NCBI GenBank assembly: GCA_903845365.1
Contig: CAIMXI010000452.1
Location: 1-64,000, forward strand
Direction: 5' to 3'
Length of the DNA stretch: 64,000 nucleotides
From: an uncultured Geobacteraceae bacterium
GTDB taxonomy: Bacteria; Desulfobacterota; Desulfuromonadia; Geobacterales; Pseudopelobacteraceae
Shown: in pieces, positions 1 through 64,000 of the stretch
How positions within the stretch are numbered: the first letter of the stretch is position 1
Layout: each line of letters begins with the position of its first letter
Notes under the pieces: model-generated
The model's database searches: none
Seen by the model: the letters and a program-made list of their open reading frames with translations, nothing else
What the model was told of the DNA's origin: nothing
Translations under genes and position numbers: made by a program

Positions 1-1452
1 GCCATGGCGAAAGACCGCGAAGAGTGTGTTGAAGCCGGAATGAATGACTATCTGTCCAAGCCTTTGAAGAAGGACGATCTGGCTGCAATACTGGAGAAGT
101 GGCTCCCTCTCCGTGAAATGCCTGAAGCAGACACCGGCGATGAATCCTTAATGTCAGACGGTGCCGGATCGATCGATGTGTCGGCTGTTGCGTCTATCAT
201 GAACAGGCTACAGTGGTACATAAATACCAGGGATGGCAGGGCTGAAAGATATCTGGACGATTATCAAAAAGAACTTGCCGGGTTGCCGGATAAGAATATT
301 AAACATATAAAGACCCATCTCAAGAACTTCGATTTCGTAGCTGCATATAACTCACTCATGATATTTTCAGAAAAGATTGCTATCAACCTTACGTCGGACT
401 TCACGGAGATGGCGTCATCCACGAAAACTGACTCTGCACCGGCAAGCGTACTTGTTGTTGACGACATGCCGGAAAACATCAGCCTGCTGAATGCAGCACT
501 ATCAGATGAATATACCATAAGAGTAGCTACCAGAGGAGCGGAGGCTATCGATATCTGCAACTCAATGCCTGTCGACCTTGTTCTTCTGGATGTGATGATG
601 CCTGCCATGGACGGATTTGAAACCTGCCGGCAACTCAAGAGAAATCCGATGACCCGTGGCATACCGGTAATTTTCGTCACAGCTATGGGCGAGACCAAAG
701 ATGAATCCATGGGATTTGCCTGCGGCGCCGCCGATTACATCAACAAACCGATTCGTGCGCCCATCGTGCGTTCGCGGGTAAAAACGCACCTTGCCCTGTA
801 CGATCAGAAGCGCGCTCTGGAGCGTCTGGTGCAGGAGCGCACCGCAGAACTGGGTGAGACACACCTTGAACTTCTTCACCGACTCGGCAGCGCCGGAGAG
901 TACCGTGATAACGAAACCGGACTGCACGTCGCCAGGGTCTGTCACTACGCACGCATAATCGCACAGGCGTACGGCCTCCCGGAGAGCGAAGCGGAACTGC
1001 TCTTCAATGCCGCAGCCCTGCACGATGCGGGAAAGATCGGCATACCGGACAGTATTCTCTTCAAGCCGGGTAAATTGGACAAAGATGAATGGGAGGTCAT
1101 TCAATCACACTGCGAGATCGGCCACAAAATTATCGGCAACCATGAGAACAGTCTGCTTAAAACAGCGGGGACCATCGCCTTGACACATCATGAACGGTGG
1201 GACGGAACCGGTTATCCGCAAGGGCTTAAAGAGGACAATATACCGCTTTTCGGAAGAATTGTGGCTATTGCCGATGTATTTGACGCCCTCACCAGTAAAC
1301 GCCCCTATAAAAAACCCTGGTCAATGGACGAGGCGGTTGAGGAGATAGTTCGCTGCAGTGAGGCGCATTTTGATCCGAAAATTGTGGAATCATTTAAGCG
1401 TAAAATCCCGGAACTCAGGGAAGTGCAGCTACAATTTGCCGACGAGGTTTGA
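1..1452 (+). CDS. C-terminal part of a signalling protein: REC end, linker, REC, HD-GYP
   Basis: The reading frame is open at base 1, so the 5' end lies outside the window. Counting from the first ATG at 4, residues 1-30 are the tail of a receiver domain (the NDYLSKPL turn with the conserved Lys-Pro). Residues 55-135 form a helical linker like the C-terminal segment of hybrid histidine kinases. Residues 148-265 are a complete second receiver domain with acidic pair D153/D154, phosphoacceptor D196 and K248. Residues 290-470 are an HD-GYP domain with H340-D341 and the HHERWDGTGYP motif at 395-405, which predicts cyclic-di-GMP hydrolysis. No stop separates the kinase-like part from the REC-HD-GYP part, although an internal ATG at 409 could start a stand-alone regulator. 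The domain calls are firm; whether this is one protein or two translation products is not. Confidence 0.85.
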   Translation, partial: AMAKDREECVEAGMNDYLSKPLKKDDLAAILEKWLPLREMPEADTGDESLMSDGAGSIDVSAVASIMNRLQWYINTRDGRAERYLDDYQKELAGLPDKNIKHIKTHLKNFDFVAAYNSLMIFSEKIAINLTSDFTEMASSTKTDSAPASVLVVDDMPENISLLNAALSDEYTIRVATRGAEAIDICNSMPVDLVLLDVMMPAMDGFETCRQLKRNPMTRGIPVIFVTAMGETKDESMGFACGAADYINKPIRAPIVRSRVKTHLALYDQKRALERLVQERTAELGETHLELLHRLGSAGEYRDNETGLHVARVCHYARIIAQAYGLPESEAELLFNAAALHDAGKIGIPDSILFKPGKLDKDEWEVIQSHCEIGHKIIGNHENSLLKTAGTIALTHHERWDGTGYPQGLKEDNIPLFGRIVAIADVFDALTSKRPYKKPWSMDEAVEEIVRCSEAHFDPKIVESFKRKIPELREVQLQFADEV

Positions 1453-1540
1453 TAAAGGCGGATCAGGCTCTGTTACCATATGAATAAATCCGATTTTTCC
1501 AGCTTTTTCAGATTTTATTGATTTATTGCTATAGGCAGAG

Positions 1541-1570
1541 TAATTTTACTCAATGCATTGAGTAAAATTA
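1541..1570. promoter_or_regulatory. Perfect 30-bp palindrome before the ATPase gene
   Basis: The half-site TAATTTTACTCAATG is followed directly by its exact reverse complement, with no spacer. It ends 17 bases before the ATG at 1588. Its position and symmetry suggest an operator, possibly autoregulatory; that role is inferred. Confidence 0.7.
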
Positions 1571-1587
1571 GTTTATGAGGTGTAAAT

Positions 1588-2781
1588 ATGTTTCAGAGAC
1601 CAATCGGGAAGAGTATCCAACAACGCCTCTGTGAACCTCGCCGCTTCATTCAGGTGCTGAGCGGCCCCCGGCAGACCGGCAAAACCACTCTGGTGCGTCA
1701 GATACTGGATACTGTTCCGCTGCAATCGCAGTACGCTTCTGCTGACGAACCGACACTTCAGGGGAGCGTGTGGATTGAACAGCAGTGGGAAATCGCTCGC
1801 ATGCAGACAAAAGCGGACGGTGGTGTGCAGCGCGAGGCCCTGCTGGTACTGGACGAAGTGCAGAAAATTCCACGCTGGTCCGAGCAGGTGAAACGCCTCT
1901 GGGACGAAGACTCTGCCAAGGGAATTCCCCTGAAGGTATTACTGCTTGGATCCGCTCCACTCTTGATTCAGCGCGGTCTTACCGAGAGTCTTGCCGGACG
2001 CTTTGAAACCATAGCCGCAACCCATTGGCTGTACAGTGAAATGCGGGATGCTTTTGGCTGGGATCTCAATACATACATCTACTATGGCGGTTATCCGGGG
2101 GCCGCGCCATTGATTGAAGAGCGGGAACGCTGGGCCCGTTACGTGATTGACTCCCTGGTTGAAACAACTATTTCACGAGACATCCTGCTTATGTCACGGG
2201 TAGACAAACCTGCTCTGCTCAGGCGGATGTTTATGCTTGCGTGTGATTATTCAGGGCAGATACTCTCGTTCCAGAAGATGCTGGGACAACTCCACGATGC
2301 CGGCAACACCACAACGATTGCCCATTATCTTGAGTTACTGACCGGTGCCGGCATGGTCACCGGACTATCCAAATATAGCGGAAACAAAATCCGCCAGCGA
2401 GGTTCAAGTCCCAAACTGCAGGTTTTCAATACCGCGTTGCAATCGGCATATTCAGCGCTGCCGCTTGAGCGGTTGCTCCTGGAACGTGATGCCTGGGGCA
2501 GGCTTGTTGAATCTGCCGTGGGTACACACCTTCTTGGGAGCAGTGCCGGAACCGGTATTGAGACACTCTATTGGCGGGAAGGAAACCATGAAGTGGATTT
2601 TGTCCTCCGGCGTGGCGACACCATTGTCGGCATAGAGGTAAAGAGCAGCAGAAGCCGGCAAAGCATTCCGGGGATGGCGGCATTTATGCGGGCGTTTCCT
2701 AACCACCGTTCTCTGCTGATTGGTGGTCAGGGAATTCCGCTGGAGGAATTTTTCTCTAACCCGGTACGTGAGTATTTGTAA
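1588..2781 (+). CDS. AAA ATPase with DUF4143 domain
   Basis: A 397-residue stand-alone ATPase. Walker A is GPRQTGKT at residues 26-33 and Walker B is LLVLDE ending at 89-90. The C-terminal half has the DUF4143 pattern with a restriction-nuclease-like core (EVDFVLRRGD, then GIEVKSS near residue 350). Family members are common single genes in bacteria and archaea, usually annotated only as ATP-binding protein, and their role is unknown. The start is supported by a purine-rich GAGGTG nine bases upstream. The gene stands alone between the HD-GYP gene and the ferritin-like gene. Its most notable feature is the exact palindrome just upstream, which probably binds a dimeric protein. The assignment is confident at family level only. 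Confidence 0.85.
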   Translation: MFQRPIGKSIQQRLCEPRRFIQVLSGPRQTGKTTLVRQILDTVPLQSQYASADEPTLQGSVWIEQQWEIARMQTKADGGVQREALLVLDEVQKIPRWSEQVKRLWDEDSAKGIPLKVLLLGSAPLLIQRGLTESLAGRFETIAATHWLYSEMRDAFGWDLNTYIYYGGYPGAAPLIEERERWARYVIDSLVETTISRDILLMSRVDKPALLRRMFMLACDYSGQILSFQKMLGQLHDAGNTTTIAHYLELLTGAGMVTGLSKYSGNKIRQRGSSPKLQVFNTALQSAYSALPLERLLLERDAWGRLVESAVGTHLLGSSAGTGIETLYWREGNHEVDFVLRRGDTIVGIEVKSSRSRQSIPGMAAFMRAFPNHRSLLIGGQGIPLEEFFSNPVREYL

Positions 2782-2861
2782 TAATCGCAGAGTTTTGGGC
2801 GATTGACAGTTTCAACTACACCCACTCCCAAATTGGAATTGGACATCAGAAAAGGCATATT

Positions 2862-3365
2862 ATGAAGTTAAATAGCGATCAGAAAGAACTGGTAGAGTTG
2901 TTTGTGAGGCAAGAGGTTCTAATTGGCAAACTATATAAACTTTTCTCATTCAGATATCCCGAGCATAAAGCTTTTTGGGCTGAAATGGCGAAGGAGGAGC
3001 ATCTGCACGCTTCCTGGATCAAGCGGCTTACTGAACGTGATCCTACGGATGAATTCAAGTTTTCGCAGGGTGAATTAAGACTGAACAATCTTGCTTCAAG
3101 CATAGAGTCTATTGAAGGGCTTATTAGTGGAGTCAAGAACAATAGGGAATTCCCCATCACTCAAGCTGTGAGCATGGCTCTTCATCTTGAAAAAGCATTG
3201 TGGGAAAAAAACGTTTTCCACTGTTTTGATGGTGATTCTGCTGAAGTCAGAAAAATTATGGATTCCTTGAATCTGGAACAGCAGATTCATATAAAGAAAA
3301 TGGATAAATTTGCCTGGCAGTTTCAGAATAAAAAAGTTGATCAAATTGAGGAAAAAGAGTGCTAA
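2862..3365 (+). CDS. Ferritin-like/rubrerythrin-type protein
   Basis: A 167-residue, mostly helical protein whose first half carries the diiron pattern of the ferritin-like fold: E18 in helix 1 and an E-x-x-H at E46/H49. The second half has E110 and a degenerate EQQIH sequence at 139-143, where the expected spacing is off by one or Glu is replaced by Gln. One metal-ligand set is therefore intact and the other questionable. The rubredoxin domain of rubrerythrin is absent. The region is AT-rich compared with its neighbours, which could indicate transfer. The 3' end overlaps the next gene by seven bases, so the two are probably translationally coupled. Function could be iron or peroxide handling; the altered second site makes catalysis uncertain. 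Confidence 0.65.
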   Translation: MKLNSDQKELVELFVRQEVLIGKLYKLFSFRYPEHKAFWAEMAKEEHLHASWIKRLTERDPTDEFKFSQGELRLNNLASSIESIEGLISGVKNNREFPITQAVSMALHLEKALWEKNVFHCFDGDSAEVRKIMDSLNLEQQIHIKKMDKFAWQFQNKKVDQIEEKEC

Positions 3366-3724
3366 AAGAATATCCAACGCGGCAACATAAAGGGGAACTT
3401 AAGAGGCGATGGTTTTCAAGCATCTATTTTGACTTGATTATCTGGCAAAATGATCTATCTGAAATAACCAAATTCCAGCTCTGCTATGACAAGCTGGGGA
3501 AAGAGAGAGCCTTGACCTGGACAGAAGGGAGGGACTTCGATCATAATTTTATTGATGATGGAGAAGCCACCCCGCTAAGAAATGAATCACCCGTCCTTTT
3601 GGCGGATGGGCTGTTTCCTGCCAAAGAAGTTCTCAATAAATTTATTACAGATAGTGGTGTCATTGAACAGCAAATCAGGTCATTCATTATTGAAAAGTTA
3701 AACCAAAAAACGGCAGTTCAATAA
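3359..3724 (+). CDS. Uncharacterised 121-residue protein
   Basis: The frame starts with GTG at 3359, inside the end of the ferritin-like gene, with a purine-rich GAGGAAAAA stretch before it. The product is soluble, has no signal peptide or membrane segment, is rich in aromatic residues at its N-terminal third (RRWFSSIYFDLIIW) and ends in a charged helix. I do not recognise the family. The seven-base overlap and shared strand suggest co-expression with the ferritin-like protein. It converges on nifEN, whose stop lies about 20 bases further on. Confidence 0.5.
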   Translation: MLKEYPTRQHKGELKRRWFSSIYFDLIIWQNDLSEITKFQLCYDKLGKERALTWTEGRDFDHNFIDDGEATPLRNESPVLLADGLFPAKEVLNKFITDSGVIEQQIRSFIIEKLNQKTAVQ

Positions 3725-3744
3725 CACGGATAAATCTGAATTAA

Positions 3745-6519
3745 TCAATTATGCGCCAGCTTCTGGGCTTCTTTGGCATTGGCCTGAAACAGGTTGGCGG
3801 TTTCGAAAACCAGATTCAACGTGCCGCGATACCCGACCCAAACCTTCTGATGCGCTCCAAGGCGGTCAAAGACCGGCAGACCGGCTCTTAGGTGAGCGCC
3901 TATTCCAAGCTTATTAGCAGCCTGTCGGCCGTTGGAGTTGGCCACGATCAGGTCGGCGCCTACCGCAGACGTCTCAAGATCCTCAAGATCACCGACGAAC
4001 ACGTTGTCACTCGGCAGATCATCCAGACCCCGGGTTCGGGTGGCGGAAAGCGCGGCCTGGATTTCGCACCCCATACCAGCCAGGAAACGGGTCAACGTTT
4101 TAAGATTATCCGACTCCAAAGCAAGTGCTACTTTCTTGTTGCCGAACTGGTAGTGGCTGTCCACCATTGCATCCATCAAGCGACTCCGCCAGCGGCGATG
4201 CTTTTCCGGTATCGGTCTACCGCTGATGGCAGACAGCACCTCCATGAAGCGGTCACTCTCGGCCAGACCGGTTAACGAAGTGAAGCCATATACCGGAACA
4301 GCGAATTTTTCTTTTAGCTTGAGGGCGGCTTTCGCCAGCGAATCCCCTACGTACAATGTCGCACAGCTACGTCCGGCTTTTTTGATATCCTCAACGGTAA
4401 TGCCGCCGGTTGAAAGCGGCGAGACAACCTCGTCGATATGCCCATCCATAGCATTTGAGATATCCGGGATCGTAAGTACCTTTAAACCGAAAGAGTCGAC
4501 CAGCTCTTTCAGCTCTTCCACGTCGGCCGGCGTCAGGTGCGCGCCAGGAAGCAGATTGATTTGGCCCGGAATAACCGCACCCCCCTCCGCAAGGGTTGAA
4601 ACAATCGCCTCGACTGCGGCGGCGTAACCCTCCTGTAATGATCCGCAGTAATCCGGCGTAGACGCCCAGATAATGGGAACATCTGCATGCTCCGGCTTCT
4701 CCTCCCGGAACTGTTTGATAGCGCTGCTGACGTCATCACCCATCGTTTCGGTCAACCCGGTTGTCATGACGCCGACTACCTCTGGCGCGAACTTCTCGAT
4801 TACCCGCCCGATCCCCTTTTTCAGATTATCCCAACCACCGAAAATGGCACTGTCCTCACTCATGGCGGTGGCGTTAAGCGCGATAGATTCCTTGTAATGC
4901 CGAGACAGTTGCAGACGTATAAAGGTCGAACACCCCTGGGCTCCGTGGAGCAGGCCAAGCATGTTGTCGATCCCCAGATAAGCCATGGTGGCTCCGAGCG
5001 CCGGTGAGTTCTTCTGTGGGTTGACCGTGGCAGCCTTGGTTGAGACCTTGACCCTGGAAATTGAGATATCTTCTGCCAGGAACGTCTCGGCATGGCTCAA
5101 CGCTGTCGTCACATAATTTTCCGCAGGGGCGAGCGGCCGGTCGCCCCTGCATTTTTCCCATGGTGCGGGAGCGTTCAGCGCCGCCCATATCGGGTTATTG
5201 ACGGTCATATCCAACTGCCGGGAAAAGGTTACCATCCCTTCGTACCCGGCGTATGGGTGGCTGCGGCCGTGGTTGATATCCATGAACGGTGTCTTTGTCT
5301 TCAAGGCCAGAAACTTGGTCTTGCCGCCGGCAACAATCAGATCTGGTCGCTTGTCACGCATTACTTCCAGCAGACCGGCGGTGGAGGTATCATCAATGAT
5401 ATGGGCGTCCTTGTGCATCAACCCTTTCATGCGGTAAAAATCTTCCAGGGTAGAGTTCTGAGTACCTGCTGCCAATACCTCGACCCCAAGTTCGCGCAGT
5501 GAGTTGACCATCGACCAGGTTTTGACGCCGCCGGTGAAAAGCACCGCCGTCTTGCCTGCCAGTCGTTCACGGTAGGGTGCAATGGCGGTACGGCATTTTG
5601 TTTCTTCCTCTTCTATCAGCCGCTCGACCCGATCCTGCATGACCCGTTTTTCCAGGCCGTTCACTATATTATCAAGCTCGCGGGCTATATTACGCAACGC
5701 CTTGGCGGTATCGGTCATACCATAAAAGGATTCTTCAAGATAAGGCATGCCGTAGTTTTTCTGCATTTTTTTCGCCAGGTTGGTCAACGACTTGGAACAG
5801 ATGATGATGTTAAGTTTGGCTCGGTGAGCGTAACGAAGCTCCTCAAATCTGGCATCGCCGCTAAAGCAGGAAAGTATCTGAATTCCCAGGGGGTCAAAGA
5901 GCGGCAGTATCCCCCAGAGATCACCGGCGATATTGTACTCGCCGATCAGGTTGATCGGGTATTCACCCAGTATCGGTGGTTTAGTCGTGCCGATGACATA
6001 CTTGAAGAGGATCTCTCCGGCCAGGCGGTTGCCGATATTCTTGTCGCCGATGAAACCGGGGGTATTAACCGGAATAATCGGAATAGCAATTTTTTCCGCC
6101 GCCGCCGTGCAGACCGCCTCAACATCATCGCCGGTCATGGCGGTTACGCAGGTGGCGTAGACAAATATCGCCCGTGCCTGATCCTTGTAGCGGTCGGCCA
6201 GATCGAGAATTGCCTTGTAGAGTTTTTTCTCCCCGCCGAAGATGACGTCATTCTCCAGCATCTCGGTGGTAAAGCCGCGACGGTATAGCTGAGAATCGCT
6301 GGAGCGGGCGCCTCTGTTGTCCCACGAATTACCGGCGCAGCCGATTGGGCCATGCACCAGATGAATGACGTCAGTTATCGGCATCAGCACGACCCGGGCA
6401 CCGTCGAAAGCGCATGAGCGTTCAGTTCCCTCCCCCGGTTCGGATTTTTTACAGAACTTTGGCGCGCCCTTATCGTTTGTTTCGCAGTCAGTTACATCGT
6501 AATAATCTGGCTTTGCCAT
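3745..6519 (-). CDS. nifEN: Fused FeMo-cofactor scaffold protein NifE-NifN
   Basis: A single 924-residue protein carrying both subunits of the scaffold on which the nitrogenase iron-molybdenum cofactor is completed. The NifE half has the P-cluster-like cysteines C36 (SCAFDGA), C61 (GPIGCAGNSW) and C124 (YATCVTAM). The NifN half starts near residue 480 with HGAQGCSTF and ends with a typical NifN tail. The start at 6519 is chosen over an upstream in-frame ATG at 6627 because it has GGGAGG at good spacing and gives the normal NifE N-terminus. NifEN fusions are known in Geobacter-type bacteria, so this is a fusion and not an assembly error. No nifHDK, nifB or other nif gene lies in this window, so the gene seems to be transcribed alone here. 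Confidence 0.95.
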   Translation of the reverse strand: MAKPDYYDVTDCETNDKGAPKFCKKSEPGEGTERSCAFDGARVVLMPITDVIHLVHGPIGCAGNSWDNRGARSSDSQLYRRGFTTEMLENDVIFGGEKKLYKAILDLADRYKDQARAIFVYATCVTAMTGDDVEAVCTAAAEKIAIPIIPVNTPGFIGDKNIGNRLAGEILFKYVIGTTKPPILGEYPINLIGEYNIAGDLWGILPLFDPLGIQILSCFSGDARFEELRYAHRAKLNIIICSKSLTNLAKKMQKNYGMPYLEESFYGMTDTAKALRNIARELDNIVNGLEKRVMQDRVERLIEEEETKCRTAIAPYRERLAGKTAVLFTGGVKTWSMVNSLRELGVEVLAAGTQNSTLEDFYRMKGLMHKDAHIIDDTSTAGLLEVMRDKRPDLIVAGGKTKFLALKTKTPFMDINHGRSHPYAGYEGMVTFSRQLDMTVNNPIWAALNAPAPWEKCRGDRPLAPAENYVTTALSHAETFLAEDISISRVKVSTKAATVNPQKNSPALGATMAYLGIDNMLGLLHGAQGCSTFIRLQLSRHYKESIALNATAMSEDSAIFGGWDNLKKGIGRVIEKFAPEVVGVMTTGLTETMGDDVSSAIKQFREEKPEHADVPIIWASTPDYCGSLQEGYAAAVEAIVSTLAEGGAVIPGQINLLPGAHLTPADVEELKELVDSFGLKVLTIPDISNAMDGHIDEVVSPLSTGGITVEDIKKAGRSCATLYVGDSLAKAALKLKEKFAVPVYGFTSLTGLAESDRFMEVLSAISGRPIPEKHRRWRSRLMDAMVDSHYQFGNKKVALALESDNLKTLTRFLAGMGCEIQAALSATRTRGLDDLPSDNVFVGDLEDLETSAVGADLIVANSNGRQAANKLGIGAHLRAGLPVFDRLGAHQKVWVGYRGTLNLVFETANLFQANAKEAQKLAHN

Positions 6520-6589
6520 GCCGTGCCTCCCGTCAGTCTGAAAAATGAGTCGCCTTCGTCCAGATCGTTTGTTGCTGCCGGAATCTACC

Positions 6590-6606
6590 AAGCATGGGAT
6601 ATGCCA
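6590..6606 (-). promoter_or_regulatory. Candidate sigma-54 promoter for nifEN
   Basis: Reading the minus strand, TGGCAT is followed by five bases and ATGCT, giving the essential GG-N10-GC spacing of a -24/-12 promoter with two departures from TGGCAC-N5-TTGCW. It lies about 70 bases before the chosen start. No exact TGT-N10-ACA NifA site was found upstream, so the call is tentative. Confidence 0.4.
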
Positions 6607-6807
6607 AATCAGAGTAATACGAAACATACCGTTTTATATGAAGTTATAAAGCTTTGCCTTATATCTTGACGGTCTGAAATGCTTATTTATTGTGCAGCAA
6701 GCTTGCTGTCATGTAAGCTCGCTCTGTAGTGACGGGACAACTCGTGGGGTGCTGGAGAATGATTCCGACAACTGCAGGCGGATGCTGGTAATCAAGGGAT
6801 GGGGTGA

Positions 6808-7206
6808 ATGGCTGTGCGTGTTATTGCACCTGACGGGAGAAAATATGTGGCACTCGGTATTCTTGATCGCAGCAGTTTCCTCCCCCCCTCTCTACACCCG
6901 GGCAACCCCAGCGCGGTAGTTCGTGTAACCATTATTCTGCTTATCTCCGGCGTGGTCTGTTATCTGCTGAGCCGTTATCTTGTGACCCCCCTTATTGTCC
7001 TGCGTGATACAACTAACCGCTTTGCCGCCGGTGAATATTCCGTGCGAATCGGTTCATCCATACGCGAGCGTCAAACCGGCGGTACAGGTCTTGGGCTTGC
7101 CATTTCAGAAAGAGCTGTGCTGCTTCATCACGGTACGATCAGTGCCAGCAATGCCTCCTGCGGCGGATTGGCTGTCTGTATGAGTTTGCCGATGGGGGAG
7201 GAATAG
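6808..7206 (+). pseudogene. Remnant of a membrane sensor histidine kinase
   Basis: The 132-residue frame joins two separate pieces of a kinase. Residues 40-80 are a transmembrane helix followed by the start of a HAMP domain (LLSRYLVTPLIVLRDTTNRFAAGEYSVRI). Residues 88-132 are the end of an HATPase domain (GGTGLGLAIS, then a GGL-V strand and a final LP). The dimerisation/His domain, N-box and most of the ATPase domain are missing, as expected after an internal deletion of several hundred bases. The periplasmic sensor part is reduced to a short stub and the frame is closed by TGA immediately before the ATG. It cannot work as a kinase. Confidence 0.75.
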
Positions 7207-7307
7207 GTCGTTTTATACTCATAAATTATTGTGAATATTTCATAGGCATACTGGGGCTTTTCGGCGGGACAATGTTTCTTGCACCATATCTCTTGTATTC
7301 AAGCATT

Positions 7308-7331
7308 AACGCGACATTGCAATGTCGCGTT
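7308..7331. terminator. 24-bp palindromic hairpin downstream of the toxin gene
   Basis: AACGCGACATTG pairs exactly with CAATGTCGCGTT. It sits between the kinase remnant and the convergent toxin gene. The following T-run is short in both directions, so termination is plausible but not certain. Confidence 0.4.
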
Positions 7332-7353
7332 TCACGATAAGGCCGTTCAACAC

Positions 7354-7629
7354 TTATCGGTCTTCTCGTGTATGCCAAATCCGAAGTGCGATAATATTGG
7401 TCTCCTGGATTTCATAGCGTATTTCATAGCGACCGACAATAATGCGACGGACTTCCCGAGGGTCAAATTCATCAAGCTTTTCACCTATCCTTGCTTGATC
7501 CAATAAACGATCTGGAGCTGCAGACAGTGATTGTACCGTTTGAGCTGCAGCCCGTTTGTTTTTCACGGCCAAAAACTCATAGAGACGCACCAAATCTGAC
7601 AGCGCTTTGCTGGTCCATTTAATTTTCAT
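7354..7629 (-). CDS. ParE/RelE-superfamily toxin
   Basis: A 91-residue basic protein with the ParE-type layout: an N-terminal strand (MKIKWTSKALSDL), a long helical pair, then RRIIVGRYEIRYEI and the closing IIALRIWHTREDR. That C-terminal pattern is typical of ParE-like members, which act on gyrase, rather than of ribosome-dependent RelE; the target is inferred. The start overlaps the end of the antitoxin gene by four bases (ATGA), as in most toxin-antitoxin operons. All conserved strands are present, so the toxin appears intact. Confidence 0.85.
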   Translation of the reverse strand: MKIKWTSKALSDLVRLYEFLAVKNKRAAAQTVQSLSAAPDRLLDQARIGEKLDEFDPREVRRIIVGRYEIRYEIQETNIIALRIWHTREDR

Positions 7630-7898
7630 TTTTGTGGCACCGGCAATGGCGTTTCGCTGCTGAGACTATCAGCCCAAGCTCTTACGCACAGGTGGTCAAT
7701 TACATCACCTGCATCAACATCCGTGAGCGCTTCCAATGTCAACCTTCGTCGTTCTTCCTCTTGTCCTACCCAGGCGCTGAGAGCTTGCTTGACAATCCAG
7801 CCGCGCGACCTTTCCAGTCGAGCTGCGATTTGATCAACTTGTTCGGCAAGTGGCAGTGGGATATGTGCCGTTAAAACTTTTGTAGACGTTGTATTCAT
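7626..7898 (-). CDS. Ribbon-helix-helix antitoxin
   Basis: A 90-residue protein with an N-terminal ribbon-helix-helix fold: strand TKVLTAHIPLPL, helix EQVDQIAARLE, then SRGWIVKQALSAW. This is the CopG/ParD-like DNA-binding arrangement. The C-terminal half is acidic and probably wraps the toxin. It is the first gene of a two-gene operon with the ParE-like toxin. A dyad with 8-bp arms 31-61 bases upstream is the likely autoregulatory operator. Confidence 0.85.
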   Translation of the reverse strand: MNTTSTKVLTAHIPLPLAEQVDQIAARLERSRGWIVKQALSAWVGQEEERRRLTLEALTDVDAGDVIDHLCVRAWADSLSSETPLPVPQK

Positions 7899-7928
7899 AA
7901 TTTGACCTCCATATCGAATAAGTAATCA

Positions 7929-7959
7929 TAGTGATTAATTTTGATTATTTCAATCACTA
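7929..7959. promoter_or_regulatory. Dyad upstream of the toxin-antitoxin operon
   Basis: TAGTGATT and AATCACTA form an inverted repeat with a 15-base AT-rich spacer, located where the promoter of the antitoxin gene is expected. Ribbon-helix-helix antitoxins usually repress their own operon at such sites; binding here is inferred. Confidence 0.5.
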
Positions 7960-8014
7960 ATCAACGCAGAGCGCTCCAATGGTGTCACCACCTATGACAT
8001 TCCTGATATAGATT

Positions 8015-8043
8015 TTGACTCATGCTGTTGTCTGACGTATAAT
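8015..8043 (+). promoter_or_regulatory. Sigma-70 promoter for glnD
   Basis: TTGACT and a perfect TATAAT are separated by 17 bases, about 65 bases before the glnD start. Confidence 0.75.
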
Positions 8044-8107
8044 CCGCACCCTGACCGGACGCTACAGTTTTTTTTCGATCACACTTATCGCTTTACAAGG
8101 ATTATGG

Positions 8108-10819
8108 ATGCAATTTTTTATCGACCCCTATTTCCCTGATAACATCAATGCTGTTGGCGATGCCGGTATGGCCGGTTTTGATGAGAAACGACCGCTGTAC
8201 CTTTCCGGGTGCAAAAATTTTCTGGCTAAATATCGCGAAGATATTAAACAGCTTCACCGGGATGGTGCCAGCGGCAGTGATATTACGCACCTCCTCAGTG
8301 ACATGATGGACGAATTACATAACAAATTATTTCTTTCCATTGTTTACGACATCGGTGGCAGTGATGAAATGCTTGAGCATATCTCGCTGGTAGCGGTGGG
8401 CGGTTATGGACGGGGAGAGCTGAATCCTTTTTCAGATATCGACATCATGTTTCTGCATGATGGCGTACTCTCCTCTGCTACGGTTGAAGATATTGCCCAG
8501 AAATTACTCTATTTTCTCTGGGACATGCGTCTCGATGTCGGTTATTCGGTGCGCATGATTGCTGATTGCATCGAAATGGCTGCTGCCGATGCCACAGTTA
8601 AAACGGCGCTGATGGATGCTCGTTTTCTCTCTGGCAGTAGGTTGCTGTTTACTACGTTAACCAAGGTCATTTTCGGCCAGATACTGCCTAAGTCGAGTGA
8701 TTCATTTATAAAAGAAAAAATTTCGGATATGAAGGTTCGCCGTGAAAAATACGGTTCTTCAGTGTATCTGCTGGAACCGAATCTGAAAGAGGGGGAGGGG
8801 GGGCTTCGCGATCTGCAGACGGCCATCTGGGTTGCCCGTGTCAAGTACAAGTTTACCGAACTGCGTGAGTTGATCATCAAGGGGATAATGAATGATGAGG
8901 AGCTGGAAAGCTATCTCGAAGCACTTGACTACCTCTGGCGTATCCGCAACGAGCTGCATTATTTTAACGGTCGCAAAAACGATCAGTTGACCTTTGATGC
9001 CCAGGTGCATCTGGCCGGATTTTTTGGCTATACTGACAGTGGCAGAGTGCTGGCGGTAGAAGATTTTATGCGGGATTACTACCGACAGGGTAACAAGGTG
9101 GAACATTTTAGCTCTAACCTTATTTCGCGCTGTATCTGGCGCGATGAGGGCGCTTTGAAGATACTGGGCTATTTTATCCGGAGGTCGGTCGGTGACGGCT
9201 GTTTTGTTATCAAAGGAGAATTGACTGTCCCGGATGAGAGCGTTATTGAGAAAAATCCGGAAGTCCTGATGAAAATATTCGAGCTCGCCCAGAAGCATGG
9301 AGTCACCCTCAACGTCAGGGTCAAGGGGCTTATCAGAAAGAATCTTGCTCTGATTAACGATAAATTTCGTCGCAGTCGCGAGGTTAACCACTCCTTCCTG
9401 AATATTTTGCGTTCATCCAAAGGAGTTGCCGACACGCTGCGACTGATGCATCATCTGGAGTTTCTGAACCGCTTTATCCCTGAGCTTGAGCATATTTACT
9501 GCAAGGTTCAGCATGACCTGTACCATATCTACACGGTTGATATTCATACGCTTTTTGCCGTTGAGCAGGCGGAAAAAATGCTGAACGGCGAATATCGGGA
9601 AAAAATGCCAGGTGCCTGCCGGATCGCCTCAGAGATTGGTAAGCCGGAACTACTTATTTTATCAGTGCTTTTTCATGATATCGGTAAAGGTTCAGGAGAG
9701 AGGCATGCCGAGAAGGGTGCCGCAATGATTCCGACCATTGCACGAAGGATGGGGCTCTCTCGCGAGGATAGTGAACGGCTGGAATTTCTGGTGCGCCAGC
9801 ACCTGCAGTTTGCTCATATTTCACAGCGCCGTGATCTAAATGATGAAAAAATGATTGCCCAGTTTGCCGCTCAGATGGGAACCAGTGAAAATCTCAAGAT
9901 GCTCTATCTGCTTTCGATAGCGGATGTTCGTGCTGTAGGAACCGATGTATGGACGGCCTGGAAAGCCTCGCTCTTTCAGGAGCTGTTTGAAAAAACCTTT
10001 GGGATTCTTGATCGTGGTGGATTCCAGCAGGAAGCCAGTAGCGAGCGGGTAACCTCCATGATCAAAAAAGTCATCGGCATACTGGAAAACGATTTTCCTG
10101 TTGCGGAGATACGACACGAACTGAAAGCAATGCCGGTGAGGTTGCTCCTATCCACTCCTGCTTCGTTGATTGCGGAGCAGGTTCGTCTACTGCTTGGTCA
10201 GGAGCAATTCGATATATTGCTCCGTCTTACGCATCAACCGGAGAGCGGCTGTTCCGAATACACTATCTGTACACATGATATGCCGGGGCTCTTCTCGCGG
10301 ATCACCGGTGTTATGGCTGCCAACGGCATAAATATTCTCGGAGCTCAGATTAACACCAGTAAAAACGGCAAGGTTCTCGATATTCTGCAGGTAAATTCTC
10401 CCCAGGGTAACCTGATCACCGACTCGAATCGTTGGGAAAAGATTGAGCAGGATATGCGCCAGGTTATCCATGGCGAAGTACAGGTTGAAACTCTTGTGGC
10501 GAAACGGAAGCGCCCGACTCTCCTGACGGCGCGCCCAGCACCGCGCTTTGCGACCAGGGTTGATATAGATAATGAAGTGTCCGAAGAGTATACCGTCATT
10601 GATATCCTGACGCACGACAAGGTTGGGTTGCTCTATCTGATTACCAGCACTCTTGCCGAAATGGGGTTGTATATTGGCGTCTCCAAAATTTCCACCAAAG
10701 TCGATCAGGTGGCTGACGTGTTTTATGTGCAGGACATATTTGGCCATAAAATATCCGCTCCTGAAAAGCTATCTGAAATATGCAATAAGCTGATGGTCGC
10801 GATTGATGAGTGGGTGTAA
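8108..10819 (+). CDS. glnD: PII uridylyltransferase/uridylyl-removing enzyme GlnD
   Basis: A 903-residue bifunctional nitrogen sensor that adds UMP to and removes it from PII proteins according to glutamine level. The nucleotidyltransferase motif is GGYGRGELNPFSDIDIMF at residues 98-115, with D110 and D112 as metal ligands. An HD domain with FHDIGKGSGERH lies near residues 520-530. Two ACT domains follow, at roughly 716-790 and 830-903 (TICTHDMPGLFSRITGVMA; IDILTHDKVGLLYLITS). The length is normal and all sites are intact. AAGG precedes the ATG at a suitable distance and a strong promoter lies upstream. It fits the diazotrophic setting implied by nifEN, but the two genes are not in one operon. 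Confidence 0.97.
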   Translation: MQFFIDPYFPDNINAVGDAGMAGFDEKRPLYLSGCKNFLAKYREDIKQLHRDGASGSDITHLLSDMMDELHNKLFLSIVYDIGGSDEMLEHISLVAVGGYGRGELNPFSDIDIMFLHDGVLSSATVEDIAQKLLYFLWDMRLDVGYSVRMIADCIEMAAADATVKTALMDARFLSGSRLLFTTLTKVIFGQILPKSSDSFIKEKISDMKVRREKYGSSVYLLEPNLKEGEGGLRDLQTAIWVARVKYKFTELRELIIKGIMNDEELESYLEALDYLWRIRNELHYFNGRKNDQLTFDAQVHLAGFFGYTDSGRVLAVEDFMRDYYRQGNKVEHFSSNLISRCIWRDEGALKILGYFIRRSVGDGCFVIKGELTVPDESVIEKNPEVLMKIFELAQKHGVTLNVRVKGLIRKNLALINDKFRRSREVNHSFLNILRSSKGVADTLRLMHHLEFLNRFIPELEHIYCKVQHDLYHIYTVDIHTLFAVEQAEKMLNGEYREKMPGACRIASEIGKPELLILSVLFHDIGKGSGERHAEKGAAMIPTIARRMGLSREDSERLEFLVRQHLQFAHISQRRDLNDEKMIAQFAAQMGTSENLKMLYLLSIADVRAVGTDVWTAWKASLFQELFEKTFGILDRGGFQQEASSERVTSMIKKVIGILENDFPVAEIRHELKAMPVRLLLSTPASLIAEQVRLLLGQEQFDILLRLTHQPESGCSEYTICTHDMPGLFSRITGVMAANGINILGAQINTSKNGKVLDILQVNSPQGNLITDSNRWEKIEQDMRQVIHGEVQVETLVAKRKRPTLLTARPAPRFATRVDIDNEVSEEYTVIDILTHDKVGLLYLITSTLAEMGLYIGVSKISTKVDQVADVFYVQDIFGHKISAPEKLSEICNKLMVAIDEWV

Positions 10820-10842
10820 GTGAGGGATGAGGGAAAATCTGA

Positions 10843-11730
10843 TTGAACGACTTCCTTGACTTATTCATATCGTATCTTGTTGTGGAAAAAGGGCTCTCGG
10901 ATAACACCAGGAGCGCCTATAGCCGCGATCTTTCCCGTTATCTTGATTTCCTCGAAAAAGCAGGACGACTGAAACTGTCCGATGTTCGTTCGGCAGATAT
11001 TGCCGCCTTCATGGCTGTTTTGCAGAAACTGGCTATTGGCGCACGCAGCCGTGCCAGGTGTTTATCCGCCATCCGCATGTTTCATAAATTTCTGATGATA
11101 GAGAACTACACCGACAGCAACCCGGCGACAATCATCGAAGCGCCTCGCACGCTGCACAAGCTGCCGCAGTTTCTGGATGGCCGCGAGGTCGATGCCCTGT
11201 TTGCCGCCTGTGTGGGCGAGCGTGTCGAAGATATGCGTGATCGTGCGATGTTGGAGATTCTGTACGCAACCGGCTTGCGGGTGTCAGAGCTGGTAAATCT
11301 GAAACTGAGGGAAGTCAATCTTGATTCCGGTTATCTGATGACGATCGGAAAGGGTAACAAGGAGCGTCTTGTACCGATCGGGGAGTCGGCCAGAGTTCAT
11401 GCTGCTGCCTATCTTGAGGTGGAGCGCTTGAAGCTTGATCCGCTGCGACAGAATAAATTCTTTTTTCTCTCTCGTCTTGGCGGCTCAATGAGTCGTCAGG
11501 CGTTCTGGAATATCATCAAGAAACGAGCGCTTCTGGCCGGCATTCGCAAGAGTATATCGCCACACACTCTGCGTCACTCGTTTGCCACCCATCTGCTGGA
11601 AAACGGGGCGGATCTGCGTAGCGTCCAGATCATGCTGGGACATGCCGATCTGGCCAGTACACAGATTTATACCCATGTTACCAGAGAGCGGCTGAAGAAA
11701 CTGCATCAGCAGATTCACCCGAGAGGTTGA
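10843..11730 (+). CDS. xerD: Tyrosine recombinase XerD
   Basis: A 295-residue site-specific recombinase of the type that resolves chromosome dimers at dif. The catalytic set is complete: R146 (ATGLRVSEL), K173 (GKGNKER), H241 and R244 (SPHTLRHSFATH), H267 (MLGHADL) and nucleophile Y276 (TQIYTHV). The N-terminal SAM-like DNA-binding domain covers residues 1-90. Spacing of the motifs matches XerD more closely than phage integrases. Translation begins with TTG at 10843, preceded by GAGGG; no better ATG gives the conserved N-terminus. It follows glnD by 23 bases on the same strand, so co-transcription is likely. Nothing near it suggests it is an integrase of either R-M island. Confidence 0.9.
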   Translation: MNDFLDLFISYLVVEKGLSDNTRSAYSRDLSRYLDFLEKAGRLKLSDVRSADIAAFMAVLQKLAIGARSRARCLSAIRMFHKFLMIENYTDSNPATIIEAPRTLHKLPQFLDGREVDALFAACVGERVEDMRDRAMLEILYATGLRVSELVNLKLREVNLDSGYLMTIGKGNKERLVPIGESARVHAAAYLEVERLKLDPLRQNKFFFLSRLGGSMSRQAFWNIIKKRALLAGIRKSISPHTLRHSFATHLLENGADLRSVQIMLGHADLASTQIYTHVTRERLKKLHQQIHPRG

Positions 11731-11780
11731 CGCTTTGAGAAATGGGCTTGATACCACGCATCGTTTATCTTGTCGTGTTT

Positions 11781-14700
11781 TTATCTCCTCCCTGAATCGG
11801 GTATGCAAGCAACACTTATTTTCTGCGGCCTCACTTTCTGTAGCAGTCGATCCATATAGTAGTAGACCACCGGCGTGATATAGAGCGTCAGCAACTGCGA
11901 TGTCAGTAACCCTCCCACAACCGCGAGGCCGAGCGGCTGCCGCGATTCCCCGCCAGCACCGTAGCCGACTGCAATCGGCAGAGTCCCCATCAGTGCCGCC
12001 ATGGTAGTCATCATGATCGGTCTGAAACGGACGATCGCACCTTCATAAATAGCATCCAACGGCAGCTTTCCTTCTGTGCGCTCAGCCTCCAGGGCAAAGT
12101 CAATCATCATTATGGCGTTCTTTTTGACAATACCGAGCAGCATGATGATACCGACAAAGCCGTAGATGTTGAGGTCGCTGCCGAAGATCATCAGCGTGAT
12201 CAAAGCCCCGAAACCGGCCGCCGGCAGACCGGAGAGAATCGTGATCGGGTGGATGTAGCTTTCGTACAGAACACCCAGCACGATGTAGATTACGAAAATT
12301 GCCAAAATCAGCAGAATCCACAAGCCGCTGAAAGACGATTGAAACGCCTGCGCCGTCCCCTGGAAGCTGGTGCTGACTGTTGCCGGGAGCGCCGTGTCCG
12401 CCAGCTTGTCCACCAGTTTCATGGCATCCCCCAACGCTACGCCGGGGCGCAGGTTGAAGGAGATCGTCACCGCCGGGAGTTGACCCAAGTGGTTGACCGC
12501 CAGCGGACCGATGGTTTTTGAAAGTGTGGCCACTGTTTCCAGCGGGATTAATTGCCCGGTTTTGGCGCGGATGTAGAGCATCCCCAACGCGGCCGGATCA
12601 CCCTGATAAAGCGGATCGAGTTCGAGAATGACCTGATACTGGTTGGTCGGGGCAAAAATGGAGGAAACCTGCCGGGAGCCGTAGGCATACCCGAGGGCAT
12701 CCTCCACCTGCAGTACCGATAGACCCAGTGCCGCAATCTTGTCGCGGTTGAGTTCCACATGAATCTGAGGATTACTGATCTGCAGGTCGCTCGTGACATC
12801 CTGCAGCTCCGCAATATCGCGCAGTTTTGCCTCAAATTCATCCGCAGAACGGTACAGTTCGTTAGTATCCTGACCCTGCAGGGTGAACTGATACTGGCTT
12901 TTGGAGCTGGTGCCGCCGATCTGGATAGAAGGGACATTTTTCAAGAAAACTTTGACTCCCGGCACCTTTGCCAGTTGTGGACGCAGCTTCTGGATGATCT
13001 GGTCAGCCGAGAGTTTGCGCTGAGACCGAGGCTTGAGACGCATGAAAAAACTGCCGGTATTTGTGCCTCGCCCACCGCCGATAGAGGACATGAATCCTTC
13101 AATATTGGGATCTTTGGCGATAATCGCTGCAACCGCTTCCTGATGAAGCTTCATGCTGGCAAACGATGTCCCCTGAGCTGTTTCAATATCAGCATTGATC
13201 CGTCCGGTATCCTCAGACGGCAGGAAGCCCATCGGAATAATCCTGAACAGCCAGACCGTCAGCAGCGTAATCAGCAGTGTTACAATCATCGTTGACCGGC
13301 GAAAGCGGAGTACCAGCTTCAGACTCTGCTCATAGAGATTCAGCCAGCCGTCGAAAAATCGCTCCATCGCCATGTAGATGAGGCCATGATGTTTCGTCGT
13401 CACCGGTTTCAGAAAGCGGCTGCAGAGCATCGGGGTCAGAGTCAGGGAAACGAAGCAGGAGACCAGAATTGCCACGCTGATTGTCAGGGCGAATTCGTGC
13501 AGCAGTCGCCCGAGAATCCCCCCCATGAACAGCACCGGGATAAAAACCGCCACCAGGGAAATAGTCATGGAGATAATCGTGAAGCCGATCTCTTTTGATC
13601 CCTTGAAGGCCGCATCCATGGCGTTTTCACCCTTTTCCATGTGGCGGACGATATTCTCCAGCATAACGATGGCGTCATCAACGACGAAGCCTACCGCCAG
13701 CGTCAGCGCCATCATGGAGATATTATTGAGCGAGAAACCGAGCAGGTGCATGGCGGTAAAGGTGCCGACAATAGACATCGGCACCGCCAGCGAGGGGATA
13801 ATCGTGGCGGAGAGGTTGCGCAGAAAAAGGAAGATCACCATGATCACCAGGCCGATCGTCAAAGCCAGCGTAAACTTGACGTCGTGCATTGACTCACGGA
13901 TAAGGGTGGATCGGTCAAAGAGCACATTCAGTTCGACAGAGCCGGGCATCTGACTCCGAAACGTCGGCAGCAGTTTTTTGACGTTATCCACAACCTCAAT
14001 GGTGTTGGTTCCCGGCTGGCGCTGCACTGCCAGGACAATCCCCCTGGTGCCGTTGTACCAGGCGGCCCGCTTGGTATCCTCAACCGTATCAATTACCTTT
14101 CCGAGCTCCTCCAAGCGCACCGGTGAACCGTCCCGAAAGGCAACTACCTGTTGGCGGTATTCTGCCGCTTTAAATAGCTGGCCGCTCGTTTCAATGGTAT
14201 ATGCCTGCTGTGTGCCATCGAGTGTGCCGGTCGGCAGATTGACATTCGCCTGGTCAATGGCAGTCGCCACCTCGTCAATCCCGATCTGGCGGGAAGCGAG
14301 CGCCTTCGGGTCAAGCTGGGCGCGCACGGCATATTTCTGAGAACCGTACACATTAACCTGCGCTACGCCGCTGATGGTGGAAATACGTCTCGCAATCAGT
14401 GTTTGGGCATATTCATCAATGCCTGAGAGCGGTAGGGTAGGGGAGTTGAGCGCCAGATAGAGCACCGGCTGATCGGCCGGATTGACCTTGCGGGAGGAGG
14501 GGGGCGTTTTCATATCCTTGGGAAGTGAACGTATGGCAAGGGATATCGCCGCCTGCACATCCTGCGCGGCGGCATCGATATCGCGGTCCAGCGAGAACTG
14601 CAGGGTGATCCTGGTCGAGCCGACACCATTAGAGGAGGTCATGGAATCAACACCCGGAATAGTCGAAAGCTCGTTCTCCAACGGAGTCGCCACCGCAGAC

Positions 14701-14879
14701 GCCATAGTATCGGGGTTGGCTCCAGGCAGGTTGGCATTGACCTGTATCGTTGGAAAATCAACATTGGGGAGGTCGTTGACCGGCAGGAGACGATAGGAAA
14801 CTACGCCAAATATGAAGATGGCGATCATGATCAGTGAGGTCATGATCGGTCGGCGGATGAAGAGTGCGGCTATGTTCAT
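11781..14879 (-). CDS. RND efflux permease, MdtB/MdtC-like
   Basis: A 1,032-residue inner-membrane proton-driven pump. It begins with MNIAALFIRRPIMTSL, which supports the start at 14879 over an in-frame ATG 24 bases earlier. The TM4 proton-relay aspartates are present in GFVVDDAIVMLENI near residue 400. Twelve membrane segments and two large periplasmic loops follow the HAE-1 layout, and the sequence is closest in feel to the multidrug MdtB/MdtC branch. Its expected adaptor is encoded at 22235-23347 on the same strand, but an entire type I R-M locus now lies between them. No outer-membrane channel gene is present. The upstream in-frame start overlaps the 3' end of hsdM, so transcription may read through from the R-M genes. 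Confidence 0.93.
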   Translation of the reverse strand: MNIAALFIRRPIMTSLIMIAIFIFGVVSYRLLPVNDLPNVDFPTIQVNANLPGANPDTMASAVATPLENELSTIPGVDSMTSSNGVGSTRITLQFSLDRDIDAAAQDVQAAISLAIRSLPKDMKTPPSSRKVNPADQPVLYLALNSPTLPLSGIDEYAQTLIARRISTISGVAQVNVYGSQKYAVRAQLDPKALASRQIGIDEVATAIDQANVNLPTGTLDGTQQAYTIETSGQLFKAAEYRQQVVAFRDGSPVRLEELGKVIDTVEDTKRAAWYNGTRGIVLAVQRQPGTNTIEVVDNVKKLLPTFRSQMPGSVELNVLFDRSTLIRESMHDVKFTLALTIGLVIMVIFLFLRNLSATIIPSLAVPMSIVGTFTAMHLLGFSLNNISMMALTLAVGFVVDDAIVMLENIVRHMEKGENAMDAAFKGSKEIGFTIISMTISLVAVFIPVLFMGGILGRLLHEFALTISVAILVSCFVSLTLTPMLCSRFLKPVTTKHHGLIYMAMERFFDGWLNLYEQSLKLVLRFRRSTMIVTLLITLLTVWLFRIIPMGFLPSEDTGRINADIETAQGTSFASMKLHQEAVAAIIAKDPNIEGFMSSIGGGRGTNTGSFFMRLKPRSQRKLSADQIIQKLRPQLAKVPGVKVFLKNVPSIQIGGTSSKSQYQFTLQGQDTNELYRSADEFEAKLRDIAELQDVTSDLQISNPQIHVELNRDKIAALGLSVLQVEDALGYAYGSRQVSSIFAPTNQYQVILELDPLYQGDPAALGMLYIRAKTGQLIPLETVATLSKTIGPLAVNHLGQLPAVTISFNLRPGVALGDAMKLVDKLADTALPATVSTSFQGTAQAFQSSFSGLWILLILAIFVIYIVLGVLYESYIHPITILSGLPAAGFGALITLMIFGSDLNIYGFVGIIMLLGIVKKNAIMMIDFALEAERTEGKLPLDAIYEGAIVRFRPIMMTTMAALMGTLPIAVGYGAGGESRQPLGLAVVGGLLTSQLLTLYITPVVYYYMDRLLQKVRPQKISVACIPDSGRR

Positions 14880-14899
14880 CGACTCTTTCCCGTTCTCAG

Positions 14900-16822
14900 T
14901 CATTGAAGAAGCCCCTTCAATGTATTCAATGCATCCGCAACAATCTTTCCCTGATACTCAATATTCCCAATAATCTCGTCAGCGGTTCGCAGGTCCAGCC
15001 TGGTTACAACGTTTGGATTTACCGCCTTGAGATCAAATACAGAAGCGTCAATTTCGTCTGCCTTTGCCTGTGCATCACGAGAGGATTTTTCCGTTTCTTT
15101 GAGCTTTAACTCAACGGCTTCAATCTCTGCTGTGGTAGCACTGTTTTTCCTGAGCACCTTCAGTTTTTCCTTGAGCGCCACCACATCACCCTTTAACTTA
15201 GCGGCTTCCTCAAGGTAGGGCTGCATCTCCTCTCTGGCAATTTTACGACGATCAGCGAAGTCAATGGTCCATGAATAGCGGCTCTCGCCCGCCGGAGTAC
15301 CACGATGCGCAAGCAGCCGGGCATAGCTGGGAAACGGGTTCCCCAGATTTGAAGCATCCTCCAGCCAATCCGCAGTAAGTGGTGCTGGCAGCAGAGTGTC
15401 GTCAAGGGTTTCACCATCGGTACCAAAGCCAAAAAGTCCCAACGTCATGGGTGTTTTCTTGCCGACCTTGATATGTGACAGATCGTAATACCAGATTTTC
15501 TCCGTTTTCTTTCCCTTGGTAAAAAAGAGCAGATTGGTTTTGACCCCGGCTCCGGCCGTTGAAAACACTCCTCCCGGCAGGCTGATAATGCACCAGAGGC
15601 TGCATTCATCCACCAGCTTCCGCTTGGTTTCCACAAAGGCGCTTTCGTTGGTACGAAACAGAAGGCCCTCGTCAAGGACTATCCCGCAGCGACCACCGGG
15701 AGCCAGTTCCGCAAGAATATCCTGAACGAACAGGACCTGAGTGGATCCGGTTTCAAAGGCAAAATTTTTCTGCGCATCGTTCCCTTCCTTGCCGCCGAAG
15801 GGTGGGTTGGTCAGAAGGACATCAAATGATTTTGGAGCATTGTCAAAGAGCGCACCGTATGTAGCGCGCCTGGTCAGGGTGTTGCCATGCCAGAGATTCG
15901 GCTGGTCGATGCCGTGCAATACCAGGTTTGCCAAGGCAATCGGGAAAACAAGATTCTCCTTTTCCCGGCCAAAAAATGTGTCATGTTTCAGTGTATCAAT
16001 GTCTGTCGACGCGGGTGAACTCCCCTGATTACGGGCAATATGCTCGTAGGCTATCGCCAGAAAGCCACCCGTGCCGCAACAAGGGTCATACACCGTTTCG
16101 CCCGGTTGAGGATCAATTGTATGCACCATTGCCCGGATGACTTCTCGCGGCGTGAAAAACTGACCGCCATCGGAGTTCTTCTCTCCCATTTTCAGCAGCA
16201 GATCCTCATACACCTGGGACAGCGTAAAGAAGTGGGTATCATCGATATTATCGATACTGATCTCATGGACCTTGTCGAGGATGTCGCGCAGATTGGTTTC
16301 GCTATCAACCCGCACCCGCTCGACAGCGGTGATGATCCGCCCGATGATGCGCTGTTTGCGCGAAGCCGCCGGGTTGGGCAGGCCGGTACGGGCGTCGATG
16401 TCCAGCCCATGCAGATGTGGCAGCAGTTCTGCGTTGATGAAATCAAACAGATTACCGTCACCCTTGGCAAATAGCTCCTGTCGCTTCCAGCCGAACGGTT
16501 TTCCTTCGCCAGTTATGGGATGATCAGGCTTTTCGGAAAATGGAGCAGCCCAGTCCTGCCAACGAAACGGGCTTGCCAACGCCGGCGTGAATGTCCCGCC
16601 AACCGCTTCGGCTGCCCCGCGATCACGCTCTTCCTGGGCATCAAGAATACGCAGAAAGAGAATCCAGGTCAGCTCGGGAACGTACTGCAGGGCACTGGCG
16701 CAGTTGGAGCGGCGCATGATGTCGCAGATCGACTTGACGAAGGAAGAAAGCGATTGAGTTGAGGAAATTGTTTTGGTTTTTTTCTGTTGTTTCGGTTCGG
16801 TTACTTTTTTCTGTCTGGGCAT
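14900..16822 (-). CDS. hsdM: Type I restriction-modification methyltransferase subunit HsdM (island 1)
   Basis: A 640-residue N6-adenine methyltransferase subunit. An N-terminal helical HsdM_N domain covers residues 20-200. The SAM-binding motif is DPCCGTGGF (246-254) and the catalytic motif is NPPF at 339-342. The C-terminal part has a long charged coiled coil (residues 545-600) that should contact HsdS. Both key motifs are intact. It is the last gene of the island, starting 17 bases after the ancestral end of dinD. Its stop overlaps the upstream in-frame start of the RND permease. It belongs to a different HsdM subgroup from the 804-residue protein of island 2, so the two systems were acquired separately. 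Confidence 0.95.
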   Translation of the reverse strand: MPRQKKVTEPKQQKKTKTISSTQSLSSFVKSICDIMRRSNCASALQYVPELTWILFLRILDAQEERDRGAAEAVGGTFTPALASPFRWQDWAAPFSEKPDHPITGEGKPFGWKRQELFAKGDGNLFDFINAELLPHLHGLDIDARTGLPNPAASRKQRIIGRIITAVERVRVDSETNLRDILDKVHEISIDNIDDTHFFTLSQVYEDLLLKMGEKNSDGGQFFTPREVIRAMVHTIDPQPGETVYDPCCGTGGFLAIAYEHIARNQGSSPASTDIDTLKHDTFFGREKENLVFPIALANLVLHGIDQPNLWHGNTLTRRATYGALFDNAPKSFDVLLTNPPFGGKEGNDAQKNFAFETGSTQVLFVQDILAELAPGGRCGIVLDEGLLFRTNESAFVETKRKLVDECSLWCIISLPGGVFSTAGAGVKTNLLFFTKGKKTEKIWYYDLSHIKVGKKTPMTLGLFGFGTDGETLDDTLLPAPLTADWLEDASNLGNPFPSYARLLAHRGTPAGESRYSWTIDFADRRKIAREEMQPYLEEAAKLKGDVVALKEKLKVLRKNSATTAEIEAVELKLKETEKSSRDAQAKADEIDASVFDLKAVNPNVVTRLDLRTADEIIGNIEYQGKIVADALNTLKGLLQ

Positions 16823-16839
16823 GAGTGTCTTTTCTCTGG

Positions 16840-17685
16840 TTATTTTTTTCGCTCAAGTTTTTTATTTGCTGTTTCGATCTGATTGATGCCCTGTTTCGGT
16901 GTTGGCAGCACTTCCGGCATGGTTCCACCCAATTCCTCGATAGTCTTACGTACCTTTTGCCCTACTTAAAAGTGGGTTTGGTTGGCGCGTCGTTTTCCGT
17001 GTATCGGATCGCGTTTCAATTTTTCCTCTGTTTGAGTAGCGCGAAACAGGTTTGCTGCCAGTTCAGTGCTTCCCATGTGGTCAAGTATCTTCTGGCTTTT
17101 CTTCAATCCCTTCCGTGCGTGAATATCCTTTGCTGCAAGCCCGCCGTACAGTCCTTTATAGCCATGATCCTGAAAGATGGCGTAGTCAAGGCTGGTTTCG
17201 ACACCTTTCTCTTTTGCCGCTGCAGCTAGATGCTTGTTATGTTGGGCAAGCTCATTGCGTATGGCCAGACGTTTTTCGTCTTCACTCAGACGCGTAAACT
17301 GCTCGTTATCTGCCAATTCCTGGCGGCGGGTCTGTATGGCAAAATAGGTTTGGCCAAGAGCAATGACCGGTTTTGACGGATCACCGTTCTGCACAATCAG
17401 ATAGCAGGCATAGCGAGACAGGCGTACATCTTCAATCTGTCGTTTCGCGCCTGAGCCGATTTCGACCATTTCGAGGATATCCTCGAAATGGTCAACAGTA
17501 TCTCGTTCGCTCTTGCGGCACGCCTCGCGGGCACGTTCTATTACCGGCAAAAAATGCCGATATACCGAGTATTCAAGCACTGCTGCAAGCTTACGGGCAC
17601 TCCAGTACTCGTCGCCATTTTCATCTACGCTTCTAATGCTTTCAAAGGTGGCGTTATGCTGATTCAAAATTTGTTTTTCAGTCAT
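16840..17685 (-). pseudogene. dinD: dinD-like gene with an in-frame stop codon
   Basis: The reading frame from 17685 encodes 239 residues and stops at TAA (16966-16968). Past that stop, the same frame continues for 41 codons to a TAA at 16840 and encodes VRKTIEELGGTMPEVLPTP, the usual C-terminus of DinD proteins. The full product would be about 281 residues, close to E. coli DinD (274). A single base change, for example GAA to TAA, would explain this. The N-terminal part has the family core (YWSARKLAAVLEY, MVEIGSGAKRQ, LSRYACYLIVQNGDPSKP, YFAIQTRRQE). DinD is a DNA-damage-induced protein reported to act against RecA filaments in E. coli. The truncated protein could still be made. A perfect 30-bp palindrome lies within the coding sequence at 17464-17493. 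Confidence 0.8.
17464..17493. repeat. Dyad copy 1, inside dinD
   Basis: The half-site GACCATTTCGAGGAT is followed by its exact reverse complement. It encodes DHFEDILEMV in dinD. It matches the intergenic copy at 17714 at 26 of 30 positions, and the four differences are two symmetric pairs that preserve the palindrome. Confidence 0.85.
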
Positions 17686-17713
17686 ACGTTGCTCCTGAAT
17701 TATGTGTTTGGGC

Positions 17714-17745
17714 AGACCATATGGAGGATATCCTCCATATGGTCT
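17714..17745. repeat. Dyad copy 2, upstream of dinD
   Basis: A perfect 32-bp palindrome with half-site AGACCATATGGAGGAT, 29 bases before the dinD start on its 5' side. It could be an operator for the dinD-hsdM part of the island or a structured RNA element. Confidence 0.85.
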
Positions 17746-17869
17746 AATATGCTGAATTTGTTTAGTTTAGCCAGTAAAACTCGTTTAATTTATGTATTTA
17801 CGCTAATAGCATCCCACTCCTTGCAGAAGGACCTCTGGGGCCTAAAGGGGTTACATGACATGCTTGTCG

Positions 17870-17897
17870 ACCATATGGAGGACATCCTCCATATGGT
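17870..17897. repeat. Dyad copy 3, directly after hsdS
   Basis: ACCATATGGAGGA and its reverse complement are separated by CA. The copy begins two bases after the hsdS stop codon. As RNA it would form a 13-bp hairpin, but no T-run follows, so it is not a standard terminator. Confidence 0.8.
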
Positions 17898-17898
17898 A

Positions 17899-19008
17899 CT
17901 AAGCCTCTATTTCAAAGGCTTTGGCAAGTATTTTACCCGGCAGCAAATTGATCTCAGCCAACTGTTTTTCAATGGCGCTACGCATCGGCTTTAACTCCGC
18001 CAGCGCCTTTGCTGCCGTAACCTGGACTGTGTATGACGGCAACTCGATGTTTCCTTCCGCCAGTCGGTTAAACAGCATACGCTCGCGCACCGCGCCACGG
18101 GCGAGCGAGGCGATGCAGCTTACACCGTAGGGAGAGCGGAGCCAGTAATAGAACCAGCGCGAATCGACCAGCCCCTCTTTTCCCCGCAACGCCACATAAT
18201 CCGGGCTGGTAATGCCGGGCGTGTCGAACTCATCCACCATAGCTATCGAGCCGATCATGATACGCATGGGGTTGTAGAAAACCGTGCCGTGCAGTACCGG
18301 CTTGTAGCGTTCCGGGATTTTGCCCACCGGTTCCTTGGCCAGCGCCAGACCGGCTCGTGTGGCTCCCAGCACCGGATAGTTTGCCCAGGTTTTGCCAACA
18401 CCTTTCTTTACCTCATCGAGTACGTCGCCAAGTTTTGCCGGGGCAGTGTCCGGCTGTTCGACGCTTTGGCGGATGATGGCGTTGGCGAGGTTGGTGAGTT
18501 CGGTGAGTTGGAGTTGTGCTGCGGTGCGGGCTTGTTCGAGGGTGGTGAGTTGGGATTTTAGGTTGGCGGCGATGAGGCGTTGAGTGGATATATCTGGTAA
18601 TATAACATCTAATTGTGATAAGTCTGAACCGCTAATAGCCTCAAAAGTCGAGCCTTGTCCTTTTTCAACTAAAGCCGGTTGAGCGAACTTCAAAAAATAC
18701 CATAAGTAATCTCGTTCAATCAGCTTGGCAATTGGACGGATTGATGCGAGCCCACGCCCTATGCAACAACGTTCAAAGGCTAGGTTTGTAGGACCAACTG
18801 GAGCACGCACGGACATAAGGATGTCTCCATCCTCAGCAATCCTGATAGGCGCAGAACACCATATTCTTGCTTTTGGATAAACATCTCCAAAATCTGATTT
18901 ACCTTGATAAAACGGAAGTCCCAAGCCCTTATCATTATATGTGGTGCCTTCAGGGGATTGCCCCATCATCAAGCAAGCAACTTCACTCAATTTCATCATT
19001 GTACTCAT
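17899..19008 (-). CDS. hsdS: Type I R-M specificity subunit HsdS (island 1)
   Basis: A 369-residue specificity subunit with two target recognition domains. TRD1 covers about residues 5-140 (MMGQSPEGTTYN, FYQGKSDFGDVYP, GDILMSVRAPVGPTN). A conserved helical spacer follows (STQRLIAANLKSQLTTLEQARTAAQ). TRD2 covers about 190-330 (PVLGATRAGLALAKE, VFYNPMRIMIGSIAM), and a second helix closes the protein. At 369 residues it is somewhat short but both half-sites are represented, so it should recognise a bipartite target. It is separated from hsdR by the transposase gene and from hsdM by dinD, an unusual gene order R-tnp-S-dinD-M. Confidence 0.92.
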   Translation of the reverse strand: MSTMMKLSEVACLMMGQSPEGTTYNDKGLGLPFYQGKSDFGDVYPKARIWCSAPIRIAEDGDILMSVRAPVGPTNLAFERCCIGRGLASIRPIAKLIERDYLWYFLKFAQPALVEKGQGSTFEAISGSDLSQLDVILPDISTQRLIAANLKSQLTTLEQARTAAQLQLTELTNLANAIIRQSVEQPDTAPAKLGDVLDEVKKGVGKTWANYPVLGATRAGLALAKEPVGKIPERYKPVLHGTVFYNPMRIMIGSIAMVDEFDTPGITSPDYVALRGKEGLVDSRWFYYWLRSPYGVSCIASLARGAVRERMLFNRLAEGNIELPSYTVQVTAAKALAELKPMRSAIEKQLAEINLLPGKILAKAFEIEA

Positions 19009-19059
19009 ACCTCAACCACCCTCATTCACCTCAATAATCTCCAGCAGTTTCCTTGCTTC

Positions 19060-19092
19060 AGACCTGCCAGGTTTTCAAAACCTGGCAGGTCT
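19060..19092. repeat. REP hairpin, downstream of the transposase gene
   Basis: AGACCTGCCAGGTTTT and its exact reverse complement surround a single C. It lies between the transposase stop and the hsdS start. Confidence 0.9.
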
Positions 19093-19124
19093 AAGGTCTA
19101 ATGCTACACCTATCAGGTCATATT

Positions 19125-19733
19125 CTAATCAAAGTCCTCTGTTACCAGATGACGGATGACCGATTCTTCACACAGCACATCATGAAGCTGAACAAAATGG
19201 TTTTTACCCTGAAACCACTGCAACACCTCATCTTTTCTTACATTAGTCGGCTTGTCGGAGACAATCGCCTGGTACGATGAGAATGGATATTGTCTGAAGT
19301 CGTCAACAAATCCATGCTTCTGAGGATTGAAATGGATGTAGTGTATGAGCTGGGCAAAATATCGGTCAGAATCAACCTCAATCCGGTTAAATGGCTTCTG
19401 GAACAGGCTGCCGGTGCGCTGGTAAGCAGTATTCATTGCCTTGGCGTAACTATTGAACAGATTGGAAAATTGAAGTGACACATGGCGTGGCTCCAAGACC
19501 TGCCAGGTTTCTGAAACCTGGCAGGTCTGTCTCTCCAGCACTCGGACCAGAATATGAAAATGATTGCGCATCAGACAATAAGCGTATGTGTCACAAACCG
19601 GCAGAATGTACTTCTGATAAAGCTGAAGGAAATAACGATAGTTACGTTCTTCAAAGAATATATTTTCCCGATTATTACCACGGTTGTAAATGTGGTAGTA
19701 ATGTCCCGGTTCAAGCGGGATAATGGCTTGCAT
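19125..19733 (-). CDS. REP-associated tyrosine transposase (RAYT, Y1/HUH family)
   Basis: A 202-residue single-strand DNA transposase of the IS200/IS605-related RAYT group. The N-terminus is YHIYNRGNNRENIF, the metal-binding HUH motif is HFHIL (near residues 58-62), and the catalytic tyrosine lies in HYIHFNPQKHG. The C-terminal FSSYQAI segment is also typical. Residues about 68-84 (RQTCQVSETWQVLE) do not belong to the family: they are the in-frame translation of a REP hairpin identical in arm sequence to the REPs on both sides of the gene. The catalytic residues are unaffected, so activity is possible. The gene sits between hsdR and hsdS on their strand. RAYTs are thought to be domesticated proteins that maintain REP sequences. 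Confidence 0.9.
   Translation of the reverse strand: MQAIIPLEPGHYYHIYNRGNNRENIFFEERNYRYFLQLYQKYILPVCDTYAYCLMRNHFHILVRVLERQTCQVSETWQVLEPRHVSLQFSNLFNSYAKAMNTAYQRTGSLFQKPFNRIEVDSDRYFAQLIHYIHFNPQKHGFVDDFRQYPFSSYQAIVSDKPTNVRKDEVLQWFQGKNHFVQLHDVLCEESVIRHLVTEDFD
19496..19528. repeat. REP hairpin inside the transposase gene
   Basis: AGACCTGCCAGGTTTC and its exact reverse complement surround a single T. The arms match the flanking REPs except at the base next to the loop, where both arms have changed together. Confidence 0.9.
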
Positions 19734-19754
19734 TCTGACTCCTAAGCCGACACC

Positions 19755-19804
19755 AGACCTGCCAGGTTTTTAGACCTGCCAGGTTTTTAAAACCTGGCAG
19801 GTCT
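19755..19804. repeat. REP hairpin plus half-copy, upstream of the transposase gene
   Basis: A lone arm AGACCTGCCAGGTTTT at 19755-19770 is followed by a complete hairpin at 19772-19804 with a single-base loop. The hairpin ends six bases past the hsdR stop codon. Confidence 0.9.
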
Positions 19805-19810
19805 GACTAA

Positions 19811-22213
19811 TTATATCCCAAACAACCTCATTTTCGCCTCATGCATCACCAACGGTGGTTTCCCCAACGACTTCAAAGCATTAAATCCGCCCGCCTGCCT
19901 GATCTCCGGCACATCCCACAACGCCGGGGTTTCCAGCGCCTCGGTGCCACCCAGCTCAAACTGGTTCCCTAATGCCATCAAAACCGTGGCAGCTTTCGGT
20001 TCTGCGCCATCAAACCAGCTACGGTTATTATCGATATAGAACCAGTTGCGCTCCGAACGCTTGAAGGCGTTGGCACGATACCCGTGATGGACAAAAACAT
20101 CGTACATATCGCAATCGTTCATCTTGTCGATTTCACGGATCAGCTCCGGGCTGAAATTGCTTGCCAGCAGATGGTTGATGAGCTGCTGACGCTTCTGCGT
20201 TTCCACCCACAACTGCCGAAACTCCTTCAAACTGTGCGCTTCCTGAAGCACCCTCGCAATCATATCACGCCGGTATTCATCCACCGGAATTCGGACATCA
20301 CGACCGTCTCGACTGCCTAAAATGAAGTGACCATCCGCGCCTATACTCACAAAATGCCCGGACAACTCTGCCACGGCAGGATGATCGCCATCGCCTCCAC
20401 CATCACCGCCACCTGTTCCTCCACCGGAACTGCCGCCACCCGGTCGAGGCGGCTTGGAGATGAAATCGGTCCCGAGCAGATCGGTAACACCGGTGTAGTC
20501 ATAGAGCCAGAATTTGTATTTCTGCGTCTCTTCATGGATGCGGGTGCCACGCCCCACCATTTGATAAAACTTGATCGAAGATTCCAGATAGCGAAAGAAC
20601 ACCACGGCATTGAGCCGTTCTATATCGACACCGGCTTCGAGCAGATCAACAGTGCAGGCAATAAAGGCACGCTCACCGGAACCGCGCATCGGTTCGATCA
20701 TGTCGCTGCCGTTGTTGTTGCCCCCCATGCACTTGAAGGCGTAATGCTCTTTTGGGGTGCTGCCCTGTTCCCTGCACCAGGCGGTGTAGAGGTTGTTCAT
20801 CTGCATGGCGACACGGTCGGCCTGGATTTCGCGGGTGCAGAAGATGATGACCTTTTGTTCCGGGCCGCCATTCTGGCAGAGCAGTTCAAAGAGATCCTTA
20901 CACATGGCGGGAGTGCGCATGTCGATAAACAGCTCGTCGTCAAAATCCTTGCCGCTGTAGTGGCTCTTGGTGAGGTCTTCGGCGGTTATCTGCTTGCCGG
21001 TTCTGATATCGAGCGGTTTGGCGGCAAGAATCTCCTCTCTGGTGAATATCTTGCTGTCGATGGATGGCTTTCGCTTGACTATTTCACAGGCGGCCAGATA
21101 GCCGTCTTCCTGCGCCTGAATCAAGGTGTATTCGTAGACCGGTTCTCCAAAATACTCCCGATTATTTGCCGTAATTACTTCGTCTTCGGTTGTTTTCTGT
21201 TTCACATCGCACAAACGGCGCGGCGTAGCTGTCAGACCGATGTGGATGGCATTCGGGTTGCGTTTGAGAACTTCGGACCAACGCCCCCAGGCAGAACGGT
21301 GACATTCATCAATGATGATGACGCTGAAAGCGTCAAGCGGATAGAAATCGGTGAGGAAGCTGGCAATCTTCGCTTCTTCGGTATCATCATCCAACCCCAA
21401 CGTCTGGTAGGTGGCGATATGGATACGGGCGTTTCGTGCGGCGTTCTGGCTCTTCTCCGTTTTGACTATTCGGGCGTTATCGCCAAATACGGCACTCAGT
21501 TTGTTGTAGGCCTGTTCACGCAATTCGTCACGATCACACAGGAACAAGGCTGGTTTGGGAAGTTCTTCGGCCTCATGCAGTCGCCAGAGCAGATTGGCGG
21601 CAATAATGGTTTTGCCCGCACCGGTTGCAAGACTGAGGAGCACACGCGCCGGTTCACCATTCTGCCGACAGTGGATGATCTTCTCAAATGCGGCGCGAAT
21701 GGCAGCGTCCTGATAGTAACGGGAATCGGGGTAGGCGGGGCTATCCGGCATGAACAGCTTTTTTGCTTCGGGCAGAGACACATCAATGCCGGTATCTTTG
21801 CAATAGCGTGCGGTCAGATCAGGGTGTGGCGGGAAATCAGCAAAGGGGTGCGGTCCGGCCTGCATACCGGAAAACGTGTCATATTCACCGTACCGGTGGC
21901 CATTGGTGGCAAAGACATACTTCACGTCATAGCGAACACTATATCCTTTGGCCTGCTGCATCCCCTTGAGCGGATCTTCATTCTCTTTTTTCGCTTCAAG
22001 AACCGCAACCGGCAGCGATTTGGGCATATCACCAACCAGAACACAAAGCAGATAATCGGTGCGACCGGAACCCTTGCGTCGCCTCCCCTTGGGTCCAGTT
22101 GGCTCAACCGGGGCCGGTGTTTCAAGCTTTACCCACTGATGAGAGTTGTACCCTTTTTCGCGCAATACCGGGTCAATCAGGTGAAAACGGGTTTCTGCCT
22201 CGTTATAGCTCAT
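19811..22213 (-). CDS. hsdR: Type I R-M restriction subunit HsdR (island 1)
   Basis: An 800-residue motor and nuclease subunit. The N-terminal nuclease domain shows the D-ExK signature as D53 (RTDYLL) and E73-A-K75 (VLEAKK). The SF2 translocase has Walker A LATGAGKT at 195-202, DECHRSAWG near 305, TATPRR near 325, and a helicase C-terminal part ending around QMVGRGTRIHEE. A Gly-rich linker (GGGSSGGGTGGGDGGG) near residue 605 precedes a C-terminal EcoEI-like domain that contacts the methylase. All motifs are intact. It is the first gene of the island, starting 21 bases after the adaptor stop, so it is probably transcribed from the efflux promoter unless a promoter lies within the adaptor gene. 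Confidence 0.95.
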   Translation of the reverse strand: MSYNEAETRFHLIDPVLREKGYNSHQWVKLETPAPVEPTGPKGRRRKGSGRTDYLLCVLVGDMPKSLPVAVLEAKKENEDPLKGMQQAKGYSVRYDVKYVFATNGHRYGEYDTFSGMQAGPHPFADFPPHPDLTARYCKDTGIDVSLPEAKKLFMPDSPAYPDSRYYQDAAIRAAFEKIIHCRQNGEPARVLLSLATGAGKTIIAANLLWRLHEAEELPKPALFLCDRDELREQAYNKLSAVFGDNARIVKTEKSQNAARNARIHIATYQTLGLDDDTEEAKIASFLTDFYPLDAFSVIIIDECHRSAWGRWSEVLKRNPNAIHIGLTATPRRLCDVKQKTTEDEVITANNREYFGEPVYEYTLIQAQEDGYLAACEIVKRKPSIDSKIFTREEILAAKPLDIRTGKQITAEDLTKSHYSGKDFDDELFIDMRTPAMCKDLFELLCQNGGPEQKVIIFCTREIQADRVAMQMNNLYTAWCREQGSTPKEHYAFKCMGGNNNGSDMIEPMRGSGERAFIACTVDLLEAGVDIERLNAVVFFRYLESSIKFYQMVGRGTRIHEETQKYKFWLYDYTGVTDLLGTDFISKPPRPGGGSSGGGTGGGDGGGDGDHPAVAELSGHFVSIGADGHFILGSRDGRDVRIPVDEYRRDMIARVLQEAHSLKEFRQLWVETQKRQQLINHLLASNFSPELIREIDKMNDCDMYDVFVHHGYRANAFKRSERNWFYIDNNRSWFDGAEPKAATVLMALGNQFELGGTEALETPALWDVPEIRQAGGFNALKSLGKPPLVMHEAKMRLFGI

Positions 22214-22234
22214 GAACTAACTACCTCAAAAAAT

Positions 22235-23347
22235 TCACTTCCCTTTCACACTCTGCTTCTCTCCCGCCTCAACGATCGCCCCTGGGGTCAGGCGTAACTG
22301 GCCATCCACCACCACGGTCTCACCCGCCGCCAATCCTTTCTCGACAACAGTATCCTCGCCCACAGAAATGGTGGCAGTAACCTGACGCATATCCACGGAA
22401 TTATCCGTCTTCACCACATAAACGAATTGTCCCTGCTGGCTGGTCTGGATCGCATTAGTCGGCACAACGACGGCATTTTTCCGGCTGCCGAGCGTCATTA
22501 CCACATCGGTAAACTGGCCCGGCCAGAGTTTTTTGGATTTATTGGCAAAGCGTCCCTTGAGTTTGATCGTGCCGGTGGCCGGATTTACGGCATTATCCAG
22601 AAAACTGATCGTCCCGGTCTCTTTACTCCCCGACTCATTCGGGATGACCGCCTCAATCTTTAATTCGTTGCCTGCCATGGCCAGTTTCACATCGTCGAGC
22701 AATTTTTCAGGAATGGCAAAGGTTGTGTAGATCGGCGTAATCTGGTTGACCGTCACAATCGGCAGATCATTCGCCTTCACCAGATTGCCCGGTTGCAGGG
22801 CTATCGTGCCGGTCCGTCCGGAGATCGGCGAACGGATGGAGCAGTAACCGAGCTGGATTTTGGCATTTTTGATGGCGGCACGATCAGCAGCTATCGTCGC
22901 AGCAAGGGAGTCAGCATTTGATTGCAGTAACTCATACTGGTCGCGGGTTACGATGCCCTCTTTGAGTAACCCTGCGTAGCGCTCAACCTGCTCGCGGGCG
23001 AATTTAGCCTGGGCTTGATCTTTGGCCAGTGTGGCTTCAAATTGACTAACTGTTGCCTGGAACGGTTCCGGGTCGATGCTTATCAGCAGGGCGCCTTTCT
23101 CCACGTCACTCCCTTCGGCAAAATGGAGCCGTGCTATCTGACCGCCTACCTGCGATTTTATGGCAACGCTGGTGAACGCTTCGACGTTACCGATCGCCTT
23201 AACCTGAACCGGCACATTTTTCTGGACCGCCTTGAACACCTTCACCGGTACCGGCGGCTTTACTTTGGGTTTTTCTTGTTTGGCACTGCAGGAGGTACAG
23301 AGGAAAATCAGAGCGATGATGGACAGAATTACAGAAGTTTGCTTCAT
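22235..23347 (-). CDS. RND periplasmic adaptor (membrane fusion) protein
   Basis: A 370-residue adaptor linking an RND permease to an outer-membrane channel. It begins with a membrane-targeting signal (MKQTSVILSIIALIFLCTSC) whose cysteine suggests a lipoprotein, although the -3 position is not canonical. The half-lipoyl motif (VGGQIARLHFAEGSDVEKG), an alpha-helical hairpin (QAKFAREQVERYAGLL), a second half-lipoyl segment (IRSPISGRTGTI) and a beta-barrel follow. The start at 23347 is preferred to an in-frame ATG at 23395 because it opens directly with the signal sequence. Its natural partner is the permease ending at 11781, now 7.3 kb away across R-M island 1. Confidence 0.92.
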   Translation of the reverse strand: MKQTSVILSIIALIFLCTSCSAKQEKPKVKPPVPVKVFKAVQKNVPVQVKAIGNVEAFTSVAIKSQVGGQIARLHFAEGSDVEKGALLISIDPEPFQATVSQFEATLAKDQAQAKFAREQVERYAGLLKEGIVTRDQYELLQSNADSLAATIAADRAAIKNAKIQLGYCSIRSPISGRTGTIALQPGNLVKANDLPIVTVNQITPIYTTFAIPEKLLDDVKLAMAGNELKIEAVIPNESGSKETGTISFLDNAVNPATGTIKLKGRFANKSKKLWPGQFTDVVMTLGSRKNAVVVPTNAIQTSQQGQFVYVVKTDNSVDMRQVTATISVGEDTVVEKGLAAGETVVVDGQLRLTPGAIVEAGEKQSVKGK

Positions 23348-23428
23348 GGTTTCATCTTCTTTCCTGGTTCGCGTATGACATTTTTTGGTTTTCAAAATTA
23401 TTGGGTGGAGTTGCCCCTCCCAGAGTAC

Positions 23429-23809
23429 CTATTCCAGCGGCTTTGCGGCAACTGCGTAATATTCTGATTCACCAAAACATTTGGTGGGTACGCCTTTATG
23501 CTGTTCGTAGGAGAGCGCCAGTTTTTTGCCCATGGAGGCATTAATTTTACTGATCAAGCTTTTGTCACGTACAGAGAAAAGGAATTTTTCCGGCATCGCA
23601 CCCGGCACCGGCAGCATCTGCAGTTCCCCCTCCCAGGTTTTGCAGAGCCATCCTTTTTCAGAAAATTTCTGGACGTAGCCAACTCTCTCACCCTTTGAAT
23701 AGCTCACGTTAAGCGTAATTGCTACGTAACCAGCAAACAGGGCACCCACTGTTACGATCAACAGCAGAGCCAGTATGACTGCTTTTTTCCCCATGTTCTC
23801 AAACTTCAT
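23429..23809 (-). CDS. Conserved protein with one membrane segment
   Basis: A 126-residue protein with an N-terminal transmembrane helix (KKAVILALLLIVTVGALFAGYVAI) followed by a periplasmic domain with YSKGERVGYVQKFSEKGW and CKTWEGELQMLP. The conserved GWLCKTWEGEL segment occurs in a small widespread family sometimes misannotated as a dehydrogenase; no catalytic motif is visible. GGAGG four bases before the ATG fixes the start. It lies between plsY and the adaptor gene on the same strand. Function unknown. Confidence 0.7.
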   Translation of the reverse strand: MKFENMGKKAVILALLLIVTVGALFAGYVAITLNVSYSKGERVGYVQKFSEKGWLCKTWEGELQMLPVPGAMPEKFLFSVRDKSLISKINASMGKKLALSYEQHKGVPTKCFGESEYYAVAAKPLE

Positions 23810-23892
23810 TTTGCCTCCAAAGGATTTTATGGATTTTATCAGACCGAACTGGTGACAAGCGGAGGGAAATTCCGGGAAAGTAGCCCCGGTTT

Positions 23893-24498
23893 TTATGCTT
23901 TAAACCTGCTCTCCGTCCCGGATAACAGGCGGCTTAAATTTTCGTGGTGCCGCGCTATGACGATAAGAGCAATGACGGCTGCCACCAAAGTGATCGTCCG
24001 GCTTCCTCCAAGCAGATAAACTGCCAGCGGCATGACCGCTGCAGCAGAAATAGAGCCGAGCGAAACATAGCGCCAAACAAACATCATAACGGCAAACAGA
24101 GCTATCGCAATAGTAACTGCAACTGGAGCCAGCGCAAGAAAAACACCCAAAGCCGTTGCAACGCCCTTTCCCCCTCTGAATTTCAGGAACAGAGAAAAAA
24201 CATGACCGCAAAAAGCCGCCAGTCCGACCCAGGCGGCCAATTCAGGCGGAAACGCGCTTGCTTTTACCATAAGCACCGGCAGCAGTCCCTTGAGGCAGTC
24301 GCCAATCAGCGTGAAAATGCCGACTTTACGTCCGACGGTACGGTACAGATTAGTGGCTCCAATGTTGCCGCTCCCCTCTTTCCGGACATCTATACCATAT
24401 AACTTGCCGAGCAGAAGGCCGGTCGGGATCGATCCTATCAGGTAGGCTACGGCAACGACGATGACCTGAGCCACTACCGAAGTTCCGTCGCCGGTCAT
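23893..24498 (-). CDS. plsY: Acyl-phosphate:glycerol-3-phosphate acyltransferase PlsY
   Basis: A 201-residue inner-membrane enzyme that transfers an acyl group from acyl phosphate to glycerol-3-phosphate, the first step of phospholipid synthesis. The three conserved motifs are present: GSIPTG (21-26), EGSGNIGATN (42-51) and FRGGKGVAT near residue 107. Five hydrophobic segments match the family. The start codon overlaps the bamD stop as ATGA, so translation is coupled. Confidence 0.96.
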   Translation of the reverse strand: MTGDGTSVVAQVIVVAVAYLIGSIPTGLLLGKLYGIDVRKEGSGNIGATNLYRTVGRKVGIFTLIGDCLKGLLPVLMVKASAFPPELAAWVGLAAFCGHVFSLFLKFRGGKGVATALGVFLALAPVAVTIAIALFAVMMFVWRYVSLGSISAAAVMPLAVYLLGGSRTITLVAAVIALIVIARHHENLSRLLSGTESRFKA

Positions 24499-25244
24499 GG
24501 TTTGTTGAGAGAACTCAAGAGTTTGTTGGCGTCAGCGCTGTGTACGCTGCCGGGAAATTCACGGGTAAGCTGACCAAGGAGTTCTTGTGCTTTAGCTTTC
24601 TGGCCATCCTCCAGGTATGTTTTGCTGAGGTAATAAATCACTTCGTCACGTCGCGCCGTTTCCGGGAACATTTTGAGAGAAGTTTCAAAACGGGCAATTG
24701 CCGCTTTGTAGGCGTCTGTCTTCAAGTAGAAACGCCCCACGTATATTTCGTACTGAAGCTGTTTGTCTCGGCAGTCACGGTTTTTTTCCTGTACCTCTGC
24801 AAGGTGCTCCCCGTTCGGATAGAGTGTGAGGTATGAGGTAAGTACCATTTGAGCATTTTTCACCGGAGTCTGGTCGGTGTCAATGCTGTGAACCTGTTTG
24901 AAATAACTCAACCCCTGACGGTACAGGGCAAAATCGGATTGAAGATGTTTCGGATGCAGTTTTCTGAAATCCTCGTATCCTGCCGCAGCTTCAATAAAAT
25001 CTTCATTCATGAAATAGGCGTTGGCAATACCTAATTCCGCCTGTGTTGAAAGTTCCGGGGACTGATACGTCTCCTTGACTTTTTTCCACTGGGCAATGGC
25101 GTCCTGATATTTTTTATCCTTAAAGAACTGCTCGCCTTCTGAATAAAGTTGATCAGCAGATTTCTTAACCTCAGGGGTGGCGCATCCCTGGAAAGAGAGA
25201 GAGGCAAGCATCATGAGCGCAATCAGTGTTACCGTAGTTTTCAT
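24495..25244 (-). CDS. bamD: Outer-membrane assembly lipoprotein BamD-like TPR protein
   Basis: A 249-residue lipoprotein with signal peptide and lipobox FQGC (MMLASLSFQGCATP). Several tetratricopeptide repeats follow (ADQLYSEGEQFFKDKKYQDAIAQWKKV; ALYRQGLSYFKQ; AAIARFETSLKMFPET). The layout is that of BamD/YfiO, part of the machine that folds beta-barrels into the outer membrane. The start at 25244 is chosen because it opens with the signal peptide; an in-frame ATG at 25292 lies inside the previous gene. A GGGG-containing site precedes it. It overlaps plsY by four bases. A different TPR lipoprotein is possible but less likely. Confidence 0.75.
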   Translation of the reverse strand: MKTTVTLIALMMLASLSFQGCATPEVKKSADQLYSEGEQFFKDKKYQDAIAQWKKVKETYQSPELSTQAELGIANAYFMNEDFIEAAAGYEDFRKLHPKHLQSDFALYRQGLSYFKQVHSIDTDQTPVKNAQMVLTSYLTLYPNGEHLAEVQEKNRDCRDKQLQYEIYVGRFYLKTDAYKAAIARFETSLKMFPETARRDEVIYYLSKTYLEDGQKAKAQELLGQLTREFPGSVHSADANKLLSSLNKP

Positions 25245-25260
25245 ACGAATCCCCATTATT

Positions 25261-26589
25261 TTATACGATTTCAGACCCGCGAGCATCCGCAAGCAGTCGG
25301 CCGATTATGTCGTGGTTAAGCCAGAGAGTTGATGACGGCGGGTTCCACGAGCTGTGCAGTATAAGTCTGCCGGTGGCTAGGAACACGATCCTGGATAGTT
25401 CGGCGCAGACGAGCTGTTTCTGATCGGCGTGCATAGCCATGAGCTCTGCCGATGCTGCCAGCATAAGCTCAGCCTGCTCTCGGCTGTTATGCTGCGGCCA
25501 GGTTGTGAAGTCAACAATTTGAGCCAGCACCGGAGAGGAAAGATAGTTATCAGCCAGTTTCAGCATACCGGCTACGGTTTCACCATCCTTCAGCAGTGCC
25601 TGACAACGGGTCTCAACGGCAGCAGCAATCTGTTCTCCGGATTCATGACGCAGAGCGGTCAAGAGCGGGTAAAGTGATATTTCAACTCCCAGAAAAAGCG
25701 CACTGGAATTGGTCTGAATTTCCGGGCAGTTGAAAACTGTTGCCGGGATTCCTTGGGCAGTAGCCTCCGCTGCGATATCCTCAAGACGCTTCTTCGCAAA
25801 TCCCTGTACGTATGGTGTATAGGATTGCCAGCGATACTCTCCGCCAATCAGCACTCCGGTACCATGATAGCCGTACGCTGTGTAGCAGACCCGCGCTCCG
25901 GTGCCGGTGTTTCTCCCTCGCAGGGCGGCGGTGCCTTCGATCAGGTAGCGGAAGGTATCGGCGGTTACTTCGTTGAAGCTGACGTCGCAGAGATGACCGA
26001 GTGGGCTGTTCCAGAAAGCTTCGGAGGAGAGATATCTTTCGCCGGTTCCTTTAAAAATCCGGTTCAGAATCGGCATGAAAACCCGAGCCCGTGGGATTCC
26101 GCCAGCCATTGAGTGAGCAAGGAGGATATTGGCCTTTGCCGGTATGCAGTCGATAAGCTCTGCTTCGAGTTGTGCCAGATGTGAACGGAAGCGGGCACTG
26201 CCGGCGGCAGATGCTTTTTCAACAGTTCCGTCGATAAAACTTATTGCAGCAAAATCATCCGGGCGCGCTTTTTTCAGTTGTTCCGCTATGGAAGGAGCTT
26301 CGTCAACGCATTCCATATCAAAACCGGCCTCCAGCGGAATGTTTATGATCCTCCCCCCGAGAAGTGCTTCCGCATCAGTCAGCTCTTCAGGCGTAAGCGG
26401 TCGCAAAGTCCCATCATTTTCTCTTCGTCCCACCGTTGTGCCGATAACGGTCATGCCGATACGTTTTGCTTCATCGACGAGACCGTTCGCATAGCCTCGC
26501 CCAAACAGTTCGCCAACGAGCAGCAGCACGTCGCCGGCTTTGTATCCAGATGGCTCAGGCAGATGTTGCAGTGGCCTGTATTCAGTCAT
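25261..26589 (-). CDS. Conserved 442-residue protein, possibly FabMG-like reductase family
   Basis: A soluble protein with an N-terminal Rossmann-like strand-loop-helix (GDVLLLVGELFGRGYANGLVDEAKRIGM, TVIGTTVGRRE) and well-conserved internal blocks (ILLAHSMAGGIPRARVFMP, NSPLGHLCDVSFNEVT, CYTAYGYHGTGVLI). The pattern resembles proteins annotated as FabMG-type enoyl-ACP reductases in Geobacter-like genomes, but I recall that link only weakly. Its position ahead of bamD and plsY would suit a role in lipid synthesis. It is the first gene of this minus-strand group and formerly stood divergent to hypE, before R-M island 2 arrived. Confidence 0.45.
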   Translation of the reverse strand: MTEYRPLQHLPEPSGYKAGDVLLLVGELFGRGYANGLVDEAKRIGMTVIGTTVGRRENDGTLRPLTPEELTDAEALLGGRIINIPLEAGFDMECVDEAPSIAEQLKKARPDDFAAISFIDGTVEKASAAGSARFRSHLAQLEAELIDCIPAKANILLAHSMAGGIPRARVFMPILNRIFKGTGERYLSSEAFWNSPLGHLCDVSFNEVTADTFRYLIEGTAALRGRNTGTGARVCYTAYGYHGTGVLIGGEYRWQSYTPYVQGFAKKRLEDIAAEATAQGIPATVFNCPEIQTNSSALFLGVEISLYPLLTALRHESGEQIAAAVETRCQALLKDGETVAGMLKLADNYLSSPVLAQIVDFTTWPQHNSREQAELMLAASAELMAMHADQKQLVCAELSRIVFLATGRLILHSSWNPPSSTLWLNHDIIGRLLADARGSEIV

Positions 26590-26654
26590 TCATTCCCCCA
26601 TGTTAAGCATAAAATAAGTTACCTGTTTACCATGAATTGCATCGCCATGTGAAC

Positions 26655-26694
26655 ATAAAAAGCTGCCGTTGCATAAAGCCGGTTATGTGCTATT
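26655..26694. repeat. Left direct repeat of R-M island 2
   Basis: A 40-bp sequence opening ATAAAAAGCTGCCG matches 34742-34781 at 37 positions in the same orientation. It contains the stop codon of the metallopeptidase gene. Confidence 0.85.
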
Positions 26695-27406
26695 CTTCCC
26701 AATCCTCGTGCCCCAGCGGAGACCTGCTCAATTCATCCTTGTAAAACTTCCACTTCGGCATAAACCTATCCATAAGAGCAACAAAGCGGCTGCTATGCGA
26801 CGACTCCAGCAGATGCACCATCTCATGCACGACCACGTACTCCAGACATTCCGGCAGTTTCTTTGCCAATTCCGTATTAAGTCGAATATTCCGTGCACGG
26901 CAGTTACAGCTACCCCACTTCGTTTTCATCCGTTGATAAAAAATTTTCTCCACCTTCACGCCCAGGAGTGGTTCCCACTTACTGACTAACGGCGGAACAA
27001 CAATTTTGAGTTGTTCCCGATACCATTCTGCCAGACTATTCCGCTTCTGCTCATCACTAGCACCCTGCCGGATGTGCAGCACCATCTGGTTGTGCTTCAA
27101 TGACACGAAAGCCGCCGCGTCCTTTTCCTCTACCTTGAACAGATAACGCATCCCCCACAGGTAATGGCTTTCCCGGTCGAGATATTCTCGCGGTGTTTCA
27201 CGTACCTGCCCTTGTAGCTTCTGTTGTTGCTTCTTGATCCAGGCTAGCTTGGAGATGGCAAACACGCGGATATTATCGAGGGTCATCCGTTTTGGTGCAG
27301 AAATGCGTACCCTGCCAGCAGGCGGATAAACGCTCAGGTGGATATTCTTGATCTCCTTCCTTACCACGTCAATGGCGATGTCACCAATTTTGATCTGCGT
27401 GGTCAT
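26690..27406 (-). CDS. YgjP-type zinc metallopeptidase linked to the R-M system
   Basis: A 238-residue protein of the YgjP/DUF45 group. The zinc motif is VVHEMVHLLESSHS near residues 193-206, i.e. HExxH followed by a downstream histidine. The upstream KTKWGSC sequence is also characteristic. The ATG at 27406 overlaps the hsdR stop as TGATG, so the protein is made together with the restriction subunit. Peptidases of this group are frequent companions of type I R-M genes; their substrate is not established, and a role in removing HsdR or other proteins is only a guess. The stop codon lies inside the left direct repeat. Confidence 0.85.
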   Translation of the reverse strand: MTTQIKIGDIAIDVVRKEIKNIHLSVYPPAGRVRISAPKRMTLDNIRVFAISKLAWIKKQQQKLQGQVRETPREYLDRESHYLWGMRYLFKVEEKDAAAFVSLKHNQMVLHIRQGASDEQKRNSLAEWYREQLKIVVPPLVSKWEPLLGVKVEKIFYQRMKTKWGSCNCRARNIRLNTELAKKLPECLEYVVVHEMVHLLESSHSSRFVALMDRFMPKWKFYKDELSRSPLGHEDWEE

Positions 27407-30400
27407 CAATATTCCTTCTGCTTTTCTACAATGAGGAAGATCCGCTCGACCTCGGCCACGTTCTGTAATATTCCGTACAAAGCCGCTTTGATGACATTTT
27501 CCTTTGCCTGTACTCCTCGCCAGCCGTCAGGGCGAGTGTGCTTAACCGTTTCATCAATACGGAGAGCCAGATTTAAGGCCGGATCGTTCCCAGTCGTGTA
27601 TTGTACAGATGGTTCAACAATACCAACTGTTTTTGCTGGCGCGGCTTCATCTGCTTTCAGATTATTGTACAACGCCCGTAACGCAGGACTTTTCTTCAAC
27701 TGTTCGGGGGTATCGTCAGCCTGCCCAGCACCAACCCGCCTCGCCAGTTCGGCGATCTTCTTCAGGTACTCCTCGTAGTTATCCGCCTGTTCTTTGCGGA
27801 ACTTGATGATCTCGTCCAGAATAGCCGACATCTTGTCGTAATAGGCCGGGTCATTCAGATGTTCCTTGATGATCTTGCTTCGGACATTGTTCTCGATGGT
27901 TTCGGCAACGGCGTTCTTGTTCCCTTTCAGTCCATCAGGCAGGTTGTTGATGGCGTTGGCAATGCCGGTGTTCACAATCAGCTCAAGCAGCGGCATATTG
28001 TCGAATGGCGAAATCTTCCGTGGTGCATCGGCTTCGATATAGGTATCGATGAGATGCCGCATGTCGGCTTCGTAGGCCTTCATATCCAGGTTTTCAGAGG
28101 CGGCGTTGCGAATAATCTCGCGCAGATTCAGATAATCCTTGAGCTGTTGATTGATACGCTTTATGTCAGTATCGCTGTACCCAGCCTTGCCCAGTTCGTC
28201 CGATATATTGGCGTAGGCACGCACCAGCGCTACCGTCGCTTTGTAGAGAGCTGCCCGTTGTGGCTCCCGTTCTTTTAGGTCTGACGGTATCTCGGTATTG
28301 CCGCAGAAATAGTGGATATGCTCCAGCTCTCCCCTGGGCGGTGCCACCGGTTCGCAGAGCATGGCGATTGCTTCCAGCGCATTGTCCAGCCGTTCCCGCC
28401 CTTTGGTCAGGCGGTCTTGCAGCAGAATCTCGGGATCGACACCACCGGCGCTGTGATCCAACTCGGAGGTATAAACCGCGATGGCGTTCTCCACTTTCTT
28501 GAAGAGATCCTTGTAGTCTACGACATAGCCGAACTCCTTATCTTCCCCATCCAGGCGGTTTGTTCGGCAGATGGCCTGGAACAGCCCGTGATCCTGCATT
28601 TTCTTGTCGATATAAAGATAGGTGCAACCGGGTGCATCGAATCCGGTCAGCAGTTTATCCACTACCACCAGCAACTTCATATTTACCGGCTGCTCCTTGA
28701 ACAGCTTCTTGGCGTGATCCTCGTACGCCTCGGTATTGGGCATACCAGTGTTTTTCAGCAACGTGGTGTAGGTGGTATAGATGGATTCCTTATCCGTTTC
28801 CGTGTTTGCGCCGGTATCCTCCAGGGTGATGTCTCTTGCCTGAGGGTTGTAGGAGGTAATGACCGCACACTTGCCTTTGAAGGAGGTCTTCTGGAACAGC
28901 TCGAAATACTTGCACGCCTCATAGATGCTGGAGGCCACCAGGATAGCGTTGCCGCGTTCGTTGGAGAGGCGCGGCTTAACGCTGAAGTCGAAGATGATGT
29001 CTTCCACCACCCGATCCATACGGGAGCGTGAACTGAGCACGTTCTGCATGGTGCCCCACTGCTCGCGCAGAGCCGCCTTCTGCCAATCGTTCAATCCTCT
29101 TGTCTTGGCGTCGAACCAGGTGTCGATCCTGTCTTCCGAGCCGAGCCGCTGATCGATGTCACGAGCCTCGTAGATCAGGTCAAGCACAACCCCGTCCTCG
29201 ACCCCCTCGCTGAACTTGTAGGTGTGGATGTATTTACCGAACACTTCCAGGCTGGTCTGTTTGTCCTGTTTGAGCAACGGTGTGCCGGTAAAGCCGATAA
29301 ACACGGCGTTGGGCATCAGCGCTTTCATGGTGCGGTGCAGCTTGCCGCTCTGGGTACGGTGACATTCGTCCACAAAGACGAAGATCTCACCTACCGTCGG
29401 ACAGGGTTGCGCTTCCAGATCTTTGATGAACTGCTCGAAGTCATCCACACCTTTTCTGCCGAACTTATGCACCAGCGAGCAGAGCAGGCGCGGCGTAGCC
29501 TGACCGAGCTGGGTCATCAGGTCGCGTCCGCTGGTGGCGCGGATCATGGGATGGCTGGCAGCGGTGAAGACCCCTTCGATCTGTTTGTCCAGCTCGTCGC
29601 GGTCGGTGACGATCACCACACGGGCATTTGGCTCGTTCTCCAAAATCCACTTGGCCAGCAGCACCATGACGATACTTTTGCCGCTCCCCTGCGTGTGCCA
29701 GATGATGCCGCCCTGGCGTCGGTGGACATGCTCCTGTGCCGCCTTGATGCCGAAATACTGATGTACACGCGGCAGCTTCTTCATACCGCCATCGAACAGC
29801 ACGAAGTCGTGCATAAGCTCGATCAGTCGCTCCTTGCTGCACATCTTGAGCAGATATTTATCCAGCTTGAAGCGGCTGTTGTCCGCCTCGTACTCTTTCC
29901 ATCTCAGGAAATACTTCTCTTCCGTCTTGATGGTTCCGTATTGCAGCCCCTCGGAATCATTGCCGGCAAAGACTAACTGCACCGTACTGAAGAACCACTC
30001 ATTGAACTGCGGCTGCTGGTTGGAGATGCTCTGGCGGATACCGTCGCCAATGGAGATACGGCTATTCTTCAGCTCCAGCACCCCCACGGCGATGCCGTTG
30101 ACGTATAGCACCAGGTCTGGCCGCCGCTCAAAGTTGCCGCGCAGGGTCACTTCCTCGGCAATGGTGAAATCGTTGCTCGCCGCCTCATTCCAGTTGATGA
30201 GATGAACCGTCTCGGTATTCTGACCTGCAACTACCTGTACCTGAACGCCGTAGCGCAGCAGTTTGTAGACTTCCTTGTTGTTGTCGTAGAGGGAGCGGCA
30301 GGGGTTGTCCGCTTCGATGCGCAGTTTGTAGATGGCGCTGCTGATCTGTGCCGGGGTGTAGCCGTTTTCGTCAAGGTATGTGTAAAGCTGCTCTTCCTCG

Positions 30401-30519
30401 ATGTTGCTGTTGTGACGACGGTGTGTATAGTCACCGTGGTAAAAATAGCCGAGTTCGTCACGGAACAGGGCGACGATACGGTTCTGTGTTGCGCGTTCAG
30501 GTTGGCCGATTGTTGTCAT
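27406..30519 (-). CDS. hsdR: Type I R-M restriction subunit HsdR (island 2)
   Basis: A 1,037-residue restriction subunit of the EcoR124-like type. The nuclease site is D135 (RRPDLVLYV) and E149-L-K151 (VLELKNS). The translocase has IIWHTQGSGKSIVM as Walker A near residue 275, FVDECHRTQSGKL near 385, TGTPLL near 410 and the C-terminal helicase motif AICRTNRLDGEDKEFGYVVDY near 655. A long helical C-terminal region follows. All motifs are intact. It differs in length and type from the HsdR of island 1. It lies 105 bases after hsdS and overlaps the metallopeptidase start. Confidence 0.95.
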   Translation of the reverse strand: MTTIGQPERATQNRIVALFRDELGYFYHGDYTHRRHNSNIEEEQLYTYLDENGYTPAQISSAIYKLRIEADNPCRSLYDNNKEVYKLLRYGVQVQVVAGQNTETVHLINWNEAASNDFTIAEEVTLRGNFERRPDLVLYVNGIAVGVLELKNSRISIGDGIRQSISNQQPQFNEWFFSTVQLVFAGNDSEGLQYGTIKTEEKYFLRWKEYEADNSRFKLDKYLLKMCSKERLIELMHDFVLFDGGMKKLPRVHQYFGIKAAQEHVHRRQGGIIWHTQGSGKSIVMVLLAKWILENEPNARVVIVTDRDELDKQIEGVFTAASHPMIRATSGRDLMTQLGQATPRLLCSLVHKFGRKGVDDFEQFIKDLEAQPCPTVGEIFVFVDECHRTQSGKLHRTMKALMPNAVFIGFTGTPLLKQDKQTSLEVFGKYIHTYKFSEGVEDGVVLDLIYEARDIDQRLGSEDRIDTWFDAKTRGLNDWQKAALREQWGTMQNVLSSRSRMDRVVEDIIFDFSVKPRLSNERGNAILVASSIYEACKYFELFQKTSFKGKCAVITSYNPQARDITLEDTGANTETDKESIYTTYTTLLKNTGMPNTEAYEDHAKKLFKEQPVNMKLLVVVDKLLTGFDAPGCTYLYIDKKMQDHGLFQAICRTNRLDGEDKEFGYVVDYKDLFKKVENAIAVYTSELDHSAGGVDPEILLQDRLTKGRERLDNALEAIAMLCEPVAPPRGELEHIHYFCGNTEIPSDLKEREPQRAALYKATVALVRAYANISDELGKAGYSDTDIKRINQQLKDYLNLREIIRNAASENLDMKAYEADMRHLIDTYIEADAPRKISPFDNMPLLELIVNTGIANAINNLPDGLKGNKNAVAETIENNVRSKIIKEHLNDPAYYDKMSAILDEIIKFRKEQADNYEEYLKKIAELARRVGAGQADDTPEQLKKSPALRALYNNLKADEAAPAKTVGIVEPSVQYTTGNDPALNLALRIDETVKHTRPDGWRGVQAKENVIKAALYGILQNVAEVERIFLIVEKQKEY

Positions 30520-30624
30520 GCGCTTTTCCCCTTGGCATCACCTGCTTATATAAAGTTATACGGACTTATACGGCATTATTCAGATAAAATCGAATAACTA
30601 TTTATAAAGGGGTATTGTTGATCA

Positions 30625-32022
30625 TCATATCAGCCTTATCCTTCCGGTGAGCAGGTTGTGCATCATGCCTTGCTTGAGCTGACGGGTTTTGGCGAGCTTG
30701 GTTTCGAGGTTGGTGATTTCGGTATCCATGTCGGAGAGGATGGTGGCGATGGCGGTTTGTTCAAGTGTGCATGGTAAAGGAAACGCAACCTTCAAGAGAG
30801 CCGTCTTCGACAAGTTGTAACGAGTTGCCCCCTGCGCTAAAGACTTTAACAGTTCTCGACCCTCGCTACTTCTGAAATAGTAAGCCAAGTAAAGGCCATC
30901 GGCTTCTGCACCATTACGAAACCGGAATCCAAAACAAAAACTATTCAAAAACAAGTCATTAACATCTTCGGAAAGATATGCGCACAAACCAACTTCTTCT
31001 GGCGTTTCTGATGACCCATTAAAGAACAGATCACCTTTCATGACTCGATTTTGCGTCTCAGTGGGTGAAATTCTCACTTTCTCGAATCTGCCGCAGTCAA
31101 TGATAACGTTTGCCATAATGTTCATGAATGTGATGTATAGAGCCGATCCCTCGCCGAAGTCTGATTTTGTTTTGCCTGTGAGGCCGCCAAATGTTGAACC
31201 AATTTCTCCCAATCGCGTCACCTCCCACTCCCCACTGAACCCCGGCAGACGCCTTTTGCCGGTGAGAAGTTCCTGCATGGCACCTTGTTTGAGGTAACGT
31301 TTTTTGGTGATGAGTTGCTTCAGGGATTCGATGAGGGCATCGGTGTTGCTCAACGCCTCGGCGATGGCGGATTGTTCTTTGCGGGGCGGCACAGGGTAAG
31401 AAAAATCGATTGCATGACTAATGTTGAACTGTTTTTGTGCAGTACCGTACTGAACGTGTGCCACTTGTGATAGACCGAGTTCGGAGTTCATTAAGTAACA
31501 AAGCCAGTGCGAGTTAAAGCTGTGGTGTTGTCGAACAATCATCATAGACGCACAATTACAGCCATCAATCTCGGGTGGGACTACGGCAGTAATACCCGGC
31601 TCTCCAACACGCACTGTCACAAGGTCTCCAGCCGCAAGGCGAGACGAGACAATCAGATGATTACTGGCAGCACTTATTCTTCTGGCCGATTTCCAGTTAA
31701 TGACATTAGGCTTTATGTCCGAGCCAACAAGCATTGGCACAGTGCCAGCTTCATCATAATATGTCGAAGGGTTGATTACGAGACCAACACTTTGAGACGG
31801 GGATATTCGTTTGAGTGGCTTTACCTCCCAATCCTCCGGAATCACCCCAACCTCGGTCTGCTTATAACCTGTCTGAATCACGGATTTACACGGATTATTG
31901 GATTTCACGGATTGAATCGATTTTAAATCTGTGTCATCGGTGTAATCCGTTGAATCCGTGATTCCGACGGTTCTTTGATTCTGTGTCATCAGTGTAATCC
32001 TTTTAATCTGTAATTCAGACAA
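30625..32022 (-). CDS. hsdS: Type I R-M specificity subunit HsdS (island 2)
   Basis: A specificity subunit with two recognition domains. The first begins at GYKQTEVGVIPEDWEVKPL (residue ~52), followed by a central helical spacer (KEQSAIAEALSNTDALIESLKQLITKKRYLKQGAMQELL). TRD2 starts at LPGFSGEWEVTRLGEIG, and a second spacer helix ends in MMHNLLTGRIRLI. The first ~50 residues (with TDSTDYTDDTD) are not HsdS-like: they are encoded by a repeat element at 31873-32018. Most HsdS proteins start a few residues before the TEVGVIPEDW block, so the true start may be internal, or the protein carries a repeat-derived tail. I keep the longest frame; its 5' end is uncertain. Confidence 0.88.
   Translation of the reverse strand: MSELQIKRITLMTQNQRTVGITDSTDYTDDTDLKSIQSVKSNNPCKSVIQTGYKQTEVGVIPEDWEVKPLKRISPSQSVGLVINPSTYYDEAGTVPMLVGSDIKPNVINWKSARRISAASNHLIVSSRLAAGDLVTVRVGEPGITAVVPPEIDGCNCASMMIVRQHHSFNSHWLCYLMNSELGLSQVAHVQYGTAQKQFNISHAIDFSYPVPPRKEQSAIAEALSNTDALIESLKQLITKKRYLKQGAMQELLTGKRRLPGFSGEWEVTRLGEIGSTFGGLTGKTKSDFGEGSALYITFMNIMANVIIDCGRFEKVRISPTETQNRVMKGDLFFNGSSETPEEVGLCAYLSEDVNDLFLNSFCFGFRFRNGAEADGLYLAYYFRSSEGRELLKSLAQGATRYNLSKTALLKVAFPLPCTLEQTAIATILSDMDTEITNLETKLAKTRQLKQGMMHNLLTGRIRLI
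31873..32018. repeat. Interspersed repeat with CTGAATYACRGATT ends, read into hsdS
   Basis: The 146-bp stretch starts with CTGAATCACGGATT and ends with the near-reverse complement AATCTGTAATTCAG. Inside it repeats AATCCGTG- and GTGTAATCC-like words. On the minus strand it is open and supplies the apparent N-terminus of HsdS. Confidence 0.7.
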
Positions 32023-32024
32023 TT

Positions 32025-32184
32025 GGTGGTGTCACCATTCCATTGACATCGCTGTCATCCTGAGCGATAGCGAAGGATCTGCTGTTCTTTTTTGATCGTA
32101 CAACGTCAAAAGCAGATCCTTCGTACCTCAGGATGACAAAATGGGCTGACCATACTGTTGTGTCAACGAAATGGTGACATCACC
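32025..32184. repeat. 160-bp nested inverted repeat between hsdM and hsdS
   Basis: Outer 24-base arms at 32025-32048 and 32161-32184 match at 21 positions. Inside them, TGTCATCCTGAG..AAGGATCTGCT (32053-32083) pairs with 32111-32138. The whole unit could fold into one long hairpin, as in a MITE. The hsdM stop codon lies in the right arm. Confidence 0.8.
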
Positions 32185-34594
32185 AGACAATTAATCCGTG
32201 ATTAAATCCCATCCGCTTCAGATGCATGCTCACCCTCTGCTCTAACTCAGCAGCATTCTCCGTGATCTGCGGCAGCGGCGTCTCATATCGTTCGGCCAAC
32301 TCCTTCACCCGCTGGGTCAGTGCCTGACTGATACGATCCATCTCGCCGTGAATAGCGGCAGAAATAGTTGCCAGCCACTTATCTTCCACAACCAGCGTCT
32401 TGATCTCATCCTCGGTGAGCTTGGGATATTTCGCATATGCCAGCGTGTCCAGTGCCGCCTCGGCTTCTTTCAGGGCTTTCTTGAGGTCAGCCTCCTGTGT
32501 GCTCAGTTTCAGCCAGGCGTTGAGGGCATCAGCCTCTTCCTTGGCCTCCTTGTCGCCTTTGATCTCTTTCAACCGGGCGGTGACATTGGCCTTGTTGACC
32601 TTGTCCAGTTCCGAAAAGGCACCTTCCTCGCCGCCATGCTCCTCTTCCAGCTCAGTCATCTGGGCGGCGACACTCTCCAGCGTTGCCTCCTGTTCACGGA
32701 TGGCCGTCTGCTGCACGGCGAAGTATCTATCGACGATCAGCGACTTGGGCACCAAATCGCACGTCCACCCTTTATCCTTCTCCTTACCCTTTTTGTCTTT
32801 CTCAATAACACGGTAGGTCTCGGACTTCCAGCCATCGGCGGCAATCAGGTAGCAATCGTCCTGCATAAAGGTGGACCAGTAATCCATCAGGTGCTGATAG
32901 ACGTCGTACTTATCAATCAGCGGCTTGTCGGTGTAATGGGTGAGCAGTTCTTCCGCAAGCAGGGCGATGACATTCTTGGGATGACAACCGGATTCCAGCC
33001 CCTTGAGTGTTTCGCTGCTGCGCTGCTGCCAATCGGCAAACAGGTCATTCATGCTGTTGATGAAGGTGACGAACTCGGGATGCTCGTAAATGGTAGGTTT
33101 GATGGCCTGTTTGGCTACTGCCAGATCAAGGTAGCCGGGGCGGTTTGCTTTGAACAGAGTCTGCCGCAGTTGCGGACAAACATCCCAGTAAGCCTGCAAG
33201 GAATCGACATCAGCACCGGGGATACCACCCTTCAAATGCCCCTCGATATCCTGAATATCCTCTGCCTGCTGGCTGTCGATATAGCGTGGGATGTTGAGGT
33301 TGAAGTCGTTCTTTTCGATCTCCTCGACACCCACCATGCGGGAGTATTTGGCAATCTCCAGCCGCTTGTTGAAGACATCGACGATCTGGTGGAGGTCGCA
33401 GTCGCGCAGGCGGTTCTTGTTGCCGTCCTTGAGATAGCCGCTGCTGGCGTCCACCATGAAGATCCCCTTGCGGGTGTGGGCGTTTTCCTTGTCGATGACG
33501 ATGATACAGGCAGGAATACCGGTGCCATAGAACAGGTTGGCCGGCAGACCGATAATCCCCTTGATATATCCATTGCGGATGAGGTTCTTGCGGATGTCCG
33601 CCTCCGCATTACCGCGAAACAGGACACCGTGCGGCAGGATGCAGGCACCTTTGCCGGTACTTTTGAGTGAGCGGACGATGTGCAGCAGATAGGCGTAGTC
33701 ACCCTGCTTGGCAGGCGGCGTACCGAATTGCGTGAAGCGTTCGTATGGATCGTTGAGCACATCCACGCCGGTACTCCAACGCTTATCACTGAACGGAGGA
33801 TTGGCAACGGCATAGTCGAAGGTTTTAAGCGAACCATCCTCATTGAAAAAAAGTGGCGTTGATAACGTATTGCCCTGCTTGATCAGAGCCGTGGGGTAGT
33901 CATGCAGGATCATATTCATGCGTGCCAGACCGGAGGTAGCGGCGTCCTTCTCCTGACCATAGAGCGTGACCTTGGTTTGAGCTTCATCGCCCACTTTCAG
34001 CAGTAGCGATCCGGAACCACCCGTCGGATCATACGCCGTGGTGTTGTTCGTCGTCTGCGCATCGCGAATACCGATGATCTTTGCCATGATACGGCTGACC
34101 TCGGCAGGGGTATAGAACTGCCCCTTGCTCTTGCCGCTCTCGGTGGCAAAGTGGCGCATCAGGTACTCGTATGCATCACCAAGGATGTCATCGCCCTCGG
34201 CTCGGTTCTTACTAAAGTCGAGTGATTTATTTTCAAAGATGGCGATCAGGTTGGTGAGACGTTCCACAATCTCCGAGCCACTACCCAGCTTGCTCGCATC
34301 ATTGAAGTCCGGCATATCCGACAGCCTGTTGGCATTGGCCAGCGGCGCGATGATTTTCTTGTTGATCTGGTCGCCAATGTCCGGCTTGCCCTTGAGTGCG
34401 ATCATGTCCGTGAAGCTGGCACCCTCAGGAATAGTGATCGGCGCATACGGCACACCGGCGTATTTATCGCTGACGTATTTGACGAACAGCAGCACCAGCA
34501 CATAATCTTTATACTGGGAGGCATCCATCCCGCCGCGCAGCTCGTCGCAGGATTGCCAGAGGGATGAATAGAGTTCGGATTTCTTTATGGCCAT
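32180..34594 (-). CDS. hsdM: Type I R-M methyltransferase subunit HsdM (island 2)
   Basis: An 804-residue N6-adenine methyltransferase, longer than usual (about 500-550) because of a C-terminal extension. The N-terminal HsdM_N domain begins ELYSSLWQSCDELRGGMDASQYKDYVL. The SAM motif is YDPTGGSGSLLLKVG near residue 190 and the catalytic motif NPPFSDKRW near 267. The extension (residues ~500-800) is helical and charged, with EELEEEHGG and a closing RVSMHLKRMGF. The final seven residues, NHGLIVW, come from the repeat at 32025-32184. It is the first gene of island 2 and is preceded by a possible attenuator. Confidence 0.94.
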   Translation of the reverse strand: MAIKKSELYSSLWQSCDELRGGMDASQYKDYVLVLLFVKYVSDKYAGVPYAPITIPEGASFTDMIALKGKPDIGDQINKKIIAPLANANRLSDMPDFNDASKLGSGSEIVERLTNLIAIFENKSLDFSKNRAEGDDILGDAYEYLMRHFATESGKSKGQFYTPAEVSRIMAKIIGIRDAQTTNNTTAYDPTGGSGSLLLKVGDEAQTKVTLYGQEKDAATSGLARMNMILHDYPTALIKQGNTLSTPLFFNEDGSLKTFDYAVANPPFSDKRWSTGVDVLNDPYERFTQFGTPPAKQGDYAYLLHIVRSLKSTGKGACILPHGVLFRGNAEADIRKNLIRNGYIKGIIGLPANLFYGTGIPACIIVIDKENAHTRKGIFMVDASSGYLKDGNKNRLRDCDLHQIVDVFNKRLEIAKYSRMVGVEEIEKNDFNLNIPRYIDSQQAEDIQDIEGHLKGGIPGADVDSLQAYWDVCPQLRQTLFKANRPGYLDLAVAKQAIKPTIYEHPEFVTFINSMNDLFADWQQRSSETLKGLESGCHPKNVIALLAEELLTHYTDKPLIDKYDVYQHLMDYWSTFMQDDCYLIAADGWKSETYRVIEKDKKGKEKDKGWTCDLVPKSLIVDRYFAVQQTAIREQEATLESVAAQMTELEEEHGGEEGAFSELDKVNKANVTARLKEIKGDKEAKEEADALNAWLKLSTQEADLKKALKEAEAALDTLAYAKYPKLTEDEIKTLVVEDKWLATISAAIHGEMDRISQALTQRVKELAERYETPLPQITENAAELEQRVSMHLKRMGFNHGLIVW

Positions 34595-34623
34595 TGGGTG
34601 TGAGAGTCCTTTGGTTGGGCTGT

Positions 34624-34658
34624 TAGAAAAATAGCCACTCTACAGGTTGCGGAGTGGC
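34624..34658 (-). terminator. Terminator-like hairpin in the hsdM leader
   Basis: On the minus strand GCCACTC, an 11-base loop and GAGTGGC are followed by TATTTTTCT. It lies about 30 bases before the hsdM start of island 2, where it could act as an attenuator. Confidence 0.4.
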
Positions 34659-34741
34659 CGTTAGTATTAGCAGATAAGGCGGTTAGAATCTATGAATATG
34701 TTTATGGTTAAGAGAAGAGGCCAAGGTCTCCATCTTTTCAT

Positions 34742-34781
34742 ATAAAAAGCTGCCGTGACATAAAGCCGGTTGTGTGCTATT
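34742..34781. repeat. Right direct repeat of R-M island 2
   Basis: It matches 26655-26694 at 37 of 40 positions in the same orientation. It lies about 30 bases before the hypE start, so it may contain part of that promoter. Confidence 0.85.
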
Positions 34782-34812
34782 ACCTAGCAACAATTTTCCG
34801 GAGATCCACCAA

Positions 34813-35826
34813 ATGAATAACGACCTCATTCTTCTCGGCCACGGTAGCGGCGGGCGCCTTTCGCACCAACTACTAGATGAGCTGATCATACCGATTGTCA
34901 GCGGGATACCGTCCGCCGGTCAGAATGATGCCGCTCTGTTGGATAACTTTCCCGGTCGGATAGCCTACACGACCGATTCATTTGTTGTTGACCCGATCTT
35001 TTTCCCGGGCGGCACCATCGGCAGCCTGGCGGTACATGGCACCGTCAACGATCTGGCCATGATGGGCGCAAGGCCGGTCTGGCTGAGTGTCGGGCTGATC
35101 ATCGAAGAGGGTTTCAGCAAAGCGGATTTGAGAACCATCCTGGAGGATATGCGCTCGGCGGCCGATACTGCTGGCGTGGCAATTGTTACCGGAGATACCA
35201 AAGTCGTGCCGCGCGGCAAGGCGGATAAACTCTTCATCACGACATCCGGCGTCGGTGCAGTAGAGCACACGCTGCAGATTCATGGCGCTAACGCACAGCC
35301 AGGGGATGTCATCATTATCAACGGTACAATCGGTGATCATGGCATTGCCGTCATGGTGGGGCGTGAGGGGCTTCAAGTCAGCACAGAAATAACGAGCGAT
35401 TCAGCCTCGTTGAACGGTCTTGTTGCTGCTCTTATCGCGGAGGTCGGTACTGCTCTCCATGTTCTGCGCGATCCGACTCGGGGCGGTGTAGCCACGACCA
35501 TAAAGGAGATTGCCCAGCAGTCGGGTGTCTCAATAACCCTGCAGGAAGCGGCGCTGCCGGTTAAGCCAGCGGTATTGGGAGTTTGCTCGATTCTAGGGCT
35601 CGATCCTCTCTTTGTCGCCAATGAAGGTAAACTGCTGGCATTCGTCTCCCCGACAGCCGCCGATGCCGCTTTGGCTACTCTTAGAAGACATTCACTCGGA
35701 ATAAACGCTGCTGTTATTGGCACGGTCGGAACCGGTCCTGCCGGGCGGGTGCAGATGGAGACGGTGATTGGCGGTATGAGGTCGGTTGACATGCTCTCCG
35801 GTGAGCAGTTGCCGAGAATCTGCTGA
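34813..35826 (+). CDS. hypE: Hydrogenase maturation protein HypE
   Basis: A 337-residue ATP-dependent dehydratase that converts the carbamoyl group on its C-terminal cysteine to thiocyanate, the source of cyanide ligands for [NiFe]-hydrogenase. The protein ends in PRIC, the required cysteine. The N-terminal LLGHGSGGRLSHQLL, the ATP-binding DSFVVDPIFFPGGTIGSLAVHGTVNDLAM and the DPTRGGVATTI motif are all present. The start at 34813 has GGAG upstream; an earlier in-frame ATG at 34774 falls within the repeat. No other hyp gene is visible; a YbaK-type gene follows by one base. Confidence 0.95.
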   Translation: MNNDLILLGHGSGGRLSHQLLDELIIPIVSGIPSAGQNDAALLDNFPGRIAYTTDSFVVDPIFFPGGTIGSLAVHGTVNDLAMMGARPVWLSVGLIIEEGFSKADLRTILEDMRSAADTAGVAIVTGDTKVVPRGKADKLFITTSGVGAVEHTLQIHGANAQPGDVIIINGTIGDHGIAVMVGREGLQVSTEITSDSASLNGLVAALIAEVGTALHVLRDPTRGGVATTIKEIAQQSGVSITLQEAALPVKPAVLGVCSILGLDPLFVANEGKLLAFVSPTAADAALATLRRHSLGINAAVIGTVGTGPAGRVQMETVIGGMRSVDMLSGEQLPRIC

Positions 35827-35827
35827 T

Positions 35828-36313
35828 ATGGCGAAGGAAAAAGCTCCGATAACCGCTGCGGTTCGTCAGTTGCGTCTGGCAAAGGTTACGTTCAGCGATC
35901 ACCTCTACAGATACGAGGAAAAAGGGGGGACGGCGGCATCTTCGCGTGAATTGAGTCTTGACGAGCATGCTGTGATAAAAACGCTAGTGATAGAGGACGA
36001 ACGCTCCAGGCCGCTGATCATGCTTATGCATGGGGATCTTCAGGTTTCAACAAAAGAGCTGGCACGTCTGATCGGAGTGAAACAGCTAACCCCATGCTCA
36101 GCAGAAACGGCTCAGAAACATACCGGCTATCTGTTCGGAGGGACTTCGCCATTCGGTCTCCGTCACCAGATGCCGTTTTACATGGAAGAAAGTATCGTAA
36201 CCTTGTCAAAGATTTATATCAATGGTGGCAAGCGTGGTTATCTGGTCGGGATGGCGCCGTCAGAGCTGGTCAGGGTATTGAAGCCGCAGATGGTCACCGT
36301 CGGAATACGTTAA
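35828..36313 (+). CDS. ybaK: YbaK-type aminoacyl-tRNA deacylase
   Basis: A 161-residue protein of the YbaK/EbsC group, which hydrolyses mischarged tRNA, most often Cys-tRNA(Pro). The family pattern is seen in HAVIKTLVIEDE, STKELARLIGVKQLTPCSAETAQKHTGYLFGGTSPFG and the closing INGGKRGYLVGMAP; the catalytic lysine would be K in the VIKTL strand. The ATG follows the hypE stop by one base, so the two genes are co-translated, probably without a functional link. Confidence 0.88.
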   Translation: MAKEKAPITAAVRQLRLAKVTFSDHLYRYEEKGGTAASSRELSLDEHAVIKTLVIEDERSRPLIMLMHGDLQVSTKELARLIGVKQLTPCSAETAQKHTGYLFGGTSPFGLRHQMPFYMEESIVTLSKIYINGGKRGYLVGMAPSELVRVLKPQMVTVGIR

Positions 36314-36327
36314 AAAAGGGGAATTGC

Positions 36328-36777
36328 ATGATCAGAAAAGCACAGGTTACCGACGTAAAAAATATCCAGAAACTGCTGATGACGTTTGCCAATCGTGGCG
36401 ATATGCTCCCCCGTTCGTTGTCAGAACTGTACGAATCAATCCGCGATTTTTATGTGGTTGAAGAGGATGGCCTGCTTCTCGGCGCTTCCGCATTGCATAT
36501 CGTGTGGGAAGATCTTGCCGAAGTACGCTCTGTGGCGGTGATGGAGGATTCCGGTCGCAAGGGCATAGGCAGCCTTCTTGTACAGGAGTGTATCGCAGAA
36601 GCGCGTGCAATCGGTTTGAGGCGAATATTCTGCCTGACCTATAAACCCGATTTTTTCGCCAAGCATGGTTTTTGCCTTGTGGATAAATCTGAATTACCGC
36701 ATAAGGTTTGGGGTGATTGTATAAAATGCGCAAAATTTCCGGATTGTGACGAAAATGCGATGATACTTGATCTATAA
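36328..36777 (+). CDS. GNAT N-acetyltransferase, ArgA-like short form
   Basis: A 149-residue acetyltransferase with the acetyl-CoA-binding segment SVAVMEDSGRKGIGSLLVQECI and the GNAT fold around it. MLPRSLSELYESIRDF and the cysteine-containing tail LPHKVWGDCIKCAKFPDCDENAM match short stand-alone N-acetylglutamate synthase-type proteins found in bacteria lacking the long ArgA. An arginine-biosynthesis role is therefore likely but not proven. GGGGAA precedes the ATG. It follows the YbaK gene by 14 bases. Confidence 0.75.
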   Translation: MIRKAQVTDVKNIQKLLMTFANRGDMLPRSLSELYESIRDFYVVEEDGLLLGASALHIVWEDLAEVRSVAVMEDSGRKGIGSLLVQECIAEARAIGLRRIFCLTYKPDFFAKHGFCLVDKSELPHKVWGDCIKCAKFPDCDENAMILDL

Positions 36778-36794
36778 GGGAGTTGAGGAAAATC

Positions 36795-37421
36795 ATGGAT
36801 AAGCGTTTCAAAATACTGGCGGTGGATGATGAGCCGATCAACCTCAAGCTTATGACGGCTGCGCTAAAGGGAAATTATGACATACTCACGGCTCTGAACG
36901 GATACGATGCCATTGACCTGCTGGAAGAGTACAGACCGGACATTGTCCTCCTGGACGTGATGATGCCGAATCTGGACGGGTTTGAAGTCTGTAAAATCAT
37001 CAAGGCAGATGAAAGATACGCTGATATTCCGGTCATTTTCCTGACGGCTCTGGATACGCAGGAAGGACAACTGCAGGGGCTTGAGCTTGGCGGCATAGAT
37101 TACCTAACCAAACCTATCAATTTTACACTGCTCCGACTACGAGTGCGTAACCATCTGGAACTTAAGAGGCGAAATGATCTTATAAAAGAGCAGCGGGATT
37201 TGCTGAAAACTGCGCTGGCTCGTGTCAAGCAACTTGAAGGAGTCATCCCCATCTGTTCATGCTGCAAAAAAATCATGGATGACAAACAAAACTGGCAACA
37301 GTTGGAACGCTATATTACCAATCATTCTGAGGCTCTGTTCAGTCACGGTGCGTGCCCGGAGTGCGCTGCAGAACAGATGGAAGTGATCAGGAAGATGAAG
37401 TTGGCTTCAAGTGCTGATTGA
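36795..37421 (+). CDS. Response regulator with a cysteine-rich tail
   Basis: A 208-residue protein. Residues 5-122 are a receiver domain with DDE near residue 11, the phosphoacceptor in VLLDVMMP near residue 55, and a YLTKP turn. A helical linker (residues 120-150) leads to a tail with CSCCKKIMDDKQNW, then YITNHSEALFSHGACPEC. This C-x2-C ... HG-x-C-x2-C pattern is a zinc-ribbon-like tail seen on signalling proteins of related bacteria. There is no DNA-binding or enzymatic output domain. GAGGAA precedes the ATG. Confidence 0.85.
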   Translation: MDKRFKILAVDDEPINLKLMTAALKGNYDILTALNGYDAIDLLEEYRPDIVLLDVMMPNLDGFEVCKIIKADERYADIPVIFLTALDTQEGQLQGLELGGIDYLTKPINFTLLRLRVRNHLELKRRNDLIKEQRDLLKTALARVKQLEGVIPICSCCKKIMDDKQNWQQLERYITNHSEALFSHGACPECAAEQMEVIRKMKLASSAD

Positions 37422-37440
37422 TCCTATAAAAAGCATTTGA

Positions 37441-37577
37441 AACACGGAGAAACGGAGAACACGGAGTAAAATCTGAGAGTTATAGGCTGATACTTTGCTA
37501 CTATGATTCACCCAAAAGGAATAAATCTTTGTGGTCTTAAATCCTGGGTTTCTCTGTGTTCTCCGTTTCTCCGTGTT
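37441..37577. repeat. 137-bp inverted repeat of the ACACGGAG type
   Basis: The left arm (37441-37466, starting AACACGGAGAAACGGAG) matches the reverse complement of the right arm (37552-37577) at 25 of 26 positions. It fills the gap between two convergent genes. Confidence 0.85.
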
Positions 37578-37617
37578 ATTGAACTGCTGTTTTTAGGTTG
37601 ATTGGTCATGAGCGACC

Positions 37618-38349
37618 TTATCTGGCCGTGCGGGCTATCGATACGGCAATTACGGCGGATGCCCCCGCTTTTTTCAACTCTTTGGCGCATTCATCCATTG
37701 TGCTGCCGGTCGTCATGACATCATCCAGCAACAGGATTCTCTTGCCAGCAATACGCTCTGCCCCCCTGACCGAAAAAGCTCCCTTGACATTTACCCTCCG
37801 CTCTGCTGCCGAAAGCTCAATCTGCGGTTCCGTTGCTCGTGTTCTGGCGAGAGCATCCGGCATCATCGGCAGAGCGAGGTCACGCGACAATATCCGTCCG
37901 AGAAGTACCGCCTGGTTAAAACTGCGCTGCCGCAGACGTGATCGATGCAGAGGAACCGGAACAATGAGGTTCAGATCATAATCTGCGGGGAAGCGGCTTA
38001 TTCCTTCAAGGGCAAGAAGCGCAAGCGGGTAGCGCAGGTGGCTGTTCCGGTTATATTTAAAGGTGTGGATCAGCTCGCGTATTGATCCTTCATAGAGGAA
38101 GTGCGCCCGGGCGGCATCAAAATGAGGCGGCTGGAGAGTGCAGGCGCCGCAGCGGTGGTCGCCGCCGACTCCGATAAATGGAATGCCGCAGATGGGGCAG
38201 AGCGGCGATGAAACGAGTGGTAAGCTATCCAGGCATGTCGGGCAGATATGAAGTCTGCCTGCGTCGGGGATAAAGGAGTGGCAGATGTGGCAGAGAGGTG
38301 GAAGTATAACGTCAAGCAGCGCGTTAAAGAACTGCTTGACGGCTACCAT
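37618..38349 (-). CDS. comF: ComF-family phosphoribosyltransferase-like protein
   Basis: A 243-residue ComF-family protein. An N-terminal double zinc ribbon has C-x2-C pairs (CHIC, CPTC, CPIC, CGAC) and the C-terminal part is a phosphoribosyltransferase fold with ILLLDDVMTTGSTMDEC as the PRPP-binding loop. The RSRLRQRSFNQA motif is typical. In naturally competent species ComF assists DNA uptake; here the cellular role is unknown. The start at 38349 overlaps the preceding stop as TAATG. Confidence 0.9.
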   Translation of the reverse strand: MVAVKQFFNALLDVILPPLCHICHSFIPDAGRLHICPTCLDSLPLVSSPLCPICGIPFIGVGGDHRCGACTLQPPHFDAARAHFLYEGSIRELIHTFKYNRNSHLRYPLALLALEGISRFPADYDLNLIVPVPLHRSRLRQRSFNQAVLLGRILSRDLALPMMPDALARTRATEPQIELSAAERRVNVKGAFSVRGAERIAGKRILLLDDVMTTGSTMDECAKELKKAGASAVIAVSIARTAR

Positions 38350-39002
38350 TAAAAGCCCAGATTTGAATTGACTACCAGTACGTGTACGTCTGTAATCCGC
38401 GGTTTGCGATCGATGATGGTGGTGACGCGGCAGAGCCGGTCTGGTGAACTGCAGTCGCTGCAAAAACCGGTTGAGGCGCAGGGGGTTTTAAAGCTGAGGC
38501 GCTTTGAATTAGGCGGCGTTGCCCAGGTTTTAACCCGTGCGATGGCGTCTTGTGGTGTGCCGTCAACCAGTTTGTTGCGGCCGGCGACGACAATGACCTT
38601 CCGTGGTCCGAAAAACATCGCAGCAACCCGGTTGCCTGTAGCGTCGATGTTGATTAGTTCACCATTAAGAGTCAGCGCATTGCAGCCGGAAAGGAATAGG
38701 TCGCAGGTCAACTGCCGCCGCATGATGGCGATCTTTTCTTCACGGCTGAATTCAGGTAAACCATGATTGAGAATTTCTTTGCCCCTCTCCCGCAGCAGCG
38801 ACTCCACTCCCAGAGATACAATTGACATTGAGCCGCCGAAACCGACCGTTGCGGCATCTGCAGCAGCGGTGATGATATAATCGGCGGCATCCTGCGGAGT
38901 ATGGCAATAGTGCGCGGTGAATTCGTTTTTTTCTAGTGCCGCCACCGCCCTCCGGCACTTCTGCTCATGCGACCAACTGATAAGCTCTTCTGTTTTTCCC
39001 AT
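38349..39002 (-). CDS. LUD-domain (LutC/YkgG-like) protein
   Basis: A 217-residue LUD-domain protein. The family core is VGFGGSMSIVSLGV, with DLFLSGCNALTLNGELINIDATGNRVAAMFFGP and VIVVAGRNKLV following. A C-terminal set of cysteines (TPCASTGFCSDCSSPDRLCR) may bind a metal or cluster. LUD proteins take part in lactate oxidation with LutA and LutB, but stand-alone members like this one have no defined role. It is translationally coupled to comF. Confidence 0.85.
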   Translation of the reverse strand: MGKTEELISWSHEQKCRRAVAALEKNEFTAHYCHTPQDAADYIITAAADAATVGFGGSMSIVSLGVESLLRERGKEILNHGLPEFSREEKIAIMRRQLTCDLFLSGCNALTLNGELINIDATGNRVAAMFFGPRKVIVVAGRNKLVDGTPQDAIARVKTWATPPNSKRLSFKTPCASTGFCSDCSSPDRLCRVTTIIDRKPRITDVHVLVVNSNLGF

Positions 39003-39012
39003 AGCTAGTTTC

Positions 39013-39585
39013 CTATTTCATAATTTTGACAGATTTGATAATGACCGGAGTTTCAGGGACATCAGGAAAACCGCGTGTAACAGTTTTCACGGCAGCAATT
39101 TTGTCAATTACCTCCATTCCTTCGACAACCTTGCCAAAGACGGCATAACCATAACCTTGCGGGCTTTTGTCCCGTTGGTTTAGAAAATCATTGTTGACGG
39201 TATTTATAAAAAATTGTGCCGTGGCAGAATCAACGATGCCGGTGCGTGCCATGGCGAGGGTTCCACGCTGATTTTTTAGCCCGTTTCCTGCTTCGTTCTT
39301 GATGGGTGCGTCAGTCGGCTTCTGTTTGAGATCAGCGGTGAAGCCGCCACCCTGAACCATGAAGCCGGAAATGACCCGGTGGAAAATCGTGTTGCTATAA
39401 AAACCGCTCTTTGTATAGTCGAGAAAGTTCTTGACGCTTATTGGAGCCTCCTTCTCGAACAGTTCGATCTTTACATTGCCAAGCGACGTTTCCATCATGA
39501 CAACCGGGTTCTTCTTCCCTTCCGCACAGGCAATTCCTGCCGTAAAACAAACCATTAATACGGTACTTAGCAACTTTTTAAACAT
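39013..39585 (-). CDS. Exported cyclophilin-type peptidyl-prolyl isomerase
   Basis: A 190-residue PpiA-like enzyme with a signal peptide (MFKKLLSTVLMVCFTAGIACA). The cyclophilin core includes NTIFHRVISGFMVQGGG, the active-site Arg in FHRV, RGTLAMARTG and SATAQFFINT. It should catalyse proline isomerisation in the periplasm. It lies ten bases upstream of the LUD gene in the transcription direction. Confidence 0.93.
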   Translation of the reverse strand: MFKKLLSTVLMVCFTAGIACAEGKKNPVVMMETSLGNVKIELFEKEAPISVKNFLDYTKSGFYSNTIFHRVISGFMVQGGGFTADLKQKPTDAPIKNEAGNGLKNQRGTLAMARTGIVDSATAQFFINTVNNDFLNQRDKSPQGYGYAVFGKVVEGMEVIDKIAAVKTVTRGFPDVPETPVIIKSVKIMK

Positions 39586-39699
39586 GGTATCCTCCGAAGA
39601 TTTGTTTTTAATCCAAAATATTTTTGTTTTTGACGTTATCCGTCGTTATCCTTTTTATCCCTGTTAAACAAAGGTTTTGTTTTTATATTTCAACTACGA

Positions 39700-40662
39700 C
39701 TATGACGAGGTTGTTGAAACACCCCGCACAAGTTCAGCCAGGCACTGAATAAACATCGGCGAGCTGTTGAGAGACTCCATGCGGCGGAACGTGGTAATGC
39801 CGAGGTGTTCTGCCGCTTCGCGATATTCAATGTCAATCTCGTGCAGCGTTTCAATATGATCCGAGACAAATGAGAGCGGCACCATCAAGATGTCAGTGTG
39901 CCCGGCAGCCGCAAGCTCCTTCAGCTTGTCGCCGGTTGATGGTTCCAGCCACTTGACCGGACCGGCGCGGGACTGAAAGGCGAGATGGTGCGAAACACCT
40001 CCCAGTTGTGCCATTACCAGCCGCACCGTTGCCTGGATATGATCAAGGTATGGATCGCCCTCGGCGATAAAAGACTGCGGCAGTGAATGAGCCGAGAAAA
40101 AGAGTTGCACCTTTGAGCGGTCGGCAAAAGTTGCCAATGACAGCTCAATCTTTTCGACCAGAGCCTTGACATATAGCGGATTATCAAAAAACTGGCGTAC
40201 GGTGCGTAGCTCGAACTTTGTTGAACATGCATTCAGCGAACGTTCCAGATCATTAAAGCTCGACCCGGAGGTGGCACGAGAATAATGTGGGTAGAGAGAG
40301 ACGGCTACAATCTTTTTGATACCTTGTTTTTCGATTGACGCAAGAGCCTCCGGAGCGAACGGATGCCAGTAACGCATGGCAACGGAGCAGCGGTACGAAT
40401 CTCCCAATGCGCTCTCAAGCGCCGCCGCCTGCAGCTCTGTCAATTCACGCAGCGGTGACTTGCCGCCGATCTGGCGATAATTTTCGGCACTTTTAGGCGC
40501 ACGTTTTTTGACGATTTTCCTGGCAATAAACGGCTGTAAAAAAGCCGGGCCGATTTTGATGATATCGCGGTCGGAAAAAAGGTTGAAGAGAAACGGCTCC
40601 ACCGACTCCAGCGAATCAGGGCCTCCCATCTGTAACAGTATTACGGCTGTTTTATCCGACAT
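39700..40662 (-). CDS. hemH: Ferrochelatase
   Basis: A 320-residue enzyme that inserts iron into protoporphyrin IX, the last step of protohaem synthesis. [28 protein letters not shown], the catalytic histidine in [12 protein letters not shown] and the late [18 protein letters not shown]-type block ([18 protein letters not shown]) are all present. The start is preceded by the cupin gene three bases earlier, so the two are co-transcribed. Confidence 0.96.
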
Positions 40663-40665
40663 ACT

Positions 40666-40983
40666 CTACGACCGTATCATGACCAGCAGCATTTTAAACG
40701 GCTTGATCGCTTTCAGTTCGTGAGGGATAGCGGCCGGCATGATTATGATCTGGCCGGCTGTTACGATATGCTTTTCGCCATTGATGATCACTTCGGCTTC
40801 GCCGTCAACGATCTGGACAAATGCGTCGTACGGAACGGTATGCTCGCTTAAACCCTGCCCGGCATCGAAAGAAAATATCGTCACAGTGCCGACCTTCTTG
40901 TCAATCAGCGTCTTGCTGACAACCGATCCCTCGTTATATGCGACAAGCTCACTTAATGTTAGTGCGTTTCCGATTAGTTCCAT
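40666..40983 (-). CDS. Small cupin-domain protein
   Basis: A 105-residue single-domain cupin. The two motifs are the region of GLSEHTVPYDAFVQIVDGEAEVIING and AGQIIIMPAAIPHELKA, with histidines H48 and H88 as likely metal ligands. It is probably the first gene of a two-gene unit with hemH. Its substrate is unknown; small cupins of this type are often metal-binding sensors or isomerases. Confidence 0.85.
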   Translation of the reverse strand: MELIGNALTLSELVAYNEGSVVSKTLIDKKVGTVTIFSFDAGQGLSEHTVPYDAFVQIVDGEAEVIINGEKHIVTAGQIIIMPAAIPHELKAIKPFKMLLVMIRS

Positions 40984-41103
40984 GGTGTTCTCCTTAAGGT
41001 CTGTAGCTTAGGCAGGTTTTATTGCCCTTCAATGTTATACTGCTCCGCGTAGGCTTGGTGTAACTATGCCACTGGTCTTTCCACCCCATTTTTCGGAAGA
41101 ACT

Positions 41104-42672
41104 TCATTCGGCTGGACTCGCCGGTGTCTTTATGAGATTCCGCAACTCGAACCTCTTGATCTTTCCGGTAGCGGTTTTAGGGAGTTCGTCAATAAAACGT
41201 ATCCAACGCGGATATTTGTAAAGAGCCAAATTCGCTTTCACATATTCTTTCAAATCTATTTCCATCGCCTCTGATGGGGAATGCTGCTTGTTTAGTACAA
41301 CAAAGGCCATTGGTTTTATCAGGTTTTCTTCGTCATGAGCACCAATAACGGCACATTCAAGGACAGCCGGGTGTTCGATAAGGCAGGCCTCAACTTCGTT
41401 TGGAGAGACCCATATTCCACCCACCTTCAGCATGTCATCCGTACGTCCGGCGCAGTAGAAATAACCCCGTTCATCGCAAGTATATTTATCGCCGGTATTT
41501 ATCCAGTGCCCCATTATCGTGTGCCTGGTTTTTTCGTGCTTATTCCAGTAAAGGGCAGCAGCGCTATCACCTTTGACCAGCAGTGTGCCAATTTCACCGA
41601 CCGGGAGATCGTGCATGTTCTCATCAACGATACGAGCTTCATAGCCAGGCACGATTTTCCCAGAACTACCGGGAACAATTTCTCCTGGTCTGTTTGAGAT
41701 AAAAATATGCGCCATTTCGGTGGAACCGATGCCGTCAAGGATATCGAGTTGAAAACGCTCTTTCCAGCGATGCAGATAGGCTGCCGAAAGAGCCTCTCCC
41801 GCTGAAACACACAACCTCACACCATTCATGGCCCCTTTTTCTTCAAGCAGCTGTCCGTACAGAGTCGGAACGCCGAAGAATAGGGTCGGATTATGACGCA
41901 GCACCGTTTCATACACGTGTGCCGGTGTTGGGCGGTGCGGTAGATATACTGCGGTTGCACCAACATCAAAAGGAAAATAAAGGCCATTGCCGAGTCCGTA
42001 GGCGAAGAACAACTTAGCAGCAGAGAAAAATACGTCGTTCTCACGAATGGCGAGAATCTTTGCCCCATATGTCTTGGCCGAATATACCATATCATGCTGC
42101 AAATGGACTGTCCCTTTGGGAGAGCCGGTTGAACCTGAACTGTAGAGCCAGAAACAGGCATCGTCGCGGCAAGTCGGAGCTGTCTCCAGAACTACGGATT
42201 GAGTAGAGACAAGATCCGTCAGACTCAAGTCTCCGTCAGGGGCGTTGCCGTTGGCAACAATGATCTGCTTCAAAAAGCGAAGATTCCCACGAACCGGCTC
42301 GATCTGATCCAGCAGCTGAGCATCTACCACCAACACCCTGGCCCGGCTGTCGTTCAGGTAAAATTGGAAGTCCTGTGAACGATTCATCGTATTAAGGCAT
42401 ATCGGGACTGCTCCGATTTTTATGGCCCCGAAGAACGCCTGCGGATAGATTTCGGTATCCTGCAGCAGCAGGGCAACCCTCTCCTCCATGCGTACATCCA
42501 GTGAAAGTAACACATTGCCAAAACGGTTCATACCATCCTGTACCTGCCGGTAGGTCAATTTACGTTCTTCACACAGCACGGCAACTTTTTCACCCCTTCC
42601 TTCACGGACGTTACGATCAACAAAGTAGTCAGCAGCATTGAAAGATTCCGGCAGATCCAGATTGTAAGGCAT
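41104..42672 (-). CDS. Benzoate-CoA ligase-like acyl-CoA synthetase
   Basis: A 522-residue adenylate-forming enzyme. The P-loop motif is YSSGSTGSPKGTVH, the A5 motif GIGSTEM, the A7 motif INTGDKY and the C-terminal catalytic lysine lies in PKTATGKIKRF. PTPAHVYETVLRHNPTLFFGVPTLYGQLL and the overall pattern resemble benzoate-CoA ligases (BadA/BclA). It would activate an aromatic acid before anaerobic ring reduction, but no benzoyl-CoA pathway genes are adjacent. AGGAGG is visible before the start. The substrate is inferred. Confidence 0.85.
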   Translation of the reverse strand: MPYNLDLPESFNAADYFVDRNVREGRGEKVAVLCEERKLTYRQVQDGMNRFGNVLLSLDVRMEERVALLLQDTEIYPQAFFGAIKIGAVPICLNTMNRSQDFQFYLNDSRARVLVVDAQLLDQIEPVRGNLRFLKQIIVANGNAPDGDLSLTDLVSTQSVVLETAPTCRDDACFWLYSSGSTGSPKGTVHLQHDMVYSAKTYGAKILAIRENDVFFSAAKLFFAYGLGNGLYFPFDVGATAVYLPHRPTPAHVYETVLRHNPTLFFGVPTLYGQLLEEKGAMNGVRLCVSAGEALSAAYLHRWKERFQLDILDGIGSTEMAHIFISNRPGEIVPGSSGKIVPGYEARIVDENMHDLPVGEIGTLLVKGDSAAALYWNKHEKTRHTIMGHWINTGDKYTCDERGYFYCAGRTDDMLKVGGIWVSPNEVEACLIEHPAVLECAVIGAHDEENLIKPMAFVVLNKQHSPSEAMEIDLKEYVKANLALYKYPRWIRFIDELPKTATGKIKRFELRNLIKTPASPAE

Positions 42673-42987
42673 AATTTACCTCCTGCATATAGCTAAAAAA
42701 GGTAGTATTCCCAAAAAGTTAGACACAATCAAGCCATCTGGGTGGATCACCTTTTTCATGCAAAACATATCACAAAATACAGTTACAAAGAAACCAGAAA
42801 TCAAGGTAGTGGCAACCGCCAAAGGAATGACAGTCAAAACAGGGTATATATGGGGCCTTAGTCGCTAAATACTGTTCTGAGAATCAAAACTTGAGCCATT
42901 TCCAGCGACGATATTTCCAGAATCTTAATGGACAATTCTGCAGCTACAATGCTAGTATCAGCTCCCATTTTTCCGAGGAGCCTGCTC
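42673..42987. other. 315-base gap with a possible 36-codon frame
   Basis: The gap between the divergent ligase and helicase genes is AT-rich. A short frame from ATG 42758 to TAA 42868 (MQNISQNTVTKKPEIKVV...) has no good ribosome site and no recognisable family. No repeat or clear promoter was seen. Confidence 0.4.
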
Positions 42988-45900
42988 ATGACCATCGCAA
43001 AAACAGCCAGCGAGCTTCTGGCAGAATATCGGATGCTTTCCCCGTTAGAGCAAACAACTCTGCAACTGCTGGCTTTTTTTATAGCACCGGTTACACGAAC
43101 CGGCGTCCATGAAATGCTCAAAAAATTGAATATCACGGTCAATACCCGTCAGATAAACTACCCGGATGTTGGCGCCGTTCTGACTACACTCATGAAAAGT
43201 GGTATGCTGGAAGAGCCGCGTGGCGGTGTCTGCTGCATAGCGCAACTTCAGCAACCGCTGATGCGCGAAGTTGAGCGGGAGGGTAATCTACCGCTGTATG
43301 CGGAAACGGTGAGACCCTATTTTTCCGTCATCCCATCGTATAACGAGCGCTATCACTATACCAGCTATGCCCAGGCTCTGCAAAATGTGCGACTCTCACT
43401 TTACTGTCGCAACGAACAGGAAGTTGGCAATAATCTTAAAGCCTGTTATCAGTATTTCAACTGGGATTCACGACAACGCCCCCCATTATTTATCTTTTTC
43501 CCTGAACCTCTCGATACTGAATGGCTTTCCACCTTTCCACCAGGGCTTCTGACCTCAATACTTGATGAATTATGTAACAAAAGTTTGACAACACTGACGA
43601 AATCCGCCGCCTTGGAACTTCTGGAAACGTTTGTTGATAGCCAGGAAGCACCATCTAATCATGCTCATCATCTCGCCCTGTTTTACCAACTGATGCAGGG
43701 AAAAATTGGTAAAATTGTAACGCAACTGGTAACTCTGCAGGAATCTTTTTTTGATATTCACGGTTCGGTGGCCTTCTTAAAAGGCGATGATGACGGGGCA
43801 ATTGCCTGGTTTGATAAAGAAATCGCCCGAATTAAAAAGGTGACTGGTAAGCGTAAAATCTTTCTTTCAGGTTATGCCGGTTTTTTTCATCTGCTGGCAC
43901 TGTTGCGCAGTAATTTGCCGAATCACCTTAAAAGTGCGCTGGAACTTTCTGGTTTAGCGATGAAACAGGAAGAATTTAAGCAGCAGGCGCCCATCTATAT
44001 TCTGAGCCAACTGGCAGAATATAAAATGGGAAACAGCAGTTATCTGAAGCCACTCGAAAAGAGCTGTAATTCCGGATCAAATCTCCAGCCAATGACCCAG
44101 CTAATAATGTCGCTTGCTTCTATCTGGATAAAAAATCAGACGTATTGCTACACAGCAAAAATCTTGGTGAACTTCATAAAAAAAGTACCAGCGCCGGATT
44201 TTACTGGATTGCTGCGGAAGCTGCCACTCTTGCTAAGATTATCAATCCCGATGGTAAAAACGAAACAACTGAGGCTGAAAAGTTCTGCGCGGAACAGGGT
44301 ATCGTTGCGCTTACCGGTTTCGGTGACGGGGAGAATGATTGGGAACGCTCACTTAATGCTCTTCTGGCGCTTGCCACCAACGACCATTCCAAAGCCGCTG
44401 CCACCCCGAATGCTACGCGCATGACCTGGCTGATAGGGGGTGACGGGAAAACATACGTTTCGATTCAGCCTATTGAACAAAAACAGACAAAACGGGGCTG
44501 GACAGGTGGGCGAAATGTTGCCCTGAAGCGCTTGCGTGAAGGGAGTTCGACTCTTGATTTTCTGACTGCGCAGGATCGGAAAATTATCTCCTGTATCTAT
44601 AAAGAGCAGAGTTATGGTTATTATTCCCAAACATCCTACGAAATTAACACCAACAAGGCTTTGGTTGAGCTGATAGGTCATCCACTGGTTTTTAATGCCA
44701 GAAACGAAGAGCAGATGACGGTCGTGCGTGGCGAATTTACCCTGAAAGTTGATCGCAGCAAGGGGAAACTCAAGCTTTCACTCGCTCCGCTCCCTACTTC
44801 AGAAGCGGATGTTTTCTGGCTCTGGGAAAACGGCTCGCGGCTACAGGTTTACGAACCAACCAGGGAACAGTTACGCATAGCCACAATATTGGGGAGTGGC
44901 CTGACCGTGCCGGCAGAAGCTGAAAAGCGGATAGCCTCTGTCATTACCGCAGTTGCTCCGCATATAACGGTTCATTCCGATGTCGCTGGTGAACACGCAA
45001 CGGCCGAAACAGTTGAGAGTGACAATCGCCTGCATATACTGCTGAGACCATTTGGTGCGGGGATTATGGTGGAACTCCTGGTGCGGCCGCTTGGTGAAGG
45101 TGGCCCCGGTTTTTACCCAGGGCGCGGAGCAGCGACGGTAATTGCGGCATTCAACAACAAGCGGCTACAGACAACCCGCAATCAGAAGCTGGAAAAGAGC
45201 CGCCTTGAACAACTCCTTTCAAGCTGCAGTACACTTGATCTCTACCCATCTGATGATAATTTCTGGCGCATAGATGATCCCCTGGGGAGTCTGGAGTTGC
45301 TGGAAGAGCTGCATGGGCTTGGTAAAGTTAAAGATGCTCCCTTTGTGGTTGAATGGCCTGAAGGGGAGAAACTGAAATTGCGCGGTTCGGCCTCCTGGAG
45401 TGGCATGAAGCTTTCCGTGAGTTCAGGAAAGGACTGGTTTGCCCTGGAAGGGAATGTCGCCATATCTGATGAACAGGTGCTCTCCTTGCAGCAACTATTG
45501 GAACTGGCGACCGGTAACTGCGGGCGATTCATTCAGCTTGCTGATGGCGAATTTGTTGCGCTGACCGAAGAGTTTCGAAGGCGCCTGGAAGAGTTGCGCC
45601 GGGTGGTGGAAAAACATGGCAAGGAGAATCGATTCCACCAACTGACTGCGCCGCTGGTTGAAGATGCACTTCATGGTTCAGGCGGAGTCAAAGGGGACAA
45701 GCTCTGGAAGATAACTCTGGAACGCTTCAAGAGTGCCGAAGCGCTACAGCCAATCGTGCCGGTCACGTTTCAGGCAACACTGCGTGATTATCAGCTTGAA
45801 GGGTTCAACTGGCTGGCACGCCTTGCCCACTGGGGAGTCGGGGCATGCCTGGCAGATGACATGGGGCTTGGTAAAACCATTCAGGCACTGGCACTGTTGG

Positions 45901-47165
45901 TCAATCGTGCGCCACAAGGAGCCGCGCTGGTGCTGGCTCCAACGTCAGTCTGCCTCAATTGGGAGAGCGAGTGCCATCTTTTTGCTCCGACGCTGGTGCC
46001 GCGAATCTTTGGTGGAGGAAACCGCAAAGATTTTATCGACTCACTGCAGCCTTTTGATCTGGTAATATCCAGTTACACTCTCTTTCAGCAGGAAGCAGAA
46101 TTATTGACCTCCATAACCTGGGAAACGGTCGTTCTGGATGAAGCGCAGGCGATCAAGAATATGGCGACCAAGCGTTCCCAGGCGGCAATGCAGTTGCAGG
46201 CCAATTTCCGTATTGCCACCACCGGCACTCCGGTTGAGAACCGCCTTGACGAACTTTGGAATCTGTTCCGTTTCTTGAACCCCGGCCTGCTTGGTTCCCA
46301 CAAAGGTTTTACCGAACGCTTTGGCACTCCGATAGAACGGGATGGCGATAAAGCCGCACGGACACTGCTCAAAAAACTTATTCGCCCTTTTATGCTGCGC
46401 CGCACCAAAAGTCAGGTATTGCAGGAACTTCCGCCACGTACAGATATCTTACATCGGGTAGAGATGTCCGGTGAAGAGGTCGCCCTGTATGAAGCACTGC
46501 GCCGAAAAGCTGTTGAAAAACTGCAAGGAAGCGATGGTCAGGGGGAGGGTGAACGACAGATCCGGATTCTTGCAGAGATAATGCGCTTGCGGCGCGCCTG
46601 CTGCAATCCGGAGTTGGTTATGCCGGGAAGTGGTATTGCAAGCGCCAAACTGGCAGCTTTCCGTGAAATAGTTGATGAATTGCGGGAAAATGGTCATAGA
46701 GCGCTGGTGTTCAGCCAGTTTGTCGATCATCTCTCACTAATACGCCAAAGCCTTGATGCGGACAGAATCACCTATCAATATCTGGACGGTTCAACCCTGC
46801 CGAAAGCTCGACAGGAGCAGGTTGCCGCTTTCCAGCGGGGCGAAGGGGAACTGTTTCTGATCAGCCTCAAAGCCGGTGGAGTTGGGTTAAATCTGACGGC
46901 AGCCGATTATGTCATTCATCTTGATCCCTGGTGGAATCCGGCTGTTGAAGATCAGGCATCCGACCGCGCCCACCGCATCGGGCAACTCCGACCGGTCACG
47001 GTCTATCGTCTAGTGGCTGCCAACACGATTGAGGAAAAAATAGTCGCCCTTCATCACCAGAAACGAGATTTGGCAGATTCTCTTCTTGAAGGGACAGACA
47101 CCGCCGCGCGGGTTTCGGCGGCTGATTTGATGGATCTGTTGAGAGAAGCTGGGCAGGAGTATTAG
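42988..47165 (+). pseudogene. SNF2-family helicase gene with a -1 frameshift
   Basis: Two overlapping frames encode one protein of about 1,390 residues. Frame 1 runs from ATG 42988 (GAGGAG upstream) through a helical N-terminal region to about 44130. Frame 2 carries on with DKKSDVLLHSKNLGELHKKSTSAGFYWIA, then the helicase: DDMGLGKTIQALALL (Walker A), VLDEAQAIKN, TTGTPVENRLDELW, then SLKAGGVGLNLTAADYVIHLDPWWNPAVEDQASDRAHRIGQ. The frames meet at six A residues (44130-44135) where seven would keep the frame. The motif A AAA AAT there could also support ribosomal -1 slippage. The helicase half could instead be made from the TTG at 44145. Intact apart from that one base, it belongs to the long HepA/RapA-type bacterial SNF2 proteins of unknown target. 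Confidence 0.8.
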
Positions 47166-47195
47166 TTTCAAGAAAGTTAACCAGTCTATACGCAA

Positions 47196-47227
47196 ACAAG
47201 GCAGGGAACCGAAGTTCCCTGCCTTGT
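47196..47227. terminator. Bidirectional terminator between helicase and groEL
   Basis: A 14-bp perfect stem (ACAAGGCAGGGAAC) with loop CGAA is followed by ATTTTGTTTT on the plus strand and TTGC on the minus strand. It serves two convergent genes. Confidence 0.85.
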
Positions 47228-47261
47228 ATTTTGTTTTGCATCAAGCGATGTAGTCGTCAGG

Positions 47262-49243
<1,982 letters not shown>

Positions 49244-49291
49244 CTGTACTTCTCCTTTCTATCCTTGTGGGGTGTGGTGGTAAATTGATAA

Positions 49292-49318
49292 TTAGCACTC
49301 GCGACTGTCGAGTGCTAA
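49292..49318. promoter_or_regulatory. CIRCE operator
   Basis: TTAGCACTC, nine bases and GAGTGCTAA form the canonical binding site for the heat-shock repressor HrcA, about 50 bases before groES. No hrcA gene is in the window. Confidence 0.97.
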
Positions 49319-49325
49319 CGATCAG

Positions 49326-49354
49326 AATATAAACAGCCCAAATTCAAAAATCAA
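49326..49354 (-). promoter_or_regulatory. Sigma-70 promoter for groESL
   Basis: On the minus strand TTGATT and TATATT are separated by 17 bases and end eight bases before the CIRCE, so HrcA binding would block transcription. Confidence 0.75.
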
Positions 49355-49375
49355 GGGGGGAGCGTATTTTTTTAT

Positions 49376-50608
49376 TCATATCTCATCAGAGACTTTTGAG
49401 AGCTTGAAATTTCTGAACAGAATGAGGTCGTAGACGATTTTTAAGCCACCAGCGATGAAGAAGGGACTTCCCACGGATACCGAAAGCAGTAATCCGGCCA
49501 CGGTGGGAGCAAGCGATGCGCCGACCGAGCGGGCGATGCCGGTTATGCCGGCCGCAGCAGAACGTTCATCCGGATCAACAACGGCCATTGTATAGGCCTG
49601 GCGTGTCGGTACATCCATCTGGGAGATACTGAAGCGTAACAGCAGCATAGTGATGGCAAGCGAAAAATTCGGCATAAGCGGGACCATAATCAGCAGAATA
49701 TTTGACGGCAGATGGGTAAACACCATGGTGCGGATCAACCCGATTTTTTTCGCCAGCGGCACGGCGAGCAGTGCGGAAACCCCGGCAAGCAGATTGGCTC
49801 CGAAGAAAATGCTCCCCAGCGTCGCTTCATCAGCGTTGAAGCGGACGTGGAACCAGTACGCCATAAAACTTTGCAGGACGAACCCTCCGGCAAATGCATC
49901 CAGGGAGAAAAGCAGCGATAGCTTCGTTACAACGCCACGCGATTTGTGCAGCCCGAAACGGTTTGGCGAGGAGGCTGCTAGTGATAAGCGAGGAGCTTCA
50001 GAGGCTCTGGTCAAGCCGGTGAAAACGAGTGCCAGCAGGCCACCGATAAGAGCATAGCCGCACAGAATTAGCCGATAGGAATCGAGTGTACAGAGACCGT
50101 TACGCTGCAGCTCTGCGGCAAGAAAACCTCCAACAAGGGCGCCTACAGCGGTTGCCAGAGATCCCGCCAGATTATACCAGGCAAAGAGTCCCGTTCGCCG
50201 TTCTTTTGACACAAGTTGTGACAACATCGCCTGTTCAACCGGAAGAAACGGCCCGATTTCATTACCGCTCGGGCTGATGACTCCGATAATCGCGGTAAGA
50301 ATAAGCAGGAGCGGATTACTGGTCAGAATGAAGACCAGACCGGCTGCCATCATGAGTAACGCACCAATTATCAAGGTTTTTTTACGACCAAAGCGGTCTG
50401 CTGTCGTGGTAAGAAGCAGTGATATTCCGGCATCACCGACAAGTGTCAGCGAGAACAGCACCCCCATAAGAGCATCAGTGAAACCGGACTCTGAAAGATA
50501 GAGGGCAAGAACAACGGAGAGAAAACCATAACCGAAGAGCCTGAGGATGCGGGTTGTAAAAAGCAGTACAATATTACGATCTGAAGGGAACATTTCCAGG
50601 TTTACCAT
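49376..50608 (-). CDS. MFS transporter
   Basis: A 410-residue major-facilitator protein with about twelve hydrophobic helices. The loop 2-3 motif is DRFGRKKTLIIG (residues 71-82), the canonical MFS signature, and SQMDVPTRQAYTMAVVDPDERSAAAGITG is typical of the C-terminal half. A substrate cannot be read from the sequence; the general pattern is that of drug or small-solute exporters. It lies upstream of groES on the same strand but has its own position before the heat-shock promoter. Confidence 0.88.
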   Translation of the reverse strand: MVNLEMFPSDRNIVLLFTTRILRLFGYGFLSVVLALYLSESGFTDALMGVLFSLTLVGDAGISLLLTTTADRFGRKKTLIIGALLMMAAGLVFILTSNPLLLILTAIIGVISPSGNEIGPFLPVEQAMLSQLVSKERRTGLFAWYNLAGSLATAVGALVGGFLAAELQRNGLCTLDSYRLILCGYALIGGLLALVFTGLTRASEAPRLSLAASSPNRFGLHKSRGVVTKLSLLFSLDAFAGGFVLQSFMAYWFHVRFNADEATLGSIFFGANLLAGVSALLAVPLAKKIGLIRTMVFTHLPSNILLIMVPLMPNFSLAITMLLLRFSISQMDVPTRQAYTMAVVDPDERSAAAGITGIARSVGASLAPTVAGLLLSVSVGSPFFIAGGLKIVYDLILFRNFKLSKVSDEI

Positions 50609-50775
50609 CCAAGACTTCGTGTATCACGTATAGGGGGCAATTCAATTTCCTAGTTTCCTCTTCACATCTTCCAACTGCTTAGCAGGCGATAATGGTTGCT
50701 CATAAGACACAACCCCTTGTATACTCAATTTATCGAGTAGGTAACAACCCATAAACTTTCACACGGAGGTGTCTG

Positions 50776-51093
50776 ATGATAAATAAAGGTCCGCGAACAG
50801 TCGTTCTCCCATCTGCAGAAAAGGCCGCTGCTCTGGTAAAAAAGATGCGCGGTGAGGTTGACAGCAATGAAAATTATCGCTCAAAATCACTCAGAATTAA
50901 TGGCGCTATCTGCGCCAAGTGTGGTCGCGAGTTTGACCAGGGCAACCTGAGCTTATTAACGGTCCATCACAGAGACGGCAACCATCACAACAATCCGCCT
51001 GACGGGTCAAACTGGGAAAATCTCTGTACCCACTGTCATGACGATGAGCATTCGCGGGGAGAGTTAGGAGAGTACTTTTCAAAAACTACTTAA
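50776..51093 (+). CDS. YajD-type HNH nuclease-like protein
   Basis: A 105-residue HNH protein. The zinc cysteines are C46/C49 (CAKCGREF), and the nuclease core is VHHRDGNHHNNPPDGSNWEN followed by C-x2-C-H (LCTHCHDDEH). GGAGG lies before the ATG. A possible promoter (TTGCTC, 18 bases, TATACT) starts at 50696. Its last eight bases overlap the end of the convergent TSUP gene. It may act on DNA, but the substrate and role are unknown. Confidence 0.85.
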   Translation: MINKGPRTVVLPSAEKAAALVKKMRGEVDSNENYRSKSLRINGAICAKCGREFDQGNLSLLTVHHRDGNHHNNPPDGSNWENLCTHCHDDEHSRGELGEYFSKTT

Positions 51094-51841
51094 AGTTCAG
51101 ATAGATCAACCGTCCGACAAGCGCCAGCACCATCGTGATAAACACCGGCCTGATAAAGGCGGTTCCGCGCGTGATGACCAGCTTTGATCCGACCCGCGCC
51201 CCCAGAAACTGTCCAGCCCCCATGATAAGTCCTTCAACAAAACGCACCTGCCCAACGGAAAGAAAGAAGATCAAAGCAACAAAATTACTGGTAAAATTCA
51301 TAACTTTAGTGGTGGCGGTTGCCCTCATCATGGAATAGCCGAGCAGCATCATGAGTGCCATCGTCCAGAACGAACCGGTGCCCGGGCCGAAAAATCCGTC
51401 GTAAAAACCGATTGAAAGGCCAAAGAGTAGGTAGAAGGTGCCAGCCTTTAAGCGGGCGTGGGAGTCTTCTGCTCCCAAACGGGGAGAAAACAGTGTGTAG
51501 ATCGCTATGGCTGCGAGGAGCCAGGGAATAATCAGTTTGAGCAGGGACGCATCGAGCAGTTGAACCGCCCAGACGCCAAGTGCCGCACCGATGGCAGTCC
51601 AGAGGATACCGCTCCAGCAATCGCTCATCTTTACCGTGCCGGCTCGCACGAAATGGAGCATGGCACTTCCGGAGCCGAATGATGCCTGGAGCTTGTTGGT
51701 GCCAAGTGCAATTTGTGGGGGGAGGCCGATGCCGAGCAGTACGGGGACTGTAATCAATCCACCTCCACCGGCGATGGAATCGATCAAGCCTGCGACAAAA
51801 GCTGCTCCGAAGAGTAGCGGCAAGAGAATTTCATGAGGCAT
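51086..51841 (-). CDS. TSUP (TauE/SafE-family) membrane carrier
   Basis: A 251-residue protein with about eight hydrophobic helices. The repeated family motifs are GAGGGLITVPVLLGIGLPP-like (SIAGGGGLITVPVLLGIG) and GTNKLQASFGSGSA, with DGFFGPGTGSFW in the second half. TSUP proteins move sulfite, sulfoacetate or other small organosulfur anions; the substrate here is unknown. It lies six bases after the last ABC permease gene and could belong to that operon. Confidence 0.88.
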   Translation of the reverse strand: MPHEILLPLLFGAAFVAGLIDSIAGGGGLITVPVLLGIGLPPQIALGTNKLQASFGSGSAMLHFVRAGTVKMSDCWSGILWTAIGAALGVWAVQLLDASLLKLIIPWLLAAIAIYTLFSPRLGAEDSHARLKAGTFYLLFGLSIGFYDGFFGPGTGSFWTMALMMLLGYSMMRATATTKVMNFTSNFVALIFFLSVGQVRFVEGLIMGAGQFLGARVGSKLVITRGTAFIRPVFITMVLALVGRLIYLNFK

Positions 51842-51847
51842 GCTAAA

Positions 51848-52546
51848 TTAAATCGCCTTTGACCACGACAGCCGCTGTTCAAGCCACCTGGAGAGGCTGG
51901 TAAAGGCAAAACAGAGGATGAAGTAAATAATGGCAATGAATGCAAATATTTCGGTCGGGAATGCCATGGTGCGGTTGTTGATCTGGGTTCCAACATGAGT
52001 CAGTTCGGACACGCCGACGATAAAGGCCAGCGAAGTGTCCTTGATCAGTGATACGAACTGGTTGACAAACGATGGGATCATGTTGCGCAGAGCCTGCGGA
52101 AGGATGATGTAATACATCACCTGCCAGGATTTCAGGCCGGTAGAGGTGGCAGCTTCGGTCTGCCCTTTCGGTATCCCGTCTATTCCGGCGACAACGATGC
52201 GTGACATGTAGGCAGAAGTGAAAAGGGTTAGTGCAATGATAACTGTGTTGTTTTCGGCAATTTTGCCGAACATGGCCGGCAGCAGAAAATAAATCCAGAA
52301 AATAACCATCAGGAGCGGCATGCCGCGCACCAGATTTATAAACGCCAAAGCGGGGTAGCGCACGGCAGGGAAACGCGAGACGCTTAAAAGACCCAGAATC
52401 AAACCACCAAAAAAGGAGAGAATGCAGGAAACAACAGCGAGATAAAGAGTCAATCCGACCCCACCAAGTGGCCCATGGGGAAAACGGCCAATCATGAAAT
52501 AGGTGAAGTTGTCGGTAATGACCGATATATTGAATAAATGTTCCAT
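51848..52546 (-). CDS. Polar amino acid ABC transporter permease, GltK-like
   Basis: A 232-residue inner-membrane subunit with about five helices. The EAA loop that contacts the ATPase is EAATSTGLKSWQVMYYIILPQALRNMIPSF. It starts one base after the stop of the other permease, so the pair forms a heterodimer. Confidence 0.92.
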   Translation of the reverse strand: MEHLFNISVITDNFTYFMIGRFPHGPLGGVGLTLYLAVVSCILSFFGGLILGLLSVSRFPAVRYPALAFINLVRGMPLLMVIFWIYFLLPAMFGKIAENNTVIIALTLFTSAYMSRIVVAGIDGIPKGQTEAATSTGLKSWQVMYYIILPQALRNMIPSFVNQFVSLIKDTSLAFIVGVSELTHVGTQINNRTMAFPTEIFAFIAIIYFILCFAFTSLSRWLEQRLSWSKAI

Positions 52547-52547
52547 A

Positions 52548-53255
52548 TCAGGCCGCCTTGTGAACGTTCAGGACTTTTTCGTTGTAGAGATTAACAAGCG
52601 CGGTAATGACAATAGAGAGCACCAGGTAGACAACCGTCGCGGCAGTGAAGGCTTCAAAACCCTTAAAAGTGTAGCTTTCGACCTGGCGCGCCTGGTAGGT
52701 CATCTCCATAACGCCAATGGTCATTGCCAGCGACGAGTTCTTGGCCAGATTGAGAAACTGGTTAACCAACGGGGGAATAGTGATACGCACCGCCTGTGGA
52801 AGGATGATGTACTGCATTGAGCGTAGATACGAAAAGCCGGAACTCCGTGCCGCCTCCATCTGTTCTTTCGGGATGGAGAGAACACCAGACCGAAGGTCTT
52901 CGGCGATAAAAGCAGAAGTGTAGATTGTCAGGGCAATGGCAGCCGCAGCAAATTCGAAGCCGGTTGCATTAAGCCAGTCATTTATGAAGGTAGGCAGAAT
53001 CTTATATGAGCCGAAATACCAGAAAAAAATCTGTACAAGTAGCGGTGTGTTGCGGAAAAATTCAAGATAGGCGAGCGCAATCCAACGTACCGGTTTGCTG
53101 TGAGCCATACGCATCACCGCAATCAGTAACCCCAGCATGAAAGCCGACACAATAGAGACGGCCGACAGCTTGAGAGTAGTTATCAGCCCGGAAAGCAGCC
53201 AGTCAAAATATTGTCCGGATGTTACGATTGACCAGTCGAAAGTGTAGTTGAGCAC
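52548..53255 (-). CDS. Polar amino acid ABC transporter permease, GltJ-like
   Basis: A 235-residue inner-membrane subunit. The EAA loop is EAARSSGFSYLRSMQYIILPQAVRITIPPL. GTG is used as the start, with GGGG upstream. A 21-base imperfect hairpin lies between it and the solute-binding protein gene. Confidence 0.92.
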   Translation of the reverse strand: MLNYTFDWSIVTSGQYFDWLLSGLITTLKLSAVSIVSAFMLGLLIAVMRMAHSKPVRWIALAYLEFFRNTPLLVQIFFWYFGSYKILPTFINDWLNATGFEFAAAAIALTIYTSAFIAEDLRSGVLSIPKEQMEAARSSGFSYLRSMQYIILPQAVRITIPPLVNQFLNLAKNSSLAMTIGVMEMTYQARQVESYTFKGFEAFTAATVVYLVLSIVITALVNLYNEKVLNVHKAA

Positions 53256-53267
53256 TAAAACCCCGTG

Positions 53268-53318
53268 AAAAGTGAAGAGTAAAAGGTGAAACTCCCTCTC
53301 CTTTAACCCTTCACTTTT
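53268..53318. repeat. Hairpin between binding-protein and permease genes
   Basis: AAAAGTGAAGAGTAAAAGG at 53268 pairs imperfectly (about 17 of 21) with 53298-53318. Such hairpins after the binding-protein gene often raise its expression over that of the permease genes. Confidence 0.6.
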
Positions 53319-53330
53319 TCATGAAAATGG

Positions 53331-54146
53331 TTATTTATCAGCGGTAATCTTGAAAGTGCGGTCGAGGTGGAACTGTGTAGTCGGCCCGAACCATTTGTCA
53401 AAGATGGCTTTTGCTTCGCCACTTTTTTCCATCTCAAGAATGGTTTTGTTGACAAAGTTGACGAAGTTGGTATCCCCTTTACGCATGCCGAGACCGTAGG
53501 GTTCATCAGAAATCTGGATGTTCGGAATTTCATACTGAGCCTTGGTGGGCGCTTTTGCGAGGATACCTGCCAAAATAGCTTCGTCGGTTGTCACCGCTGA
53601 AACCTTCCCCTGCGTCAACGCAAGGAATGCCTGCGGATAGTCATCAAATGAGAGTACGGTTGCAGAAGGAATGGCAGTTGCTACGTTTTTCTCCGATGTT
53701 GATCCTTTGGCAGTGCCGATCCGTTTACCTTCCAGATCTTTCAGACTTTTGACACTCCCTTTTTTAGTAATAAACTTCTGGCCGGTAAGGAAATAGGCGT
53801 AGCTGAAATCGATAACCTTGGCACGTTCGGCATTCTTGGTCATGGTTGCGGCAATGACGTCGATATGCCCTTCCTGTAACTGCGGCATGCGACTTGCTGA
53901 TGTAACCGGTTTCAGCTCAACTTTTACACCCAGTTTTTTGGCAATGGCGTTTACAAAATCGATATCGTATCCGACGATCTGACGGGTTTTCTCATCGATG
54001 TAACCAAATGGCGGGAGGGAATCCTTGCAGCCGACAGTCAATACTCCCTTTTTCTTTACATCGGCCAGGGTGTCTCCGGCCTGGGCGGTTTTAACGGTAA
54101 TTGTTGCAAGAGCCATGATCATAAACAGCGTTACGAGTTTTTTCAT
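53331..54146 (-). CDS. Polar amino acid ABC transporter substrate-binding protein
   Basis: A 271-residue periplasmic binding protein with a signal peptide (MKKLVTLFMIMALATITVKTAQA). VGCKDSLPPFGYIDEKTRQIVGYDIDFVNAIAKKLG and the TKNAERAKVIDFSYAYF block are typical of family 3 amino acid receptors. The combination with GltJKL-like subunits favours glutamate/aspartate, though the ligand is inferred. Confidence 0.93.
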   Translation of the reverse strand: MKKLVTLFMIMALATITVKTAQAGDTLADVKKKGVLTVGCKDSLPPFGYIDEKTRQIVGYDIDFVNAIAKKLGVKVELKPVTSASRMPQLQEGHIDVIAATMTKNAERAKVIDFSYAYFLTGQKFITKKGSVKSLKDLEGKRIGTAKGSTSEKNVATAIPSATVLSFDDYPQAFLALTQGKVSAVTTDEAILAGILAKAPTKAQYEIPNIQISDEPYGLGMRKGDTNFVNFVNKTILEMEKSGEAKAIFDKWFGPTTQFHLDRTFKITADK

Positions 54147-54200
54147 TTGTACATCCTCCTGTTTTTTAGTGGTGTAGATTTCCGGTTTGCGGAATATGTT

Positions 54201-54941
54201 TTACTGACTCTGCATGGGAGTCAATAATTGACGCAGAAACTGTTGTGCCCGTTCATGCTGTGGACGCAGAAAAAAGTCTTCAGGGGGGGCTTCTTCCAGG
54301 ATTACGCCATAATCCATGAAGACAACCCGATGCGCTACTTCGCGGGCAAAGCCCATTTCGTGGGTAACCACGACCATTGTCATGCCGCTTCGAGCAAGAT
54401 CTTTCATAACTTCAAGCACTTCCCCGATCATCTCGGGGTCAAGTGCGGAGGTTGGTTCATCAAACAGCATGATGCGTGGCTTCATTGCCAGGCCTCGGGC
54501 AATTGCCACTCGCTGCTGCTGCCCTCCGGATAACTGTAACGGGTAGGCATCCCGTTTTTCAGCAAGTCCGACCCTGGTAAGCAGTACCATGGCCTGCTCT
54601 TCAGCCTCTTTTCTCGGGATGTTGCGAATTTTGATTGGAGCTAGAGTTATATTGTTGATAACGGAAAGGTGGGGGTACAGGTTGAATTGCTGAAACACAA
54701 AGCCAACCTCTGCTCGTAGTTTATTGATGTCTGTTTTCTTGTCGGAAAGATCCATGCCATCGACTATCAGAGTACCCTCGCTGATCGGTTCCAACTGGTT
54801 GACAGTGCGGATAAGCGTCGATTTGCCGGAACCGGATGGACCGCAAACCACCAGAACTTCGCCAGGCGTCACATGCAGGTTGATATCATTAAGGACGTGC
54901 AGGGTTTTAAACCACTTGTGCACCCCTTTGAAAATAATCAT
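54201..54941 (-). CDS. Polar amino acid ABC transporter ATPase, GltL-like
   Basis: A 246-residue ATP-binding subunit. Walker A is GPSGSGKST, the signature [16 protein letters not shown] and Walker [12 protein letters not shown] are intact, and the switch histidine lies in VVTHEMGFA. It is the first gene of the order ATPase, binding protein, permease, permease, with the TSUP gene downstream. Confidence 0.95.
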
Positions 54942-55055
54942 AACCGTACTCCTCTGTCTTTATAATACAACGCCAGCACAGAGCCTTTCTTATCACGTAG
55001 AAGCGATAAAAGGAAGTGTTTTTCAGATACATTCACTCACGAACCGACCAGCTTT

Positions 55056-55430
55056 CTACGCCTGTCCGACGGCTTGGGATTGTTCAAATTCAGTGCGTAC
55101 TCTGTGCATTTCTTCAACTTCCCGCAGTTTCTCGCCCATCCAGGCATGGAATATCTTGGCATTTTCGTAACTCATAACAACGCCGGTATCAATGAAACGC
55201 ACCATACTGTTGGCAAGATCTTTGGGATCAACTTCGATTTCCCGACCGATTGCGCCCTCAGGTGTTATTTCATGGGTAATTGCATCAGGCAACGGCTGGC
55301 GTTCAAGATAGAAGTTGATTACCATTTCGCCTCGCGGCGAAAAACCGCCCTGCGCACCGTTAACGTAGGAAGGATTGTAGCCATAGTTGAACACATATTT
55401 AAACGTTAATTCGGGTTTCTTGCTGCTCAT
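55056..55430 (-). CDS. Uncharacterised 124-residue protein
   Basis: A soluble protein without signal or membrane segment. The blocks YVFNYGYNPSYVNGAQGGF, RGEMVINFYLERQPLP and VDPKDLANSMVRFIDTGVVM look conserved, and the C-terminal helix is charged. I do not recognise the family. It lies between the ABC operon and divergent proC. Confidence 0.55.
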   Translation of the reverse strand: MSSKKPELTFKYVFNYGYNPSYVNGAQGGFSPRGEMVINFYLERQPLPDAITHEITPEGAIGREIEVDPKDLANSMVRFIDTGVVMSYENAKIFHAWMGEKLREVEEMHRVRTEFEQSQAVGQA

Positions 55431-55533
55431 TGTTGTTTCTCCTTTGGTCTGCTGCTTGGAATTTTTGCCGTGCAGCTCTTTTTAAATTTCACCTCTTACC
55501 TACCACATTATAAAGGGCAAGGAAAAGAATTTC

Positions 55534-55562
55534 TTGCATTCCAGAGTACCGCTAGCTATAAA
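55534..55562 (+). promoter_or_regulatory. Sigma-70 promoter for proC
   Basis: TTGCAT and TATAAA are separated by 17 bases, about 40 bases before the proC start. Confidence 0.65.
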
Positions 55563-55603
55563 AGATTTGAATTGTCTATTTATGCTTTTATGGAGGTACA
55601 GAT

Positions 55604-56422
55604 ATGCTGAATTTAAAGAAAATTGCGTTTATCGGCGGCGGCAATATGGCCGAAGCTATTATTTGCGGCCTGATCCGCGAAGATTCAGGAGTTGAAATCT
55701 GCGTGGCGGAAATAAGTGCTGAACGACGGGACGTACTTAAAGGGAATTTCCCGCAACTGCGGATCCTTGGCGATGCGGCAGAAGCGGCAAAGTGGTGTGA
55801 AGTCCTTATACTGGCGATTAAACCGCAACAGGCAGAAGCGGTCCTCGATCTTATTGAACCGGTTATCACAGATGATAAATTGATCATATCAATTATGGCC
55901 GGCATCCCGACATTGAAAATTGAGGCCAACCTGGTAACCGGTTGCCGCGTCATACGTGCGATGCCGAATACACCGGCTCTTATTGGAGCTGGCGCGACAG
56001 CAGTTTGCTCTGGTCGGAAGGCAACGTCGGACGATCTTGAGTGTGCTCTCCAAATATTTGCCATGGTCGGGATTGCCGTTTCCGTAGAGGAAAAACTGAT
56101 GGATGCGGTTACTGGACTCTCCGGCAGCGGCCCGGCGTATGTGTTTACCTTCATTGAGGCGATGTCCGATGCCGGAGTCAAGAACGGTCTGCCTCGTGAT
56201 GTTGCCTCTAAACTTGCTGTCCAGACGGTGCTCGGAGCGGCGCGAATGGTCGTTGAAACCGGCGAACACCCGACACTTCTGAAGGAAAAAGTCAGCTCGC
56301 CGGGGGGTACCACAATAGCAGCTCTTCACGCACTTGAAGTCGGAAGTTTTCGCGGTATCGTAATGAATGCGGTAGATAGTGCCTGTCTGAAATCAAAAGA
56401 GCTGGCCGGAAAGCAGAGTTAA
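55604..56422 (+). CDS. proC: Pyrroline-5-carboxylate reductase
   Basis: A 272-residue enzyme catalysing the last step of proline synthesis. The NAD(P)-binding motif is FIGGGNMAEAII (residues 8-19). ITDDKLIISIMAG, RAMPNTPALIGAG and the C-terminal VTGLSGSGPAYVF and SPGGTTIAAL are typical. GGAGG precedes the ATG. The next gene starts 45 bases downstream on the same strand. Confidence 0.97.
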   Translation: MLNLKKIAFIGGGNMAEAIICGLIREDSGVEICVAEISAERRDVLKGNFPQLRILGDAAEAAKWCEVLILAIKPQQAEAVLDLIEPVITDDKLIISIMAGIPTLKIEANLVTGCRVIRAMPNTPALIGAGATAVCSGRKATSDDLECALQIFAMVGIAVSVEEKLMDAVTGLSGSGPAYVFTFIEAMSDAGVKNGLPRDVASKLAVQTVLGAARMVVETGEHPTLLKEKVSSPGGTTIAALHALEVGSFRGIVMNAVDSACLKSKELAGKQS

Positions 56423-56467
56423 GCTCGAAAACAGATATATCCACAACCAGGTAAGACGGGAGGAATT

Positions 56468-57952
56468 ATGTTTGAATCTGCAGAGTTGGGTCACAAGATC
56501 AGCAAAGAGGTCTGGAAAAAGGAAATCCCCCTTCTACGCGAGGGGCTTCTGGATGCCCAGTTGGATCTGGCGCAATCAAAAAAATTCCCAGTGATTATTC
56601 TGGTGGCAGGAGTCGATTGTGCCGGCAAAGGTGAAACGGTTAATCTTCTCAATGAGTGGATGGATCCGCGCCACATTGAGACCCACGCAGTGCGGGATCT
56701 GACCGATGAAGAGCTGGAGCGGCCTCAGATGTGGCGCTACTGGCGGGTACTCCCTCAAAAGGGCAAAGTCGGCGTTTTTATTGGTACCTGGTATTCTGCT
56801 CCTCTGGTGGGAAATGTTTATGGCACAATCAAAAATGCCGAACTTGATCAACAGTTAGAACGGATCTGCCGTTTTGAGAAGATGCTCTGTGATGAAGGGG
56901 CACTGGTGCTCAAGTTCTGGTTACACCTTTCAGAGAACGAACAGAAAAAACGCCTCAAATTGCTGGAAAAAGATCCCAAAACTCGCTGGAGAGTCACTGC
57001 TACGGATTGGGAACATTACAAGCTGTACAATAAATTCCGCAAGGTCTCGGAACGGATGCTCCGTTCGACCAGCACAGCAGAAGCCCCCTGGACAATTGTA
57101 GAGGGGACAGATCCGAACTACCGCTACCTCACTATCGGCAAAGCAATCCTTAGCGCCATGCGTAAGCGTCTCGATGCACCTGAGGCACCACGTCACGAAG
57201 AACCGATTCCCCCGATTATGCCAAGCATTGACAACCTTCTGATCCTTCAGACGCTTGATATGTCAAAGAAACTGAAAAAATCCGAGTTTGAAAGCGCGCT
57301 GGAAAAATATCAGGGTAAGCTTAATCTTCTGACTCGCCACCCCGACTTTAAGAAGCTTTCTGTCGTTGTAGCCTTTGAAGGAAACGATGCTGCCGGAAAA
57401 GGTGGCAGTATCCGTCGTATCATCCAGGCGCTTGATGCCAGGCAATACCGGGTAATTCCGGTTGCAGCTCCGACTGAAGAAGAGCGCGCTCAGCCCTACA
57501 TGTGGCGCTTCTGGCGTAATATTCCTCGTAAAAGCCGTTTTGCCATCTTTGACCGTACCTGGTACGGGCGTGTTCTGGTGGAGCGTGTTGAAGGGTTTTG
57601 CGAACATAAGGACTGGATGCGAGCCTACGGTGAAATCAACGATTTTGAAGAGCAGATGGTACGGAACAAAACGGTCGTCGTAAAATTCTGGCTTTCGATT
57701 ACCAAGGAAGAGCAGTTGCGACGTTTTAAAGAGCGGGAGAAGATAGGCTTTAAACGCTACAAAATTACCGATGAAGATTGGCGTAATCGCGATAAATGGG
57801 ACGAATACGAACTGGCGGTCTGCGACATGATTGACCGTACCAGCACCGATATAGCCCCTTGGACGCTGGTTGAGGCCAACGATAAATATTATGCCCGCAT
57901 AAAGGTGCTTAAAACATTATGCGAGAAAATTGAAAAGGCACTTGAGAAGTAA
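56468..57952 (+). CDS. pap: Two-domain polyphosphate kinase 2, polyphosphate:AMP phosphotransferase type
   Basis: A 494-residue protein with two PPK2 domains in tandem. The N-terminal Walker A-like loop is GVDCAGKGET (near 46-55) and its lid module DEELERPQMWRYWRVLP. The C-terminal loop is GNDAAGKGGS (near 303-312) with EEERAQPYMWRFWRNIP and FDRTWYGRVLVERVEGF. Two-domain members of this class usually phosphorylate AMP to ADP with polyphosphate; single-domain ones use ADP or GDP. Both loops look active. GGAGG precedes the ATG. Confidence 0.92.
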   Translation: MFESAELGHKISKEVWKKEIPLLREGLLDAQLDLAQSKKFPVIILVAGVDCAGKGETVNLLNEWMDPRHIETHAVRDLTDEELERPQMWRYWRVLPQKGKVGVFIGTWYSAPLVGNVYGTIKNAELDQQLERICRFEKMLCDEGALVLKFWLHLSENEQKKRLKLLEKDPKTRWRVTATDWEHYKLYNKFRKVSERMLRSTSTAEAPWTIVEGTDPNYRYLTIGKAILSAMRKRLDAPEAPRHEEPIPPIMPSIDNLLILQTLDMSKKLKKSEFESALEKYQGKLNLLTRHPDFKKLSVVVAFEGNDAAGKGGSIRRIIQALDARQYRVIPVAAPTEEERAQPYMWRFWRNIPRKSRFAIFDRTWYGRVLVERVEGFCEHKDWMRAYGEINDFEEQMVRNKTVVVKFWLSITKEEQLRRFKEREKIGFKRYKITDEDWRNRDKWDEYELAVCDMIDRTSTDIAPWTLVEANDKYYARIKVLKTLCEKIEKALEK

Positions 57953-57993
57953 AGGCTGGCTTGAGATTCAGCTTGAATCTCACATGGTACATT

Positions 57994-58020
57994 CCCCGCC
58001 GCTTGCGGCGGGGTTGTTTA
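57994..58020 (+). terminator. Rho-independent terminator after the polyphosphate kinase gene
   Basis: CCCCGCCG, loop CTTG, CGGCGGGG and TTGTTT. A second small hairpin (AGATTCA/TGAATCT, 57964-57980) lies just upstream. The convergent small membrane protein ends at once after it. Confidence 0.85.
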
Positions 58021-58025
58021 TTCAG

Positions 58026-58304
58026 TTACGGATTGTGTTGAAAGATTGTGATGTAGGCAAGCAGACCAAGCATAAGAATGGTGAGAGCCAGCCTCAGCCC
58101 CCCCCCTTTGGCCAGGGAAGTCATCATCCAGGTAATGAAGGAGGCTGCAACCAGGCAGAGAGTCAATCGACCGAGTCCGGTTAAATCAGGAGCAGACTTT
58201 CGCCAGAAGAAGGAGACAACAAAATAACTGGTCATGAACATGACGGAGTTCATGGTGATGCTTACGGCCCGTCGTTCCAGAATATTTTTGAAACGGTTTT
58301 TCAT
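58026..58304 (-). CDS. Small membrane protein, 92 residues
   Basis: Three hydrophobic stretches are visible (VMFMTSYFVVSFFW, LTLCLVAASFITWMM, ALTILMLGLLAYITIF), joined by short polar loops. No family is recognised. It lies alone between two convergent or tandem groups and has its own stop close to the upstream terminator. Confidence 0.6.
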   Translation of the reverse strand: MKNRFKNILERRAVSITMNSVMFMTSYFVVSFFWRKSAPDLTGLGRLTLCLVAASFITWMMTSLAKGGGLRLALTILMLGLLAYITIFQHNP

Positions 58305-58367
58305 ATTCCTCTATCCGCCGATAACTATGATACTGTAAACATCCGCTACTGACATATCCGCCTCCGG

Positions 58368-60026
58368 TTACGCCGTTTCGCCAAGATCCTCCAGATGCAA
58401 TTCCTTTATCGCCGTTTCCCTCATTTTGAATTTCTGAATTTTGCCGGAAGCGGTCATCGGATAACTATCGACAAAGGTTACATATTTAGGGATTTTATAA
58501 TTGGCAATCTTGTCGCGACAGTAGTCACGAACTTCGTCTTCTGTCATGGTTTGCCCTTTTTTTAGGATGACGGAGGCCATGACCTGTTCGCCGTATTTTT
58601 TGTCAGGGACGCCATATACCTGGATGTCCGACACTTTGGGATTGGTGTATAGAAATTCTTCAATTTCGCGGGGATAGATGTTTTCTCCGCCACGGATGAT
58701 CATGTTTTTGATTCTGCCAGTGATTTTGCAGTAGCCATTTTCGTCCATTATGGCGAGGTCGCCGGTATGCAGCCAGTTTTCGCTGTCAATGGCACTGGCG
58801 GTTTCCTCCGGCATTTTGTAGTACCCTTTCATGACGTGGTAGCCGCGAGTGCAGAGTTCTCCCTGTTTACCGGGGGGGAGGGTTTCGTTGGTTTCTATAT
58901 CGACTATTTTTGTTTCAACATCAGGAAGTGAGCGACCGACGGTAGTTACGCGCAGTTCCAGAGCATCATCGGTGCGGGTCTGGGTGATGACCGGGGAGGA
59001 TTCGGTTTGACCGTAGGCAATAGTTATTTCTGAGGCATGCATGTCGCTGTTGACTTTTTTCATGACTTCGATGGGGCAGTTGGAACCGGCCATAATGCCG
59101 GTGCGGAGTGTAGTCAGATCGAAGTTTTTAAAGTCAGGGTGTTCGAGTTCGGCGATAAACATTGTCGGGACGCCATGAACTGCGGTGCATTTTTCTTTTT
59201 CTATTGTCTGCAATACTTTGAGAGGATCAAAAATTTCGACCGGAACCATGGTAGTAGCATGAGTTACACAGGCCATCACGCCCAGTACACAACCAAAACA
59301 GTGGAAAAATGGCACTGGAATACAGAGGCGATCCTGCGGGGTGAACTTCATGCATTCACCGATGTTAAAGCCGTTGTTGACAATGTTGTAGTGAGTCAGC
59401 ATGACCCCTTTCGGGAAACCGGTTGTACCGGAAGTGTATTGCATATTGATGGTTTCGTGGCAGTCGAGGGTGGCTTCAATGGCGTTCAGGGATTCGTCGG
59501 GGATTTGCTCACCCAGTTTGATGAGACTGTCGAAGCTGAACATGCCCGCGGGTGTTTCTGCACCGATAAAAATAACGCTTTTTAGGAATGGCAACTTGGC
59601 TGTGACAAGAGCACCAGGTGTGGATGTAGCCAGTTCGGGAACGACACTGTTCAAAGTTTCTATGTAGTTGGTATCTTTGAAGGAGCCAACCATGAATAGT
59701 GAGGTGGAATCGGACTGCTCCAGGATATATTCAAGTTCGGCTGACTTGTAGCTTGTGTTGACGGTGACGAGAATAGCGCCAATTTTTGCTGATGCAAATT
59801 GCAGTAGCACCCATTCGGGGACGTTGTATGCCCATATTGCAATGTTGTCCCCTTTTTTAATTCCTAGCTTGAGCAATCCTTTGGCGACCTGGCGACAGAT
59901 GTCGTTGAACTGCTTGTATGTATAGCGTAGGCCTCGTTCATGGTAAACCAGAGCTTCGTTTTCAGGATAGAGGCGAGCCATTTCGTCAAGAAGCGACCCG
60001 ACTGTGTGAGTAAGTTGTTTAGACAT
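58368..60026 (-). CDS. FadD-type acyl-CoA synthetase
   Basis: A 552-residue adenylate-forming ligase. The P-loop is YTSGTTGFPKGVMLTHYN, A5 is YGQTESSPV, A7 LHTGDLA, A8 GRIKNMIIRGGENIYPREIEEFL, and the catalytic lysine sits in MTASGKIQKF. It probably activates medium- or short-chain fatty acids. GGAGGAATT precedes ATG 60026, which is preferred to an in-frame ATG at 60047. It follows the CsgG-like gene by 17 bases. Confidence 0.93.
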   Translation of the reverse strand: MSKQLTHTVGSLLDEMARLYPENEALVYHERGLRYTYKQFNDICRQVAKGLLKLGIKKGDNIAIWAYNVPEWVLLQFASAKIGAILVTVNTSYKSAELEYILEQSDSTSLFMVGSFKDTNYIETLNSVVPELATSTPGALVTAKLPFLKSVIFIGAETPAGMFSFDSLIKLGEQIPDESLNAIEATLDCHETINMQYTSGTTGFPKGVMLTHYNIVNNGFNIGECMKFTPQDRLCIPVPFFHCFGCVLGVMACVTHATTMVPVEIFDPLKVLQTIEKEKCTAVHGVPTMFIAELEHPDFKNFDLTTLRTGIMAGSNCPIEVMKKVNSDMHASEITIAYGQTESSPVITQTRTDDALELRVTTVGRSLPDVETKIVDIETNETLPPGKQGELCTRGYHVMKGYYKMPEETASAIDSENWLHTGDLAIMDENGYCKITGRIKNMIIRGGENIYPREIEEFLYTNPKVSDIQVYGVPDKKYGEQVMASVILKKGQTMTEDEVRDYCRDKIANYKIPKYVTFVDSYPMTASGKIQKFKMRETAIKELHLEDLGETA

Positions 60027-60043
60027 AATTCCTCCGAAATTGT

Positions 60044-60769
60044 TCACTCATCGAGCTTTATGGATTCTCTGGTTTTTTCACGACGCTTTTCATCTTTTGC
60101 GGCATACTTGGCGAGGCATTCCTTGCTTTTTTCTACCATCGAACAGGTCAAATAATCGGCGATATTAATCACGCATGCCCGGATAGCTTTGCCAGTCGGA
60201 GTTTTTTCTTCACTGTCCGTATGTCCGCCAATACCCATAATACTTCCGGAAAGCCTTAAAGATGATGATTCAGAGTTGGCCTCTATGGTGCGAGTTTCTA
60301 CTACTTCACTTGTTTCTACGTCAATGACTTTGAGATCGACGGCAATATAAGCCTTTGCTGAGCCTCCACCAACGCCGAAACCCATGAAACTGATCCCCCC
60401 ACCCTTCTTGGCAGCATTTTCTTCAAATGATGAGACTGTTGCAGTGACTATATACTGAGCACCCTTGATCTTGCCCAGTTTAGATTTGGTGGAAGGTTCC
60501 ACAAGTCCGGACTCTCCGAATTTGAGTTCACTGACTACCTTGTCGATTTCCTTTCTTTCAACCATCTTGAATTTTTTGGTACTGGCCAATTCGCTGGTCA
60601 ACATATCGGAAAGTTCAGATCCGGTACCGGATCTCCACCATGACGCGTTAGAATTGTTGGTAAAACGCATGACCGCAAGACGAGGAGCATCTGCCACCGC
60701 TGCATAGACAGTAGACGAAACAGCGCTTAAAACGAGTAAACAGAGAGACATTGCAATCATCTTTTTCAT
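60044..60769 (-). CDS. CsgG/HfaB-family exported protein
   Basis: A 241-residue protein with a signal peptide (MKKMIAMSLCLLVLSAVSSTVYA). A CsgG-like domain follows: LAVMRFTNNSN, LSDMLTSELASTKKFKMVERKEIDKVVSELKF and GAQYIVTATVSSFEE. CsgG forms the curli secretion pore, but this protein lacks a clear lipobox, and no curli genes are adjacent. It may be a periplasmic relative. AGGAGG precedes the ATG; the promoter is at 60859-60887. Confidence 0.8.
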   Translation of the reverse strand: MKKMIAMSLCLLVLSAVSSTVYAAVADAPRLAVMRFTNNSNASWWRSGTGSELSDMLTSELASTKKFKMVERKEIDKVVSELKFGESGLVEPSTKSKLGKIKGAQYIVTATVSSFEENAAKKGGGISFMGFGVGGGSAKAYIAVDLKVIDVETSEVVETRTIEANSESSSLRLSGSIMGIGGHTDSEEKTPTGKAIRACVINIADYLTCSMVEKSKECLAKYAAKDEKRREKTRESIKLDE

Positions 60770-60858
60770 GGTGAATCCTCCTAAATATAGTTTTGATTAC
60801 TCCTGTTGGAGCGAGGTGAACAATTTTAAAGGGATAATTACATGATTTTGTTTTGCGG

Positions 60859-60887
60859 AAAATACACCCGACTCAGGGCCGTGTCAA
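60859..60887 (-). promoter_or_regulatory. Sigma-70 promoter for the CsgG-like gene
   Basis: On the minus strand TTGACA and TATTTT are separated by 17 bases, about 90 bases before the start at 60769. Confidence 0.7.
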
Positions 60888-60929
60888 CGCAATTTGAGAT
60901 GTTCCGCCTCTGCACATAACTGATAATAT

Positions 60930-61838
60930 CTACAACTCTTCCGGAGTAAATGCGACAATTTCATCTATTGAATCAACTCCAGCCGTCAGCATCACCAAGC
61001 GGTCAATCCCCAGAGCGATTCCTGCCGAATCCGGCATGACTCCCAGCGTGTAGAGGAACGGTTCGGGAAGCGGTAGAACAGCATGTCCGGCGCAACTCCG
61101 GGCAGCATTGGCCTCTTCAAAACGGCGGCGCTGTTCGAGCGGGTCATTCAGTTCGCTGAAACCGTTTGCTAATTCCAAACCGCCGACATACAGTTCAAAA
61201 CGTTCAGCAAGATTTTTATTTTCCGGCTTGACGCGGGCCAGAGCGGCCAGTTCGGCGGGATAGTCGTACAGGATAACCGGCGCAGCAAAACCTGCCAGAG
61301 CCGGCTCAACGAGAGATGTCAGTATCTCCTCGTAAAGGCCTTTTCTAAGGCAATCCCAGACATCCCGATTTCCAAAGCGAGAAAACGACTCCTGAACGGT
61401 GATACGCTCCCAGGGGGCGCATGGATTGATTGTGATGTCTTTATAGCCAAAACAACGGCTGTCAGGTCGGCAGATCTCTACCACATACTGTAGCAACTCT
61501 TCACTATCGGTCATCAAATTTTGATAATTGCAGTCGGCACGATACCATTCGAGCATGGTAAACTCGGAGAGATGGCGGGAACCACGCTCACCGGAGCGCC
61601 AGCAGCGGGAGATCTGAAACAGACTCTGGTGGCCGGCAGAGAGCAGGCGCTTCATACAAATTTCAGGTGAGGTTTGAAGCTGCCAGGAGGAGGTGGTAAA
61701 AACCGGATTGATATGCTCTTCAGGGGCGTTGGCAGGAATAAGAAGAGGGGTCTCAACTTCGAGAAACCCCCGCTCCCAGAAAAAATCACGCACTGCTTTT
61801 ATTACCTGCGCCCGCAGCCACAAGGCGTCAGATTTCAT
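60930..61838 (-). CDS. epmA: Elongation factor P lysyltransferase EpmA
   Basis: A 302-residue paralogue of lysyl-tRNA synthetase lacking the anticodon-binding domain. Class II motif 2 is RCWRSGERGSRHLSEFTMLEWYRAD and motif 3 GIALGIDRLVMLTAG. EpmA attaches beta-lysine to EF-P, which helps ribosomes pass proline stretches. It starts two bases after the efp stop. EpmB, the aminomutase that makes beta-lysine, is not in the window. Confidence 0.95.
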   Translation of the reverse strand: MKSDALWLRAQVIKAVRDFFWERGFLEVETPLLIPANAPEEHINPVFTTSSWQLQTSPEICMKRLLSAGHQSLFQISRCWRSGERGSRHLSEFTMLEWYRADCNYQNLMTDSEELLQYVVEICRPDSRCFGYKDITINPCAPWERITVQESFSRFGNRDVWDCLRKGLYEEILTSLVEPALAGFAAPVILYDYPAELAALARVKPENKNLAERFELYVGGLELANGFSELNDPLEQRRRFEEANAARSCAGHAVLPLPEPFLYTLGVMPDSAGIALGIDRLVMLTAGVDSIDEIVAFTPEEL

Positions 61839-61840
61839 GG

Positions 61841-62404
61841 TCAGCCCTTAACGCGAGTCGAATACTCGCCGGTACGGGTGTCAATAACGATCAGTTCGCC
61901 CTCTTCGATGAAAGGGGGAACACGCAGAACATATCCTGTTTCAACGGTCGCCGGCTTTGAATCGTTGCCGCTGGTGTCCCCTTTAGCCCACTGCTCAGTT
62001 GCCGTTACGCGCAGGTTAACAAAATTGGGGAGAGAAATACCGATTGCTTTTTCTCCAAAAAGCATAACTTCCGCCTTCAGGTTTTCAAGCAGATAGTTTT
62101 TGGCATCACCCAAAGCCTCTTCTTCCATAACAACCTGCTCGTAGGTCTGCTGATCCATAAACGTATAGTGATCCCCCTCCTTGTAGAGAAACTCCATAGT
62201 ACGTTCCTCAAGGTTGGCCGACTCAAAGGATTCACCAGATCTATACGTTCTGTCTAGCAGTGAGCCGTTTATCATATTGCGCATCTTGGTGCGATACAGA
62301 GCCTGACCTTTGCCCGGTTTCACAAAGTCAAAAGCGATAACCAGATACGGATCGCCGTCCAGAATTATTTTCAAACCTTTTTTCAAATCGGCTACGGTAT
62401 ACAT
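61841..62404 (-). CDS. efp: Elongation factor P
   Basis: A 187-residue EF-P with the three-domain layout. The modified lysine is K32 in FVKPGKGQA. The start at 62404 is chosen over a frame extension to 62437 because GAGGAACAA lies directly before it and MYTVADLKKG is the normal N-terminus. It is immediately upstream of epmA, an arrangement fitting the lysylation pathway. Confidence 0.97.
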   Translation of the reverse strand: MYTVADLKKGLKIILDGDPYLVIAFDFVKPGKGQALYRTKMRNMINGSLLDRTYRSGESFESANLEERTMEFLYKEGDHYTFMDQQTYEQVVMEEEALGDAKNYLLENLKAEVMLFGEKAIGISLPNFVNLRVTATEQWAKGDTSGNDSKPATVETGYVLRVPPFIEEGELIVIDTRTGEYSTRVKG

Positions 62405-62488
62405 TTGTTCCTCGCAGAGTGTATTTTGAAACAACACAAGCCCTCCAGAGTGGACGGGCCTGTCAATATCAATTAGAAAGTGAGTAAT

Positions 62489-62710
62489 TTATTTGGCGCG
62501 ATAAGTAATACGGCCTCTGGTGAGATCGTACGGTGAAAGCTCGACTGTAACCTTGTCACCGGGAAGTATCTTGATGAAATATTTACGCATTTTGCCGGAA
62601 ATATGAGCAAGAACTACATGATCGTTTTCCAGCTTGACCCGAAACATTGCGTTCGGCAACGGCTCTATTACAGTGCCTTCAACCTCTATAGCTTCTTCTT
62701 TAGTGCTCAT
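62489..62710 (-). CDS. infA: Translation initiation factor IF-1
   Basis: A 73-residue S1-fold protein with [23 protein letters not shown] and [23 protein letters not shown]. It blocks the ribosomal A site during initiation. It is 84 bases upstream of efp, in the same direction, and may share its transcript. Confidence 0.97.
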
Positions 62711-62813
62711 ACGGTAACCGGCTCCTCAGTAATACATCTGATTCTAACTGTGACAGACTACTGATAAAACAGTGGAAATGCAAGCTAAATATGAGTAACA
62801 GCTCTATTTGCGC

Positions 62814-62842
62814 TTGACACTTGCTTTACCGACGGTTTATAT
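62814..62842 (+). promoter_or_regulatory. Sigma-70 promoter for the M16 peptidase
   Basis: TTGACA and TTATAT are separated by 17 bases, about 25 bases before the start at 62868. Confidence 0.7.
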
Positions 62843-62867
62843 CGTCCCAAACAACTGAAGGTGGTGA

Positions 62868-64000
62868 ATGAATCAAATGGTAACTACAACTACTCTTGAT
62901 AATGGCGTCCGCATCGTTACCCAGCATATCGGCTATATGCATACTGTGACGACCGGAATCTGGGTTGCAAATGGCACCCGGCATGAATCACCAGAAGATA
63001 ACGGTGTCGCTCATTTTATTGAACATCTGCTATTCAAGGGGACTGAGCGCCGGAGCGCCCACCAGATAACCCGTGAAATAGACTCGATGGGGGGTATCCT
63101 TAACGCGTTTACCGGTCATGAGTATGTATGTTATTACGCCAAGGTTCTGGCAAAATTTCTCCCCCGTGCTGCCGATCTGCTGGCCGATATTTTTATGAAT
63201 TCCACTTTTCCACCTGACGAAATTGAGCGCGAGCGCAAAGTTGTCCTTCAGGAAATTAAAATGCGTGATGATTCGCCGGAAGAGTGCATCAATGACCGTT
63301 TTCATCAGAATTTCTTTCGGGGTCAGATGCTCGGCATGCCGGTTCTGGGGAGTGAACAGACGGTAACCTCTCTCACGAGGGACTCCATTATATCCCACAA
63401 AAGCAGTCGTTATCGTCCCCAGGACATTATCATTGCGGCTGCAGGCAATATAAAACACGATGAACTGGTCGCCATTTTGTCGCCCATTTTTTCCGGAATT
63501 TTTTCATCATGGCAGCCGCAACAGGCCGATTCATTTGCTCCGGCCGGAAAAATAGTGCAACTAAGTGTGCGGGAAATGGAGCAGACGCTTGTCTGCCTTG
63601 GTACGCGTTCTCTAAAGTATGATCACCAAGACCGGTTCCCTCTTTTTCTCTTGACGACAATACTGGGTGGCGGAATGAGTTCACGGTTGTTCCAGGAAGT
63701 TCGGGAGAAAAGAGGATTGGCGTACTCGGTCTGCTCTTATATCATTTCCCATGCGGACTCCGGAGCACTGGTCGTCTACGCCGGCACTGAAAAAGATCAT
63801 TGTCGTGAAGTAATTGAGATCGCACAACGGGAGATGTCACGCCTCGTTTCCGAAGAGGTGCCACAGGACGAACTTGACGCCGCCCGCGAACAATTGAAAG
63901 GAAAAACACTCATGTCACTTGAGAGCAGTGACAGCTTGATGACCCGTTTGGCAAAAAATGAAATTTACCATCAAAAACAACATACTATTGAAGATGTAAT
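62868..64000 (+). CDS. M16 (insulinase-like) zinc peptidase, 5' part
   Basis: The frame from ATG 62868 is open to the last base, so the 3' end lies outside the window; 377 residues are visible. The zinc motif HxxEH is HFIEH near residue 47, with a second ligand in the ERERKVVLQEIKM helix. The LGGGMSSRLFQEVREKRGLAYSV block marks the R-Y pair of the C-terminal lobe. It resembles mitochondrial processing peptidase-type bacterial enzymes such as PqqL-like or YmxG proteins. GAAGGTGG precedes the ATG. Confidence 0.93.
   Translation, partial: MNQMVTTTTLDNGVRIVTQHIGYMHTVTTGIWVANGTRHESPEDNGVAHFIEHLLFKGTERRSAHQITREIDSMGGILNAFTGHEYVCYYAKVLAKFLPRAADLLADIFMNSTFPPDEIERERKVVLQEIKMRDDSPEECINDRFHQNFFRGQMLGMPVLGSEQTVTSLTRDSIISHKSSRYRPQDIIIAAAGNIKHDELVAILSPIFSGIFSSWQPQQADSFAPAGKIVQLSVREMEQTLVCLGTRSLKYDHQDRFPLFLLTTILGGGMSSRLFQEVREKRGLAYSVCSYIISHADSGALVVYAGTEKDHCREVIEIAQREMSRLVSEEVPQDELDAAREQLKGKTLMSLESSDSLMTRLAKNEIYHQKQHTIEDV

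Follow-up and report, generated by a model that had tools for sequence, protein, structure and literature searches.

Why should a transposase gene carry, within its own reading frame, a copy of the palindromes that bracket it, and is such a copy kept as peptide, as RNA or as DNA? The question is raised by a locus in an uncultured Geobacteraceae bacterium (GCA_903845365.1, contig CAIMXI010000452.1, positions 1-64,000 of the forward strand; this whole stretch of 64,000 nucleotides is the window referred to below). The features on which the argument rests are the following:

17899..19008, minus strand: hsdS, type I specificity subunit (Methylase_S), neighbouring gene, given for context
19060..19092, no strand: flanking palindrome on the gene's 3' side, 16-bp arms and 1-nt loop
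19125..19733, minus strand: RAYT/TnpAREP-like Y1 transposase gene, 202 aa (ORF, NF047646, PF01797, fold match 4er8)
19323..19340, minus strand: Tyr motif Y132-IHFN-P137 (YIHFNP), from the alignment
19496..19528, no strand: in-gene palindrome AGACCTGCCAGGTTTCTGAAACCTGGCAGGTCT (written for the + strand), residues 69-80, 16-bp arms and 1-nt loop
19554..19565, minus strand: HUH motif N57-H58-F59-H60 (NHFH), from the alignment
19755..19769, no strand: extra half-palindrome (one arm, identified by arm sequence), between the 5' palindrome and the gene
19772..19804, no strand: flanking palindrome on the gene's 5' side, 16-bp arms and 1-nt loop
19811..22213, minus strand: hsdR, type I restriction subunit (Pfam/NCBIfam), the other neighbouring gene, given for context

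A RAYT-type transposase gene with a palindrome in frame

Judged by its motifs and its predicted fold, the window gene is a RAYT-type transposase, with HUH and Y---NP motifs on a TnpAREP fold. This identity was part of the original prediction and is borne out by the AlphaFold model (mean pLDDT 90), for which the closest solved structure is that of E. coli TnpAREP in complex with a REP hairpin, 4er8 (Z 17.1, rmsd 2.6, 161 residues). H58, H60, Y132, N136 and P137 are invariant in an alignment of 47 sequences. NF047646 (REP_Tyr_transpos) is matched by all 47 aligned members, the window protein's own match lying, at 64 bits, under the model cut-off of 80; against Pfam Y1_Tnp (PF01797) the window protein scores at the cut-off. 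The protein has LFQ and YIHFNP, and thus keeps the Y---NP of the WQ/YIxNNP signature but not the W and the second N. The same genome holds four other Y1_Tnp genes, on contigs C91, C315, C142 and C222.

Three perfect 33-bp palindromes are present at the locus, each consisting of 16-bp fully paired arms and a 1-nt loop; two of them flank the gene, and the third lies inside it, in frame, between the HUH motif (codons 57-60) and YIHFNP (codons 132-137), with the ORF remaining open. The sole difference of the in-gene from the flanking arms is the pair beside the loop (T.A to C.G), both bases having changed together. The original prediction of three hairpins of the same class, one of them read in frame after the HUH motif and differing at the loop-adjacent base alone, therefore stands; its inventory of full copies was correct but missed the half-copy at 19755-19769, and its figure of 14-17 added residues does not hold, since the palindrome is 11 codons' worth of DNA and encodes the peptide QTCQVSETWQVL (residues 69-80, ~11-12 residues).

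The genome-wide count of this class that had been proposed at the same time gave 7 occurrences of the exact 15-mer arm in the 5.5-Mb genome, all of them at the RAYT locus, and 0 occurrences of the reversed-pattern control of the same 15-mer, which excludes a chance origin of the palindromes. No dispersed REP copies were found in this genome, the palindrome being confined to the RAYT locus, and neither GTAG nor GTGG, the two forms of a GT[AG]G foot, adjoins any of the three palindromes. Because the palindrome is dispersed in relatives and not in its own genome, we describe the locus as RAYT-like with REP-like palindromes, not as a full RAYT/REP system.

Folding of the in-gene hairpin gave values better than 200 of 200 shuffles both as RNA (-39 kcal/mol, z -4.4) and as DNA (z -4.3); both folds favour the hairpin, and folding does not tell the two levels apart. 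In the AF2 model the palindrome-coded residues 69-80 are predicted to form a disordered loop of low confidence (pLDDT ~50), preceded by a strand (58-65) and followed by a helix (83-103).

Relation to known systems

The window gene resembles E. coli TnpAREP (4er8) and the REP/BIME system in its fold, its HUH and Y motifs and its flanking inverted palindromes. E. coli REPs occur in hundreds of copies and carry GTAG, whereas the window palindrome copies are confined to the RAYT locus; to our knowledge, the E. coli REPs do not lie inside the TnpAREP gene. With IS200/IS605 TnpA the window gene shares the HUH/Y1 catalytic fold and hairpins near both ends, yet the structural match of the window protein model to these transposases is lower (Z 7-9 only, vs 17), and we know of no in-gene hairpin in IS200/IS605 TnpA. 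Rickettsia palindromic elements (RPE) are palindromes that are read through in unrelated genes. The same is described for the GTAG/CGTC repeats studied by Di Nocera's group, which are read through in the ORFs of unrelated genes (PMC3733652). As in both of these cases, the window palindrome is read in frame in a gene; unlike in both, where the host genes are many and unrelated, the host gene here is the palindrome's own transposase.

In-gene palindromes of this kind are already known, and were published in 2018. In Quentin et al. 2018 (PMC6006769), in-frame REPs within the gene, generally between HuH and Y, are the hallmark of TnpAREP subclass 2.4, which is equated there with RAYT group 4 of Bertels et al. 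2017; these in-gene REPs are placed in a peripheral variable region and regarded as a tolerated insertion with little effect. Measured against that description (PMC6006769), the window gene has the anatomy of subclass 2.4. A palindrome of the flanking type is read in frame within the variable beta3-alphaC region that separates HuH from Y; the gene shares the occurrence in many phyla and the low gene copy number; and its HUH-Y distance is enlarged, at 74 aa (66-106 in palindrome carriers, ~60 in the short-linker NHYH group, and a median of 88 given for subclass 2.4). It differs from the GT[AG]G foot, WQ and YIxNNP of the subclass in that the foot is absent and FQ and YIHFNP are found instead. 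The window gene is thus a further case of a known phenomenon. What appears to be new, as far as the searchable literature goes, is that the in-gene copies track the flanking ones and that their arms are conserved at the DNA level, neither of which is reported in the accessible part of Quentin et al. 2018 (PMC6006769).

Distribution among relatives

We compared 79 related loci from Thermodesulfobacteriota, Myxococcota, Chloroflexota, Bacteroidota, Gammaproteobacteria and others. A palindrome lies between HUH and Tyr in 38 of them, and 37 of 42 in-gene palindromes, the window's counted, are fully paired. In an ML tree of the conserved core, the window gene's own branch, which is weakly supported (84/73), has the in-gene palindrome in 27 of its 30 genes and spans several phyla; two of the three exceptions (L027, L059) have linkers with apparent decayed traces of a palindrome. 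The set of four genes comprising the window gene, L052, L017 and L018 is firm in the same tree (100/99). Of the 18 genes whose core is less than 45% identical to that of the window protein, a single one has an in-gene palindrome. Palindrome-free members exist (L037 and the short-linker NHYH group), so the in-gene palindrome is not essential for the family. Both flanking palindromes are present in 20 of 39 loci, and one flank in 13.

What had looked like a one-off event in the window gene is therefore an old and near-universal trait of its branch. Palindrome-free relatives do not have the same residues in the linker, as a refutation of the original prediction would require, but other ones, and the palindrome-coded residues are present only where the DNA palindrome, or apparent decayed traces of it, is present too. 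A search bias from the palindrome-coded peptide as seed was considered and rejected, as every relative retrieved was also found by another seed.

Some linkers have a more complex history. In L047 and L048 the stretch after NHFH contains in-frame decayed arms (DLTDFKN, DLTGFKN) followed by one perfect palindrome, and from such sequences it would seem that palindrome copies accrete and decay in the loop. L036 (~1896-1982) and L038 (~2205-2290) have two in-gene palindromes, of AGACC type and then AAACC type, ~51-53 nt apart; this ordered doublet mirrors a doublet upstream of the same gene, and comparison with L035 and L028, which are without the second in-gene copy, gives a clean 51-nt in-frame insertion in L036/L038. 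In L021, L044 and L052, some in-gene copies are inside-out with respect to the flanks, with the arm order reversed (e.g. CTCGGAGG vs CTCCGAGG), as if they had been assembled from tandem half-sites; the window half-copy at 19755-19769 may be related to these.

In-gene copies track the flanking copies

Across the loci the palindromes are of many types (TGCCAGG, TTCCAGG, TGACAGG, TCACAGG, TCCGAGG, CCGAAGG, CGCAGAGG, TTGCCAA, GCCTTCG and others), and the in-gene type agrees with that of the flanks at its own locus, with a median arm identity of 1.00 and a minimum of 0.81. With gene distance controlled, distances between in-gene palindromes still follow those between flanking palindromes over 31 loci (partial Mantel r = 0.895, 0/5000 permutations). 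L052 illustrates this at close range: its protein has 79% core identity to the window protein, and both of its in-gene copies and all of its flanks are TCCGAGG, not TGCCAGG. In-gene and flanking types covary more than gene relatedness accounts for.

This bears on the idea that the hairpin acts in the mRNA, where 15-16 paired bases could slow translation or attract RNase III and binding by the enzyme would not be needed. Its fold of -39 kcal/mol (z -4.4) agrees with this, as does the finding that, of the 6 positions at which in-gene palindromes are mispaired, 4 form U.G in the sense RNA, and control of an IS transposase by mRNA structure is known from ISPpu9 (PMC8450116). Stability, however, needs no flank-matching sequence, any stable hairpin being enough, and yet the flanks are matched; we consider control by RNA structure unlikely.

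The palindrome is conserved as DNA and not as peptide

L017 and L018 occupy the same genomic site in two Geobacteraceae, with neighbouring genes that align on both sides. Between them 0 of 30 arm positions have changed, compared with 22.7% of positions elsewhere (Fisher p 5.6e-4). The same was found for L025 and L029, which also share a site (0/30 vs 28.7%, Fisher p 5.3e-5), and for the window and L017 (0/30 vs 29.7%, Fisher p 3.6e-5); in the youngest pairs (L047/L048, L051/L053, L035/L036) the contrast between arms and the rest is not significant when each is taken alone.

The encoded peptide is not conserved. In L017 the copy is 34 nt long, which places its second arm in another frame (NLAGL, vs TWQV in the window), and the same DNA arms are accordingly read as TCQVSETWQV in the window and TCQVSENLAGL in L017, the peptides diverging mid-palindrome; the length of the linker downstream of the palindrome differs between the two as well. 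All three frames are used across the set (e.g. TCQVSETWQV, DLPGFKNLEGL, RLAKFQKLGKS), and NLTGFQNLSGL is another of the peptides encoded. Since the arms are constant while peptides and frames vary, selection or copying appears to act on the DNA hairpin and not on the peptide. A function of the extra peptide at the protein level has its presence in many members in its favour and nothing else; with all three frames in use, unrelated peptides, and a low-confidence loop in the model, we find it hardly credible. The conservation at the DNA level argues strongly against a peptide function, and strongly also against a purely neutral, decaying insertion.

Changes within the arms can be paired. L036 and L038, at one site in Methylobacter, differ in their arms solely by a T.A to C.G pair, the right-hand member of which turns Glu to Gly, and the syntenic orthologues L020 and L029 show four arm changes, consistent with two swapped pairs. 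Such paired changes in L036 and L020 would be explained by template switching during replication of the hairpin, which could keep the arms complementary with no selection at all; the mechanism is established for hairpins generally (PMC8794818, PMC7202029). It would keep the arms like each other, though, and would neither hold them unchanged from one species to another nor make them match the flanks, and the lack of any change in 15 independent pairs has p ~0.02 for L017/L018 and 0.006 for L025/L029. Upkeep by mutation is in our view very unlikely.

Dispersed copies and the retention of the in-gene palindrome

Other host genomes contain 3 to 55 dispersed copies of this palindrome class; those of four relatives hold 29, 19, 9 and 55. 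For 40 dispersed copies from four genomes we looked at the surroundings: a single copy clearly falls within a gene, a few are in short or doubtful frames, and the remainder are outside genes. As dispersed copies are almost always found outside genes, the near-universal retention in the RAYT loop stands out. The one copy inside a gene (L180, G152:C27:61874-63302) is a ACCTGCCAGGT-type palindrome, in frame in an apparent ABC exporter, where it encodes the peptide EDLPGFENLAGL and separates the membrane portion from the ATPase portion.

Retention might be explained with no function at all, if palindromes copied by the RAYT are harmless in the loop, and repeated overwriting or re-insertion makes them match the flanks. 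Toleration is the view published by Quentin et al. 2018 (PMC6006769), and it agrees with the location of the in-gene copy in a predicted loop and with the accumulation of copies and decayed half-copies, as in the 51-nt insertion of L036/L038 and the decayed repeats of L047/L048. In L020 (Adhaeribacter) the in-gene copy is, loop included, the commonest dispersed variant of its genome, a pattern that suggests overwriting more than slow selection. On the other side, the window, L017 and L018 copies share a TTTC arm-loop boundary that differs from what is found in the window gene's and L017's flanks; this lineage-specific feature indicates that the three copies have not been wholly overwritten, though their arms show 0/30 changes. 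The TCCC variant of L036, moreover, was not found elsewhere in its genome among the matches listed, and dispersed copies are almost never in other genes. Toleration and overwriting as the full explanation seem to us rather doubtful.

On balance we favour, by a modest degree of confidence, an old in-gene cognate hairpin that is kept as DNA and recognised by the enzyme. A cognate palindrome would have entered the gene in the ancestor of the branch, in codons of a disordered surface loop leading from the HUH strand to the next helix, where 11 extra codons would be harmless. It would since have been kept as a DNA hairpin, with a sequence that follows the type used by the enzyme of each lineage, whatever the peptide. 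The likely reason would be that the in-gene hairpin is still a real substrate or binding site, which changes along with enzyme specificity and the flanking sites. Of selection through recognition by the enzyme, repeated overwriting from other copies and hairpin-templated repair, we judge the first, which we infer, to be the most likely, with some copying between sites. The GT[AG]G foot used by known TnpAREP enzymes (PMC6006769) is absent from the window palindromes, and this counts against it.

We speculate that, given a cognate site within its gene, the enzyme could act on that gene or its transcript, by binding, nicking or stalling, and so hold down its own expression. The coevolution with the flanks, together with the conservation at the DNA level, makes a functional self-target a fair hypothesis. 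That the palindrome is a selected self-target, providing negative feedback and coevolving with the DNA specificity of the enzyme across phyla, we put forward as a tentative candidate explanation. An altered activity or a self-regulation at the RNA level through the in-gene hairpin, as put forward in the original prediction, is possible.

In bacterial genomes RAYTs endure as single genes even as their palindromes spread; what limits them and what determines their specificity is the wider question here. If the in-gene site is indeed cognate, each coding sequence would hold a record of the specificity of the enzyme it encodes, and the loop-tolerated REPs, so far a curiosity of the literature, would turn into evidence for DNA-level selection in a coding region. 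The in-gene site also makes self-limitation genetically testable, as the palindrome can be altered with the protein unchanged.

The R-M setting and the history of the locus

The gene order at the locus is hsdM, dinD, hsdS, RAYT and hsdR (Pfam/NCBIfam); the dinD-like gene (Bro-N, DNA damage-inducible protein D) is at 16966-17685 on the minus strand, between hsdM and hsdS. The R-M setting noted earlier is thereby confirmed, but a special link to it is not, since relatives of the operon are without the insertion: the same R-M operon in G052 (hsdR 87% identical) and G009 (90%) has an hsdR-hsdS gap without a RAYT. G023 (hsdR 97% identical) was left out as an empty site, its contig stopping right after hsdR. 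A link of the element to the R-M system was dropped; the setting is incidental, and nothing ties the element to restriction.

Other sampled genomes of the same genus contain no branch members (best 39% identity), and a phylum sample of 395 genomes contains no other member at a comparable score (305 vs 141 bits), the next-best matches being mostly open frames of more than 300 aa. This supports horizontal acquisition within the scope of that sample, from which the Geobacteraceae relatives L017/L018 are absent. Viral contigs encoded no relative, and the plasmid collection gave distant partial matches only (< 60% identity, < 80% coverage). Copies from the same genome (L084/L093, L021/L022, L030/L087, L032/L039) revealed no clean element ends. 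Given the lack of relatives in the genus and phylum samples and the empty sites in G052 and G009, the element was most likely acquired by horizontal transfer and inserted between hsdR and hsdS; the unit that arrived would have been a low-copy RAYT gene bracketed by cognate palindromes. In another species the same hsdR-hsdS gap (L228, G009, ~3900-4000) holds a different, C/G-rich inverted-repeat block, and from these sequences the gap seems to accept insertions repeatedly.
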